A DNA stretch of 64,000 nt, from NCBI GenBank assembly GCA_036489885.1, contig DASXEW010000003.1, positions 1,612,001-1,676,000 on the forward strand. Direction: 5' to 3'. Position 1 is the first letter of the stretch. Each line of letters begins with the position of its first letter. This document shows positions 1 through 64,000 of this stretch, piece by piece. Source of the stretch: Candidatus Baltobacteraceae bacterium. Its GTDB lineage: Bacteria; Vulcanimicrobiota; Vulcanimicrobiia; Vulcanimicrobiales; Vulcanimicrobiaceae. The position numbers and the translations under genes are program-made. The notes below the pieces were generated by a model, which worked only from the letters and a program-made list of their open reading frames with translations, did no database searches and was not told where the DNA came from.

Positions 1-2
1 AC

Positions 3-461
3 GTTACGGGCGATCCGGCCTCGCATGCCTTTCGTGGAATCACGAAACGCAACAAGGTGATGTTCGGCCGGCGCGGTTTTGCGTACGTTTACCGTATCTA
101 CGGAACCAGCTGGTGCTTGAACGTCACCAGCGCCAAGCCCGGAGTCGGCGAAGCGGTACTCATCCGCGCGCTCGAACCCGTTGCGGGAATCGACGCAATG
201 CGCGCAAGGCGTCCCAGTGTCGCCGATCGCGATCTCCTGCGCGGTCCCGGCCGGTTGTGCGCCGCGCTCGGGATCGACGGCGCTGTCGATGGTTTGGATT
301 TGTGCGCTGCGCGCTCGCCGCTCGCGTTGTTCGATGATGCAGTCGCGCTTCCGATCGGCGTCTCGACGCGCATCGGTTTGACGAAGGCTGCCGAACGCGC
401 GCTGCGCTATTATGCGCGCGGCAGCAAGTGGCTGAGCGGACGCGCTTCACTATCGCCATGA
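3..461 (+). CDS. mpg: 3-methyladenine DNA glycosylase (MPG/AAG family), 5' end outside window
   Basis: Base-excision repair enzyme that removes alkylated purines. The reading frame is open from base 3, upstream of the first GTG at 57, and that upstream part already reads DPASHAFRG, a conserved MPG segment, so the true start lies before the window. Visible family features are MFGRRGFAYVYRIYG, WCLNVT, VLIRALEP and GPGRLCAALGI. About 152 C-terminal residues are present of roughly 190-200 usual for the family. The stop overlaps the rluB start in an ATGA junction. The family assignment is firm from motifs; substrate range is inferred from the family. Confidence 0.9.
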   Translation, partial: VTGDPASHAFRGITKRNKVMFGRRGFAYVYRIYGTSWCLNVTSAKPGVGEAVLIRALEPVAGIDAMRARRPSVADRDLLRGPGRLCAALGIDGAVDGLDLCAARSPLALFDDAVALPIGVSTRIGLTKAAERALRYYARGSKWLSGRASLSP

Positions 462-1273
462 GGCTGCAACGTTATCTCGCGCTTGCGGGAATCGCATCAC
501 GGCGCGCCGCGGAAGAAATGATCGTCGGCGGTAAGGTTCGCGTGAACGGCAAACTCGTGCGCGAGCTCGGTTCGCGCGTCGAAGACGGCGATCGCGTCGA
601 GTTCGACGGCCGCACGGTCGTCATGCCGCAACGCGAAGTCTTAGTGTTGAACAAACCCGTCGGAGTCGTCACGACGATGAGCGATCCGGAAGGCCGGCGC
701 ACCGTCGAAGATCTCGTGCGGGCGGAGCGCGGTCCGAAAGCGGCACGCCTCGTTCCGGTCGGGCGCTTGGATTACGATACGTCGGGCGTGCTGCTATTGA
801 CCAACGACGGCGATCTAGCGTACGCGTTGACGCATCCGCGTTTCGGCGTCGACAAAGTCTATCGCGCGACTCTGCGTGGCCGGCTCGAGCCCGAGGCCGT
901 TGAAAAGCTGCGCGTCGGCATTTTCCTGGAAGGCCGCCGCACGTCGCCCGCGGCGTTGCGGGTCGTTACGGTTGCACGTGATCGTTCGGTCATCGATCTC
1001 ACGTTGCACGAGGGCCGGTACCGGCAAGTGCGCCGGATGTTCGAGGCGGTCGGCCATCCGCTCGTTGCGCTCGAACGCTTGAGTTTTGGTCCGGTGAGCC
1101 TGGGCTCACTGCGGCCCGCGCATCTCCGCGAGCTCTCACCTCGTGAACGCAAGGCGCTCGATGTGCTTCTCCTGAACTCGCGCGGAGATGCCGGACGGGC
1201 TAAGGGTACGGGGAATTCGCGGCGCGACGCAGGCCGTAAGCGACGATCGCGAGGCGATACTCAGCGCGACTGA
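458..1273 (+). CDS. rluB: Pseudouridine synthase, RsuA/RluB/RluE/RluF family
   Basis: Modifies uridine to pseudouridine in rRNA, most likely 23S. The N-terminal S4 RNA-binding domain (about residues 1-60; RLQRYLALAGIASRRAAEE) is followed by the catalytic domain with GRLDYDTSG, whose second Asp is the family nucleophile, and RQVRRMFEAVGH near residue 200. The C-terminus is a Lys/Arg-rich tail. I place the start at ATG 458, in an ATGA overlap with the glycosylase stop; an upstream in-frame start at 428 would add ten residues not typical of the family. Length is 271 aa. The last 86 bases overlap aroH. RluB against RsuA cannot be settled by eye. Confidence 0.88.
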   Translation: MRLQRYLALAGIASRRAAEEMIVGGKVRVNGKLVRELGSRVEDGDRVEFDGRTVVMPQREVLVLNKPVGVVTTMSDPEGRRTVEDLVRAERGPKAARLVPVGRLDYDTSGVLLLTNDGDLAYALTHPRFGVDKVYRATLRGRLEPEAVEKLRVGIFLEGRRTSPAALRVVTVARDRSVIDLTLHEGRYRQVRRMFEAVGHPLVALERLSFGPVSLGSLRPAHLRELSPRERKALDVLLLNSRGDAGRAKGTGNSRRDAGRKRRSRGDTQRD

Positions 1274-1565
1274 AAAAATGCTGATTGCAATCCGCGAGCG
1301 GAACAAGTTCGAGCTCGAAGATGTCGCATCGGCATTGTTCACGGTTACGCCCGACCTGCGAGCCGGTTTCCCCGCGTCCGCGGCGCGTCGTCTGGGTTGG
1401 ACGAGCATCCCGCTTCTCAATTTCACGGAGATCCCTGTTCCCGGCGATTTGCCGCGCTGCATTCGCACGATGATCCTCATTAATACGACGCTCGCACAGC
1501 ACGAGATCGTGCACGTCTACCTCGAGGGTGCCGTCGCACTGCGACCGGACTTGCAACGCCAGTGA
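1188..1565 (+). CDS. aroH: Chorismate mutase, AroH type
   Basis: Converts chorismate to prephenate, the branch point to Phe and Tyr. The 125-aa protein aligns end to end with the Bacillus AroH trimeric fold: RGIRGAT (active-site Arg), NFTEIPVPG (Glu), RCIRTM (Arg), HVYLEGA (Tyr) and LRPDL (Arg) are all present. ATG 1188 is the only start compatible with the conserved N-terminus, so the gene begins 86 bases inside rluB. It runs directly into tyrA through a GTGA overlap. Together with the PheC-like gene at 61822 it supplies a route to both Tyr and Phe. Confidence 0.93.
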   Translation: MPDGLRVRGIRGATQAVSDDREAILSATEKMLIAIRERNKFELEDVASALFTVTPDLRAGFPASAARRLGWTSIPLLNFTEIPVPGDLPRCIRTMILINTTLAQHEIVHVYLEGAVALRPDLQRQ

Positions 1566-2374
1566 GCTTCGACGGCCCGCTCGGAGTCGCGGGCGTCGGG
1601 TTGATCGGCGGTTCGATCGCGTTACGGGCCCGCAAGGTGGGGATTGAGGTCGCCGGTTTCGATGCGAACCCGTCGGCTGCGGATCTCGTCGATCGAAGCG
1701 TCGACTCGCTCGAGGCGCTGGCGCGCGTCTCGAAAACGCTTGTGATAGCACTGCCGCTGGACGCAACGCTGACCGCGATCGATGCCCTGCGTGCACTCGA
1801 TGCTCCGGCTCTCGTCTTCGACGTCGCATCGGTGAAGGTTCCCGTCGTCGATCGTTCTGCCGGATGGAAGAAGTTCGTCGCGACGCATCCGATCGCCGGA
1901 GCCGAGCAACGCGGGCCGAGTGCCGCGCGGGACGATTTGTTCGAGGGACGCGTGTGGACGTACGTGCCGAGCGATCGCGAGCGCGACGCAGCGATCGAGA
2001 CCTTCATTAGAGCAATGGGCGCACGTTCGTACCCGATCGATGCCGCCGAGCACGACCGCGCGCTCGCGCTCACCTCACACCTTCCGCAAGCCGTGGTCAG
2101 CGCGCTTGCCGCGCTGCTCAGCGAGCGTGAGATCGCACCCGATCTCGTAGGGTCGGGGCTCGCCTCCACTCTGCGCCTGGCCGGTTCGCCCTGGGAGATA
2201 TGGGAGCCGATTCTTAAGGCGAACGGCGTCGCGATCGGGGCCGCTCTGCGAGAGCTTTCGGAACGATTAGAAGGGCTCGCCGATGATGTCGAGGCAGGAA
2301 CTCTTCACCTCTCGGCGTCGTATTTCGAGAGCGCCCGCGCGGCTTACGAGGCGCTCGTAAAGCCATGGCGTTGA
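1562..2374 (+). CDS. tyrA: Prephenate dehydrogenase (TyrA)
   Basis: NAD(P)-dependent oxidative decarboxylation of prephenate (or arogenate) for tyrosine synthesis. The N-terminal Rossmann motif GVGLIGGS starts near residue 11. The catalytic-histidine segment ATHPIAGAE and the helical-domain segment LTSHLPQAV are both intact. At 270 aa it is a stand-alone TyrA without fused chorismate mutase or ACT domain; the mutase is supplied by the overlapping aroH. The GTG start at 1562 overlaps the aroH stop (GTGA), which suggests translational coupling. Prephenate against arogenate preference cannot be read from the sequence. Confidence 0.92.
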   Translation: MSFDGPLGVAGVGLIGGSIALRARKVGIEVAGFDANPSAADLVDRSVDSLEALARVSKTLVIALPLDATLTAIDALRALDAPALVFDVASVKVPVVDRSAGWKKFVATHPIAGAEQRGPSAARDDLFEGRVWTYVPSDRERDAAIETFIRAMGARSYPIDAAEHDRALALTSHLPQAVVSALAALLSEREIAPDLVGSGLASTLRLAGSPWEIWEPILKANGVAIGAALRELSERLEGLADDVEAGTLHLSASYFESARAAYEALVKPWR

Positions 2375-2426
2375 GCTTGCGAACGGTTTAGGCGGGCAGC
2401 ACTTAAGGTAGGGTTTTAGTCTGGCG

Positions 2427-3731
2427 ATGAACGGACGTATTTTTGTGGCGACCACGGTCGCAGTGGTTGCGCTTTCAAGTCTGCCGGCGTTGGGCGACAA
2501 CCTCGGTTATTACACGCCACCGAAACTGGTAAAGCAGGGCACCTCCGCGACGCCGATCGCAGGAAACGGCACGGTGCTCATTCAGGTGTTGGTAAATCCC
2601 GACGCGTCGTTCAAAGTACAAAAGATCATCAAGTCGTCAAACTCCGACGACAATCAAGCCGCGATGGAAATCGCGAATTCCGCAAAATATTCTCCGGCGA
2701 CCAAAGGCGGAAAGAAGATTGCGGCGTTCTACACGTACACGCTGAAATTCGTGGTCAACACCAAGACCAGCAACGCTGCGCCGGTTAACCCGCTCTCCAA
2801 GTACGATGCGGAAGTTCATGCCGGACACTATATCGATGCCCGCAACGGCCTGCAATCATATCTGCAGTCGCATCCCGACGATCCGCAGGCCAACGCGCTG
2901 CTCGGCGTCTCGGAATTCTTCCTCAATAACTTCGTGGATTCGGCCACGGCCTTCAACAAGGCCGGAACGGTTTCGTCGCAATACGCGACCGTTGCAGCGA
3001 ACGCGTACGCGAAAGCAGCGCAAGCTGCCATTACTACGAAGAACGGCGCGGCTGCCGTTGCTTATGCAACGAAGGCCAAAGCCGTGACGCCCGGAGCGGC
3101 TACCTGGAATCTCTTAGGCAACGCCCAGCTTGTCAACAACGACACGACTGATGCGATTCAGTCCTTCGAACAGGCGCGCGCTCTTAGCCCGAGCGATCCG
3201 AAGCTGGATCCAAAAGAGCGTGGCACGATCGTGGCCAATCTGATTGCCGCGTACGCCGATTCCGATCAAATCGACAAAGCGGTTGCGCTGCTACCCGAGA
3301 TGAAGCAGCTCGATCCGGATAATATGGTCGGGACGTCGCACGTCGTCGCTTACTACGCGAAGAAGGCGCTGGCTGCGTCGAACGCAGGAAAAACGTCGGA
3401 CGCAATCGCCGCGTACGAGAAGGGGGGCTCCTACGGTGGGCCGCTTGCGCACACGATGTATACAAATGAAGCCATGCAGCTCATGCGCCTCGCACATCCG
3501 GACTGGAATCAGATCCAAATCGTCGCCGGAAAGGCGATTGCGCTGACCCCGGACGACGCACGCGCGAACTTGGCCTACGGCAACGTGCTCCTCAACGAGA
3601 AGAAATACAACGAAGCCTTGCCCTACCTACAAAAAGCTCAAAGCTCGGCAAAAGCCTCCGGCGACGCGGACGCAGAGAAGATGGCGTCGCAATTGTTAAC
3701 TCAAGTTTCTGCCCAAGGCGCCTCCAAGTAA
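2427..3731 (+). CDS. Secreted protein with TonB C-terminal-like domain followed by TPR repeats
   Basis: The 434-aa protein begins with a signal peptide (ATTVAVVALSSLPALGD). About residues 45-110 form a TonB C-terminal (energy-transducer) domain, recognisable from GTVLIQVLVNPDASF and AAMEIANSAKYSPAT. From about residue 130 to the end it consists of tetratricopeptide repeats. There is no membrane anchor beyond the signal peptide and no Pro-rich linker, so it is not a normal TonB. It precedes exbB-exbD-exbD-tonB, and a periplasmic adaptor role in that system is an inference. No convincing SD is seen before ATG 2427. Confidence 0.75.
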   Translation: MNGRIFVATTVAVVALSSLPALGDNLGYYTPPKLVKQGTSATPIAGNGTVLIQVLVNPDASFKVQKIIKSSNSDDNQAAMEIANSAKYSPATKGGKKIAAFYTYTLKFVVNTKTSNAAPVNPLSKYDAEVHAGHYIDARNGLQSYLQSHPDDPQANALLGVSEFFLNNFVDSATAFNKAGTVSSQYATVAANAYAKAAQAAITTKNGAAAVAYATKAKAVTPGAATWNLLGNAQLVNNDTTDAIQSFEQARALSPSDPKLDPKERGTIVANLIAAYADSDQIDKAVALLPEMKQLDPDNMVGTSHVVAYYAKKALAASNAGKTSDAIAAYEKGGSYGGPLAHTMYTNEAMQLMRLAHPDWNQIQIVAGKAIALTPDDARANLAYGNVLLNEKKYNEALPYLQKAQSSAKASGDADAEKMASQLLTQVSAQGASK

Positions 3732-3789
3732 GGGCGCGAGGGCGGACCTAGGAGAACGCGCAGCCTTAGGAAAAGAGCGCGGCTTGTTT

Positions 3790-3814
3790 CGGGCCCATCG
3801 CGGCCCGCGTTTTG
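3790..3814 (+). terminator. Hairpin plus short T tract, possible rho-independent terminator
   Basis: CGGGCC at 3790-3795 and GGCCCG at 3802-3807 form a perfect 6-bp stem, followed by CGTTTTG. It lies in the 116-base gap between the TPR/TonB-domain gene and exbB. The T run is short, so termination may be weak or partial. The rest of the gap holds only the exbB SD region. Confidence 0.4.
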
Positions 3815-3847
3815 TAAAGAAAACACAACCGGAAGGCGGTTCACACG

Positions 3848-4537
3848 GTGGGCGAATTTTTCGGAAACTTTTGGTACTTCATCATCGCGGGCGGCGTGGC
3901 GATGTGGGCCTTGCTGCTCCTCTCGGTGATTGCGGTGGCGATCGTTATCGAGCGGCTATTCTTCTTCGCAACGCAGAAAAGCGACTCGCGAGCCCTCTTG
4001 CGCCAGATCGGTGAGCGCATCGCCGCGGACGACCTCCCCGGAGCACTGAAAGTCGTACGGCAAAACCGCGGCATGTTGCCTCGAATCTTGGAATTCGGAC
4101 TATTGCGCGGTGAGAAGAACCGCGCCGACATCACGGACGCGCTTTCGATCGCCCTGATGGAGAATCTGAACATGCTCGAGCGAAACTTGGGCGTGATCGG
4201 TACCACCGCCGTCATCGCGCCGTTCGTGGGGCTGTTCGGAACCGTACTTGGTATCATCCGCGCCTTCCAAGACATCGCTCTCAAGGGCAACTCGACGCCG
4301 GCCGTCGTGGCCGCTGGCGTCTCGGAAGCGTTGATCACCACCGCCGCCGGACTGTTCGTTGCCGTTATCTCGGTTATTTTCTTCAACTACTTCAAGACGC
4401 GAATTAAAGCGTACAACCAAGATATGATCGTCGCCGCCAACCAGCTGGCCGAGATGCTGCACTTCCACAATACGGGAGCGCCGATCCCGACCGATCTCTA
4501 CACGCCGAAGGGCGCTGCTTCGCCCGCAAAGGCCTAA
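3848..4537 (+). CDS. exbB: MotA/TolQ/ExbB proton channel family protein
   Basis: Inner-membrane stator that uses the proton gradient to energise TonB-dependent outer-membrane transport or TolA-like functions. The 229-aa protein has three membrane segments: about residues 8-35 (FWYFIIAGGVAMWALLLLSV), 118-145 (VIAPFVGLFGTVLGIIRAF) and 160-185. The GLFGTVxGI motif is diagnostic. The GTG start at 3848 has a GGAAGGCGG stretch 8-16 bases upstream. It is followed within 4 bases by the first exbD, so the four genes form one operon. ExbB and TolQ cannot be told apart with certainty, but the tonB partner favours ExbB. Confidence 0.9.
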   Translation: MGEFFGNFWYFIIAGGVAMWALLLLSVIAVAIVIERLFFFATQKSDSRALLRQIGERIAADDLPGALKVVRQNRGMLPRILEFGLLRGEKNRADITDALSIALMENLNMLERNLGVIGTTAVIAPFVGLFGTVLGIIRAFQDIALKGNSTPAVVAAGVSEALITTAAGLFVAVISVIFFNYFKTRIKAYNQDMIVAANQLAEMLHFHNTGAPIPTDLYTPKGAASPAKA

Positions 4538-4540
4538 CTC

Positions 4541-4954
4541 GTGGCTCTCACCGGCGCAGCGCAAGACGATTCGGTCATGGCGGAAATCAACATCACGCCC
4601 TTCACGGACGTGCTGTTGGTGTTGTTGATCATTTTCATGATCTTGGCTGCGCTGATTACGCCGCCGGGCTTCCAAAAGCAGCTCCCCAATAAATCGAATC
4701 CGAATCAAGTCAACAACGACGATAAGAAGAAGACGATCGAGGTCGACGTCAACAACAAAGACGTCATCTTCGTCGACGGTAAACGCTCGAGCGAGCAGGC
4801 CTTGTACTATGACATGGCCGAGGTCGCGCGGCGTCGCGGACAGCTGCACGTTTCGATCGTTGCCGACGCAAAAGCAAAGTACGGGGTCATCATTCGGATA
4901 CTCGACGCGGCGAAACAGGCTGGTCTAACCGACGTCGGTTTCGTTACGTCTTAA
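4541..4954 (+). CDS. exbD: ExbD/TolR family biopolymer transport protein (copy 1)
   Basis: Partner of ExbB in the proton-driven energy-transducing complex. The 137-aa protein has the N-terminal INITPFTDVLLVLLIIFMIL segment, in which the membrane-embedded Asp of FTD is the proton-carrying residue. A periplasmic domain follows. GTG 4541 lies 3 bases after the exbB stop; ATG 4577 (MAEINITPF) is a possible alternative start. A second exbD follows at once; paired ExbDs are common and may form heterodimers. Confidence 0.9.
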   Translation: MALTGAAQDDSVMAEINITPFTDVLLVLLIIFMILAALITPPGFQKQLPNKSNPNQVNNDDKKKTIEVDVNNKDVIFVDGKRSSEQALYYDMAEVARRRGQLHVSIVADAKAKYGVIIRILDAAKQAGLTDVGFVTS

Positions 4955-4971
4955 GGGGCGCACAGTAACGT

Positions 4972-5424
4972 ATGGCAGTCAGTACAGGCGAAGACGGCGA
5001 AGAAGTAATGTCGACCATCAACATCACGCCGTTCACGGACGTGTTGTTGGTGCTCTTGATCATCTTCATCATTCTCGCGGCCGTGACGAAAGAGCCAAAG
5101 CTTCCGGACGCAAAGAACACCGAAAAAGTCAAGGATTCGCAGATCGTCGTCATCATCGACGCCAAGAACAAGATCCAAATCGGTTCCGACTCCGTCGATA
5201 TCCCTGATGCGCCTGCGGCATTCAAGCGCCTGGCCGACAATACCGGACACCGTTACACTAGTGTGATCGTGAAGGCTGACCCGGCCGCTTCGTACGGTAC
5301 GGTGCTGCAAGTCATGGACGCCGCTAAAAAAGAAGACCTCGTCAACTTCGGTCTCGCGAACCACGTCGAGGGGACTCCACAAGGCTCGAACGGCGCCGCC
5401 GCACCCGCCGGCGGAAAGAGCTAA
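4972..5424 (+). CDS. exbD: ExbD/TolR family biopolymer transport protein (copy 2)
   Basis: Second ExbD of the operon, 150 aa, again with STINITPFTDVLLVLLIIF and the conserved membrane Asp. The periplasmic domain differs clearly from copy 1, and the C-terminus is a Gly/Ala-rich tail (NGAAAPAGGKS). The two copies therefore look like old paralogues that may assemble as an ExbD heterodimer around the ExbB ring (inference). It sits 17 bases after copy 1 and 11 bases before tonB. Confidence 0.9.
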   Translation: MAVSTGEDGEEVMSTINITPFTDVLLVLLIIFIILAAVTKEPKLPDAKNTEKVKDSQIVVIIDAKNKIQIGSDSVDIPDAPAAFKRLADNTGHRYTSVIVKADPAASYGTVLQVMDAAKKEDLVNFGLANHVEGTPQGSNGAAAPAGGKS

Positions 5425-5435
5425 CCCCCGAAACG

Positions 5436-6197
5436 ATGGCGCAAAAAAAACCAGCGGCACCAGATCCGAAACAACCGCCGAATACCGTACGAAACGTCCT
5501 CGCATACTCGCGCCGTTTTATCTTTTACGGGTTCGTGATCTCGGTTCTGCTGCACGGGCTGTTCGGACCGTTCGTCGAGTGGAAGCCGTCGAACGGGGGT
5601 ACGCCTGAGCCGATTCAAACCGTAAGCGTCACGAAGCTTCAGACTCCGAGGCCGACGCCGCCGCCGACACCAACGCCGACGCCGCCGCCCAAACAAACGC
5701 CGCAACCGACGCAGCCGCCGCACGTAGTCACGAAGCTACGCGTGCAGCCGCCGAAGACGCACAGCAATAGCAACAGCGGCCCCTCGGAAAACGCGTACAC
5801 GAATACGCAAGGTTCCGAAAGCGGTGTGCCGCAGGGCAATGCCAATACCGGACCGCCGGCGCCGACGGCCGGACCCGCAACCGCGACGGCAGCGCCGACG
5901 CCGACCAAGCCCGCATGCGCGGTCCCGAACGCGGCGGCAAGAGCCACGCAAAAGGTTGTGCCCGACATGCCGGAGATCGCGCGTCAAATGGGCGCGAGCG
6001 GAACGGCCCAAGTAAAAGTCACCCTCGATGCAAACGGGAACGTCACCGCTGCGACGATTGCGACGTCGACGCATAATTCGGCGCTCGACAAAGCTGCGGT
6101 GCAGGCCGCGCAGCAATCGAAATATCAGCCCGATATCGTCAACTGCGTTCCGACTCCCGGCAGCTATCTGTACGTAGTGACCTTCGAAACTCAGTAA
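5436..6197 (+). CDS. tonB: TonB family energy transducer
   Basis: Periplasm-spanning protein that passes energy from ExbB/ExbD to outer-membrane receptors. The 253-aa protein has a cytoplasmic N-terminus, one membrane anchor at about residues 28-48 (FIFYGFVISVLLHGLFGPF) and a Pro/Thr-rich linker (TPRPTPPPTPTPTPPP). A TonB C-terminal domain covers about residues 170-253 (VPDMPEIARQMGASGTAQVK). No TonB-dependent receptor gene lies in the window, so the substrate is unknown. The start is the only plausible ATG. Confidence 0.9.
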   Translation: MAQKKPAAPDPKQPPNTVRNVLAYSRRFIFYGFVISVLLHGLFGPFVEWKPSNGGTPEPIQTVSVTKLQTPRPTPPPTPTPTPPPKQTPQPTQPPHVVTKLRVQPPKTHSNSNSGPSENAYTNTQGSESGVPQGNANTGPPAPTAGPATATAAPTPTKPACAVPNAAARATQKVVPDMPEIARQMGASGTAQVKVTLDANGNVTAATIATSTHNSALDKAAVQAAQQSKYQPDIVNCVPTPGSYLYVVTFETQ

Positions 6198-6203
6198 GCT
6201 CGC

Positions 6204-7049
6204 GTGACATTCGCGCAGGCGATGCTGCTCGCAATCCTACAAGGGTTCAGCGAGCTATTCCCGATCAGCAGCCTCGGACATACGGTTTTGATTCCCGCGC
6301 TGTTGCACTGGAACATCGATCTTGCCAGCCCGGGCTTCTTGGCATTCGTCGTCGTGCTGCATCTCGGGACGGCACTCGCGCTGCTCGTATTCTATTGGCG
6401 CGAATGGCGTGGAATCGTCGGTGCGTTCCTCGGGAGCATCGTGCGTGGCCGCTTTTCTGGCAGCGCCGACGAGAAGACAGCGTGGCTGCTCGTCATCGGG
6501 ACGATTCCCGTTGGACTATTGGGATTATTTTTCGAACGCGAGGTGCGCGGCTTGTTCGCGTCGCCGATTCCGGTCGCGCTCTTTCTTGCGCTCAACGGTC
6601 TCGTAATGTTCGCGGGTGAGTGGCTGAAGCGCAAAGATGATGGTCAGCGCGAGATGCAATCGCTTTCGTACGTCGATGTGGTTAAAGTCGGGCTTGCTGA
6701 ATCGTTTGCGCTCTTGCCGGGTATTTCGCGTTCGGGAAGTGCGATCGTGGCCGGACTACTCATGAATCTCTCGGAGGCCGAAGCGGCGCGCTTTTCATTC
6801 TTGCTGGGAACGCCCGTGATTCTCGCCGCCGGCCTGCTCGAGGTCCCGCGATTGTTCGATCCGACGGCGCACGTCGCACTCGTCCAGTCGGTTGCCGGTG
6901 GGATTCTCTCGGCGATAACCGCGTATGTATCGCTGGCCTTCCTGACACGCTATTTCCGCTCGAACGACCTGCGGCCGTTCGGCTGGTACTGCCTGGCCGC
7001 GGGCGTCATTTGCTTCATCCTGTTCTTTTCCGGTATGGTGAAAGCATGA
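6204..7049 (+). CDS. uppP: Undecaprenyl-diphosphatase (UppP/BacA)
   Basis: Membrane phosphatase that recycles undecaprenyl pyrophosphate to the monophosphate carrier for cell-wall synthesis; it also gives bacitracin tolerance. The 281-aa polytopic protein has both family signatures: LQGFSELFPISSLGH near the N-terminus and PGISRSGSAI near residue 173. The GTG start at 6204 lies 6 bases after tonB. The stop forms an ATGA junction with the next small gene. Length and motifs match the family. Confidence 0.93.
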   Translation: MTFAQAMLLAILQGFSELFPISSLGHTVLIPALLHWNIDLASPGFLAFVVVLHLGTALALLVFYWREWRGIVGAFLGSIVRGRFSGSADEKTAWLLVIGTIPVGLLGLFFEREVRGLFASPIPVALFLALNGLVMFAGEWLKRKDDGQREMQSLSYVDVVKVGLAESFALLPGISRSGSAIVAGLLMNLSEAEAARFSFLLGTPVILAAGLLEVPRLFDPTAHVALVQSVAGGILSAITAYVSLAFLTRYFRSNDLRPFGWYCLAAGVICFILFFSGMVKA

Positions 7050-7237
7050 AGGGTCTCTCGTTGTTGCTTGCGATCGCGTTCTTTGTCATCGCAGTGCTCT
7101 ACTGGACCGGGACGCTGCAGATTGCGGCGCACGAGCCCGGGCCGCACCACAAACACGCCGTGCTCTTCGCGGGTCTCGGCATTCTCTGCCTGATCTGGTT
7201 CCGGTTCCAAAGCGCAGCGCCATCGCGAGTCCGATGA
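7046..7237 (+). CDS. Small membrane protein of unknown function
   Basis: A 63-aa protein with two hydrophobic segments (about residues 2-20 and 37-54) separated by a His-rich loop (AAHEPGPHHKHA). It starts in an ATGA overlap with uppP and ends in an ATGA overlap with moaC, so it is almost certainly co-translated. I do not recognise the family. The His cluster could bind a metal, but this is speculation. The overlaps and composition support a real gene. Confidence 0.7.
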   Translation: MKGLSLLLAIAFFVIAVLYWTGTLQIAAHEPGPHHKHAVLFAGLGILCLIWFRFQSAAPSRVR

Positions 7238-7710
7238 GCCGGCCGAGCCACATTGCGCCCGACGGCTCGATCGTGATGGTCGACGTCGGCAGCAAAGCGA
7301 CAACAGAACGCAGCGCGCGCGCACGCGCTGAAGTTCGTCTTGGTGCAAAAGCCGCGCAAGCAGTGCGCGAGGCGACGCTCGAAAAAGGTGACGCGCTCGT
7401 CGCGGCTCAGCTCGCGGGCATCATGGCCGCGAAAGCGACACCAACGTTGATCCCGCTCGCACACCCGATTCCGCTGTCATCGGTCGAGGTCACGTTTTCG
7501 TGGGACGGCGACGTGCTCATCATCGAAACGCGTGCGCGCACCGTTGCGCAAACCGGTGTCGAGATGGAAGCGATGACGGCGGCGAGCGTTGCCGCACTCG
7601 TCGTCTACGACATGACCAAAGCGGTCGACAAAGGCATCTCGATCGAACGAGTCCGTCTTCTCGAGAAGACCGGCGGCAAGAGTGGCAACTGGGAGTCGAA
7701 AAGCTCCTGA
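7234..7710 (+). CDS. moaC: Cyclic pyranopterin monophosphate synthase (MoaC)
   Basis: With MoaA converts GTP to cyclic pyranopterin monophosphate, the first intermediate of molybdenum cofactor. Motifs visible are MVDVGSKATTERSA, IPLAHPIPL (catalytic region), EMEAMTAASVAALVVYD and KAVDKG, whose Lys and Asp are the catalytic pair. Length of 158 aa matches the family. It is coupled to the preceding gene through ATGA and to mog through a CTGA junction. MoaA is not in the window. Confidence 0.95.
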   Translation: MSRPSHIAPDGSIVMVDVGSKATTERSARARAEVRLGAKAAQAVREATLEKGDALVAAQLAGIMAAKATPTLIPLAHPIPLSSVEVTFSWDGDVLIIETRARTVAQTGVEMEAMTAASVAALVVYDMTKAVDKGISIERVRLLEKTGGKSGNWESKSS

Positions 7711-8189
7711 CGTATCGCACCGGCCTGATCGTGCTTTCCGATCGAGCGGCGAGCGGCGAGCGCGCAGACGCCTGCATCCCTGTGATGCGCGAAGTGCTGA
7801 CAGATGCCTACAGTATCGATGAGACGCGTGTGTTGCCCGACGATGCAGCTGCACTTTCGGCAGAGTTAATCGAGCTTGCAGACGATCGACGGCTCGCGTT
7901 GATTTTGACTAGCGGCGGAACGGGACTCGGTCCGCGCGATCGCACGCCGCAGGCGACCTTGGCAATTATCGATTACGAAGTGCCCGGAATGGCCGAGCAG
8001 ATGCGCGCGGCATCCGTTGCGCGCGTACCGACGGCGATGCTCTCGCGTGCGGTTGCCGGCGTGCGTGGGAAGACGCTGATCGTCAATTTGCCCGGCAGCC
8101 CGAAGGCCGTTCGGGAAACCCTCGAGGTGATTCTACCGGTTCTGCCTCACGCGCTCGACCTTCTCACAGGCGACGTCAAAGATGGTTGA
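7707..8189 (+). CDS. mog: Molybdopterin adenylyltransferase (Mog/MoaB fold), probable CTG start
   Basis: Adenylylates molybdopterin before Mo insertion. The 160-aa protein has GLIVLSDRAASGERAD, the MPT-binding motif TSGGTGLGPRDRTP, PGMAEQMR and NLPGSPKAV, and resembles MogA over its full length. The first ATG/GTG/TTG that keeps the frame is GTG 7731, which would remove the first beta strand. CTG 7707 overlaps the moaC stop as CTGA, keeps that strand and has GGGAG at 7691-7695. I therefore infer a CTG start; GTG 7731 is the conservative alternative. The end forms a TTGA junction with the longer folC start option. Confidence 0.88.
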   Translation: MTYRTGLIVLSDRAASGERADACIPVMREVLTDAYSIDETRVLPDDAAALSAELIELADDRRLALILTSGGTGLGPRDRTPQATLAIIDYEVPGMAEQMRAASVARVPTAMLSRAVAGVRGKTLIVNLPGSPKAVRETLEVILPVLPHALDLLTGDVKDG

Positions 8190-8215
8190 GCTTCGGCCGG
8201 GGGAATGGTAGAAGA

Positions 8216-9547
8216 GTGAGCTTTGCGGCAGCGCAAGCGTACTTGCAGGGAACGATCAACGAAACGATTTCGCGGCATCAACCGCATCGGTTAGAGCGCA
8301 TGCGTGCGTTGCTGCGTGCGCTCGGTGATCCCCAAGAGAAATATCCGACACTGCACGTCGGCGGAACGAGCGGCAAAGGCTCGACGTCGACGATGTTGGC
8401 TGCGGTGCTGACGCAATCCGGAAAGCGCACGGGACTTCACACCAAGCCCCACATCGTGTCGCTCACCGAACGCATGCGCGTCGACGGCATCGCGATTCCG
8501 GAGGAAGAGTTCGCGAGCTTGCTCAGCGAGATCAAGCCTGCGATCGAAAGCGTGGTGCCCGAATACGGACGCCCGACGTACTACGAGACGGTCTTGGCGC
8601 TCGCGTTTACGTATTTCGTGCAAATGGAAGTCGACGTCGCCGTGATTGAGGTCGGCATCGGCGGGATGCTCGACGGCACGAACGTGCTGCGCCATCCGCA
8701 AGTCTCGGTGATCACGAACATCGGTCTCGACCACATGGACGTCTTGGGCAACACGCTCGAAGACATCGCGCTCGATAAAGCCGGGATCGCGCGGCGCGGC
8801 GTTCCGCTCGTTTCGGACGTCGCCGATCCCGGTCCGCGCGAACAGATCGAACGGATTTGCGCCCAGGTCGGCGCGCCGTTTTTTTCGGTTCGGGATCTCG
8901 CGCAGATCGAATCGCAGCCCGGTGAGACGTACGGTCAGAGCTTTACCATACGCACGCCGGAAGACGCCTATGCGCTCTCGCTCCCGATTTTGGGACGCTT
9001 TCAACAGCGCAACGCCGCAACCGCAATTCTTGCGCTCGAACAATTGAAAGACGATTTGCGGCCGACGCGAGAGAACATCGAGACCGGGATGAGCCGCCTC
9101 GTCATCCCGGGCCGTATGGAGTTCTTCCCATCGCATCCGGCTGTCGTTTTCGACATCGCGCACAATGAAGACAAAGCGCGCAATCTCGTCGACGCATTGC
9201 TTGAAACGTTTGCGGGCCGACGCTTCATGGCCGTCGTCGCCATTGGCGAAGCCAAGGATGCTCGCCAGATTCTCGCGGAGCTGAGCCGCTTGCCGGCCTC
9301 GTTCATCTTTACGTCGTTCGAAGCCGTGGGCCGAACCCCGATCTCGCCGACGCGTCTGGCGAGCTTGATGCAGGATTACGGTGCGTGGGGACGAGCCGTA
9401 AACGATCCCGTCGAAGCGTTCTCAATTGCGCGGCGTAACGCGGGCGCCGATGAAATCGTCCTTGTTACCGGCTCGACATACGTTGTCGGGACGCTGCGCG
9501 ATTGGTGGTCCGCAAACGTGGCGGCCCGTTCTACGTCGCAAACCTAA
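8216..9547 (+). CDS. folC: Folylpolyglutamate synthase / dihydrofolate synthase (FolC)
   Basis: Mur-ligase-type enzyme that adds glutamate to dihydropteroate or folates. The 443-aa protein has the folate-binding N-terminus (FAAAQAYLQG), the P-loop GGTSGKGSTST near residue 50, the Mg/ATP segment VIEVGIGGMLDGTNV and the C-terminal domain motif VFDIAHN. I prefer GTG 8216, which gives the family-typical MSFAAAQAYL and has a G-rich stretch upstream; TTG 8186, in a TTGA overlap with mog, is the alternative. It precedes the one-carbon genes panB-folD-fhs, and folP-folB-folK lie further on. Confidence 0.92.
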   Translation: MSFAAAQAYLQGTINETISRHQPHRLERMRALLRALGDPQEKYPTLHVGGTSGKGSTSTMLAAVLTQSGKRTGLHTKPHIVSLTERMRVDGIAIPEEEFASLLSEIKPAIESVVPEYGRPTYYETVLALAFTYFVQMEVDVAVIEVGIGGMLDGTNVLRHPQVSVITNIGLDHMDVLGNTLEDIALDKAGIARRGVPLVSDVADPGPREQIERICAQVGAPFFSVRDLAQIESQPGETYGQSFTIRTPEDAYALSLPILGRFQQRNAATAILALEQLKDDLRPTRENIETGMSRLVIPGRMEFFPSHPAVVFDIAHNEDKARNLVDALLETFAGRRFMAVVAIGEAKDARQILAELSRLPASFIFTSFEAVGRTPISPTRLASLMQDYGAWGRAVNDPVEAFSIARRNAGADEIVLVTGSTYVVGTLRDWWSANVAARSTSQT

Positions 9548-9596
9548 ATAAACCCAAGCGCGTATTTAGGAAATGTAGCGCGGCAGGAATTGAGCC

Positions 9597-9619
9597 ACGC
9601 TCATCTTACTCGTGAGCGT
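9597..9619 (+). other. Small inverted repeat in the folC-panB gap
   Basis: ACGCTCA (9597-9603) and TGAGCGT (9613-9619) form a perfect 7-bp stem with a 9-base loop, 43 bases before the panB-like start. There is no T tract, so it is not an obvious terminator. It could be an operator or a 5' UTR hairpin. Nothing else is recognisable in this 115-base gap. Confidence 0.3.
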
Positions 9620-9662
9620 ACATACGCGCGTTCTTCCATTCACTATGGAAACGGAGACGAAG

Positions 9663-10565
9663 ATGTCGAGCAATCCTGCCGAAGTCAAGCGCAAGAAAGT
9701 TACGATCCCCTCGCTAACGGCGAAGAAGAAGCAAGGGATCCCGATCTCGCAGATGGCGATCTATGATTATCCCAGCGCAATTCTCGCAGATCGGGTCGGC
9801 ATCGACATTCTGTGTGTGAGCGACAGCGGCGCGATGGCGCTTTTCGGACACGAATCGACGCTCGACGTCACGTTCGACGAAGTGCTCTACATGGCGCAAG
9901 CCGTGAAGCGCGGTTCGAAATACGGGCTTCGCATGGTCGACATGCCGTACATGTCCTTCCATCTCTCCGAAGAACAAGCCATCACCAATGCGGCGCGCTA
10001 TGTCGCCGAAGCCGGTGCCGAAGTGATGAAGTGCGAAGGCAACAAGCATCACGCGAAAAATATTGGCGCAATTGTGAAGGCCGGCATTCCCGTGCAAGGT
10101 CACATCGGCATCACGCCGATGCGCGAAGCGCAGCTTGGCGGTTTCAGCGCTCAGGGCAAGACTGCAGACCGTGCCAAGGAGCTGATCGAAGATGCGTGGG
10201 CAATGGTCGAGGCGGGATGCTTCTCGATTCTGTGCGAGGTTACGACGTCGGAAGTTGCCGAGTATCTGGCCGAGACGCTCCCGGTTCCGGTGATCAGCCT
10301 TGGTGCAGGGAACAAAGCCGACGGCGTGCACATCATCACTTGTGATCTTTTTCGGCTCTACGATCGTCACGTGCCGCGTCACTCGAAGATCTACGTCGAG
10401 CTCATGCCCGTCATGCAGAAAGTTTTTGAGGACTACAAGTCTGACGTCGAAACGCGCGCTTACCCCGGGCCTGAACACAGCGTGTTCATGAAGCCCGACG
10501 AGCTCGAGAAGCTTCGCAAGCTCGTGAACTGGCAGGAGAAGAGACAGCCGGTCGGAGCTCGGTGA
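9663..10565 (+). CDS. panB: Ketopantoate hydroxymethyltransferase family protein (PanB-like)
   Basis: PanB transfers a hydroxymethyl group from methylene-THF to ketoisovalerate for pantothenate. The 300-aa protein keeps the barrel motifs: AYDYPSA-like IYDYPSAI, metal ligands in SDSG and DMPYM, the substrate Lys/Glu in MKCEG, GHIGITP, LGGF and a Glu in LCEV. It departs from typical PanB at VSDSGAM (usually VGDSLGM) and at [10 protein letters not shown] (usually GIGAG). The start is ATG 9663, with CGGAG at 9652-9656. It is directly coupled to folD (GTGA), and folD makes its methylene-THF cosubstrate. No panC or panD is nearby, so a different ketoacid substrate is possible. Confidence 0.75.
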
Positions 10566-11434
10566 ACCCGGCGCCGCGAATCATCGACGGGGCAGCGTAC
10601 GCGGCGACCGTCCGCGCCAGCGTGCGCGATGGCGTTTCGGCGCTCGAGCGCGATCGCGGTTTTGTTCCCACATTGGCGGTCGTGATCGTCGGCGACGATC
10701 CGGCGAGCCACGTTTACGTTCGCACCAAGACAAAGGCAGCCAAGGATGCCGGTATTCGTTCGATCGAGTACAAACTCGGGGACCAAACGCCGGAGGCCGA
10801 GCTTCTTGCGTTGCTCGGCGAGTTGAATGCACGCGACGACGTGCACGGGATTCTTGTCCAACTTCCTTTGCCGAAACACATCAGCGCGGATCGCATCATC
10901 TATGCGATCGACCCAGGGAAGGACGTCGACGGCTTTCACCCGCAGAACGCCGGCCTTCTGGCGCTGGGCAAGCCTGCGCTCGTGCCGTGCACGCCCCGAG
11001 GCTGCGTGATGTTGGCGAAGACCGTTCACGAATCGCTGCGGGGATTCGAGACGGTGATCATCGGCAGGTCGACAATTGTCGGTCGCCCGGCTGCCCAGCT
11101 CTTCCTGATGGAAGACTGCACGACGACCATCGCCCATTCACGGACGCGCGACATCGAAACGGTCTGCCGGCGGGCTGACCTGCTCGTCGTCGCGGCTGGG
11201 AAGCCGGAACTCGTAAAGGAGAATTGGATAAAGCCTGGCGCAACCGTAATCGACGTTGGCGTCAACCGCGTGGTCAAAGACAATGGCGCGATCCGCATCG
11301 TTGGCGACGTCGATTTTGAATCAGCTTGTCGCGTCGCTGGCGCGATAACGCCGGTTCCCGGAGGCGTAGGTCCCATGACCGTCGCTCTTCTTCTTGAAAA
11401 CACTCTGCAATGCGCCCGGAATAAGGTGAGGTAA
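10562..11434 (+). CDS. folD: Bifunctional methylene-THF dehydrogenase / methenyl-THF cyclohydrolase (FolD)
   Basis: Interconverts methylene-, methenyl- and 10-formyl-THF using NADP. The 290-aa protein has the catalytic YVRTK (Tyr and Lys, residues about 51-55), [17 protein letters not shown], the NADP-binding GRSTIVGRP and C-terminal [10 protein letters not shown]. All key residues are intact, in contrast to the second folD at 13182. The GTG start overlaps the panB-like stop, and fhs follows 9 bases after its stop, so the three genes form one operon for one-carbon units. Confidence 0.95.
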
Positions 11435-11443
11435 CGCAGTCAG

Positions 11444-13141
11444 ATGGCGGTAAAGTTCAAGTCAGACCTAGAGATCGCGCACGAAGCCAAAATGAAGCCG
11501 ATCCGCGAGATCGCGGAGCAGATCGGGATATCTGAAGATTTCCTGATCCCGTACGGCAAGTACGTCGCGAAAGTTCAGCTCGAAGCAATCGATGAGCTCA
11601 AGAAACGTCCGCGGGCCAAATATATCGTCATGTCTGCGATTACACCGACGCCGCTCGGCGAAGGTAAGACGACGACGACTGTTGGCCTTGCGCAGGGCTT
11701 TCATCATATCGGCAAGCGCGCCACGATGTCGATTCGCCAAGCCTCGATGGGGCCGGTGTTCGGAATCAAGGGCGGTGCTGCCGGGGGCGGATACAGCCAA
11801 GTCGTCCCGATGGAAGCGCTCAATCTCCATCTTACCGGCGATTTTCACGCCATTACCTCGGCGCACAATCTGCTGTCGGCAATCGTCGACAATCATCTGC
11901 ACCAAGGCAACGAGCTCGAGCTCGACAACATCACCTGGCGGCGCGTTCTCGATGTGAATGACCGCTCGCTGCGTAACATCGTCATCGGTCTGGGCGGAAA
12001 AGACGATGGCGTCACGCGTCAAACCGGTTTCGACATCACTGCGGCATCCGAGGTGATGGCGATTCTCGCGCTTGCGACGTCGCTGAAGGATTTGCGTTCG
12101 CGTCTCGAACGCATCGTCGTCGGTTACACCAAGAAGGGCAAGCCCGTCACGGCGGCCGAGCTGAAGGGCGCAGGCTCGATGGCTGTGTTGTTACGCGATG
12201 CGCTGCAGCCGAACTTGATGCAAACGCTGGAGAACACGCCTGCAATCGTTCACGCAGGTCCGTTCGGCAACATCGCGCACGGCAACTCGTCGATCGTCGG
12301 CGATATGGTCGCGATTCACACCGGCGACTATCTTGTTACTGAAGCCGGTTTCGGTGCGGATATGGGCGCAGAGCGTTTCTTCAACATCAAGTGCCGCGCG
12401 TCCGGAATGAAGCCCGATGCGGCGGTTATCGTTGCGACCGTTCGTGCGCTGAAGTCGCATTCGGGTAAGCACAAGATCGTCGGCGGAAAGCCGCTGCCCG
12501 AAGCGATCCTCAAAGAAAATCCCGACGAAGTCCATGAGGGCGCCGCGAATCTGCGCAAGCAGATCGAGAACATCCGCATTCACGGCGTCTCGCCGGTCGT
12601 CGCGATCAATTCATTCCCCGGCGACCATCCCTCCGAGCACGAAGCAATCCGCGAGATTGCAGCCTCGATGGGAGCGCGTGCCGCCGTCTCGACGCACTTC
12701 GTGAACGGCGGCAAGGGAGCCGTCGACCTCGCGGAGGCGGTTGCTGCTGCTTGCAACGAGCCGAGCAACTTCAAGTTCCTCTACTCCGACACGGCCTCAC
12801 TCCGCGAAAAGATCGAAACGGTCGCCACGAAGATCTATGGCGCGGCGAAAGTGGAGTACAGCCCGGCTGCGGCGAGACAGCTCGACAGCTACGAGAAAAA
12901 CGGATACGGTCACTTCCCGGTTTGCATCGCGAAGACGCAGAACTCGATCTCGTCGGATCCGTCGCTGAAGGGCGCACCGACCGGCTGGACGATGCCGGTT
13001 CGCGAGGTACGCGCTTCGGTCGGCGCAGGCTTCGTGTACCCGATCTGCGGCGACATGCGTACGATGCCGGGACTGGGCGCCGATCCTGCGGCGTTCAAGA
13101 TTTCGCTCGACGACAACGGCGAGATCGTCGGACTCTCCTAA
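11444..13141 (+). CDS. fhs: Formate-tetrahydrofolate ligase (FTHFS)
   Basis: ATP-dependent activation of formate to 10-formyl-THF. The 565-aa protein matches the family length and has the P-loop-like TPLGEGKTTTTVGL near residue 70, the GPVFGIKGGAAGGGYSQV segment and LHLTGDFHAI. C-terminal signatures are FVYPICGDMRTMPGL and AGFGADMGAERF. With folD it links formate to purines, serine and possibly to the neighbouring PanB-like reaction. No other Wood-Ljungdahl gene is present, so an assimilatory or heterotrophic role is more likely than acetogenesis (inference). Confidence 0.96.
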   Translation: MAVKFKSDLEIAHEAKMKPIREIAEQIGISEDFLIPYGKYVAKVQLEAIDELKKRPRAKYIVMSAITPTPLGEGKTTTTVGLAQGFHHIGKRATMSIRQASMGPVFGIKGGAAGGGYSQVVPMEALNLHLTGDFHAITSAHNLLSAIVDNHLHQGNELELDNITWRRVLDVNDRSLRNIVIGLGGKDDGVTRQTGFDITAASEVMAILALATSLKDLRSRLERIVVGYTKKGKPVTAAELKGAGSMAVLLRDALQPNLMQTLENTPAIVHAGPFGNIAHGNSSIVGDMVAIHTGDYLVTEAGFGADMGAERFFNIKCRASGMKPDAAVIVATVRALKSHSGKHKIVGGKPLPEAILKENPDEVHEGAANLRKQIENIRIHGVSPVVAINSFPGDHPSEHEAIREIAASMGARAAVSTHFVNGGKGAVDLAEAVAAACNEPSNFKFLYSDTASLREKIETVATKIYGAAKVEYSPAAARQLDSYEKNGYGHFPVCIAKTQNSISSDPSLKGAPTGWTMPVREVRASVGAGFVYPICGDMRTMPGLGADPAAFKISLDDNGEIVGLS

Positions 13142-13181
13142 CTCTACGTCGCGCATCGACGGTGCGCGATATCTGGACGAT

Positions 13182-13988
13182 GTGGTACGCCGGCTGCGGG
13201 ACGAAATTTCCGCAGCCGGTAGCCCACCTACGTGCTTGGCGACCGTGCTTGTCAGCGGCGATCCGCGCGACTTATCGAACGCGCGTCGCAAGCACGTTCA
13301 CGCCGAGCGAGCGGGGATGCAGTTTCGACACGTGCAGCTGAGCCCGCGCTCCACACAGGCGGAGGTCGAGGGTGCAATCGATGAGCTCGCAGCCTCGCCG
13401 TCAGTGCACGGCATCTTCATTCAACTGCCGCTGCCTCCGCATTTACACCAAGCGGCGCTCTTCGATCGGATTCCCGTAGAAAAAGATGTCGACGGCTTGG
13501 GCCCGCTTTCGCTCGGCAAACTTGCGCGCGGCGACACTAGCATGGCTCCCGCGACTCCGAGCGGGATCGTCGGCATGCTCTTGCGGCACGGTGTAGCGTT
13601 GCGCGACGCTGCTACCGTGATTGTCGGCAGCTCGCTCGAGATTGCAATACCGCTTGCGTTATTGCTGATGCACCTATCGAAGGACGGCTCGGTGCGTCTC
13701 ATAAGCCCCGACGCGCGCGACTTAGCGGCGACCACGCGTGAAGCCGACATCCTCGTGACCTGTGCTGAGCGACCGGGGTTCATTGGAGCGCCACATCTGC
13801 GTCCCGGCGCGACGGTCGTCGATGCGGGTTACAACCGAACGAAAAGCGGCGTGACCGGCGATGTCGACGTCGAGAGTGTCATGGGTCTCGCGGGCGCTCT
13901 CATTCCGTTGCCGGGCGGTATCGGGCCGGCGACGGTTGCGACCTTGCTCGAGAAAACTTGGGCTACGGCCCGCCGCTGCGCCGGCTAA
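13182..13988 (+). CDS. Divergent FolD paralogue with eroded active site; coding seems to extend upstream of its first canonical start
   Basis: The 268-aa protein from GTG 13182 has the FolD fold (HGIFIQLPLP, KDVDGLGP, PLPGGIGPATVATLLE), but key positions are changed. The catalytic YxxxK is NARRK, so Tyr is lost while Lys stays, and the NADP motif GRSxxVGRP reads GSSLEIAIP. Dehydrogenase activity is doubtful; cyclohydrolase or no activity is possible. In the same frame, upstream codons from about 13146 encode SRIDGARYLDD, which matches the FolD N-terminus (IIDGAAY in folD 1), yet no ATG, GTG or TTG is available there. ACG 13146, ATC 13155 or CTG 13173 may be used. It ends 4 bases into the convergent ABC ATPase gene. 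Confidence 0.75.
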   Translation: MVRRLRDEISAAGSPPTCLATVLVSGDPRDLSNARRKHVHAERAGMQFRHVQLSPRSTQAEVEGAIDELAASPSVHGIFIQLPLPPHLHQAALFDRIPVEKDVDGLGPLSLGKLARGDTSMAPATPSGIVGMLLRHGVALRDAATVIVGSSLEIAIPLALLLMHLSKDGSVRLISPDARDLAATTREADILVTCAERPGFIGAPHLRPGATVVDAGYNRTKSGVTGDVDVESVMGLAGALIPLPGGIGPATVATLLEKTWATARRCAG

Positions 13989-14836
13989 CCATCACCGCCG
14001 GCGACGCGACGCGAATACGCGTCGACGAAGTCGGCCGCGGCCTTGCTGCCATCGGCAAACGACTTCATCGCTTCCTCGTGGAGCAACGAGAGAGCTTGAA
14101 TCTTTAGCTCGTTGGCCCGGTCGTTTTCGAAGACGTCTTTGACTTGACGCGGACGCGGTAAGTCGACTTCGAGCACGGTCCGCACGCGCGTCGGAATGTT
14201 GGTCATCACGATCAAACGATCCGCAAGATAGATCGCTTCGTCGATATCGGTCGTGACGAAGAAATTCGTGCGACGGTTCTCTTCGTAGAGCCTCGCGTAG
14301 TAGTCCCACATGAGCGACTTCGTCATTGCGTCGAGCCCGCGGAACGGCTCGTCGAGGATCATGATCGAGGGATTGTTGATCATCGCGCGCGCAAGCTCTG
14401 CACGTCGCTGCATCCCGCCGGAGAGCTGGCTCGGAAACTTGTCCCGGAAACCGTTCAGTCCGACCTTCTCGAGAAGATATTCGGCTTGCGCGCGCGTTTC
14501 GGAATTGTCTTCGCCGCAAGCGCGTGGCCCGTACATGATGTTCTCGTACGTCGACATCCACGGAAAGAGTGCCGTCTCTTGAAAGACGACCAGCCGGTCG
14601 CGACCTGGGCCGTTCACTTCCTTACCGTCGATCGTTATCGTGCCGTTCGTCGGCCGTTCGAATCCGGCCAAGAGCCGGATGAGCGTTGATTTTCCGCAAC
14701 CCGAGGGCCCGACCATGACGGTGAGCTTGCCCGCCTCGATCGTAAGCGAGCAATCTTTGACGACGTCCTTTTCGAACTGCGCGAGGCCGTACGATTTGCT
14801 GACGCCCTTAACGACGACTTCGCCGGTTGTTGCCAT
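13985..14836 (-). CDS. ABC transporter ATPase, nitrate/sulfonate/taurine type (subunit 1)
   Basis: Energises an importer for small organic acids or sulfonates. The 283-aa protein has Walker A GPSGCGKST, Q-loop VVFQETALFPW, signature LSGGMQRRAELARA, Walker B IMILDEP and a switch-region Thr-Thr-Asp (VTTDIDEA) where His is usual. Loss of the switch His resembles a degenerate ATP site in a heterodimer. The start is ATG 14836, 3 bases after the permease stop; GTG 14857 is an alternative. It is the last gene of the five-gene minus-strand operon and converges with the FolD-like gene. Confidence 0.85.
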   Translation of the reverse strand: MATTGEVVVKGVSKSYGLAQFEKDVVKDCSLTIEAGKLTVMVGPSGCGKSTLIRLLAGFERPTNGTITIDGKEVNGPGRDRLVVFQETALFPWMSTYENIMYGPRACGEDNSETRAQAEYLLEKVGLNGFRDKFPSQLSGGMQRRAELARAMINNPSIMILDEPFRGLDAMTKSLMWDYYARLYEENRRTNFFVTTDIDEAIYLADRLIVMTNIPTRVRTVLEVDLPRPRQVKDVFENDRANELKIQALSLLHEEAMKSFADGSKAAADFVDAYSRRVAGGDG

Positions 14837-14838
14837 CG

Positions 14839-15645
14839 TCAGCGGCTCCGTAGCCACGGAGTCACGCGATTGCCGAGCCTGCGCAGCAATTCGCTCGAAA
14901 GATAACCGGCGATGCCGATGCTAATCATGCCGACGACGATTTGCGGATACGAGCCGCCGACGTACGAATTCCAGATGAAGAAACCGAGCCCACCGCCGGC
15001 GCCCGTGGCTTGGCTTGCGCCACCCGATATCATCTCGGCCGCAACGACGACGTTCCACGTGATCCCCATTCCGACGGCAGCGCCGACCGCAATCGACGGC
15101 AACACACCGGGCAGAATGATCCGGCGAAAGATATCGAACGAGCTCGACCCCATCGAACGCGCGGCTTGAAAATAGCGAATGTCGATCGACTTGGCACCGC
15201 CGACGACGTTGAGCACCATCGTGAAGAACGCGCCAAGGAACGTTACGAAGGTGATCGACAGCTCTTGTGTGGGCCAGAAGATGATCGAGAGCGGCACCCA
15301 CGCGAGCGGCGGTATCGGCCGCAGGACCTCAAAGGTCGGGAAAAGCACGCCGTATGCGGTCCGATTGACCGCGAGTGCGAGACCGAACGGAATTCCCACG
15401 ACCATTGCAGCGAGAAAGCCGACGGAAACGCGCCAGATGCTCAGATAGCAGCTTTGCCAGTAGCCGGAATCGTGGACGAGTGCTGCCCATATGAGAATGA
15501 CGTCGGTGGGTGCGGGGATCGCGCTGATCCACGGCAATGCGAATCCCATCCAAGATTTCGACGTAGAACCGAGCTGCCACAAAACGAGGAACACGATGAT
15601 CGCGACGACTCCGCGCCAGATCGCAATGCTCGTACTCCTGCGCAT
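14839..15645 (-). CDS. ABC transporter permease, SsuC/TauC/NrtB type (subunit 1)
   Basis: Inner-membrane channel subunit, 268 aa, with about six membrane segments. The EAA-loop region FQAARSMGSSSFDIFRRIILPG near residue 165 contacts the ATPase. The segment LRPIPPLAWVPLSIIFW is typical of the nitrate/sulfonate/taurine subclass. It overlaps the upstream ATPase gene by one base and the downstream ATPase follows 3 bases after its stop. It differs in sequence from the second permease at 16466, so the transporter is probably a heterodimer in both membrane and ATPase parts. Confidence 0.88.
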   Translation of the reverse strand: MRRSTSIAIWRGVVAIIVFLVLWQLGSTSKSWMGFALPWISAIPAPTDVILIWAALVHDSGYWQSCYLSIWRVSVGFLAAMVVGIPFGLALAVNRTAYGVLFPTFEVLRPIPPLAWVPLSIIFWPTQELSITFVTFLGAFFTMVLNVVGGAKSIDIRYFQAARSMGSSSFDIFRRIILPGVLPSIAVGAAVGMGITWNVVVAAEMISGGASQATGAGGGLGFFIWNSYVGGSYPQIVVGMISIGIAGYLSSELLRRLGNRVTPWLRSR

Positions 15646-16469
15646 CAGCCGCCTTCCTTTTCGCCGGCGGCGAACGCCTTGATCGCTTCCTCGTGGACCG
15701 CTTCGATCGTCTCTTCCATCAGCGCGCGAAAGCGCGGCGCGGTTAGGACGCTGTAATTGCGCGGATGCGGGATATCGACATCCAGGATTTTCTTCGGCCG
15801 GCAGGGGCGCGTCGTCATGATGGCAACGCGCTGCCCAAGGAAAAGCGCTTCCTCCAGATCGTGCGTGATGAAGAAGATCGTCACCGGGTTGCGGTAGTAG
15901 ATCTCGAGCAGCGCCTCGTGCATAACCGATTTCGTCAGCGAATCGAGTGCGCGATACGGCTCGTCGAGGAGCAAAACTTTGGGATCATTCATCAGCGCTC
16001 GGACGATTTCGACGCGACGACGTACACCCGAGGAGAGCTCGCCCGGAAAGTTTTTCTCCATACCGGAGAGGCCGGCGTCTGCCATCATCTGGCGGGCCTT
16101 GTCTTCTGCATCCTTGCGTGAGAGGCGGCCTTGCACGATTGGCCCGAACGAAACATTCTCGAGAATCGTCTTCCATGGAAAGAGCGCGCCATTTTGGAAG
16201 ACGACGACGCGATCGGGACCCGGAGCTGCCTGCGGCTTTCCCGGTCCGCACAAAACCTCACCGTCGAGATAAATCGTTCCCGACGTAATGCTGTGAAATC
16301 CGGCGATCGCATTGAGCAGCGTTGTCTTTCCGCAGCCGGAAGGCCCGACGATCATACAGATTTCTCCGGCCGGTATGTCGAGGGAGCAGTGATCGACGGC
16401 GAGGATCGCCGCTCCGTCCGGATCGTATACCTTGACGACGTCGTCGATTCGAATCGCGCCGCCGCTCAT
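15645..16469 (-). CDS. ABC transporter ATPase, nitrate/sulfonate/taurine type (subunit 2)
   Basis: Second ATPase of the importer, 274 aa, with Walker A GPSGCGKTT, Q-loop VVFQNGALFPW, Walker B VLLLDEP and a normal switch His (FITHDLEEA). Its signature motif is LSSGVRRRVEIVRA rather than LSGGQ, a change at the third residue. Subunit 1 has a good signature but no switch His, and subunit 2 has the switch His but an altered signature. This is what a heterodimer with one strong and one weak ATP site would look like (inference). Confidence 0.85.
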   Translation of the reverse strand: MSGGAIRIDDVVKVYDPDGAAILAVDHCSLDIPAGEICMIVGPSGCGKTTLLNAIAGFHSITSGTIYLDGEVLCGPGKPQAAPGPDRVVVFQNGALFPWKTILENVSFGPIVQGRLSRKDAEDKARQMMADAGLSGMEKNFPGELSSGVRRRVEIVRALMNDPKVLLLDEPYRALDSLTKSVMHEALLEIYYRNPVTIFFITHDLEEALFLGQRVAIMTTRPCRPKKILDVDIPHPRNYSVLTAPRFRALMEETIEAVHEEAIKAFAAGEKEGG

Positions 16470-17386
16470 GCCGCCTCACCCAGCGCCAGCTCACGAACGC
16501 GCCACTCCATCAGGAAATTCCCGGCAGCGCGCACGAGCGCACTCGTCGCGTATCCGACGAGTCCGAGCGTGATCATCCCGATGACGATCGTCGGATACTG
16601 CACGTCGGTGTACGAGTTCATGATCAGATAGCCGAGGCCGTACTTACCGGAGACCATCTCGGCGGCGACGAGTGAGAACCACGCAACGCCCATCGAGATC
16701 TGCAAGCCGGTAAAAATAAACGGCATCGCGCCCGGGACGACAACGTTGAGGAAGACCTGAGGACGACTCGCGCCCAAACATTGCGCGGCGCGAAAGTACG
16801 TCTCATCGATCGATTCGACGCCGAGCATCGTGTTTAGCGCAGTCGCGTAGAACGACGCAAGGAACGTCAGGAAGATGACAGGCGTCTCGAGACCCTTGAA
16901 CATGACAATCGCGAGCGGCACCCATGCTAGGATCGGGATGGGGCGGAGTAATTCGAAAACGGGGAAGATGAATTCTCGGAACGTCTTCGACCATCCGAGA
17001 AACAACCCGAGCGGAATGCCGAGCACCGTCGCCAGTGCGAACCCAATCGCGACGCGGCGCACGCTCACCCAAATGTCTAAATAGTAATCGGGCGTGTAGA
17101 TCGAGATTCCGAACGCCGGGTTCTTACTAAACCACTCTTTGAGGACGCCGTCGGGTCCGGGCAGCTGTGCAAAGCGCGGCAGCTTCCAAACGTCGACGGC
17201 GAGATACCAAAATCCGACAAAGAGTGCGAAGCCGATCAGCATCAGATACGGACGCGGACTGCGCAGCCATTGGGCAAACTGCAGCATCGCGACCGAAAGA
17301 CCGGCGTACTCGCTCGGTTTCGCTCGTTCGCGGAGCTGCTCGCCATGTTCCACCGGGCCGACGGGCAGCCCCACGGGCCGTGCCAC
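16466..17386 (-). CDS. ABC transporter permease, SsuC/TauC/NrtB type (subunit 2)
   Basis: 306-aa inner-membrane permease with an N-terminal cytoplasmic extension, then hydrophobic segments from about residue 47. The class-typical ELLRPIPILAWVPLAIVMFK and the EAA loop YFRAAQCLGASRPQVFLNVV are present. The GTG start at 17386 lies 10 bases after the binding-protein stop; an internal ATG may be the real start, because the first 30 residues are not conserved-looking. It overlaps ATPase 2 by 4 bases. Confidence 0.86.
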   Translation of the reverse strand: MARPVGLPVGPVEHGEQLRERAKPSEYAGLSVAMLQFAQWLRSPRPYLMLIGFALFVGFWYLAVDVWKLPRFAQLPGPDGVLKEWFSKNPAFGISIYTPDYYLDIWVSVRRVAIGFALATVLGIPLGLFLGWSKTFREFIFPVFELLRPIPILAWVPLAIVMFKGLETPVIFLTFLASFYATALNTMLGVESIDETYFRAAQCLGASRPQVFLNVVVPGAMPFIFTGLQISMGVAWFSLVAAEMVSGKYGLGYLIMNSYTDVQYPTIVIGMITLGLVGYATSALVRAAGNFLMEWRVRELALGEAA

Positions 17387-17396
17387 GCTACTCGAT

Positions 17397-18542
17397 CTAG
17401 CCGGGAAGCGGCGACATGATCACGGCCGACCCGACCGGTGTGGTTAAATGGCGCTCCTTGAGGATGCCTTCCGCAAATTGCGGCATGATGGCATCCGTCC
17501 GCAATTTATCGACGTCGATCGAGTGCACGGAGTGCAAGAACGCGGCGTCGTTCTGGATGAGCTGCAGCGTCTCAGGCGTGAAGATGAACGGCATAGTAAG
17601 GCGTTCCTTGGCGTTGTTCTGATCGGGGAATTTCCCGTAGAGTGCGCTCGCCATTGTTTTGTTCGTAAAGCCCGTCGTTTGATCGGTCGCCATTGCGACG
17701 ATCTCCGAAGCATTCTTTGGGTTGGCGAGATAGCGCTGCGCATCCAGCTCGGCCTTAAGCCAACCTTGGACGACATCGGGTCGCGACTGTATGAGATCCG
17801 CGCGCATCGTCAGGTAGCCGCTATCGGGTTCGCCGATGCTGAAGCCCGAAGCAACGCGCTTAGCATAGCCTTCTTGAATGATGTGCGACGCGGTCGGCTC
17901 CCACAGCACGGCAGCGTCGAGCTTGCCGGAACGAAAGCCGCTCGTGATCACTTCGATATTCTGATTGAGGTAGGAATCCGGCTTGACCCCCAGCTTTTGG
18001 AATGCCGCTTGTGCGAAGCGGTCGGCACAGCTGCCTTTGGGAACCGCGACCGTCTTCCCGGTCAGCCATTTGAGAGCTACGATCGGGCTCGAGAAAGTCG
18101 GCGCATCGTTGCGCACGAGTAGAATGTTGCACTCATCGTGGCCGACGCCGAGCACTGCTACCATGCGAATGTCCGCGACGCTTTCTTTCGTCGTCGACAC
18201 GATCGCAGGCATGTCGCCCATGTAGCCGATGTGCTGTTTGCCGGCGAGCATGTTGTTCACGATAATCGCGCCTTGCAAGCCGATTTGGAATTCGACCGTC
18301 GACCCGGCGGGCAAGTACTTCTCGTAGAACTTCTTGCCTCGCATTACGACACCCGACCACGACTCGGTGTAATACGGCTGGTATCCCACGACCAGATGTA
18401 CGGGCTGTCCCGGCTTCCCGAAATCCAATCCCTGATCGGAATACGTCGGCGTAGGCGCAGTTGTGAGGAGAAGTGTTGCGCATATTGCACCGACAGTCCA
18501 CAGCTGTACCGACTTCAGTGCGCGGACGAGATGAACGGCCAT
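17397..18542 (-). CDS. ABC transporter substrate-binding protein, NrtA/SsuA/TauA-like
   Basis: Periplasmic binding protein of the importer, 381 aa, first gene of its operon. A signal peptide (WTVGAICATLLLTTAPTPTYS) precedes two alpha/beta lobes. Segments such as VHLVVGYQPYY, GLQGAIIVNNMLAGK and IGYMGDMPAI belong to the nitrate/sulfonate/taurine/bicarbonate group. The C-terminal part (SGFRSGKLDAAVLWEP) is the usual hinge region. The ligand cannot be read from sequence; the neighbouring oxygenase and TauE/SafE exporter make a sulfonate or aromatic acid attractive. A good SD (AGGGGGG) precedes the ATG. Confidence 0.85.
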   Translation of the reverse strand: MAVHLVRALKSVQLWTVGAICATLLLTTAPTPTYSDQGLDFGKPGQPVHLVVGYQPYYTESWSGVVMRGKKFYEKYLPAGSTVEFQIGLQGAIIVNNMLAGKQHIGYMGDMPAIVSTTKESVADIRMVAVLGVGHDECNILLVRNDAPTFSSPIVALKWLTGKTVAVPKGSCADRFAQAAFQKLGVKPDSYLNQNIEVITSGFRSGKLDAAVLWEPTASHIIQEGYAKRVASGFSIGEPDSGYLTMRADLIQSRPDVVQGWLKAELDAQRYLANPKNASEIVAMATDQTTGFTNKTMASALYGKFPDQNNAKERLTMPFIFTPETLQLIQNDAAFLHSVHSIDVDKLRTDAIMPQFAEGILKERHLTTPVGSAVIMSPLPG

Positions 18543-18637
18543 AAATCCCCCCTACCTAAACAGCGCCAAAAAAAGATTCTTTTAGTGCCGACCAAAACAT
18601 ATCAAGTGCGACCTAAATCTCCTTCACGGTTGAATGT
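18543..18637. promoter_or_regulatory. Divergent promoter region between importer operon and oxygenase/regulator genes
   Basis: A 95-base AT-richer gap separates two divergent transcription units, so promoters for both must lie here. On the minus strand TTTAGGT occurs twice, about 55 bases apart, the second one next to the SD of the binding-protein gene. I see no clear -35/-10 pair on either strand. It is the most likely target of the response regulator encoded at 21319. Confidence 0.4.
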
Positions 18638-18937
18638 ATGCGCGATTGGCCTAATCCGGTGTATCGCGGCACGCTCGAAGAAGCGTGTGCAGCGGTTCCA
18701 ACATATCCGTTCGTTGAACGAATTGGTTTGGAAGTCGAATCGATCGAAGCACCGCACGAAAAAATTGTTTTGCAACCGACATACGATGTCGGACTTCCGC
18801 CATGGTCGGGAGATTACGCGCGATGCTCCGATGCAGGCTTCGATCGGATCTTTCTCGTGCTTCGCGTTGCGAAAGGCTATCCGGGTTCGATGACGTGCGG
18901 CCATTATCCGGACGATTTTCCGACCGGGCGCCGCTGA
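18638..18937 (+). CDS. Small conserved-looking protein of unknown function
   Basis: A 99-aa soluble protein without signal peptide or membrane segment. The composition and codon pattern look coding, and it ends 10 bases before the histidine kinase start in the same direction. The C-terminal part contains CGHYPDDFPTGRR. I do not recognise the family. Its position in the divergent gap between importer and sensor genes suggests a role in the same pathway. A minus-strand frame over the same DNA is Arg-rich and unconvincing. The SD is weak. Confidence 0.55.
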   Translation: MRDWPNPVYRGTLEEACAAVPTYPFVERIGLEVESIEAPHEKIVLQPTYDVGLPPWSGDYARCSDAGFDRIFLVLRVAKGYPGSMTCGHYPDDFPTGRR

Positions 18938-18947
18938 GAGCAAAGCG

Positions 18948-20567
18948 ATGGCAAAACGGAGGCCGGAACCTGATCTCACCGCGCAGTCGTTAGCCGTCCG
19001 TTGCGCGCGCCTGCAGCTTCAGGCTGAAGCGACGCTCGAAATCAACCGCACGATCTGCAACGCCGACGATCTCGATGAGCTCTTGATGCTGATCGCCGAG
19101 CGCTGTCGTGACCTCTTTCAGTGCGAGGTTGCCGGGTTCGCGCTGCTTCAGGATCAGGAACCGCACATCGCATGGCGCGCATGGAGTGGTTGCCGGACCG
19201 ATTATCGCAATGTCATCTTTCCAAAGCGCGGCGGCATTGCGGGACGGGCCATGTCGAGCCGCAAGCCGGTGATACTACATGATCTCAACCGGCGAAAAGA
19301 CGCGGCTTCTGAATTTCCGATCTCGTTCGCCGAGGGTCTACGGTCCGTATTAGGCGTCCCACTCGAGATAATGAATGCTCCGAGCGGCTGCCTGATGATC
19401 GGCTATCGTCATATTCACGATTTTGCACAGGACGAAATCGACTCGCTGTGCAGCTTTGCATCGCAAGCAGCGATCGCGGTTGAAAACGCGCGGCTCTACG
19501 AGACGTTGCGAAGCGAGCAAGCTCGACTTGAGAGCGTCGTGCAGAGCATAAACGAGGGATTGATCCTCGTCGATCTCGATGAGCGCCTGGCCTACGTCAA
19601 TCGCCAAGCCCGCGCCCTGCTGCGACTCGGCGACGACGAGCCGCTCAAATTGGATCTGGCCGGATTCTTCGAACGAATCGCGCGCCAGTCTACCGATCCG
19701 ACCGGCGTGCGCGAGGAGCTTACCAAGCTCGATGCCGTCGCGAGTGGATTTCCGACGCTGGACGTGCAGCTCTCCGGCTCGCCGGCCGTCGCTATTCGTT
19801 TAACGCGATTCGTCGTCTACGATTCAAAAGGCGAGAGATTGGGCCGCGGGTTCCTGTGCCGCGACGTAACCTCGGAACGTCAGGTCGACGCGATGAAATC
19901 GGAAGTTATCTCGCTCGTCTCGCATGAGCTGCGTACCCCGCTCGCGCTGATACGCGGATATGCGTCGGCGCTATTGGACGGGACGAAATCCCGCGGTGCA
20001 GCTTTACGCCGGGAATATCTCACGACCATCGACACCGAAAGCTCGAGGCTTGACGAGCTCGTGCGTAAGCTCACCGACGTCAGCAAGTTGGATCAAGGCT
20101 TGCTCGATCTCGACATGCACGACGTCGATCCGATTGCGCTGGTTCGCGCAGTCGTCGGGCGTTGGCGTAAAGCAACTTCACAGCGCACGTTTACGCTGCG
20201 AGTCACGAATCGGCTTGCGGCGGTTCGCATCGATCGAAAGCGCATCGAGCAAGTCCTGGACAATCTTTTGAGCAATGCCGTGAAGTATTCACCGCAGGAC
20301 TCTGCAATAGCACTGGGCGTCGAACGGCATTTGGATTCCGTCGTGTTTTCCGTGACGGATCGTGGACCCGGGATTCCGGCCGATCAGCGTCAACGCGTCT
20401 TCGAACGATTCTTCCGCGCGCAGGTACGCGGACGCAAGCGCGACGGCAGCGGTCTCGGCTTGTACATCGCACGCGGGATCGTCAGCGCGCACGGCGGCCG
20501 GATCTGGCTCGATTCGAAAAGTGCACGCGGGACGACCGTGTTCTTTTCGGTTCCGTTCGAACACTGA
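18948..20567 (+). CDS. Sensor histidine kinase with GAF and PAS-like domains
   Basis: 539-aa soluble two-component sensor. About residues 20-185 form a GAF domain (LLMLIAERCRDLF to ASQAAIAVENARLYE), about 190-305 a PAS-like domain, and then HisKA with SHELRTPLALIRGYAS (phospho-His near residue 326). The HATPase domain has NLLSNAVKYSP, DRGPGIP, FERFFR and GSGLGLYIA. There is no membrane segment, so it senses a cytoplasmic signal. It overlaps the TauE/SafE gene by one base; the response regulator follows. It probably controls the importer and oxygenase genes (inference from position). Confidence 0.9.
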   Translation: MAKRRPEPDLTAQSLAVRCARLQLQAEATLEINRTICNADDLDELLMLIAERCRDLFQCEVAGFALLQDQEPHIAWRAWSGCRTDYRNVIFPKRGGIAGRAMSSRKPVILHDLNRRKDAASEFPISFAEGLRSVLGVPLEIMNAPSGCLMIGYRHIHDFAQDEIDSLCSFASQAAIAVENARLYETLRSEQARLESVVQSINEGLILVDLDERLAYVNRQARALLRLGDDEPLKLDLAGFFERIARQSTDPTGVREELTKLDAVASGFPTLDVQLSGSPAVAIRLTRFVVYDSKGERLGRGFLCRDVTSERQVDAMKSEVISLVSHELRTPLALIRGYASALLDGTKSRGAALRREYLTTIDTESSRLDELVRKLTDVSKLDQGLLDLDMHDVDPIALVRAVVGRWRKATSQRTFTLRVTNRLAAVRIDRKRIEQVLDNLLSNAVKYSPQDSAIALGVERHLDSVVFSVTDRGPGIPADQRQRVFERFFRAQVRGRKRDGSGLGLYIARGIVSAHGGRIWLDSKSARGTTVFFSVPFEH

Positions 20568-21316
20568 TGCTCGCCGTTCTCGCCGGCACGAGCGCGGTTG
20601 GCGTCTCGATCGGACTCGTCGGTATCGGGGGAATTTTCTTGATCCCGCTGCTCGTGTGGTTTGGGCTTCCGCTGGAGACTGCGATCGGGACATCGCTGCT
20701 AACCTTTACCGTAGCCGGAGTCGTTGCCACGATCGTGTACGCGATGCACGGCTCGATCGATTGGCGTGCCGCGTTGATCACGAGTGCCGGAAGTCTTGCG
20801 AGCGGCGCGTTCGGCGCCAAGCTCAGCGCGATGCTCCCGGATCGCACCGTAACGGCGTGCTTCGCGACGTTTCTTTTGTTGACGGGCCTCTTTGCGCTGT
20901 TCGGGCGTCGATTCTTCGGTCACACGGAGACCTCTCGCCCGTTGAGTGTCCCCATACTCGTTGTTTGCGGCATCCTCACCGGTATCGGTTCAGGACTTAC
21001 CGGCGTCGGCGGGCCGGCGCTTCTGGTCCCGCTGCTCTTGCTCGCCGGTGCATCGCCGGCAGTTGCGGTTGCAATCAGCCAGCCGAACGCGATCTTCTCG
21101 GCCGCATCGGGCGCGACGGGACACATTCTGCTGGGGCACGTCGATTTTCACTTAGCCGGATACCTCTCAGTTTTTTGCGCGATCGGCGTGGTCGCAGGTG
21201 CGATTGCGTACCGGTACGTCAGCGCCGAGCGACTACGAACGATCGTAGGCGTTGCAGTTCTCGGTCTTGCGGTCTGGCTGATCGGGAAACTGCTCGTTGC
21301 CGGTGAAGGTCTTTAG
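20567..21316 (+). CDS. TauE/SafE family anion (sulfite) exporter-like membrane protein
   Basis: 249-aa polytopic protein with about eight membrane segments and the two inverted Gly-rich repeats of the family: SIGLVGIGGIFLIPLLVWFG near the start and SGLTGVGGPALLVPLLLL in the middle. Relatives export sulfite, sulfoacetate or other organic anions. Its gene sits inside the two-component operon and next to the importer and Rieske oxygenase, as expected if desulfonation releases sulfite that must leave the cell (inference). ATG 20567 overlaps the kinase stop. Confidence 0.88.
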   Translation: MLAVLAGTSAVGVSIGLVGIGGIFLIPLLVWFGLPLETAIGTSLLTFTVAGVVATIVYAMHGSIDWRAALITSAGSLASGAFGAKLSAMLPDRTVTACFATFLLLTGLFALFGRRFFGHTETSRPLSVPILVVCGILTGIGSGLTGVGGPALLVPLLLLAGASPAVAVAISQPNAIFSAASGATGHILLGHVDFHLAGYLSVFCAIGVVAGAIAYRYVSAERLRTIVGVAVLGLAVWLIGKLLVAGEGL

Positions 21317-21318
21317 GC

Positions 21319-22017
21319 GTGCCGATTACCGTACTCGTTGCAGACGATGAAGAAGGTCTGGTTCGCCTGCTTAGCTCCGAGCTCGAGCTGGCGGGCTATA
21401 GCGTACTCGCGGCCGAGGACGGAATTCGCGCCGTTGAGGTTGCCGCCAAGCGCGATCCCGACGTTATCATTTTGGATATCATGATGCCGGGCAAAGACGG
21501 TTTTGCCGTGTGCGAGGAGATTCGTGATTTCTCGTACGCGCCGATCATTATGCTCTCGGCGCGCGGACAGGAGAGCGACAAAGTACAGGCGCTGAACATC
21601 GGCGCCGACGACTACCTTACGAAGCCTTTCGGCATGAGCGAGCTGTTGGCTCGCGTCGGCGCCGCCGTGCGACGAACCCGTATCGCGCAAGGCGAGGTTC
21701 AACGCGCGCCGTTACGGATCGGCAAGATCACGATCGATTTTGCCGCGCGTCAAGTGCGAAAAGATGGTCAGCCGGTCAAATTGACGACGACCGAATACAA
21801 GCTGTTGTGCGCGCTCGCAAAAAGCCCGGGACGTGTCTTTTCGCATGAGGCGCTGCTCAACACGGTTTGGGGCCCTGAATATACGGACCAAACGGAATAT
21901 TTGTGGGTGTATATGGGACGTCTTCGCAATCGATTGGAAGACGACGTAAATCACCCGAAAGTAATCGTAACGGTACCCGGTGTCGGCTACCGTTTTGACC
22001 CCGATGGAGCTGCGTAG
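21319..22017 (+). CDS. OmpR/PhoB-family response regulator
   Basis: 232-aa regulator with a receiver domain (acidic pair ADDEE, phospho-Asp near residue 53 in ILDIMMPG, Thr/Ser switch, Lys near 102 in YLTKPFG). A winged-helix DNA-binding domain follows (VKLTTTEYKLLCALA, YLWVYMGRLRNRLE, GVGYRF). It follows the TauE/SafE gene by 2 bases and is the obvious partner of the kinase at 18948. Likely targets are the divergent region 18543-18637 and the gap 22018-22099. The GTG start at 21319 gives the standard N-terminus. Confidence 0.92.
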   Translation: MPITVLVADDEEGLVRLLSSELELAGYSVLAAEDGIRAVEVAAKRDPDVIILDIMMPGKDGFAVCEEIRDFSYAPIIMLSARGQESDKVQALNIGADDYLTKPFGMSELLARVGAAVRRTRIAQGEVQRAPLRIGKITIDFAARQVRKDGQPVKLTTTEYKLLCALAKSPGRVFSHEALLNTVWGPEYTDQTEYLWVYMGRLRNRLEDDVNHPKVIVTVPGVGYRFDPDGAA

Positions 22018-22034
22018 AAGGCGGCGCTGTTTAG

Positions 22035-22048
22035 GCTCTATTTAGAGC
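22035..22048. promoter_or_regulatory. Perfect 14-bp palindrome upstream of the Rieske oxygenase genes
   Basis: GCTCTATTTAGAGC has 6-bp arms and a 2-base centre and lies 52 bases before the oxygenase alpha-subunit start, in the 82-base gap after the response regulator. It could be an operator or a short transcript hairpin. The gap otherwise holds a strong SD (GGAGG at 22088-22092). Confidence 0.35.
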
Positions 22049-22099
22049 GGGGTGCTACGATTGCTTGGAGAAACCCGCCCTGCTTCCGGAGGAAACAGA

Positions 22100-23296
22100 A
22101 TGGCGCGAACGCCTGCGCAGTGGACATCACAACCGCCCGTGCCGTCGACGCATTACGTCGATCCATCCGTGTACACGGATCCGCAAATCTTTGCGGAAGA
22201 ACGCGAGAAGATTTTCGCAAAGACATGGTTCCTCGCGTGTCACGAGAGCGAGATTCCGGAAAAATACGATTATCGAACGTTCCGCCATCCTGCCGGCCGC
22301 AATCTAATGATCGTGCGCGGTGACGACATGCAGGTCCGCGCGTTTTACAACGTTTGCCCGCATCGCGGCAACACGATCCTCTACAATCCCTCCGGCAACG
22401 CCAAGCATCTGATCTGCATCTTCCATGCCTTTGCGTTCGACTCACGCGGAAGCTGCGTCGATATCCCGCGCGAGAAAGCCGGCTATCAGGAACGGTTGAG
22501 TAAAGACGATTTCGGTCTGCGGACCGTGCGCTGCGAGACAGGTTTCGGCGGATTCGTCTACGTGGCGCTTGATGAGTCGGTCGAGAGTCTGAGCGATTTC
22601 ATCGGACACGCCCTGGACGGCATGCTCGAGAGCCTGAACATGGAGCCGCTGGAAGTGTTCAGCTTCCACCGCGCGCAAGTCGATACCAACTTCAAGCTAT
22701 GGCATGATACGAACAGCGAGTTCTACCACGATTACATGCACTATCACAACCGCCAGACGAGCATGTTGCAGCCTGGATACTTCGAGCGGCGCTATACGCC
22801 GTTCAAGAACGGACATGCGGAAGTCGGCGATCAGATCGTCAACTACGAAGCCTACGAAGGCTACAAAGGGCGCGACCTTTCGTTCCCGGGCATGAAGATG
22901 AACCAATGGAAGATGGTCGATCTTTTCCCAGGAATGACATACAATCTGCGCGGCTCGTCGTTGCGCATCGACACGGTGATGCCGGTTTCGGCGACGAGCA
23001 CGTTCGTCGAGTATCGCGGCTTGGGCCTCAAGCGTGACACTCCTGATGAGCGCGCAAAGCGCGTTCACGACTACAACTCGATTTGGGGCCCCTTCGGACG
23101 CAATCTGCACGAAGACTTGCTCGGCGTTCACGGTCAAGGTAAGGCGCTCGGTCGCGGTCAGACCTACATCGTGCAAGCTCGCGAAGAAGATCGTACGATT
23201 CACGACGAGATCGGCATGCGCCATTTCTACGCCGAGTGGAGTGCGCGTATGGGACGGCCGTCGAGCGGAAACGGCAACGGTTCGCATGGCGGTTGA
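22100..23296 (+). CDS. Rieske non-heme iron oxygenase, alpha (large) subunit
   Basis: Catalytic subunit of a ring-hydroxylating or desulfonating oxygenase, 398 aa. The Rieske [2Fe-2S] site is Cys86-x-His88 and Cys106-x2-His109 with standard 17-residue spacing. Mononuclear iron ligands are expected in FYHDYMHYH (His210, His214 or His216) and at Asp339 in LHEDLLGVHGQ. ATG 22100 has GGAGG 8 bases upstream and is chosen over an upstream start at 22052. Beta subunit, reductase and ferredoxin follow at once. Overall gene order resembles methanesulfonate and aromatic-acid oxygenases; the substrate is not proven. Confidence 0.88.
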   Translation: MARTPAQWTSQPPVPSTHYVDPSVYTDPQIFAEEREKIFAKTWFLACHESEIPEKYDYRTFRHPAGRNLMIVRGDDMQVRAFYNVCPHRGNTILYNPSGNAKHLICIFHAFAFDSRGSCVDIPREKAGYQERLSKDDFGLRTVRCETGFGGFVYVALDESVESLSDFIGHALDGMLESLNMEPLEVFSFHRAQVDTNFKLWHDTNSEFYHDYMHYHNRQTSMLQPGYFERRYTPFKNGHAEVGDQIVNYEAYEGYKGRDLSFPGMKMNQWKMVDLFPGMTYNLRGSSLRIDTVMPVSATSTFVEYRGLGLKRDTPDERAKRVHDYNSIWGPFGRNLHEDLLGVHGQGKALGRGQTYIVQAREEDRTIHDEIGMRHFYAEWSARMGRPSSGNGNGSHGG

Positions 23297-23777
23297 GACG
23301 CTGGCGTCCGGCGAAGACCGCGCTTTTCGCTCCGTCAGCGAGTTCTTGTATCGTGCATGCTTGATGCTCGACGCACGGAATTTCAAAGACTGGTTGGACG
23401 TGTGCGCCGAGGGGTTCACGTACGTCATTTGCGCCTTCAGCCCGGAGATTCGGCGTGACATGGTTTTCCTGGATCTCGACTTGGAAGGCATGACGACGCT
23501 CGTCAAACATTTGCCGCGCCATAATACCGATCAATCCACGTTTACGCGTCATATGACGGTCTACACCGCCGAGTTCGACGCGCCCGGAACGACGTGCAAA
23601 GCGCTTTCCAGCGTAGCCGTATATCGCACCGAGCTCGATGGTGGAACGACGCATCTCTTTGCGCTGGGCCGTTACCACGACACCCTGAAAATGACTCCCG
23701 GCGGTTGGCGTTTTACGGCGCGCGAGGTTCGCCTCGAAACACGGAACCTTGGCATCGGAACCCACTACCCACTCTAA
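23286..23777 (+). CDS. Ring-hydroxylating oxygenase beta (small) subunit
   Basis: 163-aa SnoaL/NTF2-fold subunit that stabilises the alpha3-beta3 oxygenase. Segments such as SVSEFLYRACLMLDARNFKDW at the N-terminus, MTTLVKHLPRHNTDQS in the middle and ARFTAREVRLET-like GWRFTAREVRLET at the end fit the family. ATG 23286 starts 11 bases inside the alpha gene; a longer frame starting at 23034 is only overlap with alpha. Its presence places the enzyme in the two-subunit hydroxylase classes. Confidence 0.85.
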   Translation: MAVETLASGEDRAFRSVSEFLYRACLMLDARNFKDWLDVCAEGFTYVICAFSPEIRRDMVFLDLDLEGMTTLVKHLPRHNTDQSTFTRHMTVYTAEFDAPGTTCKALSSVAVYRTELDGGTTHLFALGRYHDTLKMTPGGWRFTAREVRLETRNLGIGTHYPL

Positions 23778-24822
23778 AACGCATAGCGTCGTCGTCAGCG
23801 CCAGGGGCGAGACGCGCGAATTCGCGTGCGCCGAAGACGAGCGGATCCTCTATGCCGGACTGCGTGCCGGATTGCCGTTGCCGTACGAATGCGCGAGCGG
23901 GACCTGTGGTACGTGCAAGGCGGCAGTCAACGAAGGCACGACGCTCTATGCGTGGGACGCTGCTCCCGGACGCAAATATACGCGTGCCGAGCGCAACGAG
24001 GTATTGACTTGCCAAAGCTTCGCGCTCTCGGCGCTCACGCTGACGCTTCCGGGCGCGTTTGTGGCGAAGCCTGCGCGGATTGCGCCGGAGTACTTCTCGG
24101 GGACGATGGCGCGTTCGCGACTGCTCGTTCCCGACGTCATCGAGTTTGACGTCGAACTCAACCACCCGATGTCGTTCGACGCCGGTCAATTCGTGTTGCT
24201 TGAAGTCGAGGACGTCAGAGGTGCGCGGTCCTATTCGATGGTAAACTTCGAGCCCGAGTCGCGCGTCTTGCGTTTCCTCGTCAAGCGTTTTCCGGGCGGC
24301 GCGCTGACGGAGTGGATGTTCTCGCATCCGCTCGATGGGACGCAGGTCAGGATTTTCGGGCCGCTGGGACGCGCGTCGTTTGATTCGGACGAGATTCGCC
24401 ATGTCGTGTGCATTGCGGGTGGTTCGGGAATCGCCGGGATGATGTCGATCCTCGAAAGCGGAAAGCGCGACGACCATTTTGACCGCCACGACATGCGGGT
24501 ATTCTTCGGGGTTCGCACGTTGCAAGACGCATTCTATCTCGATGAGCTGAAAGCGCACGCCCGGAGATTTTCCGATCGCATGCGCATAACGCTCGGCCTC
24601 TCGCACGAAGAACCCTCGGAGGCGGCGAGAGTCCAACATCCGGAGCTCGAATTCGATCAGGGGTTTATTCACGAGATCGTAAAGCGCGCGCTAGCGGAGT
24701 CGCCCGCGGAAACGACGATCTACGTCGCGGGTCCGCCGCCGATGGTCGATGCGACGTTGCGGATGTTGCTGCTCGAGCTGAAGCACAGCGGAAGTCAAAT
24801 CCGCTATGATAAGTTCAGCTGA
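23749..24822 (+). CDS. Oxygenase reductase: plant-type [2Fe-2S] ferredoxin domain fused to FAD/NAD(P) domains
   Basis: 357-aa electron-transfer flavoprotein. The N-terminal ferredoxin domain has Cys48, Cys53, Cys56 and Cys88 (YECASGTCGTC ... LTCQ). An FAD-binding barrel with RSYSMVNF follows, and then an NAD domain with AGGSGIAGMMS and YVAGPPPMVDA. It passes electrons from NAD(P)H to the Rieske ferredoxin encoded next. The start is TTG 23749, 29 bases inside the beta gene; no better codon keeps the conserved N-terminus. A separate Rieske ferredoxin plus this type of reductase makes a three-component (naphthalene-dioxygenase-like) chain. Confidence 0.9.
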   Translation: MASEPTTHSKTHSVVVSARGETREFACAEDERILYAGLRAGLPLPYECASGTCGTCKAAVNEGTTLYAWDAAPGRKYTRAERNEVLTCQSFALSALTLTLPGAFVAKPARIAPEYFSGTMARSRLLVPDVIEFDVELNHPMSFDAGQFVLLEVEDVRGARSYSMVNFEPESRVLRFLVKRFPGGALTEWMFSHPLDGTQVRIFGPLGRASFDSDEIRHVVCIAGGSGIAGMMSILESGKRDDHFDRHDMRVFFGVRTLQDAFYLDELKAHARRFSDRMRITLGLSHEEPSEAARVQHPELEFDQGFIHEIVKRALAESPAETTIYVAGPPPMVDATLRMLLLELKHSGSQIRYDKFS

Positions 24823-25133
24823 TGGGTTGGGACCGTGTTTCCGGCGCCGAGAATCTGGCGCCCGGTAAGATGCAACAGCTCGCGACCGAGGGCGGCAACG
24901 ACGTACTGATCTTGAACGGCGCGGGCACGTTCTACGCTTGTCAGGCGATCTGTCCGCACATGGACACGCCGCTCGAAGAGGGTATGTTCGATGGCGAAAC
25001 GCTGACGTGCCATCAGCATTTGTGGCAATGGGATATTGCAACCGGCGATCCGAAGGGGTTATCGGAATCTCCACTCGAGTGCCTGCGTGTTAAGAATGAA
25101 GATGGCGCCGTCATGGTCTGGCGCGACGACTGA
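24822..25133 (+). CDS. Rieske [2Fe-2S] ferredoxin, oxygenase electron carrier
   Basis: 103-aa soluble Rieske ferredoxin with Cys44-x-His46 (CPHMDTPLEEG) and Cys63-x2-His66 (CHQH), spacing 16. It carries electrons from the reductase to the oxygenase. ATG 24822 overlaps the reductase stop (TGATG), so all four oxygenase genes are one translational unit. It ends 14 bases before folP; whether folP is co-transcribed is unclear. Confidence 0.92.
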   Translation: MGWDRVSGAENLAPGKMQQLATEGGNDVLILNGAGTFYACQAICPHMDTPLEEGMFDGETLTCHQHLWQWDIATGDPKGLSESPLECLRVKNEDGAVMVWRDD

Positions 25134-25147
25134 TAACCGAAACCACC

Positions 25148-25990
25148 GTGATTCGCGGTAGCTTGAATCTGCGCGGACGCTCGCTGGAATGGGGCGTCCG
25201 CACGTATGTAATGGGCGTCGTCAACATCACGCCTGATTCGTTCTCGAAAGACGGGACGAGCGATCCGGACGCGGCGACTGCGATCGCCGTTCATCAGCGC
25301 GATGCGGGCGCCGACATTCTCGACTTCGGGGCCGAGTCGACGCGTCCGGGACATCAACCGATCGACGAAGCGACCGAGCTCTCGCGCCTCATGCCGGTGC
25401 TCGGGCGCTTTCGAGCGCAGGACCAATCGACGATCCTTTCGATCGACACGTTCAAGCCGGCGGTGTTTCGTCGCGCGCACGCGGCGGGCGGTGACATTCT
25501 CAATTCGATCTGGGGGCTTGACGAGGCGCTCCTGGAGGTTGCGATCGAATGCGACGCACCGGTCATTGCGATGCATAACAAATCGGTGGCTGTCTATCGC
25601 AACGTGGTGGACGAAGTGCTAGCATCGTTAGATGCAACGGCGCAGCGGGCGGTACGTCGTGGTATGAAAACCCAGAACGTCATTCTCGATCCCGGAATCG
25701 GCTTCGGAAAAACTGCCGATCACAATCTCGAGCTGCTCGCCGCGCTGGATCGATTGGTCGCGCTCGGCTTCCCAACGATTCTCGGGACATCGCGAAAGTC
25801 AACGATCGGCAAGCTTACGGGGAAGCCGGTAACAGATCGGGTTTACGGAACCGCCGCGACGCTCGCGCTCGCGGCCGCAGCGGGGATCGACATCGTGCGC
25901 GTCCATGACGTCGCGCCGGCACGCGACGTCGTTCGCGTTGCGGATGCGATTGCTCGCAAGTGGCGGCCCGAAGATTGGGGTGCGCAGTGA
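25148..25990 (+). CDS. folP: Dihydropteroate synthase (FolP)
   Basis: Condenses p-aminobenzoate with the pterin pyrophosphate to dihydropteroate; the target of sulfonamides. The 280-aa TIM barrel has MGVVNITPDSFSKDG (pterin/phosphate loop), ADILDFGAESTRPG, LDPGIGFGKT and LGTSRKSTIG. All are intact. The GTG start at 25148 is followed by a short basic leader. folB starts in a GTGA overlap at its end, giving folP-folB-folK in pathway-related order. Confidence 0.95.
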   Translation: MIRGSLNLRGRSLEWGVRTYVMGVVNITPDSFSKDGTSDPDAATAIAVHQRDAGADILDFGAESTRPGHQPIDEATELSRLMPVLGRFRAQDQSTILSIDTFKPAVFRRAHAAGGDILNSIWGLDEALLEVAIECDAPVIAMHNKSVAVYRNVVDEVLASLDATAQRAVRRGMKTQNVILDPGIGFGKTADHNLELLAALDRLVALGFPTILGTSRKSTIGKLTGKPVTDRVYGTAATLALAAAAGIDIVRVHDVAPARDVVRVADAIARKWRPEDWGAQ

Positions 25991-26337
25991 CGGATCGGAT
26001 TGCGATTCGCGGGATGCGCGTTTTCGGACGTCACGGAGCGAATCCGGGCGAACAAGACGTTCCGCAACCTTTCGATGTCGACGTCGAGCTCGAAGTCGAT
26101 CTCGAGCGTTCCATCCACACGGACGCACTCGACGACACGCTCGACTACCGCAAAGTGCAACAGATCGTCGCCGACGTCGTCGGAACCGGACGGTTCATGT
26201 TGCTCGAACGTCTAGCACAAGAAATTGCGCGCGTGATCTTGCAAGAGCATCGCGTTCATGCGGTGACGATCACGATCGCCAAGCCGGGCTTGCTAGCGGG
26301 AGCGACTCCCAGCGTTACGTTGCGGCGAACCCGCTAG
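25987..26337 (+). CDS. folB: Dihydroneopterin aldolase (FolB)
   Basis: Cleaves dihydroneopterin to hydroxymethyl-dihydropterin and glycolaldehyde. The 116-aa protein has IRGMRVFGRHG (the usual IxxhGvhGxhG segment), the catalytic Glu region GANPGEQ, LDYRKVQQIV and MLLERLAQEIA. GTG 25987 overlaps the folP stop and gives the standard N-terminus, better than the longer frame from 25960. Its stop overlaps the folK start by one base. Confidence 0.9.
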   Translation: MTDRIAIRGMRVFGRHGANPGEQDVPQPFDVDVELEVDLERSIHTDALDDTLDYRKVQQIVADVVGTGRFMLLERLAQEIARVILQEHRVHAVTITIAKPGLLAGATPSVTLRRTR

Positions 26338-26798
26338 TGCCGCTCGCGCGGATTGGTATCGGCGCGAATCTCGGAAATGCGCTGCGCACCGTGCAAATCG
26401 CTCTCCGAGAGTTGAAACGCTACGGAACGCTGGTCCGCGCGTCGTCGCTCTACAGTACGAAGCCCTGGGGCGTAAAGAACCAACCCGATTTCATCAACGC
26501 CGCGGCTCTACTGGAGACGACCCTGTCGCCACGCGAGTTGCTCGGCGAGTTGAAGAAGCTCGAGGCCGAACTTGGACGCGAGCAGACATACCGGTGGGGT
26601 CCGCGTGTCGTCGATTTCGACATTCTCGCATACAACGATTGCAAGCTCGACGAACCCGATCTCATCCTGCCGCACCCGCGCTTACACGAGCGCGCGTTTG
26701 CGCTGGTCCCGCTTGCGGAGATCGATCCGGGTTACGAGTCCGCCCGCGACGCACTTTCAGAAGAAGACCGTGGCACGGTAACTAAGGTGAGCGCGTAG
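26337..26798 (+). CDS. folK: Hydroxymethyl-dihydropterin pyrophosphokinase (FolK)
   Basis: ATP-dependent pyrophosphorylation of hydroxymethyl-dihydropterin. The 153-aa protein has IGIGANLGN at the start, SSLYSTKPWG, NQPDFINAA, RWGPRVVDFDIL (the signature GPRxxDxDxL) and LPHPRLHERAFAL. GTG 26337 overlaps the folB stop as TAGTG; a much longer in-frame extension upstream is only folB overlap. Beyond its stop lies a short repeat copy and a minus-strand gene. Confidence 0.93.
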   Translation: MPLARIGIGANLGNALRTVQIALRELKRYGTLVRASSLYSTKPWGVKNQPDFINAAALLETTLSPRELLGELKKLEAELGREQTYRWGPRVVDFDILAYNDCKLDEPDLILPHPRLHERAFALVPLAEIDPGYESARDALSEEDRGTVTKVSA

Positions 26799-26811
26799 TC
26801 GACGTCTCCGC

Positions 26812-26843
26812 CTTGTCATCCCGAGTGAAGTCGAGGGACAACG
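26812..26843 (+). repeat. Short copy of the TGTCATCCYGAG...GTCGARGG repeat (no central stem)
   Basis: TTGTCATCCCGAG is followed directly by TGAAGTCGAGGGACAACGG. The conserved left and right arms are present but the central variable stem-loop seen in the full copies is missing. It forms the end of the small minus-strand membrane-protein gene. Confidence 0.7.
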
Positions 26844-27004
26844 GCCATCGTCAGTGCGTAGATCGACATCACCCAAAGCATCAAGCCTGCGCCGACGCAC
26901 GCCGCCACTGCCAAGACAGTCCCATGCAGAATGATCGTGCAGGCTATGGACCATACGACCATGGCAGCTCCGAGAATCGTGTAGGGCGGCACGTGAAATA
27001 TCAA
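26816..27004 (-). CDS. Small two-helix membrane protein, unknown function
   Basis: 62-aa hydrophobic protein with two membrane segments (about residues 9-28 and 32-54). It lies 27 bases downstream of the HD-GYP gene on the same strand and may be co-transcribed. The start is TTG 27004 or GTG 26992; neither has a clear SD. Its last residues (VVPRLHSG) are read from the repeat copy at 26812-26843, so the repeat probably replaced the original 3' end. No family recognised. Confidence 0.5.
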   Translation of the reverse strand: MIFHVPPYTILGAAMVVWSIACTIILHGTVLAVAACVGAGLMLWVMSIYALTMAVVPRLHSG

Positions 27005-27031
27005 CGAGGCAAACCCGCTCGGAAACCGGGC

Positions 27032-29026
27032 TCAGCCGGCGGCGGCGGCCTTCGCAGCCATGATGGGCTCGTAGACTTTCTTCGCGACGAAGACGTCGAG
27101 CAATTGCGCGTCGATCTTGCCGCGCTCCGCGAATTCTTTCGTGAGGATGTCGAGTGCGCGCTCGATGCTCATGGCCGGCTTGTATGGACGATCGCTTGCG
27201 GTGAGCGCGTCGAAAACGTCAGAGATCGTTAGCATGCGGACTTGCGGCGCGATCTCTTCGCCGCGAAGGCCGCGCGGGTAGCCCGTTCCGTCGAGATGCT
27301 CGTGATGTCCGTACGCGACTTCGGCGACTTTCTGCCAGGGCGTCTGTTTCCACGGAATCTCGCGCAGGAAGCGGAACGACTGCGTGACGTGCTGTTCCAT
27401 CTTCTGGCGTTCTTCGGCGGAGAGTGAACCGCGCGGGATCTTGAGATACTCGTACTCGGCGGGCTCGAGTAAGGGATGTTCCTCGCCCAGCACGAGATAA
27501 TTGCGCTTAAGGAGCGCCTCCAGTGCTTCGCCGACACCTTCCGCGACGACGCGGGGCTCGTTTGCGGATTCGACTTGTTTCGCAAGCTCCGTCAGCTCGG
27601 CGACTGCATGCGACGTCGTCTCATCGATGCGTACGACCTCGTCTGCATCGGGCGCTATCCCGGTTCGCAGCAGTTGTAGTTTGCGTGTCGCTGCACGCAT
27701 TTGCATCTGCTCGATTGCGAGCAAGCAGCGCAGACGAATCATGTCGAGGCGGCCGTCGGGCAGTTTTTTGGCCTTTGCGAAAATGTATTCGGGGACAGCG
27801 ACCTTTCCAAAATCGTGCAGAAGCGCGGCGTAGCGCATTTCGCGAATATCGTCCGGCGTGAATTTGTGAACCGCAGCAGGACCTGCTTCGATCGTATTGA
27901 GCATCTCGGCTTGCGCGACCGTGAGCTCGGAAACGCGTGACGAGTGGCCTTGGGTCGCAGGGTCGCGGGCTTCGATCGCTTTTACCGACGCGGTTACGAA
28001 CTGTTCGAAAAGATTTTGGATCGAGTCGACGAGCTGTTTGTTGTCGATCGCGACACCGGCTTGAGAGCACAATGAGAGCAGCACGTGCTCGTGATGATCG
28101 GTGAACTCGCTGACGACTTCTTCCGTCTGGGTCGGCGATTCGAGGACAAGTTCGAAATCAGGTTTGTGATTGATCAGCTGAATGACGCCGACGATCTCGC
28201 CCAAGTAGTTGCGCATCGGCACGCACAGCACGGACTTGGTCCGATAGTTGTTATTCTTATCGAAGCTGTTGTTGAAGCGGTACTCGCGCGTGTCGCCGAT
28301 CTCGTATGCGTCCGGTATGCGCAGCACCTCACCCGTGATTGCGACGTAGCCCGAAATCGAAGCGCGCGAGAGCGGGATCATCGCGCCGAGATGTTTGCCC
28401 TCGTCGTACGGCCCGGTCTGTGCGACGGCAAAGCGGAGTTTCTTCTCGCCGTCCTGTTCCGTGATCAGGAAGAGACTGCCCGAATCGGATTGCGTAAGTT
28501 CGCGGGCCTTGCGCACGATCAGGCGTTCCAGGGATTCGATGTCACGTTCGGCGGAGAGTGCGACGCCGATCTGCAACAGTTGATCCGACTCGTCGATCAG
28601 ATCGCGCGCATTGTCGCGAAGCTCGAGCGTCCGCTCGGCGTTACGAACGGAAGCGAGCAGTGCGATCGAATCGATCGGGCGCGTTACCCATCCGCCGACG
28701 TGCTCGTTCTGGGCCAACCAAGCCGCATCGAAATCGCCGGGCTCCGAAAGAACGATGACCGTTCCGCCGGTCGCGTTTATCATTGAAAGTGCTCGATCGA
28801 TCGCATCATGATCGCCGAGCGCATGCAGGCGCTCCGAGTCGATCATATAGACGAGCGGCCCACCGGGAGCTGCCGCAATTGGGAATGTCAGATCCGCCGG
28901 ACGGCATTCGATATTCGCCGCTTCGAGGACGCTCTTACTCTCGCCAAGCTCCAGGCCGCGCGGATACACGAACAGCACTTTGGACTGAGGCTGCGTAAGG
29001 GGCAGCGCCCCTTCTAAAAGAGACAT
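27032..29026 (-). CDS. HD-GYP domain regulator with pseudo-receiver and GAF domains
   Basis: 664-aa probable cyclic-di-GMP phosphodiesterase or HD-type signalling protein. About residues 15-130 resemble a receiver domain, but the acidic pocket (VYPRG) and Lys (WVTRPID has Arg) are lost. A GAF domain (about 165-330; SVLCVPMRNYLGEIVGVIQLINH) and a split HD-GYP domain follow (AALLHDFGKVAVPEY, then after about 110 residues YGHHEHLDGTGYPRGLRG). That insert between the HD and GYP halves is larger than usual. ATG 29026 is chosen; the longer frame to 29569 is antisense to accB. No SD is obvious. Confidence 0.85.
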   Translation of the reverse strand: MSLLEGALPLTQPQSKVLFVYPRGLELGESKSVLEAANIECRPADLTFPIAAAPGGPLVYMIDSERLHALGDHDAIDRALSMINATGGTVIVLSEPGDFDAAWLAQNEHVGGWVTRPIDSIALLASVRNAERTLELRDNARDLIDESDQLLQIGVALSAERDIESLERLIVRKARELTQSDSGSLFLITEQDGEKKLRFAVAQTGPYDEGKHLGAMIPLSRASISGYVAITGEVLRIPDAYEIGDTREYRFNNSFDKNNNYRTKSVLCVPMRNYLGEIVGVIQLINHKPDFELVLESPTQTEEVVSEFTDHHEHVLLSLCSQAGVAIDNKQLVDSIQNLFEQFVTASVKAIEARDPATQGHSSRVSELTVAQAEMLNTIEAGPAAVHKFTPDDIREMRYAALLHDFGKVAVPEYIFAKAKKLPDGRLDMIRLRCLLAIEQMQMRAATRKLQLLRTGIAPDADEVVRIDETTSHAVAELTELAKQVESANEPRVVAEGVGEALEALLKRNYLVLGEEHPLLEPAEYEYLKIPRGSLSAEERQKMEQHVTQSFRFLREIPWKQTPWQKVAEVAYGHHEHLDGTGYPRGLRGEEIAPQVRMLTISDVFDALTASDRPYKPAMSIERALDILTKEFAERGKIDAQLLDVFVAKKVYEPIMAAKAAAAG

Positions 29027-29110
29027 TCGTATGTTACAACAACCGGTTGCCGTTCTAGGTTCCCGTTCATTCGTAGGGCGGCCTGCGCCCCGAGCGGAAG
29101 GGCAGGCGAC

Positions 29111-29524
29111 GTGACATTCGACGACTTGATCGAGTCGAGGGTACGACCGCTCGCCGAAACGCTGGTCCGCGAGGGACTTGAAGTGGTCAGCATAGCCGAC
29201 GGTGAGATCGAAATTGAGCTTTCCCGGACTCTCGCACAGCCGGTTGAGCCGGCCGGAACCATAATCGAGGAAGCCTCCGGTCCCGCCCCCGAGTACGACG
29301 TCCTTACCTCCGATTTGGTCGGGCGGGTTCGCTTCTTGCGCCCGCCTGTGACGGCGGGTTCCGTCGTCGACGCCGATCGCGAGCTTGCTTTCATCGAGGC
29401 GCTTGGTATACGAAATCCGATCCGTTCGCGCGGTGCCGGACGTGTTGCCGTGGTCTACGTCGAAGAAGGTCAAGCTGTGGACTACGGCGCCCCCTTGTTT
29501 GCAATCGACCGCTCGCGTGTTTAG
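29111..29524 (+). CDS. Biotin/lipoyl-carrier-like protein without any lysine (AccB-like, not biotinylatable)
   Basis: 137-aa protein in the accB position, directly coupled to accC. The C-terminal half (about 63-137) aligns with the biotinyl domain: VGRVRF for the first half and IEALGIRNPI ... VVYVEEGQAVDYGAPLFAI for the second. In true BCCPs the motif is EAMK followed by two residues and Asn; here it is EALGIRN, so Gly99 replaces the biotinyl Lys. The whole protein contains no Lys at all. The DNA around 29405 shows an unbroken frame with no frameshift. It could be a structural or regulatory partner of AccC. GTG start at 29111. Confidence 0.8.
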   Translation: MTFDDLIESRVRPLAETLVREGLEVVSIADGEIEIELSRTLAQPVEPAGTIIEEASGPAPEYDVLTSDLVGRVRFLRPPVTAGSVVDADRELAFIEALGIRNPIRSRGAGRVAVVYVEEGQAVDYGAPLFAIDRSRV

Positions 29525-30878
29525 AAAAGTACTCGTTGCCAATCGCGGCGAGATTGCGCTGCGCATCATCCGCGCCTGCCGCGAGCTGGGCGTCGCGACG
29601 GTTGCGATTTTCAGTGAAGCCGATCGCTCTGCGCTTCACGTACGCCTCGCCGACGAAGCTTTTTGCGTAGGACCCGGACCCGCAGCGCGCTCGTACCTAA
29701 ACATTCCGAACATTATCTCGACTGCGCTCATCACCGGCGCCGATGCATTGCATCCGGGTTACGGATTTCTCGCCGAGAACTCGCGCTTCGCGCAGATCTG
29801 CACGGATCACGGCATCACGTTCATTGGTCCGACGCCGCGGGTCATCGAACAGATGGGCGACAAGGCGAACGCAAAGCAGATCATGCAAAGCGCGGGCGTG
29901 CCGACGATTCCCGGGAGCGGAATCCTCGCGACGCTCGATGAGGCTAAGAAAGCGGCTCGTTCGATAGGGTATCCCGTGTTGCTCAAAGCAACCGCGGGCG
30001 GCGGCGGGCGCGGGATGCGTGCCGTTGCACGTGAGGACGAGATCGGCAGGGCCTTCGCAAGCGCGCAAAGTGAGGCCGAGGTAAACTTTCAAGATGGGCG
30101 GCTCTATATGGAGAAGCTCATCGTTCATCCGCGGCATGTCGAGGTGCAGATCCTCGCCGATTCGCAAGGCGAAGTCGTGCATCTGGGCGAGCGCGACTGC
30201 TCGATACAAAAGCCCTCGCACCAAAAGCTGATCGAAGAAACGCCGGCTCCGGGTCTCGACGCCGATGTACGAGACGAGCTCTGCAGAGTAGCGGTACGCG
30301 CCGGACAAGCGTGCGGTTACACGAATGCGGGGACACTCGAGTTTCTGGTTGCGGGCGAACAGATTTATTTCATGGAGATGAACACGCGGATTCAGGTCGA
30401 GCATCCCGTCACCGAGCTGATCTACGGCGTCGATCTCGTCAAAGAACAGATTCGGATCGCGTTTGGTGAGCCGCTCGGTTTTGGTCAAGCAGATCTTTCA
30501 CCCCATGGTCACGCGATCGAGTGCCGCATCAACGCAGAAGATCCGGAGCGCGATTTCGCACCGGACGCGGGGATCGTGACCGCGGTCGAACTGCCCGGCG
30601 GCCCGGGCATTCGAGTCGATACGCATCTCTTCGCGGGTCTCTCGATTCCGCCGTATTACGATTCACTTTTGGCAAAGATTGTGGCCGTCGGCCGTACGCG
30701 CGCCTCGGCTCTTGCACGTATGGAACGCGCCCTCGCCGAAACCCGTATTGAAGGTGTAAAGACGACGGTTGCAATTTGCCGTCGAATCCTCGAAGATGCC
30801 CGATTTCAAGAAGGCGGCGTTCCGATCGATTTCCTCGATGAGGCGTTTATGCGCGAGCACGTGTTAACGGAAGCGTAG
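29517..30878 (+). CDS. accC: Acetyl-CoA carboxylase biotin carboxylase subunit (AccC)
   Basis: ATP- and bicarbonate-dependent carboxylation of biotin on its carrier for fatty-acid synthesis. The 453-aa ATP-grasp enzyme has VLVANRGEIALRIIRACRELG, HPGYGFLAEN, KATAGGGGRGMR (ATP loop), GERDCSIQKPSHQKLIEE, FMEMNTRIQVEHPVTE and a complete C-terminal domain. GTG 29517 overlaps the AccB-like stop; upstream frame to 29385 is overlap. It begins the accC-nusB-pbp1A-xseA chain. Its natural carrier must be encoded elsewhere if the neighbour cannot be biotinylated. Confidence 0.94.
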   Translation: MFRKVLVANRGEIALRIIRACRELGVATVAIFSEADRSALHVRLADEAFCVGPGPAARSYLNIPNIISTALITGADALHPGYGFLAENSRFAQICTDHGITFIGPTPRVIEQMGDKANAKQIMQSAGVPTIPGSGILATLDEAKKAARSIGYPVLLKATAGGGGRGMRAVAREDEIGRAFASAQSEAEVNFQDGRLYMEKLIVHPRHVEVQILADSQGEVVHLGERDCSIQKPSHQKLIEETPAPGLDADVRDELCRVAVRAGQACGYTNAGTLEFLVAGEQIYFMEMNTRIQVEHPVTELIYGVDLVKEQIRIAFGEPLGFGQADLSPHGHAIECRINAEDPERDFAPDAGIVTAVELPGGPGIRVDTHLFAGLSIPPYYDSLLAKIVAVGRTRASALARMERALAETRIEGVKTTVAICRRILEDARFQEGGVPIDFLDEAFMREHVLTEA

Positions 30879-31280
30879 ATGGCGTCACGCAAGCATGCGC
30901 GCGAATTGGCGCTGCAATCGCTATTCGGGGTCGAGATCGGGCACCGTCCGGCGCAAGACATGGTGATCGAAACGTGCGGTAGCGCTGATTCCGAACATCG
31001 CCGCTTTGTCGAGGACCTCGTCACCGGAACGCTCGATCACGCTGTCGAGAGCGACGCAGTGCTCACGCCGCTCCTGGACGGTTGGACGATCGAACGTCTC
31101 CCGACGATCGATCGCTTGCTGCTGCGTATGTCGGTTTTCGAGCTGATGCATCGCGAGACGCCCCAGGCCGTCGTGATCAACGAAGCCGTCGAGCTTGCGA
31201 AAAAGTTTTCGACCGATGAGTCGCCGCGCTTTGTGAACGGCGTGTTGTCGAACGTTACCAAATCGGGTGCGCGCGCGTGA
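30879..31280 (+). CDS. nusB: Transcription antitermination factor NusB
   Basis: 133-aa all-helical factor that binds boxA RNA with NusE (S10) in rRNA antitermination. Visible motifs are SRKHARELALQSLF at the start, RLPTIDRLLLRMSVFEL and VINEAVELAKKFSTDESPRFVNGVL. ATG 30879 follows the accC stop without a gap. Its end overlaps pbp1A as GTGA. Confidence 0.94.
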   Translation: MASRKHARELALQSLFGVEIGHRPAQDMVIETCGSADSEHRRFVEDLVTGTLDHAVESDAVLTPLLDGWTIERLPTIDRLLLRMSVFELMHRETPQAVVINEAVELAKKFSTDESPRFVNGVLSNVTKSGARA

Positions 31281-33418
31281 GTACGGCGGCGCGGCGCACG
31301 ACGGTTACGCGCAAGAAACCGGCCGCGAAGAAGAAAGGCGGAGGCGGTGGACGCTTTTTCCGGACGGCCGCATTCATCGCGCTGCTCGCGGTCCTGATTG
31401 TCGCCGGTCTTACCGCCGGCATCATCGCGACGTACTCGACGCATTTGCCCGACATCAACCGCATGGCGGATTTCCAACCCGAACGTTCGACGCAGGTGTT
31501 TGCGCGCGACGGTACGGTGCTCGCCGATCTCTACAAACAGAATCGCGTTTGGGTGTCGCTCGACAAAGTGCCGGTTTTGGTACGCAACGCGTTCGTGGCG
31601 AGCGAAGACGCTCACTTTTACTCGCATCACGGAATCGACTTCGAGGGCATTCTGCGTGCGGGCATTGCGGATTGGCGGCACCAACCGATCCAAGGCGGCT
31701 CGACCATCACGCAACAGCTCGCGCGCGGGCTGTTTCTTTCGAATGAAGTCTCGATCTCGCGCAAGATTCAGGAGGCGCTGCTCGCAATCGAGATCGAGCG
31801 CTATTACACGAAAGACGAAATTCTCGAGCGCTATCTCAATCTGATCTACCTCGGCTCGGGTGCGTACGGCGTGCAAGCCGCAGCGCACACGTATTTCGGA
31901 ACCGACGTCGGAAATCTGACGCTCGGTCAAGCCGCAATGCTCGCCGGAATCGTCCCTGCGCCTTCGGATTACTCGCCGTACGTGAACCTGGATCTCGCCA
32001 AGCAGCGGCAGCGTCACGTCCTCGAGCGGATGCTCGCGAGCGGTTTCATTACGCGCGATCAGGCGGAATCCGCCGAAGCCGACTCCGTCAATCTCGTCGG
32101 CGAGCGTCCCGAGGGCTTGCAATCGTATAAGTATCCGTATTTCACGACGTACGTCGTTCACCGCTTGAACGAAACGTTCGGAACGCAGGCGACCTTCGAA
32201 GGCGGATTGACCGTCGACACGACCCTCGATCCGAAGGTGCAGCAGATGGCGCAGAAGGCCATCGATTGGGGCGTAGCGCAGGCTGCGGCCGAGGGAATCA
32301 ACGCGCATGAAGCGGCGCTCGTCGCGATCCGTCCCCAAACCGGCGAGATACTTGCGATGGTCGGGGGCACCGGCTGGACGCTCGACAATCAGTTCAATCG
32401 CGCATGGCAGGCTCGCCGTCAACCGGGCTCTTCATTTAAAGTCTACGTTTACACGGCTGCCATCGATAGCGGGATTCCGCCGAACGAGATCGTCGAGGAC
32501 ACGCCGGTCTCGTATCCGATGGGCGACGGGACCATGTGGAGCCCTCAAGATGACGATCACCGCTTTTACGGCGCGATGACGCTGCGCTACGCGCTGGCGC
32601 AATCACGCAATGTCGTAGCGGTAAAGCTTGCCGAGCGTCTTGGCATCGATCGGGTGATCGAGTACGCAAAACGCATGGGGATCAAGGAAAAGCTCGAGCC
32701 GAATCTCTCGCTCGCTCTCGGCAGCGAAGGAATCTCGCCGCTGGAGCAGGCTGCCGGGTACGCAACGCTTGCAAACGCGGGAATTCACATCGACCCCTCA
32801 CCGATTCGTCTCGTGAAAGACAGCTTCGGTTCGGTTGTTCTCGATAATCAGTATCCACAGCAGACTGAAGTCGTGAGCGCGGGGACAGCGTTCGTGATGA
32901 CGCAAATGCTGACCAGCGTGATCAACGAAGGGACCGGCTATCCGAACGCCGTCATCGGACGCCCGGCCGCCGGTAAAACGGGCACGACGACGGATTTCCG
33001 CGACGCCTGGTTCGTCGGCTACACGCCCGATCTGGTTACGGCCGTGTGGCTCGGCAACGACAACTATTCGCGCATGAACGAATCGTACGGCGGCAACATC
33101 CCCGCGCGCGTCTGGGCCCGCTTCATGAAAGAAGCGCTGGCTGACGTTCCGCATCATGAATTCGAGATGCCGAAGAGCGAAGTGCGCAAAGTGCGTCTCT
33201 GCGGAAGCGGCCGCATCGAATACTTCTTGCAAGGAACGGGGCCGCCGGAATCGTGTGGCTCCGTCGACGAAACGCCCGCCAAGGCCGCACCGAAAGCAGT
33301 TCCGGCCGCAACTCCGACCGACGTTCCGCCGGGTATGGTCGGCGACGGCGAGCATTTCATGAACGTCAACAACGGCCAAACGACCACCGCCGCTCCGGAA
33401 CCGGCGAACACACCATAG
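31277..33418 (+). CDS. Penicillin-binding protein 1A family, bifunctional glycosyltransferase/transpeptidase
   Basis: 713-aa class A PBP that polymerises and cross-links peptidoglycan. After a Lys-rich cytoplasmic tail there is one membrane anchor (about 28-52). The GT51 domain has ASEDAHFYSHHGID (catalytic Glu) and QGGSTITQQLARGLFLS. The transpeptidase domain has PGSSFK (acyl-Ser), SRN and KTGTT. The C-terminus is a Pro/Ala-rich periplasmic tail. It is coupled to nusB (GTGA) and to xseA (TAGTG). Confidence 0.93.
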   Translation: MSTAARRTTVTRKKPAAKKKGGGGGRFFRTAAFIALLAVLIVAGLTAGIIATYSTHLPDINRMADFQPERSTQVFARDGTVLADLYKQNRVWVSLDKVPVLVRNAFVASEDAHFYSHHGIDFEGILRAGIADWRHQPIQGGSTITQQLARGLFLSNEVSISRKIQEALLAIEIERYYTKDEILERYLNLIYLGSGAYGVQAAAHTYFGTDVGNLTLGQAAMLAGIVPAPSDYSPYVNLDLAKQRQRHVLERMLASGFITRDQAESAEADSVNLVGERPEGLQSYKYPYFTTYVVHRLNETFGTQATFEGGLTVDTTLDPKVQQMAQKAIDWGVAQAAAEGINAHEAALVAIRPQTGEILAMVGGTGWTLDNQFNRAWQARRQPGSSFKVYVYTAAIDSGIPPNEIVEDTPVSYPMGDGTMWSPQDDDHRFYGAMTLRYALAQSRNVVAVKLAERLGIDRVIEYAKRMGIKEKLEPNLSLALGSEGISPLEQAAGYATLANAGIHIDPSPIRLVKDSFGSVVLDNQYPQQTEVVSAGTAFVMTQMLTSVINEGTGYPNAVIGRPAAGKTGTTTDFRDAWFVGYTPDLVTAVWLGNDNYSRMNESYGGNIPARVWARFMKEALADVPHHEFEMPKSEVRKVRLCGSGRIEYFLQGTGPPESCGSVDETPAKAAPKAVPAATPTDVPPGMVGDGEHFMNVNNGQTTTAAPEPANTP

Positions 33419-34785
33419 TGCAGCCGAAAGAGAGCACGAGCGCCCGCATTGTTGCGGTGTCGCGCTTGTCCGTCTATTTGCGCAACATTCTTGCCAACGA
33501 CAAGTGGTTGCGCAATGTCGGCGTGAGAGGGGAAGTCTCGAACGTTTCAGCGCGTCCGAACGGTAACGTATATTTCGATCTCAAAGACGCGGATGCGCTT
33601 TTGAGCTGTGTCGTATGGAGCGACCAAGCGCGCGAGCTTCCGCGCCTGGAAAACGGGCAACAGGTTATCGCGTACGGTGAGATCGGCGCGTACGTAAAGA
33701 ACAGCAAGTATCAGCTGATCGCGTATCGCGTCGAACAAGAAGGCGTCGGACGCCTCCACGAGCTGTATGAAAAGCTGAAGAGCAAGCTCGAAGCTGAGGG
33801 CGCATTTGCCCCCGAGCGCAAACGCCCGATCGTGACATATCCGTTCTCGCTTGCGCTCGTGAGCGCGAAGGGCGCGGCCGGTGCAGCCGACTTTCTGAAG
33901 ATATTGCACGCGCGTGCACCGTACGTCGAGGTGACGTTCTGCGAGACGCCGGTGCAAGGAATCGGTGCGGCAACCGAAATCGTGCGGGCCATCAATCGCG
34001 CCTCGCGCCTCGATGTCGACTGCGTGGTGGTAGCGCGCGGCGGCGGCTCCTACGAAGACCTGTTCGCCTTTAACACGGAAGAAGTTGCGCGCGCGATTCT
34101 GCGTGCACCGAAGCCGGTGATCACCGGAATCGGTCACGAAACCGATCTGACCATCGCCGACCTCGTGGCAGATCGACGGGCCGAAACGCCCTCCGCTGCG
34201 GCGCACATCGTTGCGCCTATTCCTCGCGATGAGCTGCTGCGCTCGATCGGGGGACGCGTGAGCCGCGTCGAACGAATGGCGCGCGGAAAGATTGCCTCGG
34301 GTGCGACGCACTTGGAACGCGCAATCGGACGTTCGGCGATTACCGATCCCGGGCGTATCGTCGGGATCCGCCGGCAGCATGTCGATCGTGCAATCGGCGC
34401 GCTGGCCGTGCGCGTCGACGAAGGCGTGCGCCGGTATTCCTCGAGACTTCAAGGGCTGGATCGGCGCCTGGAGCGCTTCGATCCGAAGGGCCGCATCGCA
34501 GAGCGCCGGCGCGTTTTTGACGTGGTAGCCGTTCGGCTGCAAAATGCGGCCGATCGACGGCTCCAAGTGCTGGCCGAGCGCCTAAAACTCAAGACGACCG
34601 AGCTCAACGGCAAAGATCCGGAAGCGATTTTGCAACGTGGATACGCAATCGTACGGTATGAAGGAAAGACGGTACGCGATGCGGCGTCGGTCCCCGAAGG
34701 CGCCGCGGTACAGGCGAAGGTAGCTCGCGGAACGCTCATCGCACGCGTCGAACGGAAAGAATCGGATGGAAAAGAAGGCGGATGA
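33418..34785 (+). CDS. xseA: Exodeoxyribonuclease VII large subunit (XseA)
   Basis: Catalytic subunit of the ssDNA-specific exonuclease VII. The 455-aa protein has an N-terminal OB fold (SVYLRNILANDKWLRNVGVRGE, then GNVYFDLKD) and the core with VARGGGSYEDLFAFN, GHETDLTIADLVADRRAETPSAAA. A long helical region and the C-terminal ILQRGYAIV follow. GTG 33418 gives the standard N-terminus; the frame from 33253 is pbp1A overlap. It overlaps xseB by 20 bases. Confidence 0.94.
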   Translation: MQPKESTSARIVAVSRLSVYLRNILANDKWLRNVGVRGEVSNVSARPNGNVYFDLKDADALLSCVVWSDQARELPRLENGQQVIAYGEIGAYVKNSKYQLIAYRVEQEGVGRLHELYEKLKSKLEAEGAFAPERKRPIVTYPFSLALVSAKGAAGAADFLKILHARAPYVEVTFCETPVQGIGAATEIVRAINRASRLDVDCVVVARGGGSYEDLFAFNTEEVARAILRAPKPVITGIGHETDLTIADLVADRRAETPSAAAHIVAPIPRDELLRSIGGRVSRVERMARGKIASGATHLERAIGRSAITDPGRIVGIRRQHVDRAIGALAVRVDEGVRRYSSRLQGLDRRLERFDPKGRIAERRRVFDVVAVRLQNAADRRLQVLAERLKLKTTELNGKDPEAILQRGYAIVRYEGKTVRDAASVPEGAAVQAKVARGTLIARVERKESDGKEGG

Positions 34786-34978
34786 GTTTGAAACCGCGCT
34801 CGCGCGGCTCGATGCGATCGTAAAACAGCTCGAGACCGAGGACGTCTCGCTGGATCGTTCCGTCGATCTCTTCAAAGAAGGCAAGGACCTTGCGCGACGC
34901 TGTGAGGCGTTGCTGAAAGACGCACAAAGCAAGATCGACGCCGCCGGCAATGGTGCCACCACAACCGAGAACTACTAG
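34766..34978 (+). CDS. xseB: Exodeoxyribonuclease VII small subunit (XseB)
   Basis: 70-aa helical subunit that binds the XseA helical arm. The family motif is clear: FETALARLDAIVKQLET, VSLDRSVDLFKEGKDLARRC and LLKDAQSKI. ATG 34766 lies within xseA and the stop lies within tlyA, so the three genes overlap in series. Confidence 0.93.
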   Translation: MEKKADEFETALARLDAIVKQLETEDVSLDRSVDLFKEGKDLARRCEALLKDAQSKIDAAGNGATTTENY

Positions 34979-35747
34979 GCTCGACATGGCAGTCGCCGAG
35001 CGGAGCGGTGTGACGCGCTCGCAAGCGCGCAGTCTCATCATGGCCGGACGCGTGCGCGTCGACGGACGAGCGCTGACGAAGCCGGGCACTGCCGTCTCGG
35101 TCGACGCGTCAGTCGAGGTGGAACGTCCCCGTCCCTACGTCAGTCGCGGCGGCGAAAAGCTCGAAGCTGCGCTGGATGCGTTCGGAATCGATCCCACAGG
35201 TCTTCACGGGCTCGACATCGGCGCATCGACGGGTGGCTTTACCGATTGTCTTTTGCAGCGCGGTGTTGCGAGCGTCGTAGCCGTCGACGTCGGCTATGGC
35301 CAGATTGACTTGAAGCTGCGCGACGATTCGCGCGTGACGGTAGTCGAGCGCACCAACTTTCGAACGTTGCCGGATGATGCTTTTCCGAGCGGTTTCGATT
35401 TGATCGTCGCCGATGCGTCGTTCATTTCGCTACGGACGATCTTGCGTCGCGCGATTGCGTATCTGCGTGATGGCGGTAAGATCGTTGCGCTGCTCAAGCC
35501 GCAATTTGAAGCCGGGCGCGAGCGGCTTGGAGGCGGCGGTGTTGTGCGCGATCCGCAAACGCACCGCGACATCCTGCGCGAGTTTAGGGATGCTGCGCCG
35601 GATTTGGGACTCGGCGTCGTCGCGGCAATCGTCTCGCCGCTGCGCGGCCCGGCCGGGAACGTCGAATTCCTACTGGAGCTCAAGCGCGGAGAAAATCTGC
35701 TCGCCGACGGCGATATCGAGCGGCTCGTCGAAGAGGCGCACGGTTGA
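34950..35747 (+). CDS. tlyA: TlyA family rRNA (cytidine-2'-O)-methyltransferase / hemolysin
   Basis: 2'-O-methylates cytidines in 16S and 23S rRNA. The 265-aa protein has an N-terminal S4 domain (TRLDMAVAERSGVTRSQARSLIMAG), the RPYVSRGGEKLEAAL linker and the methyltransferase fold with LDIGASTGGFTDCLLQRG, VDVGYGQ and DASFISL. The GTG start at 34950 is favoured over ATG 34986 because it keeps the conserved RLD of the S4 domain, even though it overlaps xseB by 29 bases. nadK follows in a TTGATG junction. Confidence 0.9.
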   Translation: MVPPQPRTTRLDMAVAERSGVTRSQARSLIMAGRVRVDGRALTKPGTAVSVDASVEVERPRPYVSRGGEKLEAALDAFGIDPTGLHGLDIGASTGGFTDCLLQRGVASVVAVDVGYGQIDLKLRDDSRVTVVERTNFRTLPDDAFPSGFDLIVADASFISLRTILRRAIAYLRDGGKIVALLKPQFEAGRERLGGGGVVRDPQTHRDILREFRDAAPDLGLGVVAAIVSPLRGPAGNVEFLLELKRGENLLADGDIERLVEEAHG

Positions 35748-36616
35748 TGGCGCACACCGTCGCGTTCTATATCGATCTCACGCAAGAAAGTGCCCGGCGC
35801 GTTGCCACCGAGGCGACGAGCGGTGCGCGCGATGCCGGCTACAACGTTGCGCTCTGCGACGGTCAAGACGCGACGCTGCGTCTCGCCGACAAAGGGACGC
35901 GTGTCGAGGATGCGGACTACATGGTCGCTATCGGCGGCGACGGTACGTTGCTGCGGGCCGCGCGAATTGCATACCCGTTCGACATTCCCTTACTCGGCAT
36001 CAACACCGGCCGGCTTGGTTTTCTAACCGAGCTCGAGCTGGACGGCGACGGCCGCATGCGCACCGACCTCAAGCGCGTGCTCGAGGACAGATCGGAGCTT
36101 GTCATCGAGGAACGTGCCGCGCTCGAAGCGCAGCTTCCGGACGGCAAAACGCATGTTGCGCTGAACGACGTCGTCGTTCACAAGGGCGACGCCTCACGCA
36201 TCGATACGTTCAGCCTCTCGCTTGACGGAGAGCATGTCGCCGATCTTCCATCCGACGGTGTCGTCGTCTCAACGGCGACGGGCTCGACGGCATATTTCCT
36301 CTCAGCTGGCGGTCCGATCATTTCGCCGCAAGTCGATGCATTCGGAATCGCAGCGCTCTTGCCTCACACGCTCTTTGCGCGTCCGCTGATCGTTCCGACG
36401 AATTCGACGATCGAGATCTGCGTCGATTCGGAAAGCATTCACGCCAATCTCGAAGCCGATGGCGAGATGGTCGCGAATCTCTCGCCGCGCGATCGCGTCA
36501 TCATCCGGCGCGCCGCGAAGCCGGTACGTTTCGCGCATCGCGGAAAGCAGCGCTACTTCTCCCGCCTCGAACAGAAATTGCGTTGGGGCGTTTCGATTCG
36601 AGGAACATCGCGCTAA
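35747..36616 (+). CDS. nadK: NAD kinase (NadK)
   Basis: Phosphorylates NAD to NADP. The 289-aa protein has the GGDGT motif (VAIGGDGTLLRAA near residue 62), GINTGRLGFL, ALNDVVVHKG, STATGSTAYFLSAGGPII and a Gly-rich C-terminus. ATG 35747 shares one base with the tlyA stop; TTG 35744 just upstream is possible but unnecessary. The stop overlaps recN (TAATG). Confidence 0.94.
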   Translation: MAHTVAFYIDLTQESARRVATEATSGARDAGYNVALCDGQDATLRLADKGTRVEDADYMVAIGGDGTLLRAARIAYPFDIPLLGINTGRLGFLTELELDGDGRMRTDLKRVLEDRSELVIEERAALEAQLPDGKTHVALNDVVVHKGDASRIDTFSLSLDGEHVADLPSDGVVVSTATGSTAYFLSAGGPIISPQVDAFGIAALLPHTLFARPLIVPTNSTIEICVDSESIHANLEADGEMVANLSPRDRVIIRRAAKPVRFAHRGKQRYFSRLEQKLRWGVSIRGTSR

Positions 36617-38286
36617 TGGCGCTCCGGCGCCTGACCGTCGAAGATTACGAGCTTATCGCGCACGCAGAGCTCGAACCAGCCGCCGGACTGACCGCCATTA
36701 CGGGCGAGACCGGCAGCGGGAAGACAATGCTGCTCGCCGCGATCGACTTTGCGCTCGGTGCGCGCGCCGCGACCGACGCGGTTCGGAAAGGACGCAAGCG
36801 CGCGCGCATTTCGCTCGAGATCGAACCGGACGCACGCACGCTCGCAGCCATTGCCGCCGCCGGCATCGAGATCGACGAGGACGAAACGCTTGCGATCGTG
36901 CGCGAACTTTCCGAGGGGAAGACGAGTGCGCGGGTCGGAGGCGTGCCGGTGAGCGCAGCGCAATTGCGCACGATCGGCCGCGAAGTTGCGGAGATCGTCG
37001 GCCAGCACGAAGCGCAGCGTCTGCTCGTCCCCGCGCAGCAGCTTGAAGCACTCGATCGGTTCGGCGGCGCGGAATTGCTTGCGACGTCGACGCAGCTGCG
37101 TGCGGCGCACGAGCGGCATGCGAGCGTAGTCGCCGAGCTTGCAGGACTCGAGGCGCAAGCCGGTCGCGCGCTCGCCGACGCCGACTATGCGACGTTCGCA
37201 TCCCGCGAAATCGCCGACGCGGCGCCCGAGACGGGCGAAGAGGAGCGTTTGCGAGAGCGGCGCGATTTGCTCGTCAACGCTGAGCGGATCGCGAGCGCGT
37301 TGCGTGCGGCACACGACGCGCTGATTGACGGTGAGACGAGTGCGTCGGACAGCTTGGGCGCCGCTGCGACGTCGTTGTCGGGCGTCGGCCGCTACGCGCG
37401 CGAGCTGGAAGAGTTAGCGAGCGCGGCGAGTACGCTGCAGAGCGAGACCTCGGAGTTGTCCGCGCGCCTGGCGCGACAGCTGGAGTCTGTCGACGTCGAT
37501 CCCGCCGAACTCGATTCGATCACGGGCCGGCTCGAGCTGCTCGATCGTCTCAAGAAAAAATACGGCGGCTCGGTCGGGGCGGTACTCGAAGCGAAGCAGC
37601 GCTTCGATGAAACGACCAAGCGTTTCGAGAACGCCGACGAGCATCGCGCGAGCCTGCAACGTGCCCGCGACGACGCGGCGATCGCACTCCGCGACGCTGC
37701 GGCGAAGCTCACGAAGCTGCGTCAGGCGTCCGCGAAGACGTGTGAGAAGAAAATCTCGACCGAGCTGGCTGCGCTTGCGATGCCGTCGGCGCGATTCGAG
37801 ATCGCGTTCGAGACGCTCGAGCAGATTGGACCGCGTGGCGCCGAGCGGTGTGAGTTCATGCTCGCGGCGAATCCGGGTGAACCTGCGCGGTCGCTGGGAC
37901 GCAGCGCTTCGGGCGGCGAGCTTTCGCGCGTCATGTTGGCGCTCACGGTCGTGCTTGCGGATCGTTCCGCTCGGACGGCGATCATCTTCGACGAAATCGA
38001 TGCCGGCGTCGGCGGCGCGACCGCAAATGCCGTTGGTGCGCGTCTCGCCGATCTCGCGCGCGATCTGCAGGTCGTGTGCGTGACGCACCTCGCGCAAATC
38101 GCCGCTTACGCAGATCGTCAGGTCGCGCTGCGCAAGACTGAAACGAAATCCGCGACGCTCATCGAGATCGTCGACCTCGATCGCGACGCGCGCCTTGAAG
38201 AGTTGGCGCGCATGCTCAGCGGCGCCACAACCGGCGTGTCATTGCAGCATGCGCGGACATTGTTGAAAGAACGCAAGGCGGGATAA
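36616..38286 (+). CDS. recN: DNA repair protein RecN
   Basis: SMC-like ATPase for double-strand-break repair. The 556-aa protein has Walker A GETGSGKTMLLAAIDFALG near residue 37, VGQHEAQRLL, a long coiled-coil middle (about 150-370), the ABC signature SASGGELSRVMLAL and Walker B IIFDEIDAGVGG, then VVCVTHLAQIA. ATG 36616 overlaps the nadK stop; the frame from 36583 is overlap. It is the last gene of the accB-like to recN plus-strand series and converges on pyk. Confidence 0.94.
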   Translation: MALRRLTVEDYELIAHAELEPAAGLTAITGETGSGKTMLLAAIDFALGARAATDAVRKGRKRARISLEIEPDARTLAAIAAAGIEIDEDETLAIVRELSEGKTSARVGGVPVSAAQLRTIGREVAEIVGQHEAQRLLVPAQQLEALDRFGGAELLATSTQLRAAHERHASVVAELAGLEAQAGRALADADYATFASREIADAAPETGEEERLRERRDLLVNAERIASALRAAHDALIDGETSASDSLGAAATSLSGVGRYARELEELASAASTLQSETSELSARLARQLESVDVDPAELDSITGRLELLDRLKKKYGGSVGAVLEAKQRFDETTKRFENADEHRASLQRARDDAAIALRDAAAKLTKLRQASAKTCEKKISTELAALAMPSARFEIAFETLEQIGPRGAERCEFMLAANPGEPARSLGRSASGGELSRVMLALTVVLADRSARTAIIFDEIDAGVGGATANAVGARLADLARDLQVVCVTHLAQIAAYADRQVALRKTETKSATLIEIVDLDRDARLEELARMLSGATTGVSLQHARTLLKERKAG

Positions 38287-38364
38287 CCGGGCGCACGTAC
38301 GATGATCGCGAGCGACCGATTTCCCGCCCCTATGACAATGGCGTGATACGTGCCTTGCGCCCGG
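38287..38364. terminator. Inverted repeat between convergent recN and pyk, possible bidirectional terminator
   Basis: CCGGGCGCA (38287-38295) and TGCGCCCGG (38356-38364) are perfect 9-bp arms, extended by CACGTA/TACGTG with a small bulge. The loop is long (about 50 bases) and there is no T tract. The position between two convergent genes favours a termination or RNA-end role, but the evidence is modest. Confidence 0.35.
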
Positions 38365-38370
38365 TGATCC

Positions 38371-39834
38371 TTACTCGATCCGGTGGAGTTTGACGACGTT
38401 GGTGCCGCCTTCGCCGACGGGCATGCCGCTCGTGACGACGATGACTTCGCCGCGTTCGGCGATCCCCTCGGAGAGCAGGCGCGCTTCGGCGAGCTCGAGC
38501 ATCGTTTCGAACATCTTGTAGCTCTGAACGACCAGGGCTTCGACGCCCCAGACGACCGCGAGCCGGCGCGCGACTTCGCGCCGGGGGGTGATCGCGTAAA
38601 TTCGTGCGGTCGGCCGGAATGACGAGATGTGCCGCGCCGTGTTGCCGGTCGTCGTACCGGTGACCGCCGAGCGAAGGCTCAGGTCCTCGGTGCACAGCGC
38701 CGCTGCCTGTGCGACGGTGGTCGCGATCGAGCCGTCGTGGTATTCAAGGCGCCGCGCTTTCATTTCAGCGTGCGGATAATCTTTCTCGATTTCGCTGGCA
38801 ATCGTTGCCATGACTTTGACCGCTTCGAGAGGATATTTTCCACGCGCCGTTTCGCCGGACAACATTACGGCATCGGTGCCGTCGAGAATTGCATTTGCAA
38901 CGTCGTTCGCCTCGGCACGCGTCGGACGCGCATTCGTGATCATCGATTCGAGCATCTGTGTCGCCGTGACGACGGGTTTGCTTGCGCGGTTTGCGCGTTC
39001 GATCAAATGCTTTTGAATCATCGGCACCGTTTCAAGAGGAACTTCGATGCCTAAGTCGCCGCGCGCGACCATGATGCCGTCGGCGACGTCGATGATCTCC
39101 GCGATGTGCTCGAGCGCTTCGTGCTTCTCGATTTTCGCCATCACCGGAGTGTCGTGGTTGCGTTCGTGAATGAAGGCCTTCACGCGTAAGAGATCCTCGG
39201 CCGAACGCACGAACGAGACGCCGACCCAGTCGACGTCCTTCGAGAGACCGTACGCCAAGTGTTCGAGGTCGCGATCCGTGACGGATTCGATTTGTAAGGT
39301 GCCGTCTGGATAATTTATGCCTTGCGAAGGACGCAGATCGCCGCCTACTTCGACGTGCGTACGTACTTCGTCCGAAGTGACCTCGTCGATGCGCAGCGCG
39401 ATCGTGCCGTCTTGCAAGTAGATCGACCGGCCGGCGTCGACGTCGTTCGGCAGGTTTGCGTAGTTCACCGAGACGCACGACGGCGTGCCTTGCATTTGTC
39501 GCGTCGTGAGCGTAAAGGGTGCGCCACTCTCGAGATGAACGGTAGCTTGTCCATCGAGGGGGCCGGTTCGCACTTTGGGTCCGGGAAGATCTTGCAGCAC
39601 GGCGACGATGATGTCGAGCTCGTTCGCAATACGGCGCACGTCGTCGATCACCGCGCCGTGCTCTTCGTGCGTACCGTGCGAGAAGTTCAAACGCACGACG
39701 TTGACACCGGCGAGAAACATCGATCGCAGCATCTGCGGATCGCGCGATGACGGCCCAATCGTCGCGACGATCTTCGTTCGCTTGCCTTCTCGGTTGACAT
39801 TTCCCATGTTGCGCGCGCTTCTCGGACGCAACAC
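38371..39834 (-). CDS. pyk: Pyruvate kinase
   Basis: Last step of glycolysis, phosphoenolpyruvate plus ADP to pyruvate plus ATP. The 487-aa protein has TKIVATIGPSS, VVRLNFSHGTHEEH, AVLQDLPGPKVRTG, AKIEKHEAL, MVARGDLGIEVP, ARPTRAEANDVANAILDGTD and MLSGETARGKYP, so A, B and C domains are complete. I place the start at GTG 39834 because AGGAGG (39840-39845 complement) stands 5 bases before it; ATG 39807 and the longer ATG 39885 lack such a signal. It diverges from the TonB-like gene at 39897. Confidence 0.93.
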   Translation of the reverse strand: MLRPRSARNMGNVNREGKRTKIVATIGPSSRDPQMLRSMFLAGVNVVRLNFSHGTHEEHGAVIDDVRRIANELDIIVAVLQDLPGPKVRTGPLDGQATVHLESGAPFTLTTRQMQGTPSCVSVNYANLPNDVDAGRSIYLQDGTIALRIDEVTSDEVRTHVEVGGDLRPSQGINYPDGTLQIESVTDRDLEHLAYGLSKDVDWVGVSFVRSAEDLLRVKAFIHERNHDTPVMAKIEKHEALEHIAEIIDVADGIMVARGDLGIEVPLETVPMIQKHLIERANRASKPVVTATQMLESMITNARPTRAEANDVANAILDGTDAVMLSGETARGKYPLEAVKVMATIASEIEKDYPHAEMKARRLEYHDGSIATTVAQAAALCTEDLSLRSAVTGTTTGNTARHISSFRPTARIYAITPRREVARRLAVVWGVEALVVQSYKMFETMLELAEARLLSEGIAERGEVIVVTSGMPVGEGGTNVVKLHRIE

Positions 39835-39896
39835 GACAGCCTCCTGAAACTGAACCGACAAATGGAAGCTCGCGCCAAGCGTCATAGTGCGAGAGC

Positions 39897-41081
39897 GTGA
39901 GCGCGCGTGAGCCTGGGGACCGCCGGCGTTTCAGCGGAGCTTATGGGCTCTCGCTGGTCGTGCATTTCCTATTCTTTCTCGTGCTGTTCCAGATACTCGC
40001 ATTCCGAAGCGAGTCGGGACCCTCCGAGCAGCGCGAAGCGAAGGTGGCCTCGACCACGATTACGCTCGAATCCGCGCGCCCCACGCCGACGCCGGTCGTC
40101 ACGATTACCGTGCGACCGACGGCGATCCCAACAGTGGTGCCGACCTATGTCCCGACCCCGAAAGTCAGGCCGAAGCAAAGCCCGCTGCGTCTTCCACGTC
40201 CGGTTGCAACAGTTGCCGTGAGCTTCAAACCGACGTTTCTTCCGACCGCGATTCCGTCGGTCGTGCCGACGCGGCAACCGACCCTGGAACCGACGCCGAC
40301 GATCGTTCCAACCGCGCGCCCCACGCCTGTGCCGACCATCGAAGAGACGGTTCGACCGACGCCCGTCCCGACCGTTCGCCCGACCATCGCCCCGACGGAA
40401 ACGCCGCAGCCCGCGACGGCACCGCCGACGCCGCGGCCGACCGTCGCTCCCACGGTCGCCCCCACCGTCGCACCGACCGTCGCCCCAACGCGCGCGCCTT
40501 CGCCCACATCCGCACCCACAGCTGCGCCAACGCAGGCGCCGACTGCGGTGGCACGCGCGACGGCACCCCCGGCCACGGCACGGCCCGCGACGGCGCGTCC
40601 AACCCTCGCCCCGACGTCGCGTCCGGTCGCGGTGCGGACCGCCTCGCCGACTGCACAACCCTCGCCTGTCTCGTCGGCAAACGCAGCCGATCTCGAGGCG
40701 CGCATGAAGAAAATGCTCGGCACAATTAACGAAGAGCGGCACTACGATACGAAGAGCTACCACGACGAAATCGCGGAAGCCGAAAAGAAATTGGCCTCGG
40801 ACTACGACGTCAAGAATCTGAAGCCGCCGCCGCTTAAAGGCATCAACGAGAAGACCGTCGCCTTTGAGTTCGATGTCGGGCAGGTACTCTACGCAATAAA
40901 GGTAGTCAATCTCGGCCCGCTTCTTCCGAAAATATGCGCGGGCTGGCTCGTCGTCACGCGCGGGGCCGAGCAACCGCCCGTCTTCTACGTCGGCACCTGT
41001 AGGAAGAACGACGATATCGCGGATCCTCGCGACCGGCAGCAGCGCATCAACTACCCTACCCCGCCGCCGTTGCACAACTAG
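39897..41081 (+). CDS. TonB-like protein with very long Pro/Thr-rich linker
   Basis: 394-aa protein with a basic N-terminus, one membrane anchor at about residues 19-38 (SLVVHFLFFLVLFQILAF) and about 200 residues of Pro/Thr/Ala-rich repeats (PTPTP, PTVAPTVAP). A C-terminal domain of about 130 residues is not a recognisable TonB domain (NEKTVAFEFDVGQVLYAIKV). The layout suggests an inner-membrane-anchored protein that reaches across the periplasm, but there are no ExbB/ExbD genes beside it. The GTG start at 39897 is only 62 bases from the divergent pyk start. Function unknown. Confidence 0.75.
   Translation: MSAREPGDRRRFSGAYGLSLVVHFLFFLVLFQILAFRSESGPSEQREAKVASTTITLESARPTPTPVVTITVRPTAIPTVVPTYVPTPKVRPKQSPLRLPRPVATVAVSFKPTFLPTAIPSVVPTRQPTLEPTPTIVPTARPTPVPTIEETVRPTPVPTVRPTIAPTETPQPATAPPTPRPTVAPTVAPTVAPTVAPTRAPSPTSAPTAAPTQAPTAVARATAPPATARPATARPTLAPTSRPVAVRTASPTAQPSPVSSANAADLEARMKKMLGTINEERHYDTKSYHDEIAEAEKKLASDYDVKNLKPPPLKGINEKTVAFEFDVGQVLYAIKVVNLGPLLPKICAGWLVVTRGAEQPPVFYVGTCRKNDDIADPRDRQQRINYPTPPPLHN
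40437..40484 (+). repeat. Four tandem 12-bp units encoding Pro-Thr-Val-Ala
   Basis: Four consecutive 12-base units (40437-40448, 40449-40460, 40461-40472, 40473-40484) each encode PTVA. Synonymous third positions differ (gct, gcc, gca, gcc for Ala), so the array is kept at protein level and is not a very recent duplication. It lies in the linker of the TonB-like gene and may vary in copy number between strains. Confidence 0.8.
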
Positions 41082-41099
41082 GCGCCTTTGGTGTATAGT
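41070..41099 (+). promoter_or_regulatory. Candidate sigma-70-type promoter of the rimP-nusA-infB operon
   Basis: TTGCAC (41070-41075) and TATAGT (41094-41099) are separated by 18 bases and stand about 60 bases before the rimP start. It overlaps the 3' end of the TonB-like gene. This is the best -35/-10 pair I find in the window and its place fits the operon head. Confidence 0.5.
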
Positions 41100-41107
41100 C
41101 GCTGACG

Positions 41108-41129
41108 AAGCGCGCCGCCAGGCGCGCTT
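41108..41129 (+). other. Strong hairpin in the leader of rimP-nusA
   Basis: AAGCGCGCC (41108-41116) and GGCGCGCTT (41121-41129) form a perfect 9-bp stem with a GCCA loop. It is followed by TAGTATTT. It could be the terminator of the TonB-like gene or, given the promoter at 41070-41099, a hairpin at the very 5' end of the operon mRNA. A good SD (AGGAGG, 41143-41148) follows. Confidence 0.5.
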
Positions 41130-41157
41130 TAGTATTTCCAAGAGGAGGGTGTCAGCC

Positions 41158-41673
41158 GTGCAGGCCGGTGGCGAGGCACGCGATCTGATCGGAGCCTTCG
41201 AGCGCGCAGCGCACGAGCTAACGGTCGACGCATCCTTGCGTGACATCGAAGTCGTACAGACCTCGCATCACAAGCATCGCGGCTCGATCGAATTTCGAGT
41301 CGTGATCGATAAGGCGGGGGGCGTCGACGTGGCGACCTGCGAGCGCATCTCACGCAAGCTCAACGCCGCGCTGGAGCAGTATCCCGATCTCTACACGCTT
41401 TCGGTCGAATCCGCCGGTCTGGAACGTCCACTCTTGCGGCCCGCCGACTACACACGGTTCATCGGCTCTAACGTCAAGCTCACAACCGACATCATGGTTC
41501 GCGGCGCAAAGACGCATCGCGGACGACTCGAGGGCTTGCGCGGTACCAACGTCATCCTCACGCAAAAAAACGGCGAGCTGCCGCTCCCGCTAACCCTCAT
41601 CAAACACGCGAATCTCGAATTCGATCCGCGTGCCGACCTTACAAAAGAGAAAAAAGAAAGACGACACAGATGA
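41158..41673 (+). CDS. rimP: Ribosome maturation factor RimP
   Basis: Helps 30S subunit maturation. The 171-aa protein has the N-terminal alpha/beta domain (IEFRVVIDKAGGVDVATCERISRKLNAAL), VESAGLERPL (the family signature SPGLxRPL region) and a C-terminal SH3-like domain. GTG 41158 is chosen because AGGAGG at 41143-41148 is 9 bases upstream; GTG 41149 would abut the SD. It heads the classical nusA-infB operon and overlaps nusA by 4 bases. Confidence 0.92.
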   Translation: MQAGGEARDLIGAFERAAHELTVDASLRDIEVVQTSHHKHRGSIEFRVVIDKAGGVDVATCERISRKLNAALEQYPDLYTLSVESAGLERPLLRPADYTRFIGSNVKLTTDIMVRGAKTHRGRLEGLRGTNVILTQKNGELPLPLTLIKHANLEFDPRADLTKEKKERRHR

Positions 41674-42869
41674 ATACTGAAATGCTCTCGGCTCTCAAAG
41701 AGATCGAAACCGAACGCGGTATCGGCTTCGAGATGCTGCTCGAAGCGCTGGAAGCTGCATTGATCTCAGCTTACAAGCGCAACTACGGCAGCGACGCAAA
41801 CGCGATCGTCACGATCGACCGGCAAAGCGGAGAGTATCGCGTGTATCATCGCCGTACCGTCGTCGATGAGGTTGCCGATCCGAAACTCGAGGTTTCAAAA
41901 AAAGAAGCCGCCGGACACTACGAGCCCGGTGATTTCTTCGACGAGGAAGTAACGCCGAAAGATTTCGGCCGCATCGCTGCGCAGACCGCCAAGCAAGTCA
42001 TCGTGCAGCGCATCCGCGAGGCGGAGCGCGATACGATTTTCAACACGTACAGCGCAAAGCTGCACGACATCGTTATGGGCGTCGTTCAGCGTTACGAACA
42101 ACGCAATATGTACGTGCTGCTCGACGCCAAGCACGAAGCGCTCTTGCCGCTTTCGGAGCAAGTCCACCGCGAGAATTATCGCATCAACGATCGTATTCGT
42201 GCATACGTGCTCGACGTTCGTAAGAGTCCAAAAGGCCCGCTCGTCGTCCTTTCACGTGCGGCCGAGGGTCTTGTGCAGCGATTGCTCGAGAATCAAGTCC
42301 CGGAGATCCGCGAAGACGTGGTTGAGATCATGGCGATCGCGCGTGAAGCCGGCAGCCGAACGAAGGTCGCAGTGCACTCGAATCGACCTGAGGTCGATGC
42401 AGTCGGCGCGTGCCTCGGTCCGAAGTCAAGTCGCATCGCTTCCGTCTCCGACGAATTGCGCGGCGAGAAGATCGACGTCATTCGCTGGGCGCCCGATGTG
42501 AGTGGTTTCATTCAAAATGCGCTTGCACCGGCGAAAGTCATCGGCGTCGAGCTCTTCGAGGATGACGGCGTCGCGCTCGTCATCGTGCCCGATTATCAAC
42601 TTTCACTTGCGATCGGACGTGAAGGTCAAAATGTACGTCTGGCTGCGCGTCTAACCGGTTGGCGACTCGACATCACATCGGAGACCGAAGCCGACACAAA
42701 TCGCGCGCGTTATATTGCAGAACGTGACGAGCGCGGCGCGGTTACCGAAACGGTCGAAGCCGAAGTCGTCGCTGAAGGCGAAGAGGTCGTGGCCGAGGGT
42801 GAAGAGACCGTCGATCCGGAGCTGCTTCGGCGTCTTGAAGAGTTCAAGCGGGAGATGCTCCAGCAATAG
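41670..42869 (+). CDS. nusA: Transcription termination/antitermination factor NusA
   Basis: RNA-polymerase-binding elongation factor. The 399-aa protein has the N-terminal domain (ERGIGFEMLLEALEAALISAYKR), S1 domain (VMGVVQRYEQRNMYVLLD) and the KH domains with VGACLGPKSSRI, GEKIDVIRW and LAIGREGQNVRLAARLTGW. The C-terminus is a Glu-rich tail without the acidic repeats of E. coli. It overlaps rimP (ATGA) and ylxR (1 base). Confidence 0.95.
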   Translation: MNTEMLSALKEIETERGIGFEMLLEALEAALISAYKRNYGSDANAIVTIDRQSGEYRVYHRRTVVDEVADPKLEVSKKEAAGHYEPGDFFDEEVTPKDFGRIAAQTAKQVIVQRIREAERDTIFNTYSAKLHDIVMGVVQRYEQRNMYVLLDAKHEALLPLSEQVHRENYRINDRIRAYVLDVRKSPKGPLVVLSRAAEGLVQRLLENQVPEIREDVVEIMAIAREAGSRTKVAVHSNRPEVDAVGACLGPKSSRIASVSDELRGEKIDVIRWAPDVSGFIQNALAPAKVIGVELFEDDGVALVIVPDYQLSLAIGREGQNVRLAARLTGWRLDITSETEADTNRARYIAERDERGAVTETVEAEVVAEGEEVVAEGEETVDPELLRRLEEFKREMLQQ

Positions 42870-43114
42870 TGTCTTTAGGGCGCGAGCCGATTCGTTCGTG
42901 CGCAGGCTGCCGAGAGCGGCATCCGCAACGCGCAATGGTCCGATTCACTCCCGCTCAGAATGGTTGGGTCGCCGATGGGACAACCCGGCGACCAGGCCGC
43001 GGCGTCTATCTCTGCTCCTCGGAGTGCGCCGCTGCGGTCGCGAAGAACAAACGATTCCCAGGGCTTAGCCAAGCGGCTGAGTTTCTCCGAACAGGCTCAA
43101 ACATGATAAACTAG
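42869..43114 (+). CDS. ylxR: YlxR family (DUF448) RNA-binding protein
   Basis: 81-aa protein of the nusA operon. Family features are IRSCAGCRERHP (Cys-x2-Cys), VRFTPAQNGWVADG and the signature GRGVYLCSSECAAAVAKNK. Related proteins bind RNase P RNA or act as nucleoid/RNA-binding regulators. GTG 42869 shares a base with the nusA stop. The usual small L7Ae-like gene after ylxR is absent here. Confidence 0.9.
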   Translation: MSLGREPIRSCAGCRERHPQRAMVRFTPAQNGWVADGTTRRPGRGVYLCSSECAAAVAKNKRFPGLSQAAEFLRTGSNMIN

Positions 43115-43115
43115 C

Positions 43116-43131
43116 GCTTCGTCGGCGAAGC
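43116..43131 (+). other. Small hairpin between ylxR and infB
   Basis: GCTTCG (43116-43121) and CGAAGC (43126-43131) pair around a TCGG loop, a stable tetraloop-like structure, in the 53-base gap before infB. There is no T tract, so it is more likely an mRNA processing or stability element than a terminator. Confidence 0.3.
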
Positions 43132-43167
43132 CTTCTGAGGTTCGCCGTGGTCTCATTAAAGGACAGT

Positions 43168-45903
43168 ATGGCAACGGTTACCGGAAAAGTGCGGATTTTC
43201 GAGCTCGCTAAAGAGCTCGGAATGACCTCGAAAGACCTGATCGCCCTCTTCGGGCGCTTGGGGCTCGAGGCGAAAAATCAACTCAGCGTCGTCGACGATA
43301 AGATCGCCGATCTGTTACGCGCGCAGCTAAAAGCCAAGAATGCTGCCGCCGCTGCCAAGCCCGAAGCCATCCCCGCGCCCCCGCCGGCTGCGAAGCCTAA
43401 GCCGGCGCCCAAAGCCGCCGCAGCCCCACCACCGGCCGCAAGCGGCGAGCCGGTTCCGACCCTGAAGCCCGTACTCGATACGCCGCGTCGCGCTCCAGCC
43501 GCGGCAGCCCCCGCGCCGGCACCGCCCCCGGTAGCCAGCGACAATGGCGAGGCCACTGAACCCGCTGCAGCCGCAGCTCCTAGACCCGCGCCGCCGCGTC
43601 CAGCGCCGGCTGCCGCTCCAGCCGCCGCATCGGAAGCGCCGATCCCGCAGCTCCGTCCGGTTCCGGCCGGCCAAAGTTCGATTCGCCCGCCCGCTCCCCA
43701 GGAGCAACCGCGGCCGCAAGCCGCAGCCACGTCGGCGGCGCCCGGCCCGCGCGTCGGTCTCCCCGGACGTCCCGGCGTTGCGCCGCGTCCCGGTCAACCC
43801 GGCATTCCGGGTCAGGGCTATCAAGCACGCCCGCTGACACCACCTCGTCCGGGCGCTCCCGGTACACCCGCCAATCGTCCGCGGCCAGCCGGCAACGGAC
43901 CCTTCCGTCCGCTTCCGCCGGGACCACGTCCCGGTGGTCCGCGCCCCGGTATGCCGCTCAATCCGGCCGGCGGCGGACCGACGCCGAGCTCAGGTGCACC
44001 CGGCCGCGATGGCCGCGGCGCACCGCGCGATCGCGACGACAAACTATCGAAGAAAGATCGCGAGAAAGAGCAGCTGCTCGAAAAAGCGCGCAACAAAAAG
44101 CGCGGCTCGCTCGATGCAGCGCCTGCAACACCGCCTGCGAAGCTCGAGAAGATCGAGATTCCGGACGTGCTCACGGTGCAAGAGCTCGCGACATCGATGA
44201 TCATTCCGGCCAAAGACATCATCAAAGAGCTCATCAAGATGGGCACGATGGCGACGATCAACCAAAACATTCCGGCCGAAACGGCGATCGCCGTCGCGAA
44301 GAAATTCGGCTTTGATGCGATCATCAAAGAAGCCGGCGAAGAAGTCGTCGTCGAGCAAGAAGAAGATCGTCCCGAGTTGCTCACGGCGCGTCCGCCGGTC
44401 GTCACCGTGCTCGGCCACGTCGATCACGGCAAGACCTCGCTGCTTGATAAAATTCGTCAAGCAAACGTTGCCGCGGGCGAAGCCGGCGGTATCACGCAGC
44501 GTATCGGTGCGTACACGGTCGAGAAGAACGATCGCAAGATTACGTTTATCGATACGCCCGGTCACGAAGCGTTCACAGCGATGCGCGCACGCGGTGCAAA
44601 AGTTACCGACGTCGCCGTGCTCGTGGTTGCCGCAGATGACGGCGTTATGCCGCAAACGATTGAGGCTATCAGCCACATTCGCGCGGCAAGCGTTCCGATC
44701 GTCGTGGCAATCAACAAGATCGATAAGGCCGACTCCAATCCCGATCAGGTGAAGACGCAGCTGACTGAACAAGGCCTGCAACCCGTCGACTGGGGCGGTA
44801 AGGTTGAAATGGTACCGGTTTCCGCGCGCAATGGCACGGGCATCGATCAACTGCTCGAGACCGTCTTGCTCGAAGCCGACATTCTCGATCTCAAAGCCAA
44901 CAAGAACCGCCGTGCTGCGGCGGTCGTCATCGAGTCGGCGCTGGATCGCGGACGTGGTCCGGTTGCAACCGTGCTCGTGCAAAATGGGACGCTGCGCGTC
45001 GGCGACATCGTCGTCGTCGGTGGCACCTACGGCAAGATTCGCGCGCTTCTCGACGATCGTGGCAAGCAAGTGAAGAAAGCCGGCCCCTCGATTCCCGTCG
45101 AGCTTATGGGCCTCTCGGACGTCCCGTCAGCCGGCGATACGTTGATGGTGGTCTCCGACGAACGTGTCGCACGCGAAGCAGCTGCCAAGCGCAGCAACAA
45201 ACGTCGCGACGTGCGCATTCAAACGACTGCCGGTCCGAAGATCACGCTCGAAACGTTCATGCAGATGGCAACGGAGGGCGCAAAGACGCTCAACCTCGTC
45301 ATCAAAGCCGACGGTCAGGGCTCGGTCGAAGCGCTGCGCGCGCGTGTCGAATCGCTTTCAACGGCCGAGGTCAACATTCGCGTGATCTATGCCGGCGTCG
45401 GTGCGATCACGCCGAACGACGTCAACCTTGCATCGGCATCCAACGCAGTCTTGATCGGCTTCAACATCCGTCCGGATGAAGCCGTGAAGCGGCTCGCATC
45501 GACGGAACTTGTCGATCTGCGCTTCTATCAGGTGATCTACGAAGTGGAAAACGATCTGAAGAAGGCCATGGTCGGCATGCTGGATCCGAAATTCCGCGAG
45601 GTCGTCCTTGGCCGTGCGGAAGTTCGCGAAGTCTTCAAGGTCTCGAAGGTCGGTACGATTGCGGGTTGCTACGTGCAGTCCGGCAAGCTGACGCGCAGTG
45701 CGAAAGTTCGCGTGCTGCGTGACTCGGCCGTCGTTTTTGAGGGCGAATTGGAATCGCTGCGCCGCTTCAAAGACGACGTGCGCGAAGTTCAAGAGAACTT
45801 CGAGTGCGGCGTGCAGGTTGCGAAGTATCAGGATCTCAAGGCCGGCGACGTTATCGAAGCGTTCACGAGTGAGCTCGTGGCGCCGGAGATGGCAACGGCT
45901 TGA
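43168..45903 (+). CDS. infB: Translation initiation factor IF-2
   Basis: 911-aa GTPase that brings initiator tRNA to the 30S subunit. The N-terminal domain ([21 protein letters not shown]) is followed by a Pro/Ala-rich linker of about 230 residues, then a second IF2_N domain and the G domain with [20 protein letters not shown] and NKIDKAD. Domains II-IV are complete. ATG 43168 has AAGGA 6 bases upstream; GTG 43147 would add seven residues. The Pro/Ala linker is rich in GC repeats. rbfA overlaps its stop as TTGA. Confidence 0.95.
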
Positions 45904-46265
45904 AGCCTGAACGGCGAGGCCGGATCGATCACGAAATCCAACGAGCCCTCGCAAAGATCATCGCAGAAGAGGTTAAGGATCCGCGCCTTGGTTTCGTGAC
46001 CGTGACGCGCGCAGAAATCACCGGTGACATGAAGTACTGCAAGGTCTTCGTGTCAATCATCGGCGACCGTCACGTCGCGCGGCAATCGATGGATGCGCTC
46101 GAGTCGGGGAAGGGCTTCATTCGCGGCCGCCTCGGCGACGAAATCGATCTGCGCTACACGCCCGAACTGAACTTCGTGGAAGACCGAACGACGGAGCGAG
46201 CTATCGAGCTGACGCATAAGGTCGACGAAGCGGCCGCGGTGTCGTCCGGGAAGGTGCACGAATGA
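45900..46265 (+). CDS. rbfA: 30S ribosome-binding factor RbfA
   Basis: 121-aa KH-fold protein for 16S rRNA 5'-end maturation. Segments RIDHEIQRALAKIIAEEVKDPRLGFVTVT (spread over the first 40 residues) and LGDEIDLRYTPELNFVED match the family. The TTG start at 45900 overlaps the infB stop (TTGA) and is the only start that keeps the N-terminus. nrnA follows by ATGA overlap. Confidence 0.92.
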   Translation: MKPERRGRIDHEIQRALAKIIAEEVKDPRLGFVTVTRAEITGDMKYCKVFVSIIGDRHVARQSMDALESGKGFIRGRLGDEIDLRYTPELNFVEDRTTERAIELTHKVDEAAAVSSGKVHE

Positions 46266-47242
46266 GCGAGACGCTGCTGCGGAACTCGACAACGGAAGAA
46301 GTCGTTGCGGAGCTCAAGCGCCGCACGCATTTCGTGATGGTTTCGCACGTGAAGCCGGACGGCGACACGCTGGGTGCCGGCATTGCACTCGGGCTTGCGC
46401 TCAAGAGTCTCGGCAAGCACGTCACGTATTTTCAGGAAGGCGAGGTTCCACGCAATCTGCGTTTCCTTCCCGACGTAGACTTGGTGACGAATAAGCTGCC
46501 GGAGGATCTGCCCGCGGATGCGCTGTTCGTCTTTGGCGACATGAGCAGTCCGTCGCGTGGTGGTGACTCGCTTCCAAAACTCAAGCGCGAGAACATCTTA
46601 GACATCGATCATCATCTCGGCAACGAGCATTTCGGAAAATTCAACTACGTGGTGGAGGACGAGTGCTCGACGGGAACGTGCGTGCTGCGTCTTCTCAAGC
46701 AGCTCGGCGCGCAAATCACGCCCGAGATCGCCACGAGCCTGTTGACGACGATCATGACCGACACCGGCGGTTTCATGCACAGCAACACCACGGCCGAAGT
46801 TCTGCGGACGTCGGCGTGGCTCGTCGATATGGGCGCCGACAAAGAACGCGTCACCGACGAAATTTTCGCCAACAAGCGGTTTGAAGCGCAGAAGTTGCTC
46901 GGTGCGGTGCTTTCGCGCGCAGTGCTCGACGACGCAGGGCGTTACTGTTGGGCCGTGATCGATCAGCAGTTGATCGACGAGCTCGGCGCCGACTACGAAG
47001 ACACCGAAGACATCGTCAATCAATTGCGGGCGGTCGAAGGCGTTGAAGTCGCCGCGCTGTTCAAGGATTTCGACGGCGCCGTGCGCGTGAGCTTACGCAG
47101 CAGCGGCCGCGTCAACGTGCAAGCAGCGGCAGGGCGTCTTGGCGGCGGAGGCCATTTCCGCGCTTCGGGTCTTACGTATCCCGGTAACATAAAAGAGGCG
47201 ATCGCTGGAGTGCATTCAGCCCTCTATGCAGAGGGTCTCTAA
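46262..47242 (+). CDS. nrnA: Bifunctional oligoribonuclease / PAP phosphatase NrnA (DHH-DHHA1)
   Basis: Degrades nano-RNA and dephosphorylates pAp. The 326-aa protein has the DHH domain (HVKPDGDTLGAGIAL, FGDMSSPSR, LDIDHHLGNEHFG, SLLTTIMTDTGGF) and the DHHA1 domain with GGGGHFRASG near the C-terminus. All metal ligands appear present. It overlaps rbfA (ATGA). A small CCCTCT/AGAGGG hairpin (47220-47235) spans its 3' end, then a full repeat copy lies before truB. Confidence 0.93.
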   Translation: MSETLLRNSTTEEVVAELKRRTHFVMVSHVKPDGDTLGAGIALGLALKSLGKHVTYFQEGEVPRNLRFLPDVDLVTNKLPEDLPADALFVFGDMSSPSRGGDSLPKLKRENILDIDHHLGNEHFGKFNYVVEDECSTGTCVLRLLKQLGAQITPEIATSLLTTIMTDTGGFMHSNTTAEVLRTSAWLVDMGADKERVTDEIFANKRFEAQKLLGAVLSRAVLDDAGRYCWAVIDQQLIDELGADYEDTEDIVNQLRAVEGVEVAALFKDFDGAVRVSLRSSGRVNVQAAAGRLGGGGHFRASGLTYPGNIKEAIAGVHSALYAEGL

Positions 47243-47248
47243 ACTTCT

Positions 47249-47300
47249 TGTCATCCCGAGCGTAGGAACGCGAAGCGTTCCGTAGTCGAGGGACCACGAA
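47249..47300 (+). repeat. Full copy of the structured TGTCATCCYGAG...GTCGARGG repeat, abutting truB
   Basis: TTGTCATCCCGAGCGTA, stem GGAACGC-GAA-GCGTTCC (47265-47281), then GTAGTCGAGGGACCACGAA. The 7-bp stem is perfect. The right arm contains GAGGGA (47288-47293), which is placed like a Shine-Dalgarno for the truB frame that begins at 47301. Confidence 0.85.
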
Positions 47301-48173
47301 ATTTTAGGCTTCATCAACCTATTTAAGCCTCCGGGGCCGACGTCGACACAGTTCGGTGCGCGGTTGCGCTGGATTTATCGCAAATCGGGGGAGCCGAAAA
47401 TTGCGATCGGACACGTTGGAACGCTCGATCCGCAAGCTGCCGGCGTTTTGCCGATTGCGCTCGGGCGAGCGACACGACTGATTCCGTTCATTCCGGACAA
47501 ACGAAAGGCGTACGCGTTCACCCTCGTATTGGGCAGCGCGACCACGACCGGCGATGCGGGCGGCGACGTAATCGAGACGGCTGCCATTCCAAGCGATGCT
47601 CGCGTTCGACTGGAAGCGGCGCTGGACAAGTTCATCGGGCGCGTCGAGCAAGTGCCGCCGATGTTCAGCGCGCTCAAAGTCGAGGGCAAACCGCTTTACA
47701 AGTTCGCGCGTGCCGGCGAAACGATCGAACGCAAGTCGCGTACGATCACCATTTACTCGCTCAACGTGCTGGGTGCCGACGACGCGGCAACGTTCCGGGT
47801 GCGTGTCGCGTGCAGCGAAGGCACGTACGTGCGTACGCTCGCCGAAGATCTCGCGAAAGCGATTGGGACGCTCGGCCACGTCGGCGCGCTCTTGCGCGAA
47901 GCCTCCGGTCCGTTCGTCCTTTCGGAAAGCGTTACGCTCGACGAGGTCGCCGCCGATCCGATTGGGACGCTAAAGGCGCCCGAAAGCGTGATTGCGATTC
48001 CGACGGTTGTCCTCGATGGACGCGGGTCGGTCGATTTTCGAGCCGGCCGAATCGTCGCGATGCGTGAACCAGTCGGCGATACGCACGTCTTCGTTCGTGA
48101 CATGACGCGCACGCTCGTCGGCGTCGGTGAGATGCACGGAACGATGTTGGCTCCGCGGAAAGTTTTCGTCTGA
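47301..48173 (+). CDS. truB: tRNA pseudouridine-55 synthase TruB, apparent ATT start
   Basis: Makes pseudouridine 55 in the tRNA T-arm. Motifs are GFINLFKPPGPTST (N-terminus), HVGTLDPQAAGVLPIALGRATR with the catalytic Asp, QVPPMFSALKVEGKPLYKFAR and CSEGTYVRTLAEDL. The first ATG/GTG/TTG in frame is TTG 47364, which would delete the conserved GFINLFKP segment. The frame is open only from 47286, and ATT 47301 falls exactly where the initiator Met of the family is expected, 7 bases after GAGGGA of the repeat. I therefore infer a non-canonical ATT start (290 aa). A MAG assembly fault at the repeat is the main alternative. Confidence 0.85.
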   Translation: MLGFINLFKPPGPTSTQFGARLRWIYRKSGEPKIAIGHVGTLDPQAAGVLPIALGRATRLIPFIPDKRKAYAFTLVLGSATTTGDAGGDVIETAAIPSDARVRLEAALDKFIGRVEQVPPMFSALKVEGKPLYKFARAGETIERKSRTITIYSLNVLGADDAATFRVRVACSEGTYVRTLAEDLAKAIGTLGHVGALLREASGPFVLSESVTLDEVAADPIGTLKAPESVIAIPTVVLDGRGSVDFRAGRIVAMREPVGDTHVFVRDMTRTLVGVGEMHGTMLAPRKVFV

Positions 48174-49093
48174 ACGTACACCACTCGCTTCCAAACGCCG
48201 AGCGCGAACGTCCGCTCGCGCTCGCGATCGGATTCTTTGACGGGTTCCATCGCGGACACCGCGCGATCGTCGCGGCGCTGTTGCGCGAGCGTCGTCCGGG
48301 ATATCGCGCCGCCGTGCTGACGTTTCGCAATCACCCGGCGACGCATCTTCGTCCGTCGGATGTTCCGCCGATGATCTCGACGCTCGAAGAGCGCTTGGAC
48401 AATCTTGCGCGCGCGGGCATCGACGAAGCTTATCTCTTACCGTTCGACGATACGATCGCAAAACTCGACGCGCAGACGTTTCTCGAGAACGTGGTCGCAA
48501 AGAGGATCGGCGTGCGCGTGCTCGTCGTCGGGGAGAATTTCCGCTTTGGTGCGGGCCGCGGCGGCGACGCCGGTTTTGCGCGTGAGCGCATGAGCGCCCT
48601 TGGAATCGGATTCGTCGCGGTTGGGCAGCTCGAAGATCGCGGCGAGCGAATCTCCTCGACGCGAGTTCGGCGCGCGATCGCCGACGGTGACCTCGCACTC
48701 GCCGACGAGCTGCTGGGCGCACCGTACACGTTGCACGGACGCGTCGTCGTGGGTGAAGGGCGCGGCCACGATCTGGGTTTCCCGACTGCGAACTTGGACG
48801 TCTCCGGGGACAAGCTAATCCCGGCCGACGGCGTCTACCGCTGCATCGCGCGTTACGATGGTCGTGACTACGCGGCGCTCCTGTCGATCGGAACGAATCC
48901 GACCTTCGATTCCGGGACGCGGCGGACGACAGAGGTTTGGCTGCGCGACTTCGACGGCACGATCTACGGCGAGCAACTTAGTCTGCGCGAGCTGCGTTTT
49001 CTGAGGGCGCAGCTGCGCTTTGAAAATCCCGAAGCCTTGATCGAGCAGATGCGGGCCGACGTGGCCGCCGTGCCGTATCCTACTATCGCATGA
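48170..49093 (+). CDS. ribF: Bifunctional riboflavin kinase / FAD synthetase RibF, probable CTG start
   Basis: Makes FMN and FAD. The 307-aa protein has the nucleotidyltransferase motif GFFDGFHRGH near residue 22, ISSTRVRRAI, and the kinase domain with GRGHDLGFPTANL, GVYRC and SIGTNPTFD. The first ATG/GTG/TTG in frame, TTG 48281, would remove the essential HxGH motif. CTG 48170 overlaps the truB stop as CTGA, with GGAAAG 7 bases upstream, and gives the expected N-terminus. No other start codon lies between it and the motif, so a CTG start is strongly suggested. Confidence 0.9.
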   Translation: MNVHHSLPNAERERPLALAIGFFDGFHRGHRAIVAALLRERRPGYRAAVLTFRNHPATHLRPSDVPPMISTLEERLDNLARAGIDEAYLLPFDDTIAKLDAQTFLENVVAKRIGVRVLVVGENFRFGAGRGGDAGFARERMSALGIGFVAVGQLEDRGERISSTRVRRAIADGDLALADELLGAPYTLHGRVVVGEGRGHDLGFPTANLDVSGDKLIPADGVYRCIARYDGRDYAALLSIGTNPTFDSGTRRTTEVWLRDFDGTIYGEQLSLRELRFLRAQLRFENPEALIEQMRADVAAVPYPTIA

Positions 49094-49572
49094 TTCGCAA
49101 ACTTCTCGTTCTCGCCGTCGCCGCGCTGTGCACCGTTCCGGTTGCAGCAGCTGCGCCGCCGCGCCCCGGGCAACCCGCGCCGACGTTCGACATACGAACC
49201 CTCGATAACAAGCCGGTTAAGCTCACGAAGCTACACGGCAAGGCAGTCTATTTGGATTTCTTTGCCAGTTGGTGCGCGCCGTGCCGCGAGGAGACGCCCG
49301 AGATCATCAAGCTCTCGAAGCAATATCAGAAACGCGGTCTGGCCGTGATCGGTCTCGACGACAACGAAAGCAAAGATCGGGCGCAGGGCTTTAGCGATCA
49401 ATTCAAGGTTCCGTTCCCGGTCGCCGTTGCAGATCAGAAGCTGCTCGACAGTTACGGCGTGATCGCGCTGCCGGTCCATGTCTTCATCGATCGCAACGGT
49501 CAGATCAAGCTCTATCGCCTCGGCGAGATGTCGAACAAAGAGATCGAAGACGCAATCAACTCTATTCTGTAG
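49090..49572 (+). CDS. TlpA/ResA-like periplasmic thiol-disulfide oxidoreductase
   Basis: 160-aa secreted thioredoxin-fold protein. A signal peptide (LLVLAVAALCTVPVAAAA) is followed by the AhpC-TSA/Redoxin fold with the active site FASWCAPCREE (Cys-x2-Cys near residue 60) and the cis-Pro region VIALPVHVFIDRNG. Relatives reduce disulfides for cytochrome c maturation or oxidative folding. ATG 49090 overlaps the ribF stop (ATGA), an unusual tail for the nusA operon. Redox partner unknown. Confidence 0.9.
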   Translation: MIRKLLVLAVAALCTVPVAAAAPPRPGQPAPTFDIRTLDNKPVKLTKLHGKAVYLDFFASWCAPCREETPEIIKLSKQYQKRGLAVIGLDDNESKDRAQGFSDQFKVPFPVAVADQKLLDSYGVIALPVHVFIDRNGQIKLYRLGEMSNKEIEDAINSIL

Positions 49573-49910
49573 GCATTACCGGGCGCGCGTTCGATTTTCG
49601 CTTGCGTAGCATTTCGCGCAAAGGGCTCAGAGCACGAATCACTGCCACGTGTCATCCTGAGCGTAGCGCTCCCTATACAGTGTCATCCTGAGCGTAGCAA
49701 CGCGCAGCGTTGCGAAGTCGAAGGGCGAGCCGTAGTCATCCGGGCCGCGTAACGATCCCTAAAGCTAGCGGGCACGATCGTGCCCTCGACCTTGTTACAA
49801 CGTTTCGCAGCCCGAAGTATTCGGGCTCGCCCTTCGACGTCGCGTTCCTGCGGAACGCTACGCTCAGGATGACATGTGGCTACGCGTTGCTACGCTCAGG
49901 ATGACAAGTG
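49573..49910. repeat. 338-base intergenic region built of inverted repeat copies and palindromes
   Basis: This gap between convergent genes contains no gene. It holds a partial repeat copy (49650-49668), a full copy (49681-49731; stem GCAACGC-GCA-GCGTTGC), an inverted full copy (49824-49874; stem GCGTTCC-TGC-GGAACGC on the plus strand) and an inverted partial copy (49886-49906). Between them lie the perfect palindrome GGGCACGATCGTGCCC (49770-49785) and the hairpin AGCCCGAA-GTA-TTCGGGCT (49809-49827). The whole is a cruciform-capable array that probably ends transcription from both sides. Confidence 0.85.
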
Positions 49911-51875
49911 TTAGGCGGCTTCGACGGTGATTGCTTTCCCGTTGTAACCGACGCGGGCGGTGCTTCCTCCGGGAAGTTCACCGCGTAAGATCGCGCCTGA
50001 GAGCGGTGAGGTAACGCAGCGCGCAATCGTGCGTTGCACGAAGCGCGCTCCACTGCCGGCAGCAATACTTTCTTTCGCGAGAAACCGTCGCGCGTCGGCC
50101 GTGAGATCTAAGACGACGGCCTGCGCGCCAAGCCGCTCGACGAGCGCGCACAGCTGCAATTCTACGATCGCTTCGATCTCGGGGACGCCGAGGGAGCGGA
50201 AGAGCACGGTCTCATCGATTCGGTCGAGCAGCTCTTTGCGCAGGGCCATCTCAAGCTCGCCGATGTCGACGTTGCTGGTCATCACGACCAGTGCATGGCG
50301 AAAATCGATCGTGCGGCCTTTTGCGTCCGTGAGCCGGCCGTCATCGAGAATCTGCAACAAGATCGCGGTAACGTCGGGGTGCGCTTTTTCGACTTCATCG
50401 AACAGTACGACGCAATAGGGCCGCCGGCGCACGGGCTCCGTGAGCTGTCCCGGTTCGTCGTGACCGTGGTAGCCTGGCGGTGCGCCGAGCAGCCGTGAGA
50501 TCGTATGCGTCTCCGTATATTCGCTCATGTCGAGACGCACGAGCGCATCATCGGTGCCGAAGAGAACGTGCGCGAGGGCGCGGGCGAGCTCAGTCTTGCC
50601 GACGCCTGAGGGACCAATGAACAGAAATCCGCCGACCGGTTTGCGCGGGTCTTTCAGCCCGGCGCGCGCGCGGCGAATCGCTTCCGAGACTGCGTGCACG
50701 GCTTCGTGCTGCCCGACAACGCGTGATTCGAGCGAATTCTCGAGCGCCAGTAGGCTACGCGATTCTTCCGCGCTGAGTGTGCCTTGCGGGATCCCAGTCC
50801 AGCGCGAGACGACGTTCGCAATCGTTTGCGCGTCGATGACGCCGGCAGTCCCGGCGAGTGCAGAGGTCGCCGCAGCTTCGTCTACGAGATCGATTGCCTT
50901 GTCCGGAAGAAAGCGGTCGGCGATGTAGCGCGCGGAAAGCGTCGCGGCTGCGACGAGCGCTTCATCGGTGATCCGGACTTGATGGTGGAGTGCGTATTTT
51001 TCGCGCAGGCCGCGTAAGATCGCAATCGTCTGCTCGACCGTCGGTTCATCGACGGCGACGGGCTGGAAGCGCCGCTCGAGCGCCGGATCGCTTTCGACGT
51101 GTTTGCGATATTCGCCAAACGTCGTCGCGCCGATGCATTGCAGCTCACCGCGCGCCAGCTCTGGCTTGATCATCGAAGAAAGATCGAGTGAACCTTCGGC
51201 CGCGCCCGCGCCAACGAGCGTGTGCAGCTCGTCGATGAAGAGAATGACGTCGCGTGAGGCGCGCTTGATCTCATCGAGGATGCGCTTGACGCGGCCTTCG
51301 AATTCGCCGCGATACTTTGTTCCGGCAACGAGCGGACCGAGCGACAGCGCGAGAACGCGCTTGTCGTGGAGGGCGGCTGGAACGCTTCCGGCAACGATGC
51401 GTTGCGCCAGGCCTTCGACCACCGCCGTTTTCCCGACGCCCGGCTCGCCTATCAAAACGGGATTGTTCTTGCTGCGCCGCGCGAGAATCGAGATCACCCG
51501 TTCGATTTCGTCATCGCGTCCGATGACCGGATCGAGCTTACCGGCGCGCGCATCGGCCGTGAGGTCGCGCGAGTACGTAGCCAGCGTCGGCGTTCCGCCG
51601 CGCAAGCGCTTCGTCCATTCGAGCGGATTGGGTGCCGATTGGGCGGGTTCGGAACCGCCCTCTGCGCCACGTGCGTAGCGCTCGAGTGCGAAGGCGAGTC
51701 CACCAAGGATGGCTGCAGCAGCGCCTGCACCGATCAGCGGGCGAAGCGACGCAAGCTTCCGATTTCGCGCGCAAGCCGCGCAGAGGTCGACTTGCGTCCA
51801 GCGTCCGGAGCGCATCGAATAGTCGCGAACGCTCGCGGGCTGAGCCTTACAGGCCTCGCACGTATTTTCGGTCAT
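49911..51875 (-). CDS. Membrane-anchored zinc-finger Clp/Hsp100 AAA+ ATPase (ClpE-like N-terminus)
   Basis: 654-aa protein with two AAA+ modules: Walker A GEPGVGKT (143-150) and GPSGVGKT (421-428), Walker B LFIDELH and VLFDEVE. The N-terminus is not the Clp N repeat domain but a four-Cys zinc finger (Cys6, Cys9, Cys32, Cys35; like ClpE) followed by one membrane segment (about 45-64). The M-domain between the modules is missing ([10 protein letters not shown] runs almost directly into VVSRWTGIP). Only 16 residues separate MTSN from DRID, so the ClpP-binding loop is absent. It probably unfolds or remodels proteins at the membrane without ClpP (inference). Confidence 0.88.
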
Positions 51876-51916
51876 CGTTTGGGTCTACCGCCGGCTGCGT
51901 ACCGCGGTTTCAAAGT

Positions 51917-52678
51917 CTACGGTGCAAGCGCATAGGTGACCGTCACGGTTGCGTGCACCTGGATCGACGACGGCGTGATTTCCGTCGGCACTTGCGCAGG
52001 CGGCCTGACCGCAAGCGTCATGACCCTGGCGGCAAAAACCGGCGGACTTTGAACGGACGATATCCGGCGGATCGCGCCGAGATGCAAATGTGCAGCTTGC
52101 GCGATCGCAGTCGCTTGCACCGCTGCATCCTCAACCGCATCTGCAAGAGCTGCAGCGTGCGCACCGCGTTCGTCCCGCACGCCGAAGCTTACGCCGTTGA
52201 CTTGCGTCACGCCGGCCGCAACCGCCGCGTCGATCGCGCCCCCGGCGTTTGAGAGATTGTCGACCGTGATCGACAAACCGCGCGTCACGATGAATCCGGT
52301 CTGCGGCGGCTTATAGTTGTCGCCCGGTGCCGGTTTCGGTACGAAATTCAGATCGTAGCTCGACGTCTTGATTGCGCCGGCAGCGATGCCGATTCCACGC
52401 ATCCGCTCGACGAGGGCGTTGTAAAGACGATTGTTTGCGGAAGTGGCTGTCGCCGCGACGTCATTGTGGGTGGCAATCGAAACCGAAATCGTGGCGCGAT
52501 CCGGATCGCGAGAGATCGTCCCGGAGCCGGATACCGTCACCGTGCTTGGAAGAGTCGCCGCTCGCACAGGGATGCAAGCAAGAAGGCAAGCCACGCATGC
52601 CACGGTTTGGAGAACAAGCCGCCAGGGGAAAGTCCGGACGGACGGCGGGCGTTCAAGGAGGCGTTTTATCGTGAACAT
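51917..52678 (-). CDS. SIMPL domain (DUF541) periplasmic protein
   Basis: 253-aa secreted protein. A signal peptide (LVLQTVACVACLLACIPVRA) precedes the SIMPL domain with TVTVSGSGTISRDPDRATISV, the AATATSANNRLYNAL helix and ITVDNLSNAGGAIDAAVAAG. Relatives (YggE) are linked to oxidative-stress tolerance and outer-membrane homeostasis. ATG 52678 has AGGAG about 10 bases upstream. Its first bases overlap the start of the divergent GlsB-like gene. A longer frame to 52846 is only antisense to that gene. Confidence 0.85.
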   Translation of the reverse strand: MFTIKRLLERPPSVRTFPWRLVLQTVACVACLLACIPVRAATLPSTVTVSGSGTISRDPDRATISVSIATHNDVAATATSANNRLYNALVERMRGIGIAAGAIKTSSYDLNFVPKPAPGDNYKPPQTGFIVTRGLSITVDNLSNAGGAIDAAVAAGVTQVNGVSFGVRDERGAHAAALADAVEDAAVQATAIAQAAHLHLGAIRRISSVQSPPVFAARVMTLAVRPPAQVPTEITPSSIQVHATVTVTYALAP

Positions 52679-52928
52679 TCTGGCCTGGCTCCTGGTCGGA
52701 TTGATAGCTGGCTCCCTGGCCCGGCGATTCCCCGGCGAGGCACCGCGCGGCGAGTGGAGCGACATCATCATTGGAGTGGCCGGCGCGATGGCGGGCGGCC
52801 TGGTGTTCTCCGCGTTCGGCCTTCCCGGCTTCTCGTCCGTCAGCATCTACAGCATGCTCGTCGCGTTCATGACGGCGCTGATCGTACTCTTGATCGTGAG
52901 GGTCTTCGTCGGGCGCCGCACGGCATAG
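52671..52928 (+). CDS. GlsB/YeaQ/YmgE family small membrane protein
   Basis: 85-aa protein with three hydrophobic segments and the family pattern WLLVGLIAGSLARRFPGE, DIIIGVAGAMAGG and a C-terminal helix. Family members are stress-linked inner-membrane proteins of unknown mechanism. The GTG start at 52671 has a strong AAGGAGG at 52655-52661. The start overlaps the start of the divergent SIMPL gene by 8 bases, so the two SDs lie inside each other's genes. A longer frame from 52431 is antisense to SIMPL. Confidence 0.85.
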   Translation: MNILAWLLVGLIAGSLARRFPGEAPRGEWSDIIIGVAGAMAGGLVFSAFGLPGFSSVSIYSMLVAFMTALIVLLIVRVFVGRRTA

Positions 52929-52993
52929 ACGATTGTCGCAGGAGGGCCTTCCGAACAGGAGCGCTCTCCAAAGAGGCACAAAAAGCCGGTGCG

Positions 52994-53248
52994 ATGGCCT
53001 ACATTATCACGGAGCCATGTATTGGCACGAAGGACAAGTCGTGCGTTGACGTGTGTCCCGTCGACTGCATTCACGGCGACGAAGAAGACACAATGCTTTT
53101 TATCGATCCCGAGGTGTGCATCGACTGTGGTGCCTGCGTCTCTGCATGCCCCGTTGAGGCGATCTACGCGGACGCCGACGTGCCCGAAAAGTGGAAGAAC
53201 TACACCGAGATCAACGCCACCTGGTACAAGGAGCGCGCCGGAAAATAA
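52994..53248 (+). CDS. Seven-iron-type ferredoxin ([3Fe-4S][4Fe-4S], FdxA-like)
   Basis: 84-aa ferredoxin. The first cluster motif is Cys-x7-Cys-x3-Cys-Pro (PCIGTKDKSCVDVCP) plus a later Cys, and the second is CIDCGACVSACP. The C-terminal WKNYTEINATWYKE fits FdxA-type proteins, but it is about 20 residues shorter than usual. It stands just before the methyltransferase/oxidoreductase genes and may donate electrons there, or be a housekeeping carrier. ATG 52994 is the only sensible start. Confidence 0.9.
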   Translation: MAYIITEPCIGTKDKSCVDVCPVDCIHGDEEDTMLFIDPEVCIDCGACVSACPVEAIYADADVPEKWKNYTEINATWYKERAGK

Positions 53249-53274
53249 AACGTAGAGTCGGCCTCCGGGAGTTG

Positions 53275-53916
53275 ATGGACGACCCGGTCGACTCACTCGT
53301 CGAATTGGAAGCGAATCTGCGCGACATCGAACGCGCGAATCGCCGCTTTGGTGGAATCGAACCGTTGGCGCGTATCGTCGAAGCAACCGGAGCCACCGAG
53401 ATTCTCGACGTCGGCTGCGGCGCTGCCGATATTCCGCGCTCGTTAATCGAGAGCGCGAGGCGTCAGGGAAGAACGCTCGCCATAACGTGCTTAGATCACA
53501 GCCAACAGATGCTCGCGATCGCACAGGCGCGCAACGGCGGAGTGCGCTTCGTGCATGCCGAGGGCGAGGCTCTTCCGTTCGAGGACGGCTCGTTCGACAT
53601 TGCAATGTGTTCCCTCACCCTGCATCACATCGAGGCCAAAGACGCCATCGGATTCCTGCGCGAGCTGCGCCGCGTTTCGCGCATGACTCCGATTGTGTGC
53701 GATCTGCGCCGGACTCGGCTCGCCTACGCAATGACCTGGACGTACGCGAATCTCTTCACGCGTAATCGCTTGACGCGACACGATGCTCCCGTCTCGGTAT
53801 TGCGCGCCTATACGCCGGATGAAGCGCTCGGGCTGGCACGAGAAGCCGGATGGCGTGCACCACGTGCGCGGGTCGAGCCCTGGTTTCGAATGACGCTCGT
53901 CGATGACGCACGATAA
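53275..53916 (+). CDS. Class I SAM-dependent methyltransferase
   Basis: 213-aa methyltransferase with motif I ILDVGCGAADIPRSL near residue 42, an acidic loop in ITCLDHSQQML, GEALPFEDGSFDIAMCSLTLHHI (post-motif region) and a UbiE-like overall layout. ATG 53275 has GGGAG just upstream. It overlaps the FAD oxidoreductase by 14 bases. Together with the SRPBCC and ketosynthase genes it suggests modification of a polyketide or fatty-acyl product. Substrate unknown. Confidence 0.85.
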   Translation: MDDPVDSLVELEANLRDIERANRRFGGIEPLARIVEATGATEILDVGCGAADIPRSLIESARRQGRTLAITCLDHSQQMLAIAQARNGGVRFVHAEGEALPFEDGSFDIAMCSLTLHHIEAKDAIGFLRELRRVSRMTPIVCDLRRTRLAYAMTWTYANLFTRNRLTRHDAPVSVLRAYTPDEALGLAREAGWRAPRARVEPWFRMTLVDDAR

Positions 53917-55024
53917 GGACCGCGTCATCATCGTCGGCGCCGGACCCGCCGGTGCGGCGACCGCGCTTGCGCTTGCGCGTGCATCGATCCCTGTAACGTT
54001 GATCGAGCGCACCGCATTTCCGCGGCGCAAGGTGTGCGGCGAGTATTTGGGGATGGGTGCAGTCGCTGCGCTCGATGCGATCGGCCTTGGCGAGCAAGTG
54101 CGCGCACTCGGCTCGCCTCTGCGTGGGATTCGCATCGTTGCGGGCGGCGCACGCGCGGAACTCGCCTTTTCGCGACCCGCAATCGGACTCGCGCGTGCAA
54201 CACTCGACAACCTGATTCTCGACGAAGCGCTCGGCGCGGGTGCCGTACTCATATCAGGCCGCGTGGAAGATATATGCTTGCACGGCGTCGCCGTACGCGA
54301 TGCGCGCGGTGAACGCGTGAACGTGCAGGGACGTTTCGTGGTCGGAGCCGACGGCGTCGGCTCGATCGTCGCACGCAAGCTCGGTTTGACGCTTCCGCTT
54401 CCGGCCCGTCCGCGGTTTGCAGTCGGCGGCCATTTTCGGGGTATCGAAAGCACGAGCGGTTCTCTCGAAATGTACTGCGACGGCAAAACGTATCTCGCGA
54501 TCAATCCGCTCGGCGACGGGATTGCAAACGTGATGGCGGTGGCACCGAAGGATCGTCTCGAAACCTGGTCGCGCGTGATGGATTTTGCGGCTGAAGCGCG
54601 CAGTGGTCCGCGCGTCGCCGTCGGTCCGTTGGTGCACAACGTTCGACGCACGATCGCGCCCGGAACGCTGCTGGTCGGCGATGCTGCCGGATTCCTCAGT
54701 CCCTTTACGGGCCAAGGTGTCTTTCTCGCGCTGCGCAGCGCCGAGCGAGCGTCGGCGGCATTGATTCGCGCCTATGCAAACGCGAATGCTGAAGACGACG
54801 CGCTTGCCGCGTACGATGTCGAACATCGCTCGGAGCTCCGAGCGCGGATGCGTCTCGGCAAGATAGTCGACGCACTCATCGCGATTCCGTTCTTGACTCG
54901 GCGCGCGGCGCGCCGGCTCCAAGCGTCCCCGGCTCTCGCGGCGATCTTGCTCGACGCAATCGGCGGCTCGACCTCGGCGAACGCTGCGTTGCGTCCCGCC
55001 GTCTTGCGCCGGCTCCTCGCGTGA
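53903..55024 (+). CDS. FAD-dependent oxidoreductase, geranylgeranyl-reductase / tryptophan-halogenase-like
   Basis: 373-aa flavoprotein of the PHBH-type fold. FAD motifs are VIIVGAGPAGAATALALA (GxGxxG) at the N-terminus, VVGADGVGS near residue 150 and LLVGDAAGFLSPFTGQGVFLALRSA near 255. RRKVCGEYLG resembles the geranylgeranyl-reductase group (usually PxxKxCG). It may reduce double bonds or hydroxylate an aromatic ring. It is coupled to the methyltransferase and by GTGA to the SRPBCC gene. Confidence 0.88.
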   Translation: MTHDKDRVIIVGAGPAGAATALALARASIPVTLIERTAFPRRKVCGEYLGMGAVAALDAIGLGEQVRALGSPLRGIRIVAGGARAELAFSRPAIGLARATLDNLILDEALGAGAVLISGRVEDICLHGVAVRDARGERVNVQGRFVVGADGVGSIVARKLGLTLPLPARPRFAVGGHFRGIESTSGSLEMYCDGKTYLAINPLGDGIANVMAVAPKDRLETWSRVMDFAAEARSGPRVAVGPLVHNVRRTIAPGTLLVGDAAGFLSPFTGQGVFLALRSAERASAALIRAYANANAEDDALAAYDVEHRSELRARMRLGKIVDALIAIPFLTRRAARRLQASPALAAILLDAIGGSTSANAALRPAVLRRLLA

Positions 55025-55467
55025 ACGTCACGACAACGGCGATCGATATCGCCGCTGATCCTGCGACGATCTTTCGTTTTGCTTCTGCGACGGAACGTTG
55101 GCCCGAGTATCTACCGCATTACCGGTTCGTGCGCGTGCTCGAACACCGCGGCTTGGCGCGCGTGATCGAGATGGCCGCGTGGCGCGGCTGGATACCAGTT
55201 CGTTGGGTGGCCGAGCAGAAGGACGACCCCTCGCGTCCGCACATCGCCTTTCTGCATCTGCGTGGGTGGACGCGCGGCATGGAAGTCGAATGGCGCTTTC
55301 TGCCGATTTCGGGCGGTACGAGGGTTGAAATCGAGCATCGCCTGCGTTTTCGGTTCCCAATAGCCGCCGATTGGCTAGGCCGGCACGTCGTTTCAGACTT
55401 TTTTATTGATTTTGTGGCACAACGTACGCTGGCCCGTATGAAAGTATTAGCAGAAGCGGCATGTTGA
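55021..55467 (+). CDS. SRPBCC family protein (polyketide cyclase/dehydrase-like)
   Basis: 148-aa START/Bet v1-fold protein. Typical features are TAIDIAADPATIFRFASATERWPEYLPHY (spread over the first 40 residues), GTRVEIEHRLRF and a C-terminal helix FIDFVAQRTLARMKVLAE. Members bind hydrophobic ligands and include aromatases/cyclases of type II polyketide pathways. It sits between an oxidoreductase and a ketosynthase, overlapping both, which favours a role in cyclising or holding the product. Catalysis is not proven. Confidence 0.82.
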   Translation: MNVTTTAIDIAADPATIFRFASATERWPEYLPHYRFVRVLEHRGLARVIEMAAWRGWIPVRWVAEQKDDPSRPHIAFLHLRGWTRGMEVEWRFLPISGGTRVEIEHRLRFRFPIAADWLGRHVVSDFFIDFVAQRTLARMKVLAEAAC

Positions 55468-56704
55468 ACACCAATGGACATCGCGTCGTCGTCACCGGGA
55501 TTGGGATAGTCAGCCCGATCGGAATCGGTGTGCGCGAGTTTTGGGACGGGATGCTCGCCGGCCGCGTTGGAGCGGGTCCGATCACGCGCTTCGACACGGA
55601 GGGATATCCCTCGCGGATTGCGGCCGAGATCGACAACTTCGATCCTTCCGACCACATGGACTCAAAACGTGTTCGCTGGACCGACCGGTTTGCGCAATAT
55701 GCCGTCGCCGCAGCGCGCGGAGCGTTCGATGATGCCGGCATTGCAAAGAACGGTCCGCGTGAAGACGTCGGCGTCTTTATCGGATCCGCGCTGGGCGGCG
55801 TCGCTTATGCGGATGAGCAGCACGACGTGTTCCGCCGGCGCGGCTTGGGTAGCGTCCGTCCGCTTTTGGCGATCTCGGTCTTCGGTGGGTCGGCGACGTG
55901 TAACGTCGCGCTCGAGTTCGACGTGCGTGGTCCAACGGTTGCGAACGCAAATTCATGTGCGTCGGGCGCGGTGGCAATCGGCGAAGCGTTTCGTGCGGTG
56001 CGCCGCGGCGACGTGCGACTAGCCGTTGCAGGTGGAGCGGAAGCGCCGCTCTCGCCGCTCTGCTTCGGCGCCTTTACGGTGATCGGCGCGATGTCGACGC
56101 GCAACGACGATCCGCAGCACGCTAGCCGTCCGTTCGATCGCGATCGCGATGGTTTCGTCATGGCGGAAGGCGCCGGGATGCTCGTGCTCGAGCGATACGA
56201 AGATGCTGTTGCGCGCGGTGCAAATATTTACGGCGAGGTTCGCGGCTACGGCGCCAGCAACGACGCGCACCACATGTCGGCACCACGGCCGGGCGGCGAG
56301 AACGCTGCGCGCGCGATCGAGATTGCGCTCGATGAAGCGCACATTGCGCCAAACGAGATCGAAGCAGTGAGCGCCCACGGCTCGTCGACTCAGCTCGGCG
56401 ATCGCGCTGAGTCGAAAGCGTTGCGTCGTGTCTTCGGCGACGGCATCGCGCAGCTGCCGATTACGGCATCCAAGGGCCAGCACGGCCACGCATTCGGAGC
56501 AGCCGGCGCGTGGGAAGCTGCCCTCTCTCTGCTGACCTTGCGCCATGGCATCTTGCCGCCCGTCGTCGGACATTTTGTTGATGATCCCGAGTGCGATCTA
56601 GCGTTTGTGCGTTCGACCGTCGAAGGTCCGGTGCGCAGTATGCTTTCCAACACGGCAGGTTTCGGCGGAATCAACGCGGCGCTGGTCTTCACTGCCCTCG
56701 ATTC

Positions 56705-56708
<4 letters not shown>
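55461..56708 (+). CDS. Beta-ketoacyl-ACP synthase II-like ketosynthase (FabF family)
   Basis: 415-aa condensing enzyme with the full catalytic triad: Cys166 in NANSCASGA, His306 in SAHGSSTQLGD and His343 in KGQHGHAFGAAGA. NSCASGA differs from the TACATG/TACSS usual in housekeeping FabF, and the gene lies among methyltransferase, oxidoreductase, SRPBCC and exporter genes rather than with fab genes. A secondary-metabolism or special-lipid ketosynthase is therefore more likely. No KS-beta (chain-length factor) or ACP gene is in the cluster. The end overlaps the ABC ATPase gene (GTGA). Confidence 0.88.
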
Positions 56709-57363
<655 letters not shown>

Positions 57364-57388
<25 letters not shown>

Positions 57389-59913
57389 TCGCGGGAACGC
57401 TGCGCGACGGTAGACTTCGCACGATCGTAACGGTCGTCGCCGTCGCACTCGGCGTCGCGATCGCACTTGCAATCGACCTGGCCAACGCAACGGCGGTTGA
57501 TTCGTTCTCCTCGAGCGTCAACGTCGTCGCAAGTCGCGTAAATTTGCAGATTCTCGGCGCCGGGCGCGGATTCGATGAGCAGACACTGTTGCGCGTCGCG
57601 GCGCAGCCCGGTGTCATCTCCGCATCGCCCGTCATCGAAGACAGCATCGTCGTGGGCGCGCGTCGCGGGCATCCGCAAGCAGGAGAAGTGCTGCGCGTAC
57701 TGGGCGTTGATTTGTTGCAGCCGTTGCCGCGCGACGCCGGGACACCGACGACGGGAACGGACGTGCACGCCGATACGCTCGTCAACGGCCAGGGTGCGGT
57801 CGTCAGCGGGCGGGTAGCGCGACGCTGGAAACTGCATGCCGGCTCGCGTTTTTCCGCGATCGCCGGTGCGCGTCCGGTCTCGCTCGTCGTCGCAGCAATT
57901 CTGCCGCCGAGCGTGGTGGGGATCGACTCGAGCGTGGTCTTCGTCGACGTCGCAACGGCACAGGATATCTTCGATAAAGTGGGAGTGCTCGATCGTATCG
58001 ACTGCGTCGTCGATCCGAATCGTCTGGCGCAAACCTTTGCGGCCGTACGCAAGATCATTCCGTCGGGGACGCGGGCGGTCGAACCCAGAGTGCGTACCGG
58101 CGAGATTCGCCGCATGCTGCAGAGCTTCCAATTGAATCTCGATGCGCTCTCCGCGATCGCGCTCGTCGTCGGCATGTACCTCATCTTCAATACGGTCGCG
58201 ATCGCCGTCGTGCAGCGCCGGCCGGAGATCGGGACGTTGCGCGCACTCGGCGCGACGCGCGCGCAAATATTCATCGCGTTTCTCATCGAGGGCGGTGCGC
58301 TCGGCCTGGCAGGCTCACTGTTGGGTCTCGCGCTTGGCGGATTGTTCGCGCAATTCTCGGTTGCCGCAGTAGCCCACACGGTGCAAACGCTCTACATCGG
58401 AATCGGCGTCGGAGGAGTGCTGTGGGATCCGTTACCGATCGTCAAAGCGTTCGTGCTTGGCATCGCTCTTGCCGTCGTTGCCGCGATCGTTCCGGCGCTG
58501 GAGGCCGCGCGCATTCCTCCCGCGTTGACGATGCGAGCCGCGGGCTTTGAACGCGCCTCTCCGCATTTTGCGCGTCACGCTGCCCTCGCGGGCGTGCTTG
58601 CATTCATTGCCGCCGGGCTGTTGACCACGGGTCCGCCGATCGCCGGCTTGCCGGTTTTCGGTTACCTCTCGGGGATCATGATCATCGCGGGCGGTTCGCT
58701 CTGCGTTCCGCTCGTGATCTCGGGCACCGCTGCATTTGGTCGTCGCTACTTGCATGATGCGCCGGCGCTGCTCGCCGCGGGGAATCTCGCCGGAGCGCTG
58801 CGGCGCGAAAGTGTTGCGGTTGCGGCGCTGGGCATCGCAATCGCGATGACGACTGCGGTCTCGATCTTGATCGGTTCGTTTCGCACGACTGTGGTGACGT
58901 GGGCCGACGAAGTGCTCTCGGCCGATTTGTTCGTGCGCCCGCTCGGCCCATCGGACGCCTCGTCCGATACACGTTTCTCACCACGCGTGCTCGCAGCCAT
59001 CGCCCGCGTTCCGGGTGTTGTCGACGTACACGCACTGCGCTCGATTACGATTCCGTTCCGAGGACGGTTGACGGAGCTCGACGCGACCGATTTCCGGCAG
59101 CTCGCGCGCCGCAATTCGATTCAGTTTCTCGGAACCGGTGACGTCCCGGCATTGCTACGCCGGACGGCGGGAACGCGCAACGTGTTCGTTTCCGAGCCGT
59201 TCGCGACGCGCTTTGGCGTCCGGCCACGCGACTCGCTTGTGCTCGATACGCCTGCAGGCGAGATTCGCTTCGATGTAGCTGCCGTTTTCAACGATTACTC
59301 GACCGAGTCGGGGATCATCATGCTCGACCGCACGACGTTCGAGCAATTATTCGGGGACGACACGGTTGACTCGATCGCGATATGGGCGGCACCCGGCGCG
59401 AATCTGCTCGATCTTCGGACACGCGTGATTCGCAGAGTACTGCCGTTACAGATCGACATCGAGACGAATCGTGAGCTGCGCGCACTGGTCGTGCAGATCT
59501 TTAACCGGACGTTCGCGATCACTTACGCACTGTATCTGATCAGCATTGCGATTGCGCTGCTTGGCGTGATCTCGACACTGTTTGCGCTGGTGCTCGAGCG
59601 CCGGCGCGAGATCGGGATTCTACGTTATTTGGGCTTACGTACGCGCGACGTTCGGCGCATGGTGTTGGTCGAGGCGGCGTTTGTCGGCGTGCTCGGTGCG
59701 CTCGTTGGCATCGCGCTCGGGTTCCTGCTCGCGCTGCTCCTGATTTTCGTGATCAATCGCCAGGCTTTCGGCTGGCTCATCGATCTGCACGTCCCGTGGG
59801 AGTTTCTCGGTGCATCGTTCGTGGTCGTCGTAATTGCGGCGCTAATAGCGGGAATCTACCCGGCCGGAGTCGCGGCACGCATCCAAACCGTCGAGGCGAT
59901 TCGAACCGAATGA
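57364..59913 (+). CDS. FtsX-like ABC permease, fused double-unit type
   Basis: 849-aa permease with two FtsX units in one chain. An N-terminal membrane helix (about 18-40), a large periplasmic MacB-like domain (45-250) and three helices (about 260-385) form the first unit. A second set follows, with helices near 425-465 and 485-510, a periplasmic domain and three C-terminal helices (about 715-835). RREIGILRYLGLRTRDVRRM is the coupling region. This layout resembles AttF/AttG or YbbP exporters of lipids or lipoproteins. The next gene is AttH-like, which fits. Confidence 0.9.
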
Positions 59914-60971
59914 AGCTTCTGGCAGTGACGCTGTTCGCTGTACTCTCGTTTCGAATTGCGAGCGCTCCCTATACGTTCGTCTTTCCACGCGATCACGGCG
60001 CCCATCCGGCGTATCAAAGCGAGTGGTGGTATTTTACAGGCCACCTGCGCGCCCACGACGGACACCGATTCGGCTTCGAATTGACCATCTTTCGATTCGG
60101 CATCCGGCCGGGGGACGCGCACTTCGCGCCAAGTGCGTCGCGCTGGCACGGCAGCGAAGTCTTTCCGGCGCATTTTGCGATCACCGACGTAGACGACAAG
60201 ACGTTCGTGCACGACGAGCGCTTCGTGCGCGACGCGCTCGGCATGGGCGCCGCATCGACCACGACGCTGAACGTGCACGCCGGCAATTGGTCTATCCGCG
60301 GAATCGATCCGATTCGACTGCATGCTGCCTCCGGCGCGAACGCGATCGACCTGGCCTTGCAGCCGGATAAACCTCCCGCGATCAACGGCGAAGGCGGAAT
60401 CTCTCGCAAAGGCACGTGCAGTTCATGTGCATCGCACTATTACTCGCTCACGCGTCTGGCGACCGTGGGGACGCTCGTCGTCGGCGGAACGCACTATACC
60501 GTTGATGGCGAGTCCTGGATGGATCACGAGTTCGGATCCGACGAGCTGCAAGCGAATCAGCGCGGTTGGGATTGGTATGCGCTGCAGCTCGACGACGGCC
60601 GGGAGCTGATGCTCTACGTCCTCCGGCAAGAAGATGGTGGCGTCACTCCGCAGTCGAGCGGGTCCTTGGTCGCTCGGGACGGCCGCGTCCGGCACCTGGT
60701 TTTACGCGACTTTCAGACGCAGGCGCTCGGCGTGTGGAAGAGTCCCGCGAGCGGTGCCCTCTATCCAAGCGGCTGGCACGTGCGCGTGCCGAGTGAGGGC
60801 CTCGACGTCACGATTTCGCCCCTTTTACGCGATCAGGAGCTGATCGACCAGCAACTGCACGTCGCATATTGGGAAGGCGATTGCGATCTCTCGGGGACCG
60901 ATCGTTCGCGCCCGGTACGTGGTGCGGCTTATGTCGAGCTTACGGGATACGCCGGCATCCTGAGCTTCTAA
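59910..60971 (+). CDS. AttH / CrtC (carotenoid 1,2-hydratase-like) lipocalin-fold secreted protein
   Basis: 353-aa secreted protein with signal peptide (LLAVTLFAVLSFRIASA). The double-lipocalin AttH/CrtC family shows in SEWWYFTGHLRAHDGHRFG, SWMDHEFGSDEL, GWDWYALQLDDGRELMLYVL and a C-terminal YWEGDCDLSG. Family members hydrate carotenoids (CrtC) or accompany LolCDE-like exporters (AttH). ATG 59910 overlaps the permease stop, as in att-type operons. Binding of the exported hydrophobic product is the best guess. Confidence 0.88.
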   Translation: MKLLAVTLFAVLSFRIASAPYTFVFPRDHGAHPAYQSEWWYFTGHLRAHDGHRFGFELTIFRFGIRPGDAHFAPSASRWHGSEVFPAHFAITDVDDKTFVHDERFVRDALGMGAASTTTLNVHAGNWSIRGIDPIRLHAASGANAIDLALQPDKPPAINGEGGISRKGTCSSCASHYYSLTRLATVGTLVVGGTHYTVDGESWMDHEFGSDELQANQRGWDWYALQLDDGRELMLYVLRQEDGGVTPQSSGSLVARDGRVRHLVLRDFQTQALGVWKSPASGALYPSGWHVRVPSEGLDVTISPLLRDQELIDQQLHVAYWEGDCDLSGTDRSRPVRGAAYVELTGYAGILSF

Positions 60972-61009
60972 GGAAAGTCGCGCGCTTGGTCGAATTCTTA
61001 GAGACAAAG

Positions 61010-61825
61010 ATGGCTTTTAGCCAGCGCCAGCTCTCCATTTTCACGCCGCGCACGCTGCGTGACGCCCTTGGTCTCTCGTTCACGCATCGCGAACAGGTTC
61101 GCTGGCTTATCGGAACGAGCGAGTTACTCGCGTCGTCGTACACGCACGTTCCTCGCGAAGCGCAGATCGTTGACGTCCGTTCGCTCGATGAATTTCGCGC
61201 CGCCGCCGTCGGCGACGAAAACAAGATAAGGTTCGGCGCGTTCGCCACCATTACGTCGTTGCGCGGACATCCGGTACTCGAGGCAACGCTCTTCAAGGCG
61301 GCAAGCGCCGCACTGTATTTGGCGGTCTCGGAAGCGAACGTCGAAGTGGTCTCGCTGGGGCGCTCGCGCGTGACGCCGATCGACGGGCTCGTGCTTGCTC
61401 CGCACGAAGCGCCGCTCTCGATCGAGTTCGAGCCCAATTCAGGCGACATTTACGTGCAGCGTCGACGGACGATTCGCGACGGCACGGCGTCGCACGACTT
61501 GATCGTTGGAGCGACATTCCGCCTTGGAGATGACGGCCGTACCACTCGCGTTCGCGTCGCGCTTTCGATCGACGACGGACCCCCGGTTCGCGCGCGCCTC
61601 GCCGAACATCAGCTGCAGGGCGAGCGGCTCTCGAGTGACCGTACCGGTCTCGCGGCTCGTATGTGCGCCGAGGCGATCGTACCGGAGGATCCCCGCAAGG
61701 CCGCAGCCGCGCGCTCGGCACTGACGCTGGCTCTGGCCATGTTCCGGGAGGCACGCGTTCGCTGTGACGAAATGAATCGGTCTCGTCGCCCTGATCCCCC
61801 ACGGAGAAAACGACGCCGCCGATGA
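61010..61825 (+). CDS. Degenerate FAD-binding-fold protein of the CO-dehydrogenase medium-subunit (CoxM) family
   Basis: 271-aa protein whose layout follows the CoxM/XdhB FAD-binding domain (SQRQLSIFTPRTLRDAL, WLIGTSELLASS, IVDVRSLDEFR, IRFGAFATITSLRGHPVL) and the C-terminal CO_deh_flav-like domain. FAD-contact motifs are lost: AGGTDLL reads IGTSELL and the GTIGGN loop is absent. No CoxL or CoxS partner is nearby. It may have become a structural or regulatory protein. The start is ATG 61010; TTG 60986, with AAGGA upstream, is a fair alternative. It ends in a very basic tail and overlaps the PheC-like gene. Confidence 0.6.
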   Translation: MAFSQRQLSIFTPRTLRDALGLSFTHREQVRWLIGTSELLASSYTHVPREAQIVDVRSLDEFRAAAVGDENKIRFGAFATITSLRGHPVLEATLFKAASAALYLAVSEANVEVVSLGRSRVTPIDGLVLAPHEAPLSIEFEPNSGDIYVQRRRTIRDGTASHDLIVGATFRLGDDGRTTRVRVALSIDDGPPVRARLAEHQLQGERLSSDRTGLAARMCAEAIVPEDPRKAAAARSALTLALAMFREARVRCDEMNRSRRPDPPRRKRRRR

Positions 61826-62628
61826 TGATCCGTTCACGCTTTCTCGCAGCGCTCGCCTTTGCCGCGCTGCCTGTTGCCGCTATCGCGCAAACGGCCGTTG
61901 CGCCGCCGCAAGATTCCCTTACGCAAATTCGCCAGACCGGTGTGTTGCGCGTCGGTTTAACCGGCGATTACGATCCGTTCAGCATTGTCGATGCGAACGG
62001 CGTTTATCGGGGTATCGATGCGGACGCAGCTGCGATGCTGGCGAAAGCAATCGGGCCGAACGTCAAGTTGGAGATCGTCAAAACGACGTGGCCCACATTG
62101 ACCGCCGACCTATTGGCCAACAAGTTCGATATTGCGATGGGCGGCGTGAGTTGGAATGAAGCGCGGGCAAAAGTCGGTGAGTTGTCGAGCGCGTACATTC
62201 AAGATGGAAAAGTGGCTCTCGTGCGTGCCTCCGACAAAGGAAAGTATAAAACCAACACGCTGGCGGATTTCGATAAGCCGGACGTCTCCGTGCTCGTGAA
62301 TCCCGGCGGGACGAATCAAGTGTTCGTCAACGCAAACATCAAGAACGCGAAGGTTGTCGTCGTTAACGACAATCTCGCGATCCCGGGCATGCTCGTCGAC
62401 GGAAAAGGCGACGTGATGTTTACGGACGGCGTCGAGGCTCGGTTGAAGGCATCGCGCGATCACTGGCTGTACGCGGTCGATCCCGATCATCCGTTCACGC
62501 ACAGCGCGCACGTCTACTTCATGCAGAAGGATCAAACCGCGTTGCTCAATTTCACCAACACGTGGATCGCGCACATGCAATCCGATGGATCGTACAACAA
62601 GCTCTTCGCAAAATATATCGGCTCATGA
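61822..62628 (+). CDS. pheC: Periplasmic cyclohexadienyl dehydratase (PheC type) of the solute-binding-protein fold
   Basis: 268-aa secreted protein (signal peptide FLAALAFAALPVAAIAQ). It has the SBP family 3 fold, but its segments match PheC rather than amino-acid binding proteins: LRVGLTGDYDPFS, KTTWPTLTADLLANKFDIAM, LVNPGGTNQVF and MFTDGVEARL. Glu205 in the last motif corresponds to the catalytic acid of PheC. The reaction is prephenate to phenylpyruvate or arogenate to phenylalanine. With aroH and tyrA in the same window, it would complete Phe synthesis. A plain amino-acid binding protein is the alternative, but no permease is adjacent. Confidence 0.75.
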   Translation: MMIRSRFLAALAFAALPVAAIAQTAVAPPQDSLTQIRQTGVLRVGLTGDYDPFSIVDANGVYRGIDADAAAMLAKAIGPNVKLEIVKTTWPTLTADLLANKFDIAMGGVSWNEARAKVGELSSAYIQDGKVALVRASDKGKYKTNTLADFDKPDVSVLVNPGGTNQVFVNANIKNAKVVVVNDNLAIPGMLVDGKGDVMFTDGVEARLKASRDHWLYAVDPDHPFTHSAHVYFMQKDQTALLNFTNTWIAHMQSDGSYNKLFAKYIGS

Positions 62629-63515
62629 CGATCGACATTTGCGACGTCGCCCCGCGCGACGGTCTGCAAAATGACGCAACCCAAACGGCCCCGGAGATGC
62701 GCGCCGAGCTTTGCCGGCGTCTCGCCGATGCGGGTGTCCCATACGTCGAGGCCGTGAGTTTCGTCAACGAAAAACGCGTGCCGCGCATGGCGGGGGCTGA
62801 AACGGTGGTCTCACTGTTGCCGGTCGACACCAAGACCGAGTTCAATGCCCTTGTTCTCAATGAACGGGGCTACGATCGTGCGCTAGCGACGAGCCTTCAG
62901 GCCGTGCATTACGCGTTTCCGGTAACGGACGCGTTCGGCGAGCGCAATCAAGGCGCGAAGGTCGTCGATTCGCTCGCGATTGCGAAGCGCATGATCGAAC
63001 GCGCGCGCACAGACGGGCTGGGCATCTCGATCGGACTCGCGGTCGCATTCGGCTGTCCGTTCGAAGGCACGGTCGATCCGAATCATGTGCTGGAGATTGC
63101 GCATCAAGTTGCGGAGATGGGTCCCGATGCGATTTCGTTCGCGGATACGATCGGCGTCGGCGTTCCCAAGCAAGTCCGCAATCTCGTCGAAGGGATGGCC
63201 GATACGGACATCCCCATAGGCTGCCACTTCCACGACACGCGCAACACCGGCGTCGCCAACGCGCTCGCCGCTGTCGAATCCGGTGCGCAAATGCTCGACG
63301 CGTCGGTCGGTGGCGTCGGCGGCTGTCCTTTCGCGCCGGCCGCGACCGGCAACGTTGCCACGGAAGACGTCGTCTACATGCTGCACGGCATGGGCTACGA
63401 GACGGGCATCGATCTCGACAAGCTGATTTCAACCGCGAAGTGGCTCGAGAAGCAACTCGAGCATTCCGTGCCGAGCGCACTCCATCGCGCCGGCCCGTTC
63501 AAATGCATAGCATAG
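62625..63515 (+). CDS. Hydroxymethylglutaryl-CoA lyase family protein (DRE-TIM)
   Basis: 296-aa TIM-barrel lyase. Motifs are DVAPRDGLQND (metal/substrate Arg and Asp), HFHDTRNTG (metal His pair) and the HMGL signature GVGGCPFAPAATGNVATEDVVYML with the catalytic Cys. Members split HMG-CoA or related hydroxyacyl-CoAs to acetyl-CoA and a ketoacid. ATG 62625 overlaps the PheC-like stop (ATGA). No leucine-degradation gene is in view, so the substrate could differ. A repeat copy begins immediately at its stop. Confidence 0.9.
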   Translation: MTIDICDVAPRDGLQNDATQTAPEMRAELCRRLADAGVPYVEAVSFVNEKRVPRMAGAETVVSLLPVDTKTEFNALVLNERGYDRALATSLQAVHYAFPVTDAFGERNQGAKVVDSLAIAKRMIERARTDGLGISIGLAVAFGCPFEGTVDPNHVLEIAHQVAEMGPDAISFADTIGVGVPKQVRNLVEGMADTDIPIGCHFHDTRNTGVANALAAVESGAQMLDASVGGVGGCPFAPAATGNVATEDVVYMLHGMGYETGIDLDKLISTAKWLEKQLEHSVPSALHRAGPFKCIA

Positions 63516-63567
63516 TGTCATCCCGAGCATAGCGCTCTGCAAGAGCGCGTAGTCGAGGGACCGCGAG
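63516..63567 (+). repeat. Full copy of the structured repeat, abutting the HAD gene
   Basis: TGTCATCCCGAGCATA, stem GCGCTCT-GCA-AGAGCGC (63532-63548), then GTAGTCGAGGGACCGCGA. The 7-bp stem is perfect although its sequence differs completely from the other copies. GAGGGA (63555-63560) stands close before the HAD coding start. Confidence 0.85.
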
Positions 63568-64000
63568 CACTACTTTTTGACTTCGACGGCCTGCTTCTGG
63601 ATACGGAAACTCCTGAGTATCGCGCGTGGTGCGAGCTCTACGAGCAGAATGGTCACGTCCTAGAGCTATCGACGTGGTCGCTTGCCGTCGGGACGATTGG
63701 AGGCTTCGATCCGTCGGCGCACCTAACGAGTCTTGGCACGCCGCCAAGCGCCGAAGCGTTGACGGAACAGAGGCGGCGCGTCTTGGAGCTTTGCGAGCTC
63801 GAGGACTTTTTGCCGGGAGTCGATGCACTGCTCGACGTCGCGAGTAGCCGAGGTCTGAAAACGTGCATCGTATCGTCAGGAACGCGCGCATGGATCGAGG
63901 GCCACTTAAGGAGTCGATCCGGACTCGAAAGGTTCGAGGCGATTGTTTGCGCGGATGGCGATCCGGCTCGCGCAAAACCACGGCCCGTGCTTTATCTCGA
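63564..64000 (+). CDS. HAD-superfamily phosphatase (beta-phosphoglucomutase-like), no canonical start, runs off window
   Basis: The frame is open from 63516 to the window end. It shows RALLFDFDGLLLDTETPEY, whose first Asp pair is the HAD nucleophile motif, then the cap region and IVSSGTRAW (motif II Ser) and AKPRP (motif III Lys). No ATG, GTG or TTG occurs in frame before the DFDG motif; the first is a TTG beyond 63750. Initiation must be at a near-cognate codon close to 63564-63570, just after GAGGGA of the repeat, or from CTG 63537. The start given is approximate. An assembly fault at the repeat is possible. The 3' end lies outside the window. Confidence 0.8.

Follow-up and report, generated by a model that had tools for sequence, protein, structure and literature searches.

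The molybdopterin adenylyltransferase gene mog of this genome (G000) probably begins at the CTG codon 7707-7709 of the window, by coupling to the termination of moaC translation at the UGA 7708-7710; the window is the whole stretch of DNA analysed, 64,000 nucleotides in length. CTG 7707 is the best candidate start because it fits the N-terminal boundary of Mog in the family, no usual start codon (ATG, GTG or TTG) is available, and the equivalent of the first downstream GTG, at 7731, is often not a start codon in relatives. The strongest support for putatively relaxed start choice beside stop codons is provided by obg, not by mog: all eight family obg genes whose start lies no more than 11 nt beyond the rpmA stop are devoid of a usual start codon, and each of the 78 that begin further away has one. 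The features discussed are compiled in Table 1.

A probable CTG start for mog at the moaC stop

Positions 7690-7719 of the window read tgggagtcga aaagctcctg acgtatcgca. The upstream gene is moaC, as assigned by Pfam MoaC (3.4e-49) and NCBIfam TIGR00581 (174.8 bits; cut-off 141.5), and its TGA 7708-7710 has two bases in common with the CTG 7707-7709 of the co-directed mog, that is, the −4 nt NTGA geometry. The product read from 7707 matches Pfam MoCF_biosynth (3e-28; 98.8 bits against a cut-off of 26.6), and its membership of the Mog family relies on an NCBIfam PRK09417 score of 158.9 bits, just above the cut-off of 158. No ATG, GTG or TTG occurs in the mog frame from the GTG 7500 (within moaC) to the GTG 7731, and codons −12 to +3 relative to CTG 7707 accordingly hold none.

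Comparison with solved structures places the N-terminus of the protein close to CTG 7707. Of the best solved relatives, 2is8 aligns from query residue 3, 1di6 from residue 2 and 2pbq from residue 6, and the alignment to bacterial Mog chains of known structure mostly begins at residues 2-7, while for gephyrin and Cnx1 chains it begins only at residue 15 or 35-36. Reading from CTG 7707 thus keeps the N-terminal strand complete, as judged from these structures and from 95 family loci. The preliminary description had proposed that this strand is encoded upstream of the first GTG, and both lines of comparison agree with it, a start at GTG 7731 removing the strand.

It had also pointed to a GGGAG in front of the CTG. 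This motif is indeed present at 7691-7695, but it lies 11 nt from the CTG and within the MoaC codons TGG GAG (Trp-Glu), and any of five Shine-Dalgarno-like 4-mers was found in the 20 nt upstream of mog in just 25 of the 95 family loci. The candidate Shine-Dalgarno site is therefore a weak part of the mog case.

Use of another unusual codon, for instance the in-frame CTG 7689 or one beside 7707, is unlikely, even if weak starts leave the exact codon open to some extent. CTG 7689 shares its last base with the start of GGGAG and stems from the MoaC Asn-Trp codons, and both the family boundary of Mog and the overlap with the stop favor 7707.

The moaC-mog junction across the family

A search of the family retrieved Mog in 95 of 99 genomes. 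Leaving out G018, which yielded a Mog fragment of only 24 residues, the junction set comprised 95 loci from 94 genomes, 30 obtained by search and 65 by position, with two contributed by G016. Mog residues 6-13 are strongly conserved throughout these 95 loci, in contrast to the frame upstream of the mog start, which is not. Ninety-three of them have a usual start within codons −7 to +3 of the CTG position; the two exceptions are G000 and the same-genus G001, and when the interval is extended to codons −12 to +3, G000 is the only one left.

In 77 of the 95 loci the moaC stop falls in the register in which it opens a mog codon together with its preceding base, and in 18 in another register. Counting junction letters by place, that is, with the moaC stop within codons −7 to +2 of the CTG position in the mog frame, we scored GTGA at 37 loci, ATGA at 29, CTGA at four, GTAA at two, and CTAA, CTAG and GTAG at one each; in two further loci such letters stand at mog codon +6, and hence are not starts. 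At 66/95 loci the start of mog thus overlaps the moaC stop as GTGA or ATGA, consistent with the initial proposal that the CTGA at 7707-7710 overlaps as ATGA and GTGA do at other junctions. Since ATG or GTG occupies most of these coupled starts, CTG appears to be tolerated, not required, at this position.

Three of the four CTGA junctions (G000, G001 and G084) are CTG cases; in the fourth (G061) an ATG follows directly (TGATG). The check for ATG or GTG in close relatives, suggested at the outset, thus returned CTGA in G001 as well, six bases upstream of the G000 position and with GGCGGAG five bases before the CTG. In G084 (L150), CTGA replaces the GTGA of an otherwise nearly identical junction (L133). 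A fallback GTG exists upstream of the aligned position in both relatives, 11 codons away in G001 and 6 codons away in G084, and is missing from codons −12 to +3 in G000.

A misassembled C at 7707 that masks a genuine ATGA or GTGA is quite improbable. The assembly comprises 4 contigs, but the same-genus G001 also has CTGA at its mog junction and shares with G000 an ACG at obg, and non-canonical obg starts recur in three genera. Even less probable is a start at GTG 7731 that would yield a protein devoid of the first strand. This codon is the first usual one downstream in frame; however, its equivalent is GTG in 55 of the 95 loci and GTC, GTT, GTA, ATC or ATT, none of them a usual start, in the other 40, so that the outcome named as refuting in the first reading of this DNA, relatives consistently beginning there, did not occur. 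The usual starts near the CTG position in nearly all family loci and the alignment of bacterial Mog structures likewise oppose it, and no Shine-Dalgarno-like motif was seen by eye in front of it. Finally, a MoaC-Mog fusion made by −1 frameshifting near the stop would suit the −1 frame of mog relative to moaC and the existence of the fused MoaC/MoaB family PRK03604, which both halves match, but it is very unlikely given scores of 149.4 and 180.5 bits where the cut-off is 285, a moaC stop near the mog start and no fused frame in 95/95 loci, and the absence, by eye, of an X XXY YYZ heptamer from the codons before the TGA (TGG GAG TCG AAA AGC TCC).

Among 80 distant Mog relatives, 56 have a usual start within codons −7 to +3; the remaining 24 have longer N-termini or look fused, and hence are uninformative on the mog start. 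Several distant relatives (L036, L044, L045 and others of L034-L110) carry, by eye, MOSC-like extra sequence directly before the Mog domain.

Predicted non-canonical obg starts lie next to the rpmA stop

Obg was matched in 92 of the 99 family genomes, and its start was read in 88 loci from 87 genomes (30 via search and 58 by position); five genomes were left out, four with a match lacking the N-terminus and G098 with a match from residue 22. The upstream rpmA was found in 86 of these loci, with a distance between the rpmA stop and the obg start of 0-11 nt in eight and of 23-171 nt in 78. None of the eight near loci has ATG, GTG or TTG within codons −12 to +3 of obg. Their starts read as CTG in five (G077, G018, G080, G078 and G016), ACG in two (G000 and G001) and GCG in G079, the true start codon of the latter being the least certain of the eight. 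Six lack any usual codon back to the in-frame stop, and the other two have one only far upstream, at codon −49 in G080 and −17 in G078. The ACG of G001 directly follows an in-frame TAA. All 78 obg genes at 23 nt or more from the rpmA stop, in turn, have a usual start (43 GTG, 32 ATG and 3 TTG), and the two loci in which rpmA was not found begin with GTG and ATG. Nearness to a stop thus goes with relaxed choice of the predicted start.

The near cases belong to three genera (g1, g35 and g5), and in g35 and g5 further members combine a longer gap with a usual start, which makes three origins likely; the counts above treat members of one genus as separate although they do not represent independent cases. 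Among the eight loci, obg stands in differing frames relative to rpmA, which speaks against readthrough as a shared cause. Beyond the family, obg was read in 30 of 40 matched genomes of a phylum sample and has a usual start in all 30 loci; rpmA was found in 24 of them, always at a gap of 38 nt or more. By a simple scan, 61 of the family's 78 long rpmA-obg spacers contain a hairpin with T-rich sequence behind it, whereas the eight short ones are too short to hold one.

A second CTGA junction at truB-ribF

The window contains a second putative CTGA start, that of ribF over the truB TGA. Its product matches both FAD_syn and Flavokinase (Table 1), and the gene has no usual start: an in-frame stop lies 14 codons upstream of 48170 and the next usual codon 37 codons downstream. 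Among 61 genomes, 59 gave a match to RibF, and the start was examined at 30 loci. All 29 other loci have ATG, GTG or TTG within codons −6 to +1, and in 25 of these relatives the start sits at the truB stop as GTGA (17), ATGA (6) or TTGA (2). Together with the same-genus mog junction and the 8/8 against 78/78 split at obg, ribF backs, as far as sequence comparison reaches, the earlier suggestion that termination-coupled initiation tolerates CTG.

Table 1. Coordinates of the genes, junctions and candidate start codons considered. Plain numbers are window positions; L-numbers denote other loci.
Feature	Position	Strand	Basis or remark
moaC, cyclic pyranopterin monophosphate synthase, upstream gene sharing its TGA	7234..7710	+	Pfam, NCBIfam
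CTG in frame, six codons upstream of 7707, disfavored alternative	7689..7691	+	from MoaC Asn-Trp codons
Possible Shine-Dalgarno core GGGAG within moaC, 11 nt upstream of CTG	7691..7695	+	sequence; not conserved
CTGA, proposed mog CTG start over moaC TGA stop	7707..7710	+	sequence
mog, molybdopterin adenylyltransferase, 160 aa from CTG	7707..8189	+	Pfam, NCBIfam, solved relatives
First usual codon in frame downstream (GTG), not accepted as mog start	7731..7733	+	family alignment
Second CTGA, proposed ribF CTG start over truB TGA	48170..48173	+	sequence, relatives
ribF, FAD synthetase/riboflavin kinase	48170..49093	+	Pfam FAD_syn 8.5e-40, Flavokinase 1.6e-35
ClpB-like AAA ATPase, possible CTGA start at 51737 (weak case)	49914..51737	-	upstream stop unconfirmed by coding score
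obg of G000	L182:8250 (G000:C3:628250)		ACG directly after in-frame TAG
ATP-dependent DNA ligase, apparent CTGA start	L177 18871		residue 2 aligns to PRK08224 position 2
ABC ATPase, apparent CTGA start, candidate codon	L190 10049		family models begin at residues 5-8
Nucleotidyltransferase, apparent CTGA start	L189 18949	-	weak model hits from residues 1-3
Acyl-CoA dehydrogenase, start apparently at/beside ATA in ATAG	L176 18655	-	residue 3 aligns to model position 2
DapD-looking gene, start apparently at/beside ATA in ATAG	L195 18937	+	name by eye
Metallo-beta-lactamase-fold gene, without usual start, ACG chosen by eye	L187 9019	+	ACG fits N-terminus

Proposed mechanism and relation to known systems

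We infer re-initiation as the mechanism at the moaC-mog junction. A ribosome finishing moaC would terminate at the UGA 7708-7710, remain on the mRNA and restart on the CUG, two bases of which belong to the stop, with the initiator tRNA placed there. The site would be chosen by its position beside the stop, not by a strong start codon or a Shine-Dalgarno site; the first Mog residue would be fMet, and the yield of Mog may be low yet enough for a cofactor enzyme. Altered decoding was rejected, as far as IF3 and tRNA are concerned, on account of an ordinary IF3 (207.3 bits; cut-off 60) and of a tRNA-Met(CAT) gene with a GGG/CCC anticodon stem, a pattern that we take to be that of initiator-type tRNA; it is the only one of three matches to this pattern, at C3:1698484, to lie in a tRNA gene.

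At obg, a weak start may be favored because, with the terminator lost, it would hold Obg at a low level relative to L27; alternatively, a deletion may have removed the old start, with re-initiation rescuing the gene. The sequences themselves show the link between a near stop and a non-canonical start; the dosage idea is inferred. A broader proposal, which we put forward tentatively and regard as possible but doubtful, is that in this family the upstream stop codon, more than the start codon, would set where the next gene begins, that post-termination ribosomes would accept CUG, ACG, AUA and possibly GCG up to some 11 nt from a stop, and that a weak obg start would replace a lost spacer and terminator in keeping Obg low relative to L27.

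We regard the proposed CTG start at moaC-mog as a variant within termination-coupled initiation and not as a system of its own. NTGA is described as by far the commonest spacing of gene pairs (PMC12548453), and termination-reinitiation is reported as validated for 14 gene pairs in Haloferax volcanii and Escherichia coli (PMC6728339). The moaC-mog pair has the same −4 nt geometry, with a start that shares two bases with the upstream TGA, but here N is C, and neither CUG nor CTG occurs in the main text of these two papers; ACG and ATA beside stops would be an extension not described in their relevant passages. In E. coli, restart at AUGA and GUGA start-stop overlaps after termination at UGA is also on record (PMC9841429). 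There, as proposed for moaC-mog, termination at the UGA within the overlap permits restart at the right start; the role presented in that account, unlike the one considered here, is the correction of initiation errors at usual starts.

Two further systems invite comparison. The bifunctional MoaC/MoaB family PRK03604 has the same two domains in the same order as moaC-mog, although in one fused frame, whereas moaC and mog are two overlapping genes. Rare non-AUG starts are known in bacteria, infC with its AUU being one, and the cases known are isolated ones. An infC-type gene likewise lacks ATG, GTG and TTG and is nonetheless made, as is predicted for Mog, but the present candidates are several genes of one genome, mostly at stop/start junctions.

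CUG is reported to account for 0.024% of bacterial starts, for reasons given as unclear when compared with GUG or UUG, and its efficiency is quoted, from ref. 22 of the same source, as 0.86% of that of AUG (PMC11497404), which counts against a CTG 7707 start. According to passages of the respective papers, CTG was not enriched in a mycobacterial start-codon library (PMC4633059), and the CUG of Caulobacter dnaA, apparently without stop overlap, binds initiation complexes in vitro and is unused in vivo (PMC8443254), a finding that also counts against CTG 7707. One source, in its relevant passages, mentions CUG only for uORFs (PMC5972666), and another reports re-initiation at unusual starts with oocyte injection (PMC4648390). 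Among the open-licence papers best matching our searches, we saw no account of CUG as a start at NTGA overlaps and none of start codons in Eremiobacterota.

If CUG and ACG do suit mainly ribosomes that have just terminated, it would be de novo initiation, and not just codon pairing, that discriminates among start codons. The contrast at obg, with non-canonical starts in 8/8 near and 0/78 distant loci, makes such relaxed post-termination start choice directly testable. In practice, gene finders restricted to ATG, GTG and TTG would misplace or miss starts at junctions of this kind.

Other candidate unusual starts and genome-wide counts

Further candidates were sought in 464 kb of G000, made up of the window and 20 sampled stretches of 20 kb each. 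Codon-score scans for genes lacking usual starts proved noisy and served for candidate finding only. Coding scores back an upstream stop for the ligase, ABC ATPase, nucleotidyltransferase, acyl-CoA dehydrogenase, DapD-looking and metallo-beta-lactamase-fold genes listed in Table 1. The ligase reaches 426.6 bits with PRK08224 (cut-off 296), and the DapD-looking gene has no match in Pfam or NCBIfam. The candidate ACG of the metallo-beta-lactamase-fold gene falls within the last bases of the upstream gene, whose stop follows 19 nt further on. The ClpB-like, IlvA and MFS transporter candidates are weaker, their upstream stop being unconfirmed by coding score; for the transporter, the test used a codon adjoining the CTG. 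By eye, the first segment of the ClpB-like protein is membrane-like; it begins in CTGA, and 44 codons pass without a usual start. Another CTGA lies at a GNAT gene, which, however, also offers a TTG four codons upstream. Genes for birA (L178) and a permease (L179) were also flagged as lacking a usual start, and an ALDH gene (L192) was rejected for its ATG at codon 23.

Plain counts revealed no enrichment of CTGA, which counts against a CTG 7707 start: a usual start within 10 codons was lacking at 4 of 17 CTGA junctions and at 10 of 45 NTAA/NTAG controls, and a stricter count in G000 gave 1/7 and 4/28, respectively, with no CTGA excess. A homology screen picked out 11/126 genes in G000, 8/67 in G086 and 10/69 in G011; after reading by eye, plausible unusual starts numbered about four, two to three and one, respectively. 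Because G000 shows no enrichment by counts and the raw flagged fractions are similar or higher in G086 and G011, unusual starts are possibly a family trait rather than a peculiarity of G000. In the codon-score scan of G086, a single-contig genome of the same family, many flagged frames resemble antisense shadows by eye. Two possible CTGA starts were noticed in this genome, at L262 15206 and L266 10669.

Follow-up and report, generated by a model that had tools for sequence, protein, structure and literature searches.

The gene accB* in the stretch of DNA analyzed here (the window, 64,000 nucleotides from a Candidatus Baltobacteraceae bacterium) codes for a paralog of the biotin carboxyl carrier protein (BCCP) that lacks the acceptor Lys. 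This paralog is co-encoded with the biotin carboxylase AccC across the phylum and is under selection, and the same genomes have a complete BCCP gene at another locus. By analogy with plant BADC, AccB* is rather likely a non-catalytic subunit of acetyl-CoA carboxylase that replaces some of the BCCP in the AccC oligomer and helps to assemble or tune the enzyme. The closest relatives of accB* are found in MAGs of Candidatus Eremiobacterota (WPS-2/UBP12). The members of this phylum live in soil, and their accC neighbour is the look-alike, with the gene of the working carrier lying at a different site; naming the accC-linked gene accB would therefore mislead throughout Eremiobacterota. It is at acetyl-CoA carboxylase that carbon becomes committed to fatty acids, and its limitation in bacteria is only partly understood.

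The accB* frame is intact and begins with GTG, no other start being listed for it. As a preliminary description of the window had claimed, the translated product has no Lys at all; it includes 14 Arg. The turn motif of AccB* is IEALGIRNPIRS, and the claim that Gly99 (codon 29405-29407) takes the place of the Lys was confirmed by alignment, as this Gly is aligned to the biotinyl Lys of both E. coli BCCP and the separate AccB of the same genome. The further claim that the protein is unable to accept biotin or lipoate holds as well, since it has no Lys and the Gly is kept in orthologs. A role as a lipoate carrier is ruled out by the want of any Lys for lipoyl attachment at the hairpin turn. AccB* matches Pfam Biotin_lipoyl (PF00364) above the cut-off, and with the NCBIfam BCCP profile TIGR00531 it scores 36.8 bits, below the curated cut-off of 115.2.

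Features of the accB*-accC locus in the window (positions are those of the window)
Feature	Position	Strand	Basis or remark
accB* (accB-like; BCCP paralog without biotinyl Lys, 137 aa)	29111..29524	+	frame, profile matches, orthologs
N-terminal helix, residues 3-21	29117..29173	+	AlphaFold model; alignment to 4hr7_B (E. coli AccB)
Beta-hairpin, strands 25-30 and 33-38	29183..29224	+	model, alignment, PMC11077971
Biotinyl-domain fold, residues 62-133	29294..29509	+	model; Z 12.8 to 1bdo
Site of 5-residue thumb deletion	29338..29339	+	conserved Gly to EA.K motif is 25 vs 30 residues
Turn motif EALGIRNPIR, replacing EAMK(L/I)(M/F)NEI	29396..29425	+	alignment, conservation count
accC, biotin carboxylase, 453 aa, active-site loop CSIQKPSHQK	29517..30878	+	8-nt overlap with accB*
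nusB-like gene	30879..31280	+	named by inspection; next in the conserved accB*-accC-nusB-PBP1A order
GAF/HD-GYP-like gene, divergent from accB*	27032-29026	-	named by eye

The accB* stop is overlapped by the GTG start of accC at 29517, confirming the tight coupling of an intact frame to accC that had been described. The order of the four genes from accB* to PBP1A recurs across the phylum among the loci that were read, and AccC is encoded immediately downstream of the look-alike wherever the contig is long enough. One exception was seen, the 3.4-kb contig L137, where two frames share the look-alike between them. On the other side, the GAF/HD-GYP-like gene and accB* likely have a promoter region in common. 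The active-site loop of AccC differs from the canonical CSxQRRHQK by a one-residue insertion in which RR becomes KPS (or KPG/KPA). The altered loop is present in families f1 and f3 wherever it was read; distant families have the canonical form, as do the other biotin carboxylases read from the same genome.

A profile of the Gly-type protein has relatives in 140 of the 149 phylum genomes at E 1e-3, a count that takes in true AccB paralogs, orthology having been checked on individual loci. In the two nearest families (f1 and f2), the accC-adjacent copy has Gly at the biotinyl place in all 62 unique orthologs; conservation of this Gly was a check that the preliminary description had proposed. This Gly sits within a newly fixed motif (RELAYVEALGIRNPVR), with the flanking residues R-6, E0, L+2, R+5, N+6, and P+7 invariant or nearly so in the same orthologs. 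Such invariance points to neither chance nor sequencing error, and the alternative first raised, an error that once corrected would restore EAMK, does not hold. The gene is also under purifying selection (median dN/dS 0.11-0.34) and has orthologs phylum-wide, so the view that AccB* is retained as a protein stands. Although the catalytic Lys is gone, as might be expected of a decaying gene or an assembly error, the phylum-wide orthologs, the invariant Gly, and the dN/dS values refute both a pseudogene and a sequencing error, leaving this explanation with virtually no probability.

The total absence of Lys is not kept among relatives, as only 22 of the 62 orthologs are Lys-free and the others have up to 4 Lys. 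Lys absence was accordingly rejected as a conserved trait; Lys depletion does hold. Lys makes up 0.7% of the look-alikes, 3.0% of the separate AccB proteins, and 3.5% of AccC, with Arg at 11.9%, 5.9%, and 7.0%, respectively. The Lys-free state of the window's AccB* is the extreme of a family-wide trend.

Scanning 84,980 species for the exact Gly motif, a search blind to other Lys-less motifs, gave 46 related loci among 53 pattern matches. The titles of these 46 are nearly all Eremiobacterota, WPS-2, UBP12, or plain "bacterium"; three are Alphaproteobacteria. An Eremiobacterota-type gene is present in L115, L121, and L137, records titled Rhodospirillales or Hyphomicrobiales, which are probably mislabelled or mixed MAGs. 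A plasmid search for AccB* relatives returned distant biotin-domain proteins and nothing closer.

In E. coli, AccB autoregulates accBC. AccB* could similarly be no stable subunit but a sensor of free AccC or apo-AccB, and cause repression or attenuation of the accB*-accC operon. Its gene is the first of the operon and adjoins a divergent promoter region, and the protein is Arg-rich like its family and keeps its N-terminal part. However, the Pfam search of AccB* gave no DNA-binding domain, and DNA binding would not account for the gathering of the conserved residues at the tip of the carrier; an autoregulator is thus an unlikely reading.

The true BCCP, the search for which had been proposed in the preliminary description, is an intact EAMK AccB encoded at C3:618313 (L009), away from accC. 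The separate AccB has both the EAMK(L/I)(M/F)NEI motif and the thumb intact. Its profile has matches in 126 of 149 phylum genomes and in 79 of the 85 good ones, nearly always as one copy, at a threshold unreached by accC-adjacent copies among the matches listed. All separate AccB copies read have EAMK and none adjoins accC. The separate accB lies 3' of hisS in the five loci with readable neighbours, and among the loci read hisS-accB recurs across the phylum. The window's genome also encodes accD/accA (C3:1714380-1715701), has one match for biotin protein ligase, and codes for four other biotin carboxylases with their own fused or adjacent biotinyl domains. As these four are self-supplied, the window's accC would be the natural acetyl-CoA carboxylase subunit, and if so its partner AccB must be the hisS-linked copy. 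In the genomes G060-G063 (f9) and G142-G144 (f16), some of them >95% complete, neither the look-alike nor the separate AccB was found at the thresholds used; these bacteria may have another route to malonyl-CoA or no fatty acid synthesis.

The two types of carrier likely trace to a single event. In a tree built without the motif columns and with E. coli as the single outgroup, all 52 sampled accC-adjacent proteins form one clade (support 100/86) and the 30 separate AccB proteins another (95/78). The two are sister clades, suggesting one old duplication, which in the present sampling came before the radiation of the phylum. The tree has one change of place and at least four Lys/non-Lys changes inside the adjacent clade. 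A second loss is that of the thumb, where exactly five residues are gone in 33 of 33 sampled members of f1, f2, and f3, the window's class; all separate AccB proteins and E. coli BCCP have 30 residues at this stretch. The majority of distant families keep about 30 residues there despite Lys loss, so the Lys was probably lost before the thumb.

Outside the two nearest families, the biotinyl place is less uniform. The accC-adjacent copies of f3 have Lys in 8 and Arg in 6 of 14 members. For families further away, 19 loci were read, and there the residue is Gly (9), Asn (7), Ser (1), Arg (1), or Lys (1), with Lys in one ortholog of the distant family f4. The tip motif varies by family as well (GIRN, GIRY, GVHQ, NL, RL). 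The preliminary description had staked its reading on relatives being without a biotinyl Lys in the orthologous gene; this is true of all 62 f1 and f2 orthologs and fails for some f3 members and the one f4 ortholog. Judged by their sequences, the f3 and f4 orthologs with Lys might still carry biotin. One could then argue that some of the phylum has kept the protein as a carrier, the EALKL form of f3 being biotinylated and the Gly form a local loss. The Lys of the eight f3 members fits such a scenario, but close relatives switch between the two residues (Arg in L061 beside Lys in L063), and Lys that alternates with Arg is unlike the behaviour of an obligate biotin site. Moreover, the five thumb residues are missing from all f3 members and all 14 f3 genomes also encode a separate AccB, making continued carrier function quite improbable; either way, the protein encoded in the window would be read as before. 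The f3 accC-adjacent proteins also have a C-terminal tail, absent from f1 and f2, that ends in EPPR(I/L/M) or similar.

An AlphaFold model of AccB* (pLDDT 87) consists of the N-terminal helix, a hairpin at residues 25-38, and a biotinyl domain with Gly99 at its turn, the linker before this domain being modelled with low confidence. Among solved folds, the model comes nearest to that of the E. coli BCCP domain, with Z 12.8, and to the BCCP of the E. coli BC-BCCP complex. The look-alike profile aligns with full-length E. coli BCCP over residues 24-176 of 4hr7_B (E 1.1e-14), N-terminus included. AccB* is thus like bacterial AccB/BCCP (TIGR00531; E. coli 1bdo, 4hr7) in its fold, its N-terminal helix-hairpin, and its gene place before accC; it is unlike them in having no acceptor Lys, no thumb, and a TIGR00531 score under the cut-off. 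In Chloroflexus aurantiacus BC1, the hairpin alone joins two BC dimers as a tetramer and raises BC activity, with the carrier core unneeded (PMC11077971). Judging from the model, the AccB* hairpin may correspond to the one with which BCCP builds the BC-tetramer barrel of BC1. The BC1 BCCP domain (8HZ4) shares with AccB* this N-terminal beta-hairpin, there tetramerising BC (PMC11077971), but differs in being fused to BC and biotinylated (EAMKM). With the helix-hairpin retained and the Lys and thumb gone, AccB* appears to have kept the binding and oligomerising parts of BCCP and lost those that carry biotin.

Given the operon coupling and the homologous hairpin, the helix and hairpin of AccB* would bind AccC. 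AccB* might then fill one or more BCCP places in the BC-BCCP hairpin barrel, with true AccB from the other locus joining it in the same oligomer. The Gly/Arg-tipped domain would fix or cap the number of active carriers per AccC oligomer, and the enzyme would be assembled or tuned as a result. The earlier suggestion of a structural partner or regulator of AccC is thus supported as far as sequence can go. Alternatively, AccB* may be a decoy that, at high abundance, keeps true BCCP from AccC by competition and so reduces the output of malonyl-CoA. Loss of the acceptor Lys with retention of the fold and hairpin would suit an inhibitor, and an inhibitor model was earlier proposed for plant BADC (PMC11926652). 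However, the authors working on plant BADC dispute that model (PMC11926652), and inhibition would be constitutive, given that almost every genome couples the gene strictly to accC, so we regard a decoy as improbable. As AccB* is seldom missing and its translation keeps pace with that of AccC, assembly, with AccB* as glue, is slightly favoured over inhibition. The strongly conserved, new EALGIRNP motif could also mean that the Gly/Arg tip has a different partner, either a ligand or a protein such as the signalling protein PII, tying acetyl-CoA carboxylase to nitrogen or energy state; in Synechocystis, BCCP is bound by PII (PMC5080355). The lack of a uniform tip motif among families argues against such a retargeted domain, which seems very unlikely.

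The closest functional parallel to AccB* as a non-catalytic subunit may be in plants. Plant BADC also has a Gly near the biotinyl-Lys place, which is a lead only. BADC is a BCCP-like, unbiotinylated protein of the plastid heteromeric acetyl-CoA carboxylase that binds BC and BCCP, and a 2025 paper called it unique to plants (PMC11926652). Like BADC, AccB* is a BCCP paralog without a biotinylation motif in an organism that has a true BCCP; unlike BADC, it is bacterial, encoded in an accC operon, deleted for the thumb, and tipped with EALGIRNP. Binding to BC and BCCP has been shown for plant BADC only, and the likeness drawn here is from descriptions of the proteins, not sequence kinship. No plant BADC chain was found in the PDB with look-alike profile A1 or with a short, approximate BADC-like fragment. 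The epsilon subunits of actinobacterial acyl-CoA carboxylases are not known to have a biotinyl fold. They are similar to the proposed AccB* in being small, non-catalytic, and assembly-aiding (cited in PMC11926652). Our search of the open-access literature found no bacterial precedent for a biotin-free BCCP look-alike.

A bolder version of the subunit reading is possible, if rather doubtful. A two-subunit carrier system would have been fixed before the phylum radiated, with biotinylated AccB and biotin-free AccB* in an obligate mixed hairpin barrel with AccC. The Gly/Arg tip would gate the AccC active site (changed class-wide from QRRHQK to QKPSHQK), and the system would either have arisen in bacteria independently of plant BADC, as its counterpart, or be its prokaryotic relative. 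If bacteria do have a phylum-wide, operon-coupled BADC equivalent, such carriers are old or have evolved two or more times, and Eremiobacterota would offer a simple system for deciding between assembly and inhibition as the role of a carrier that has no biotin.

At about 5542-6539 of L094 (G000:C3:1247k), two OadA-like genes belong to a second cluster with a biotin carboxylase. There a biotinyl protein is followed by another AccB-like frame with the motif IEAPQKSTPV, in which an uncertain alignment puts Gln at the Lys place.
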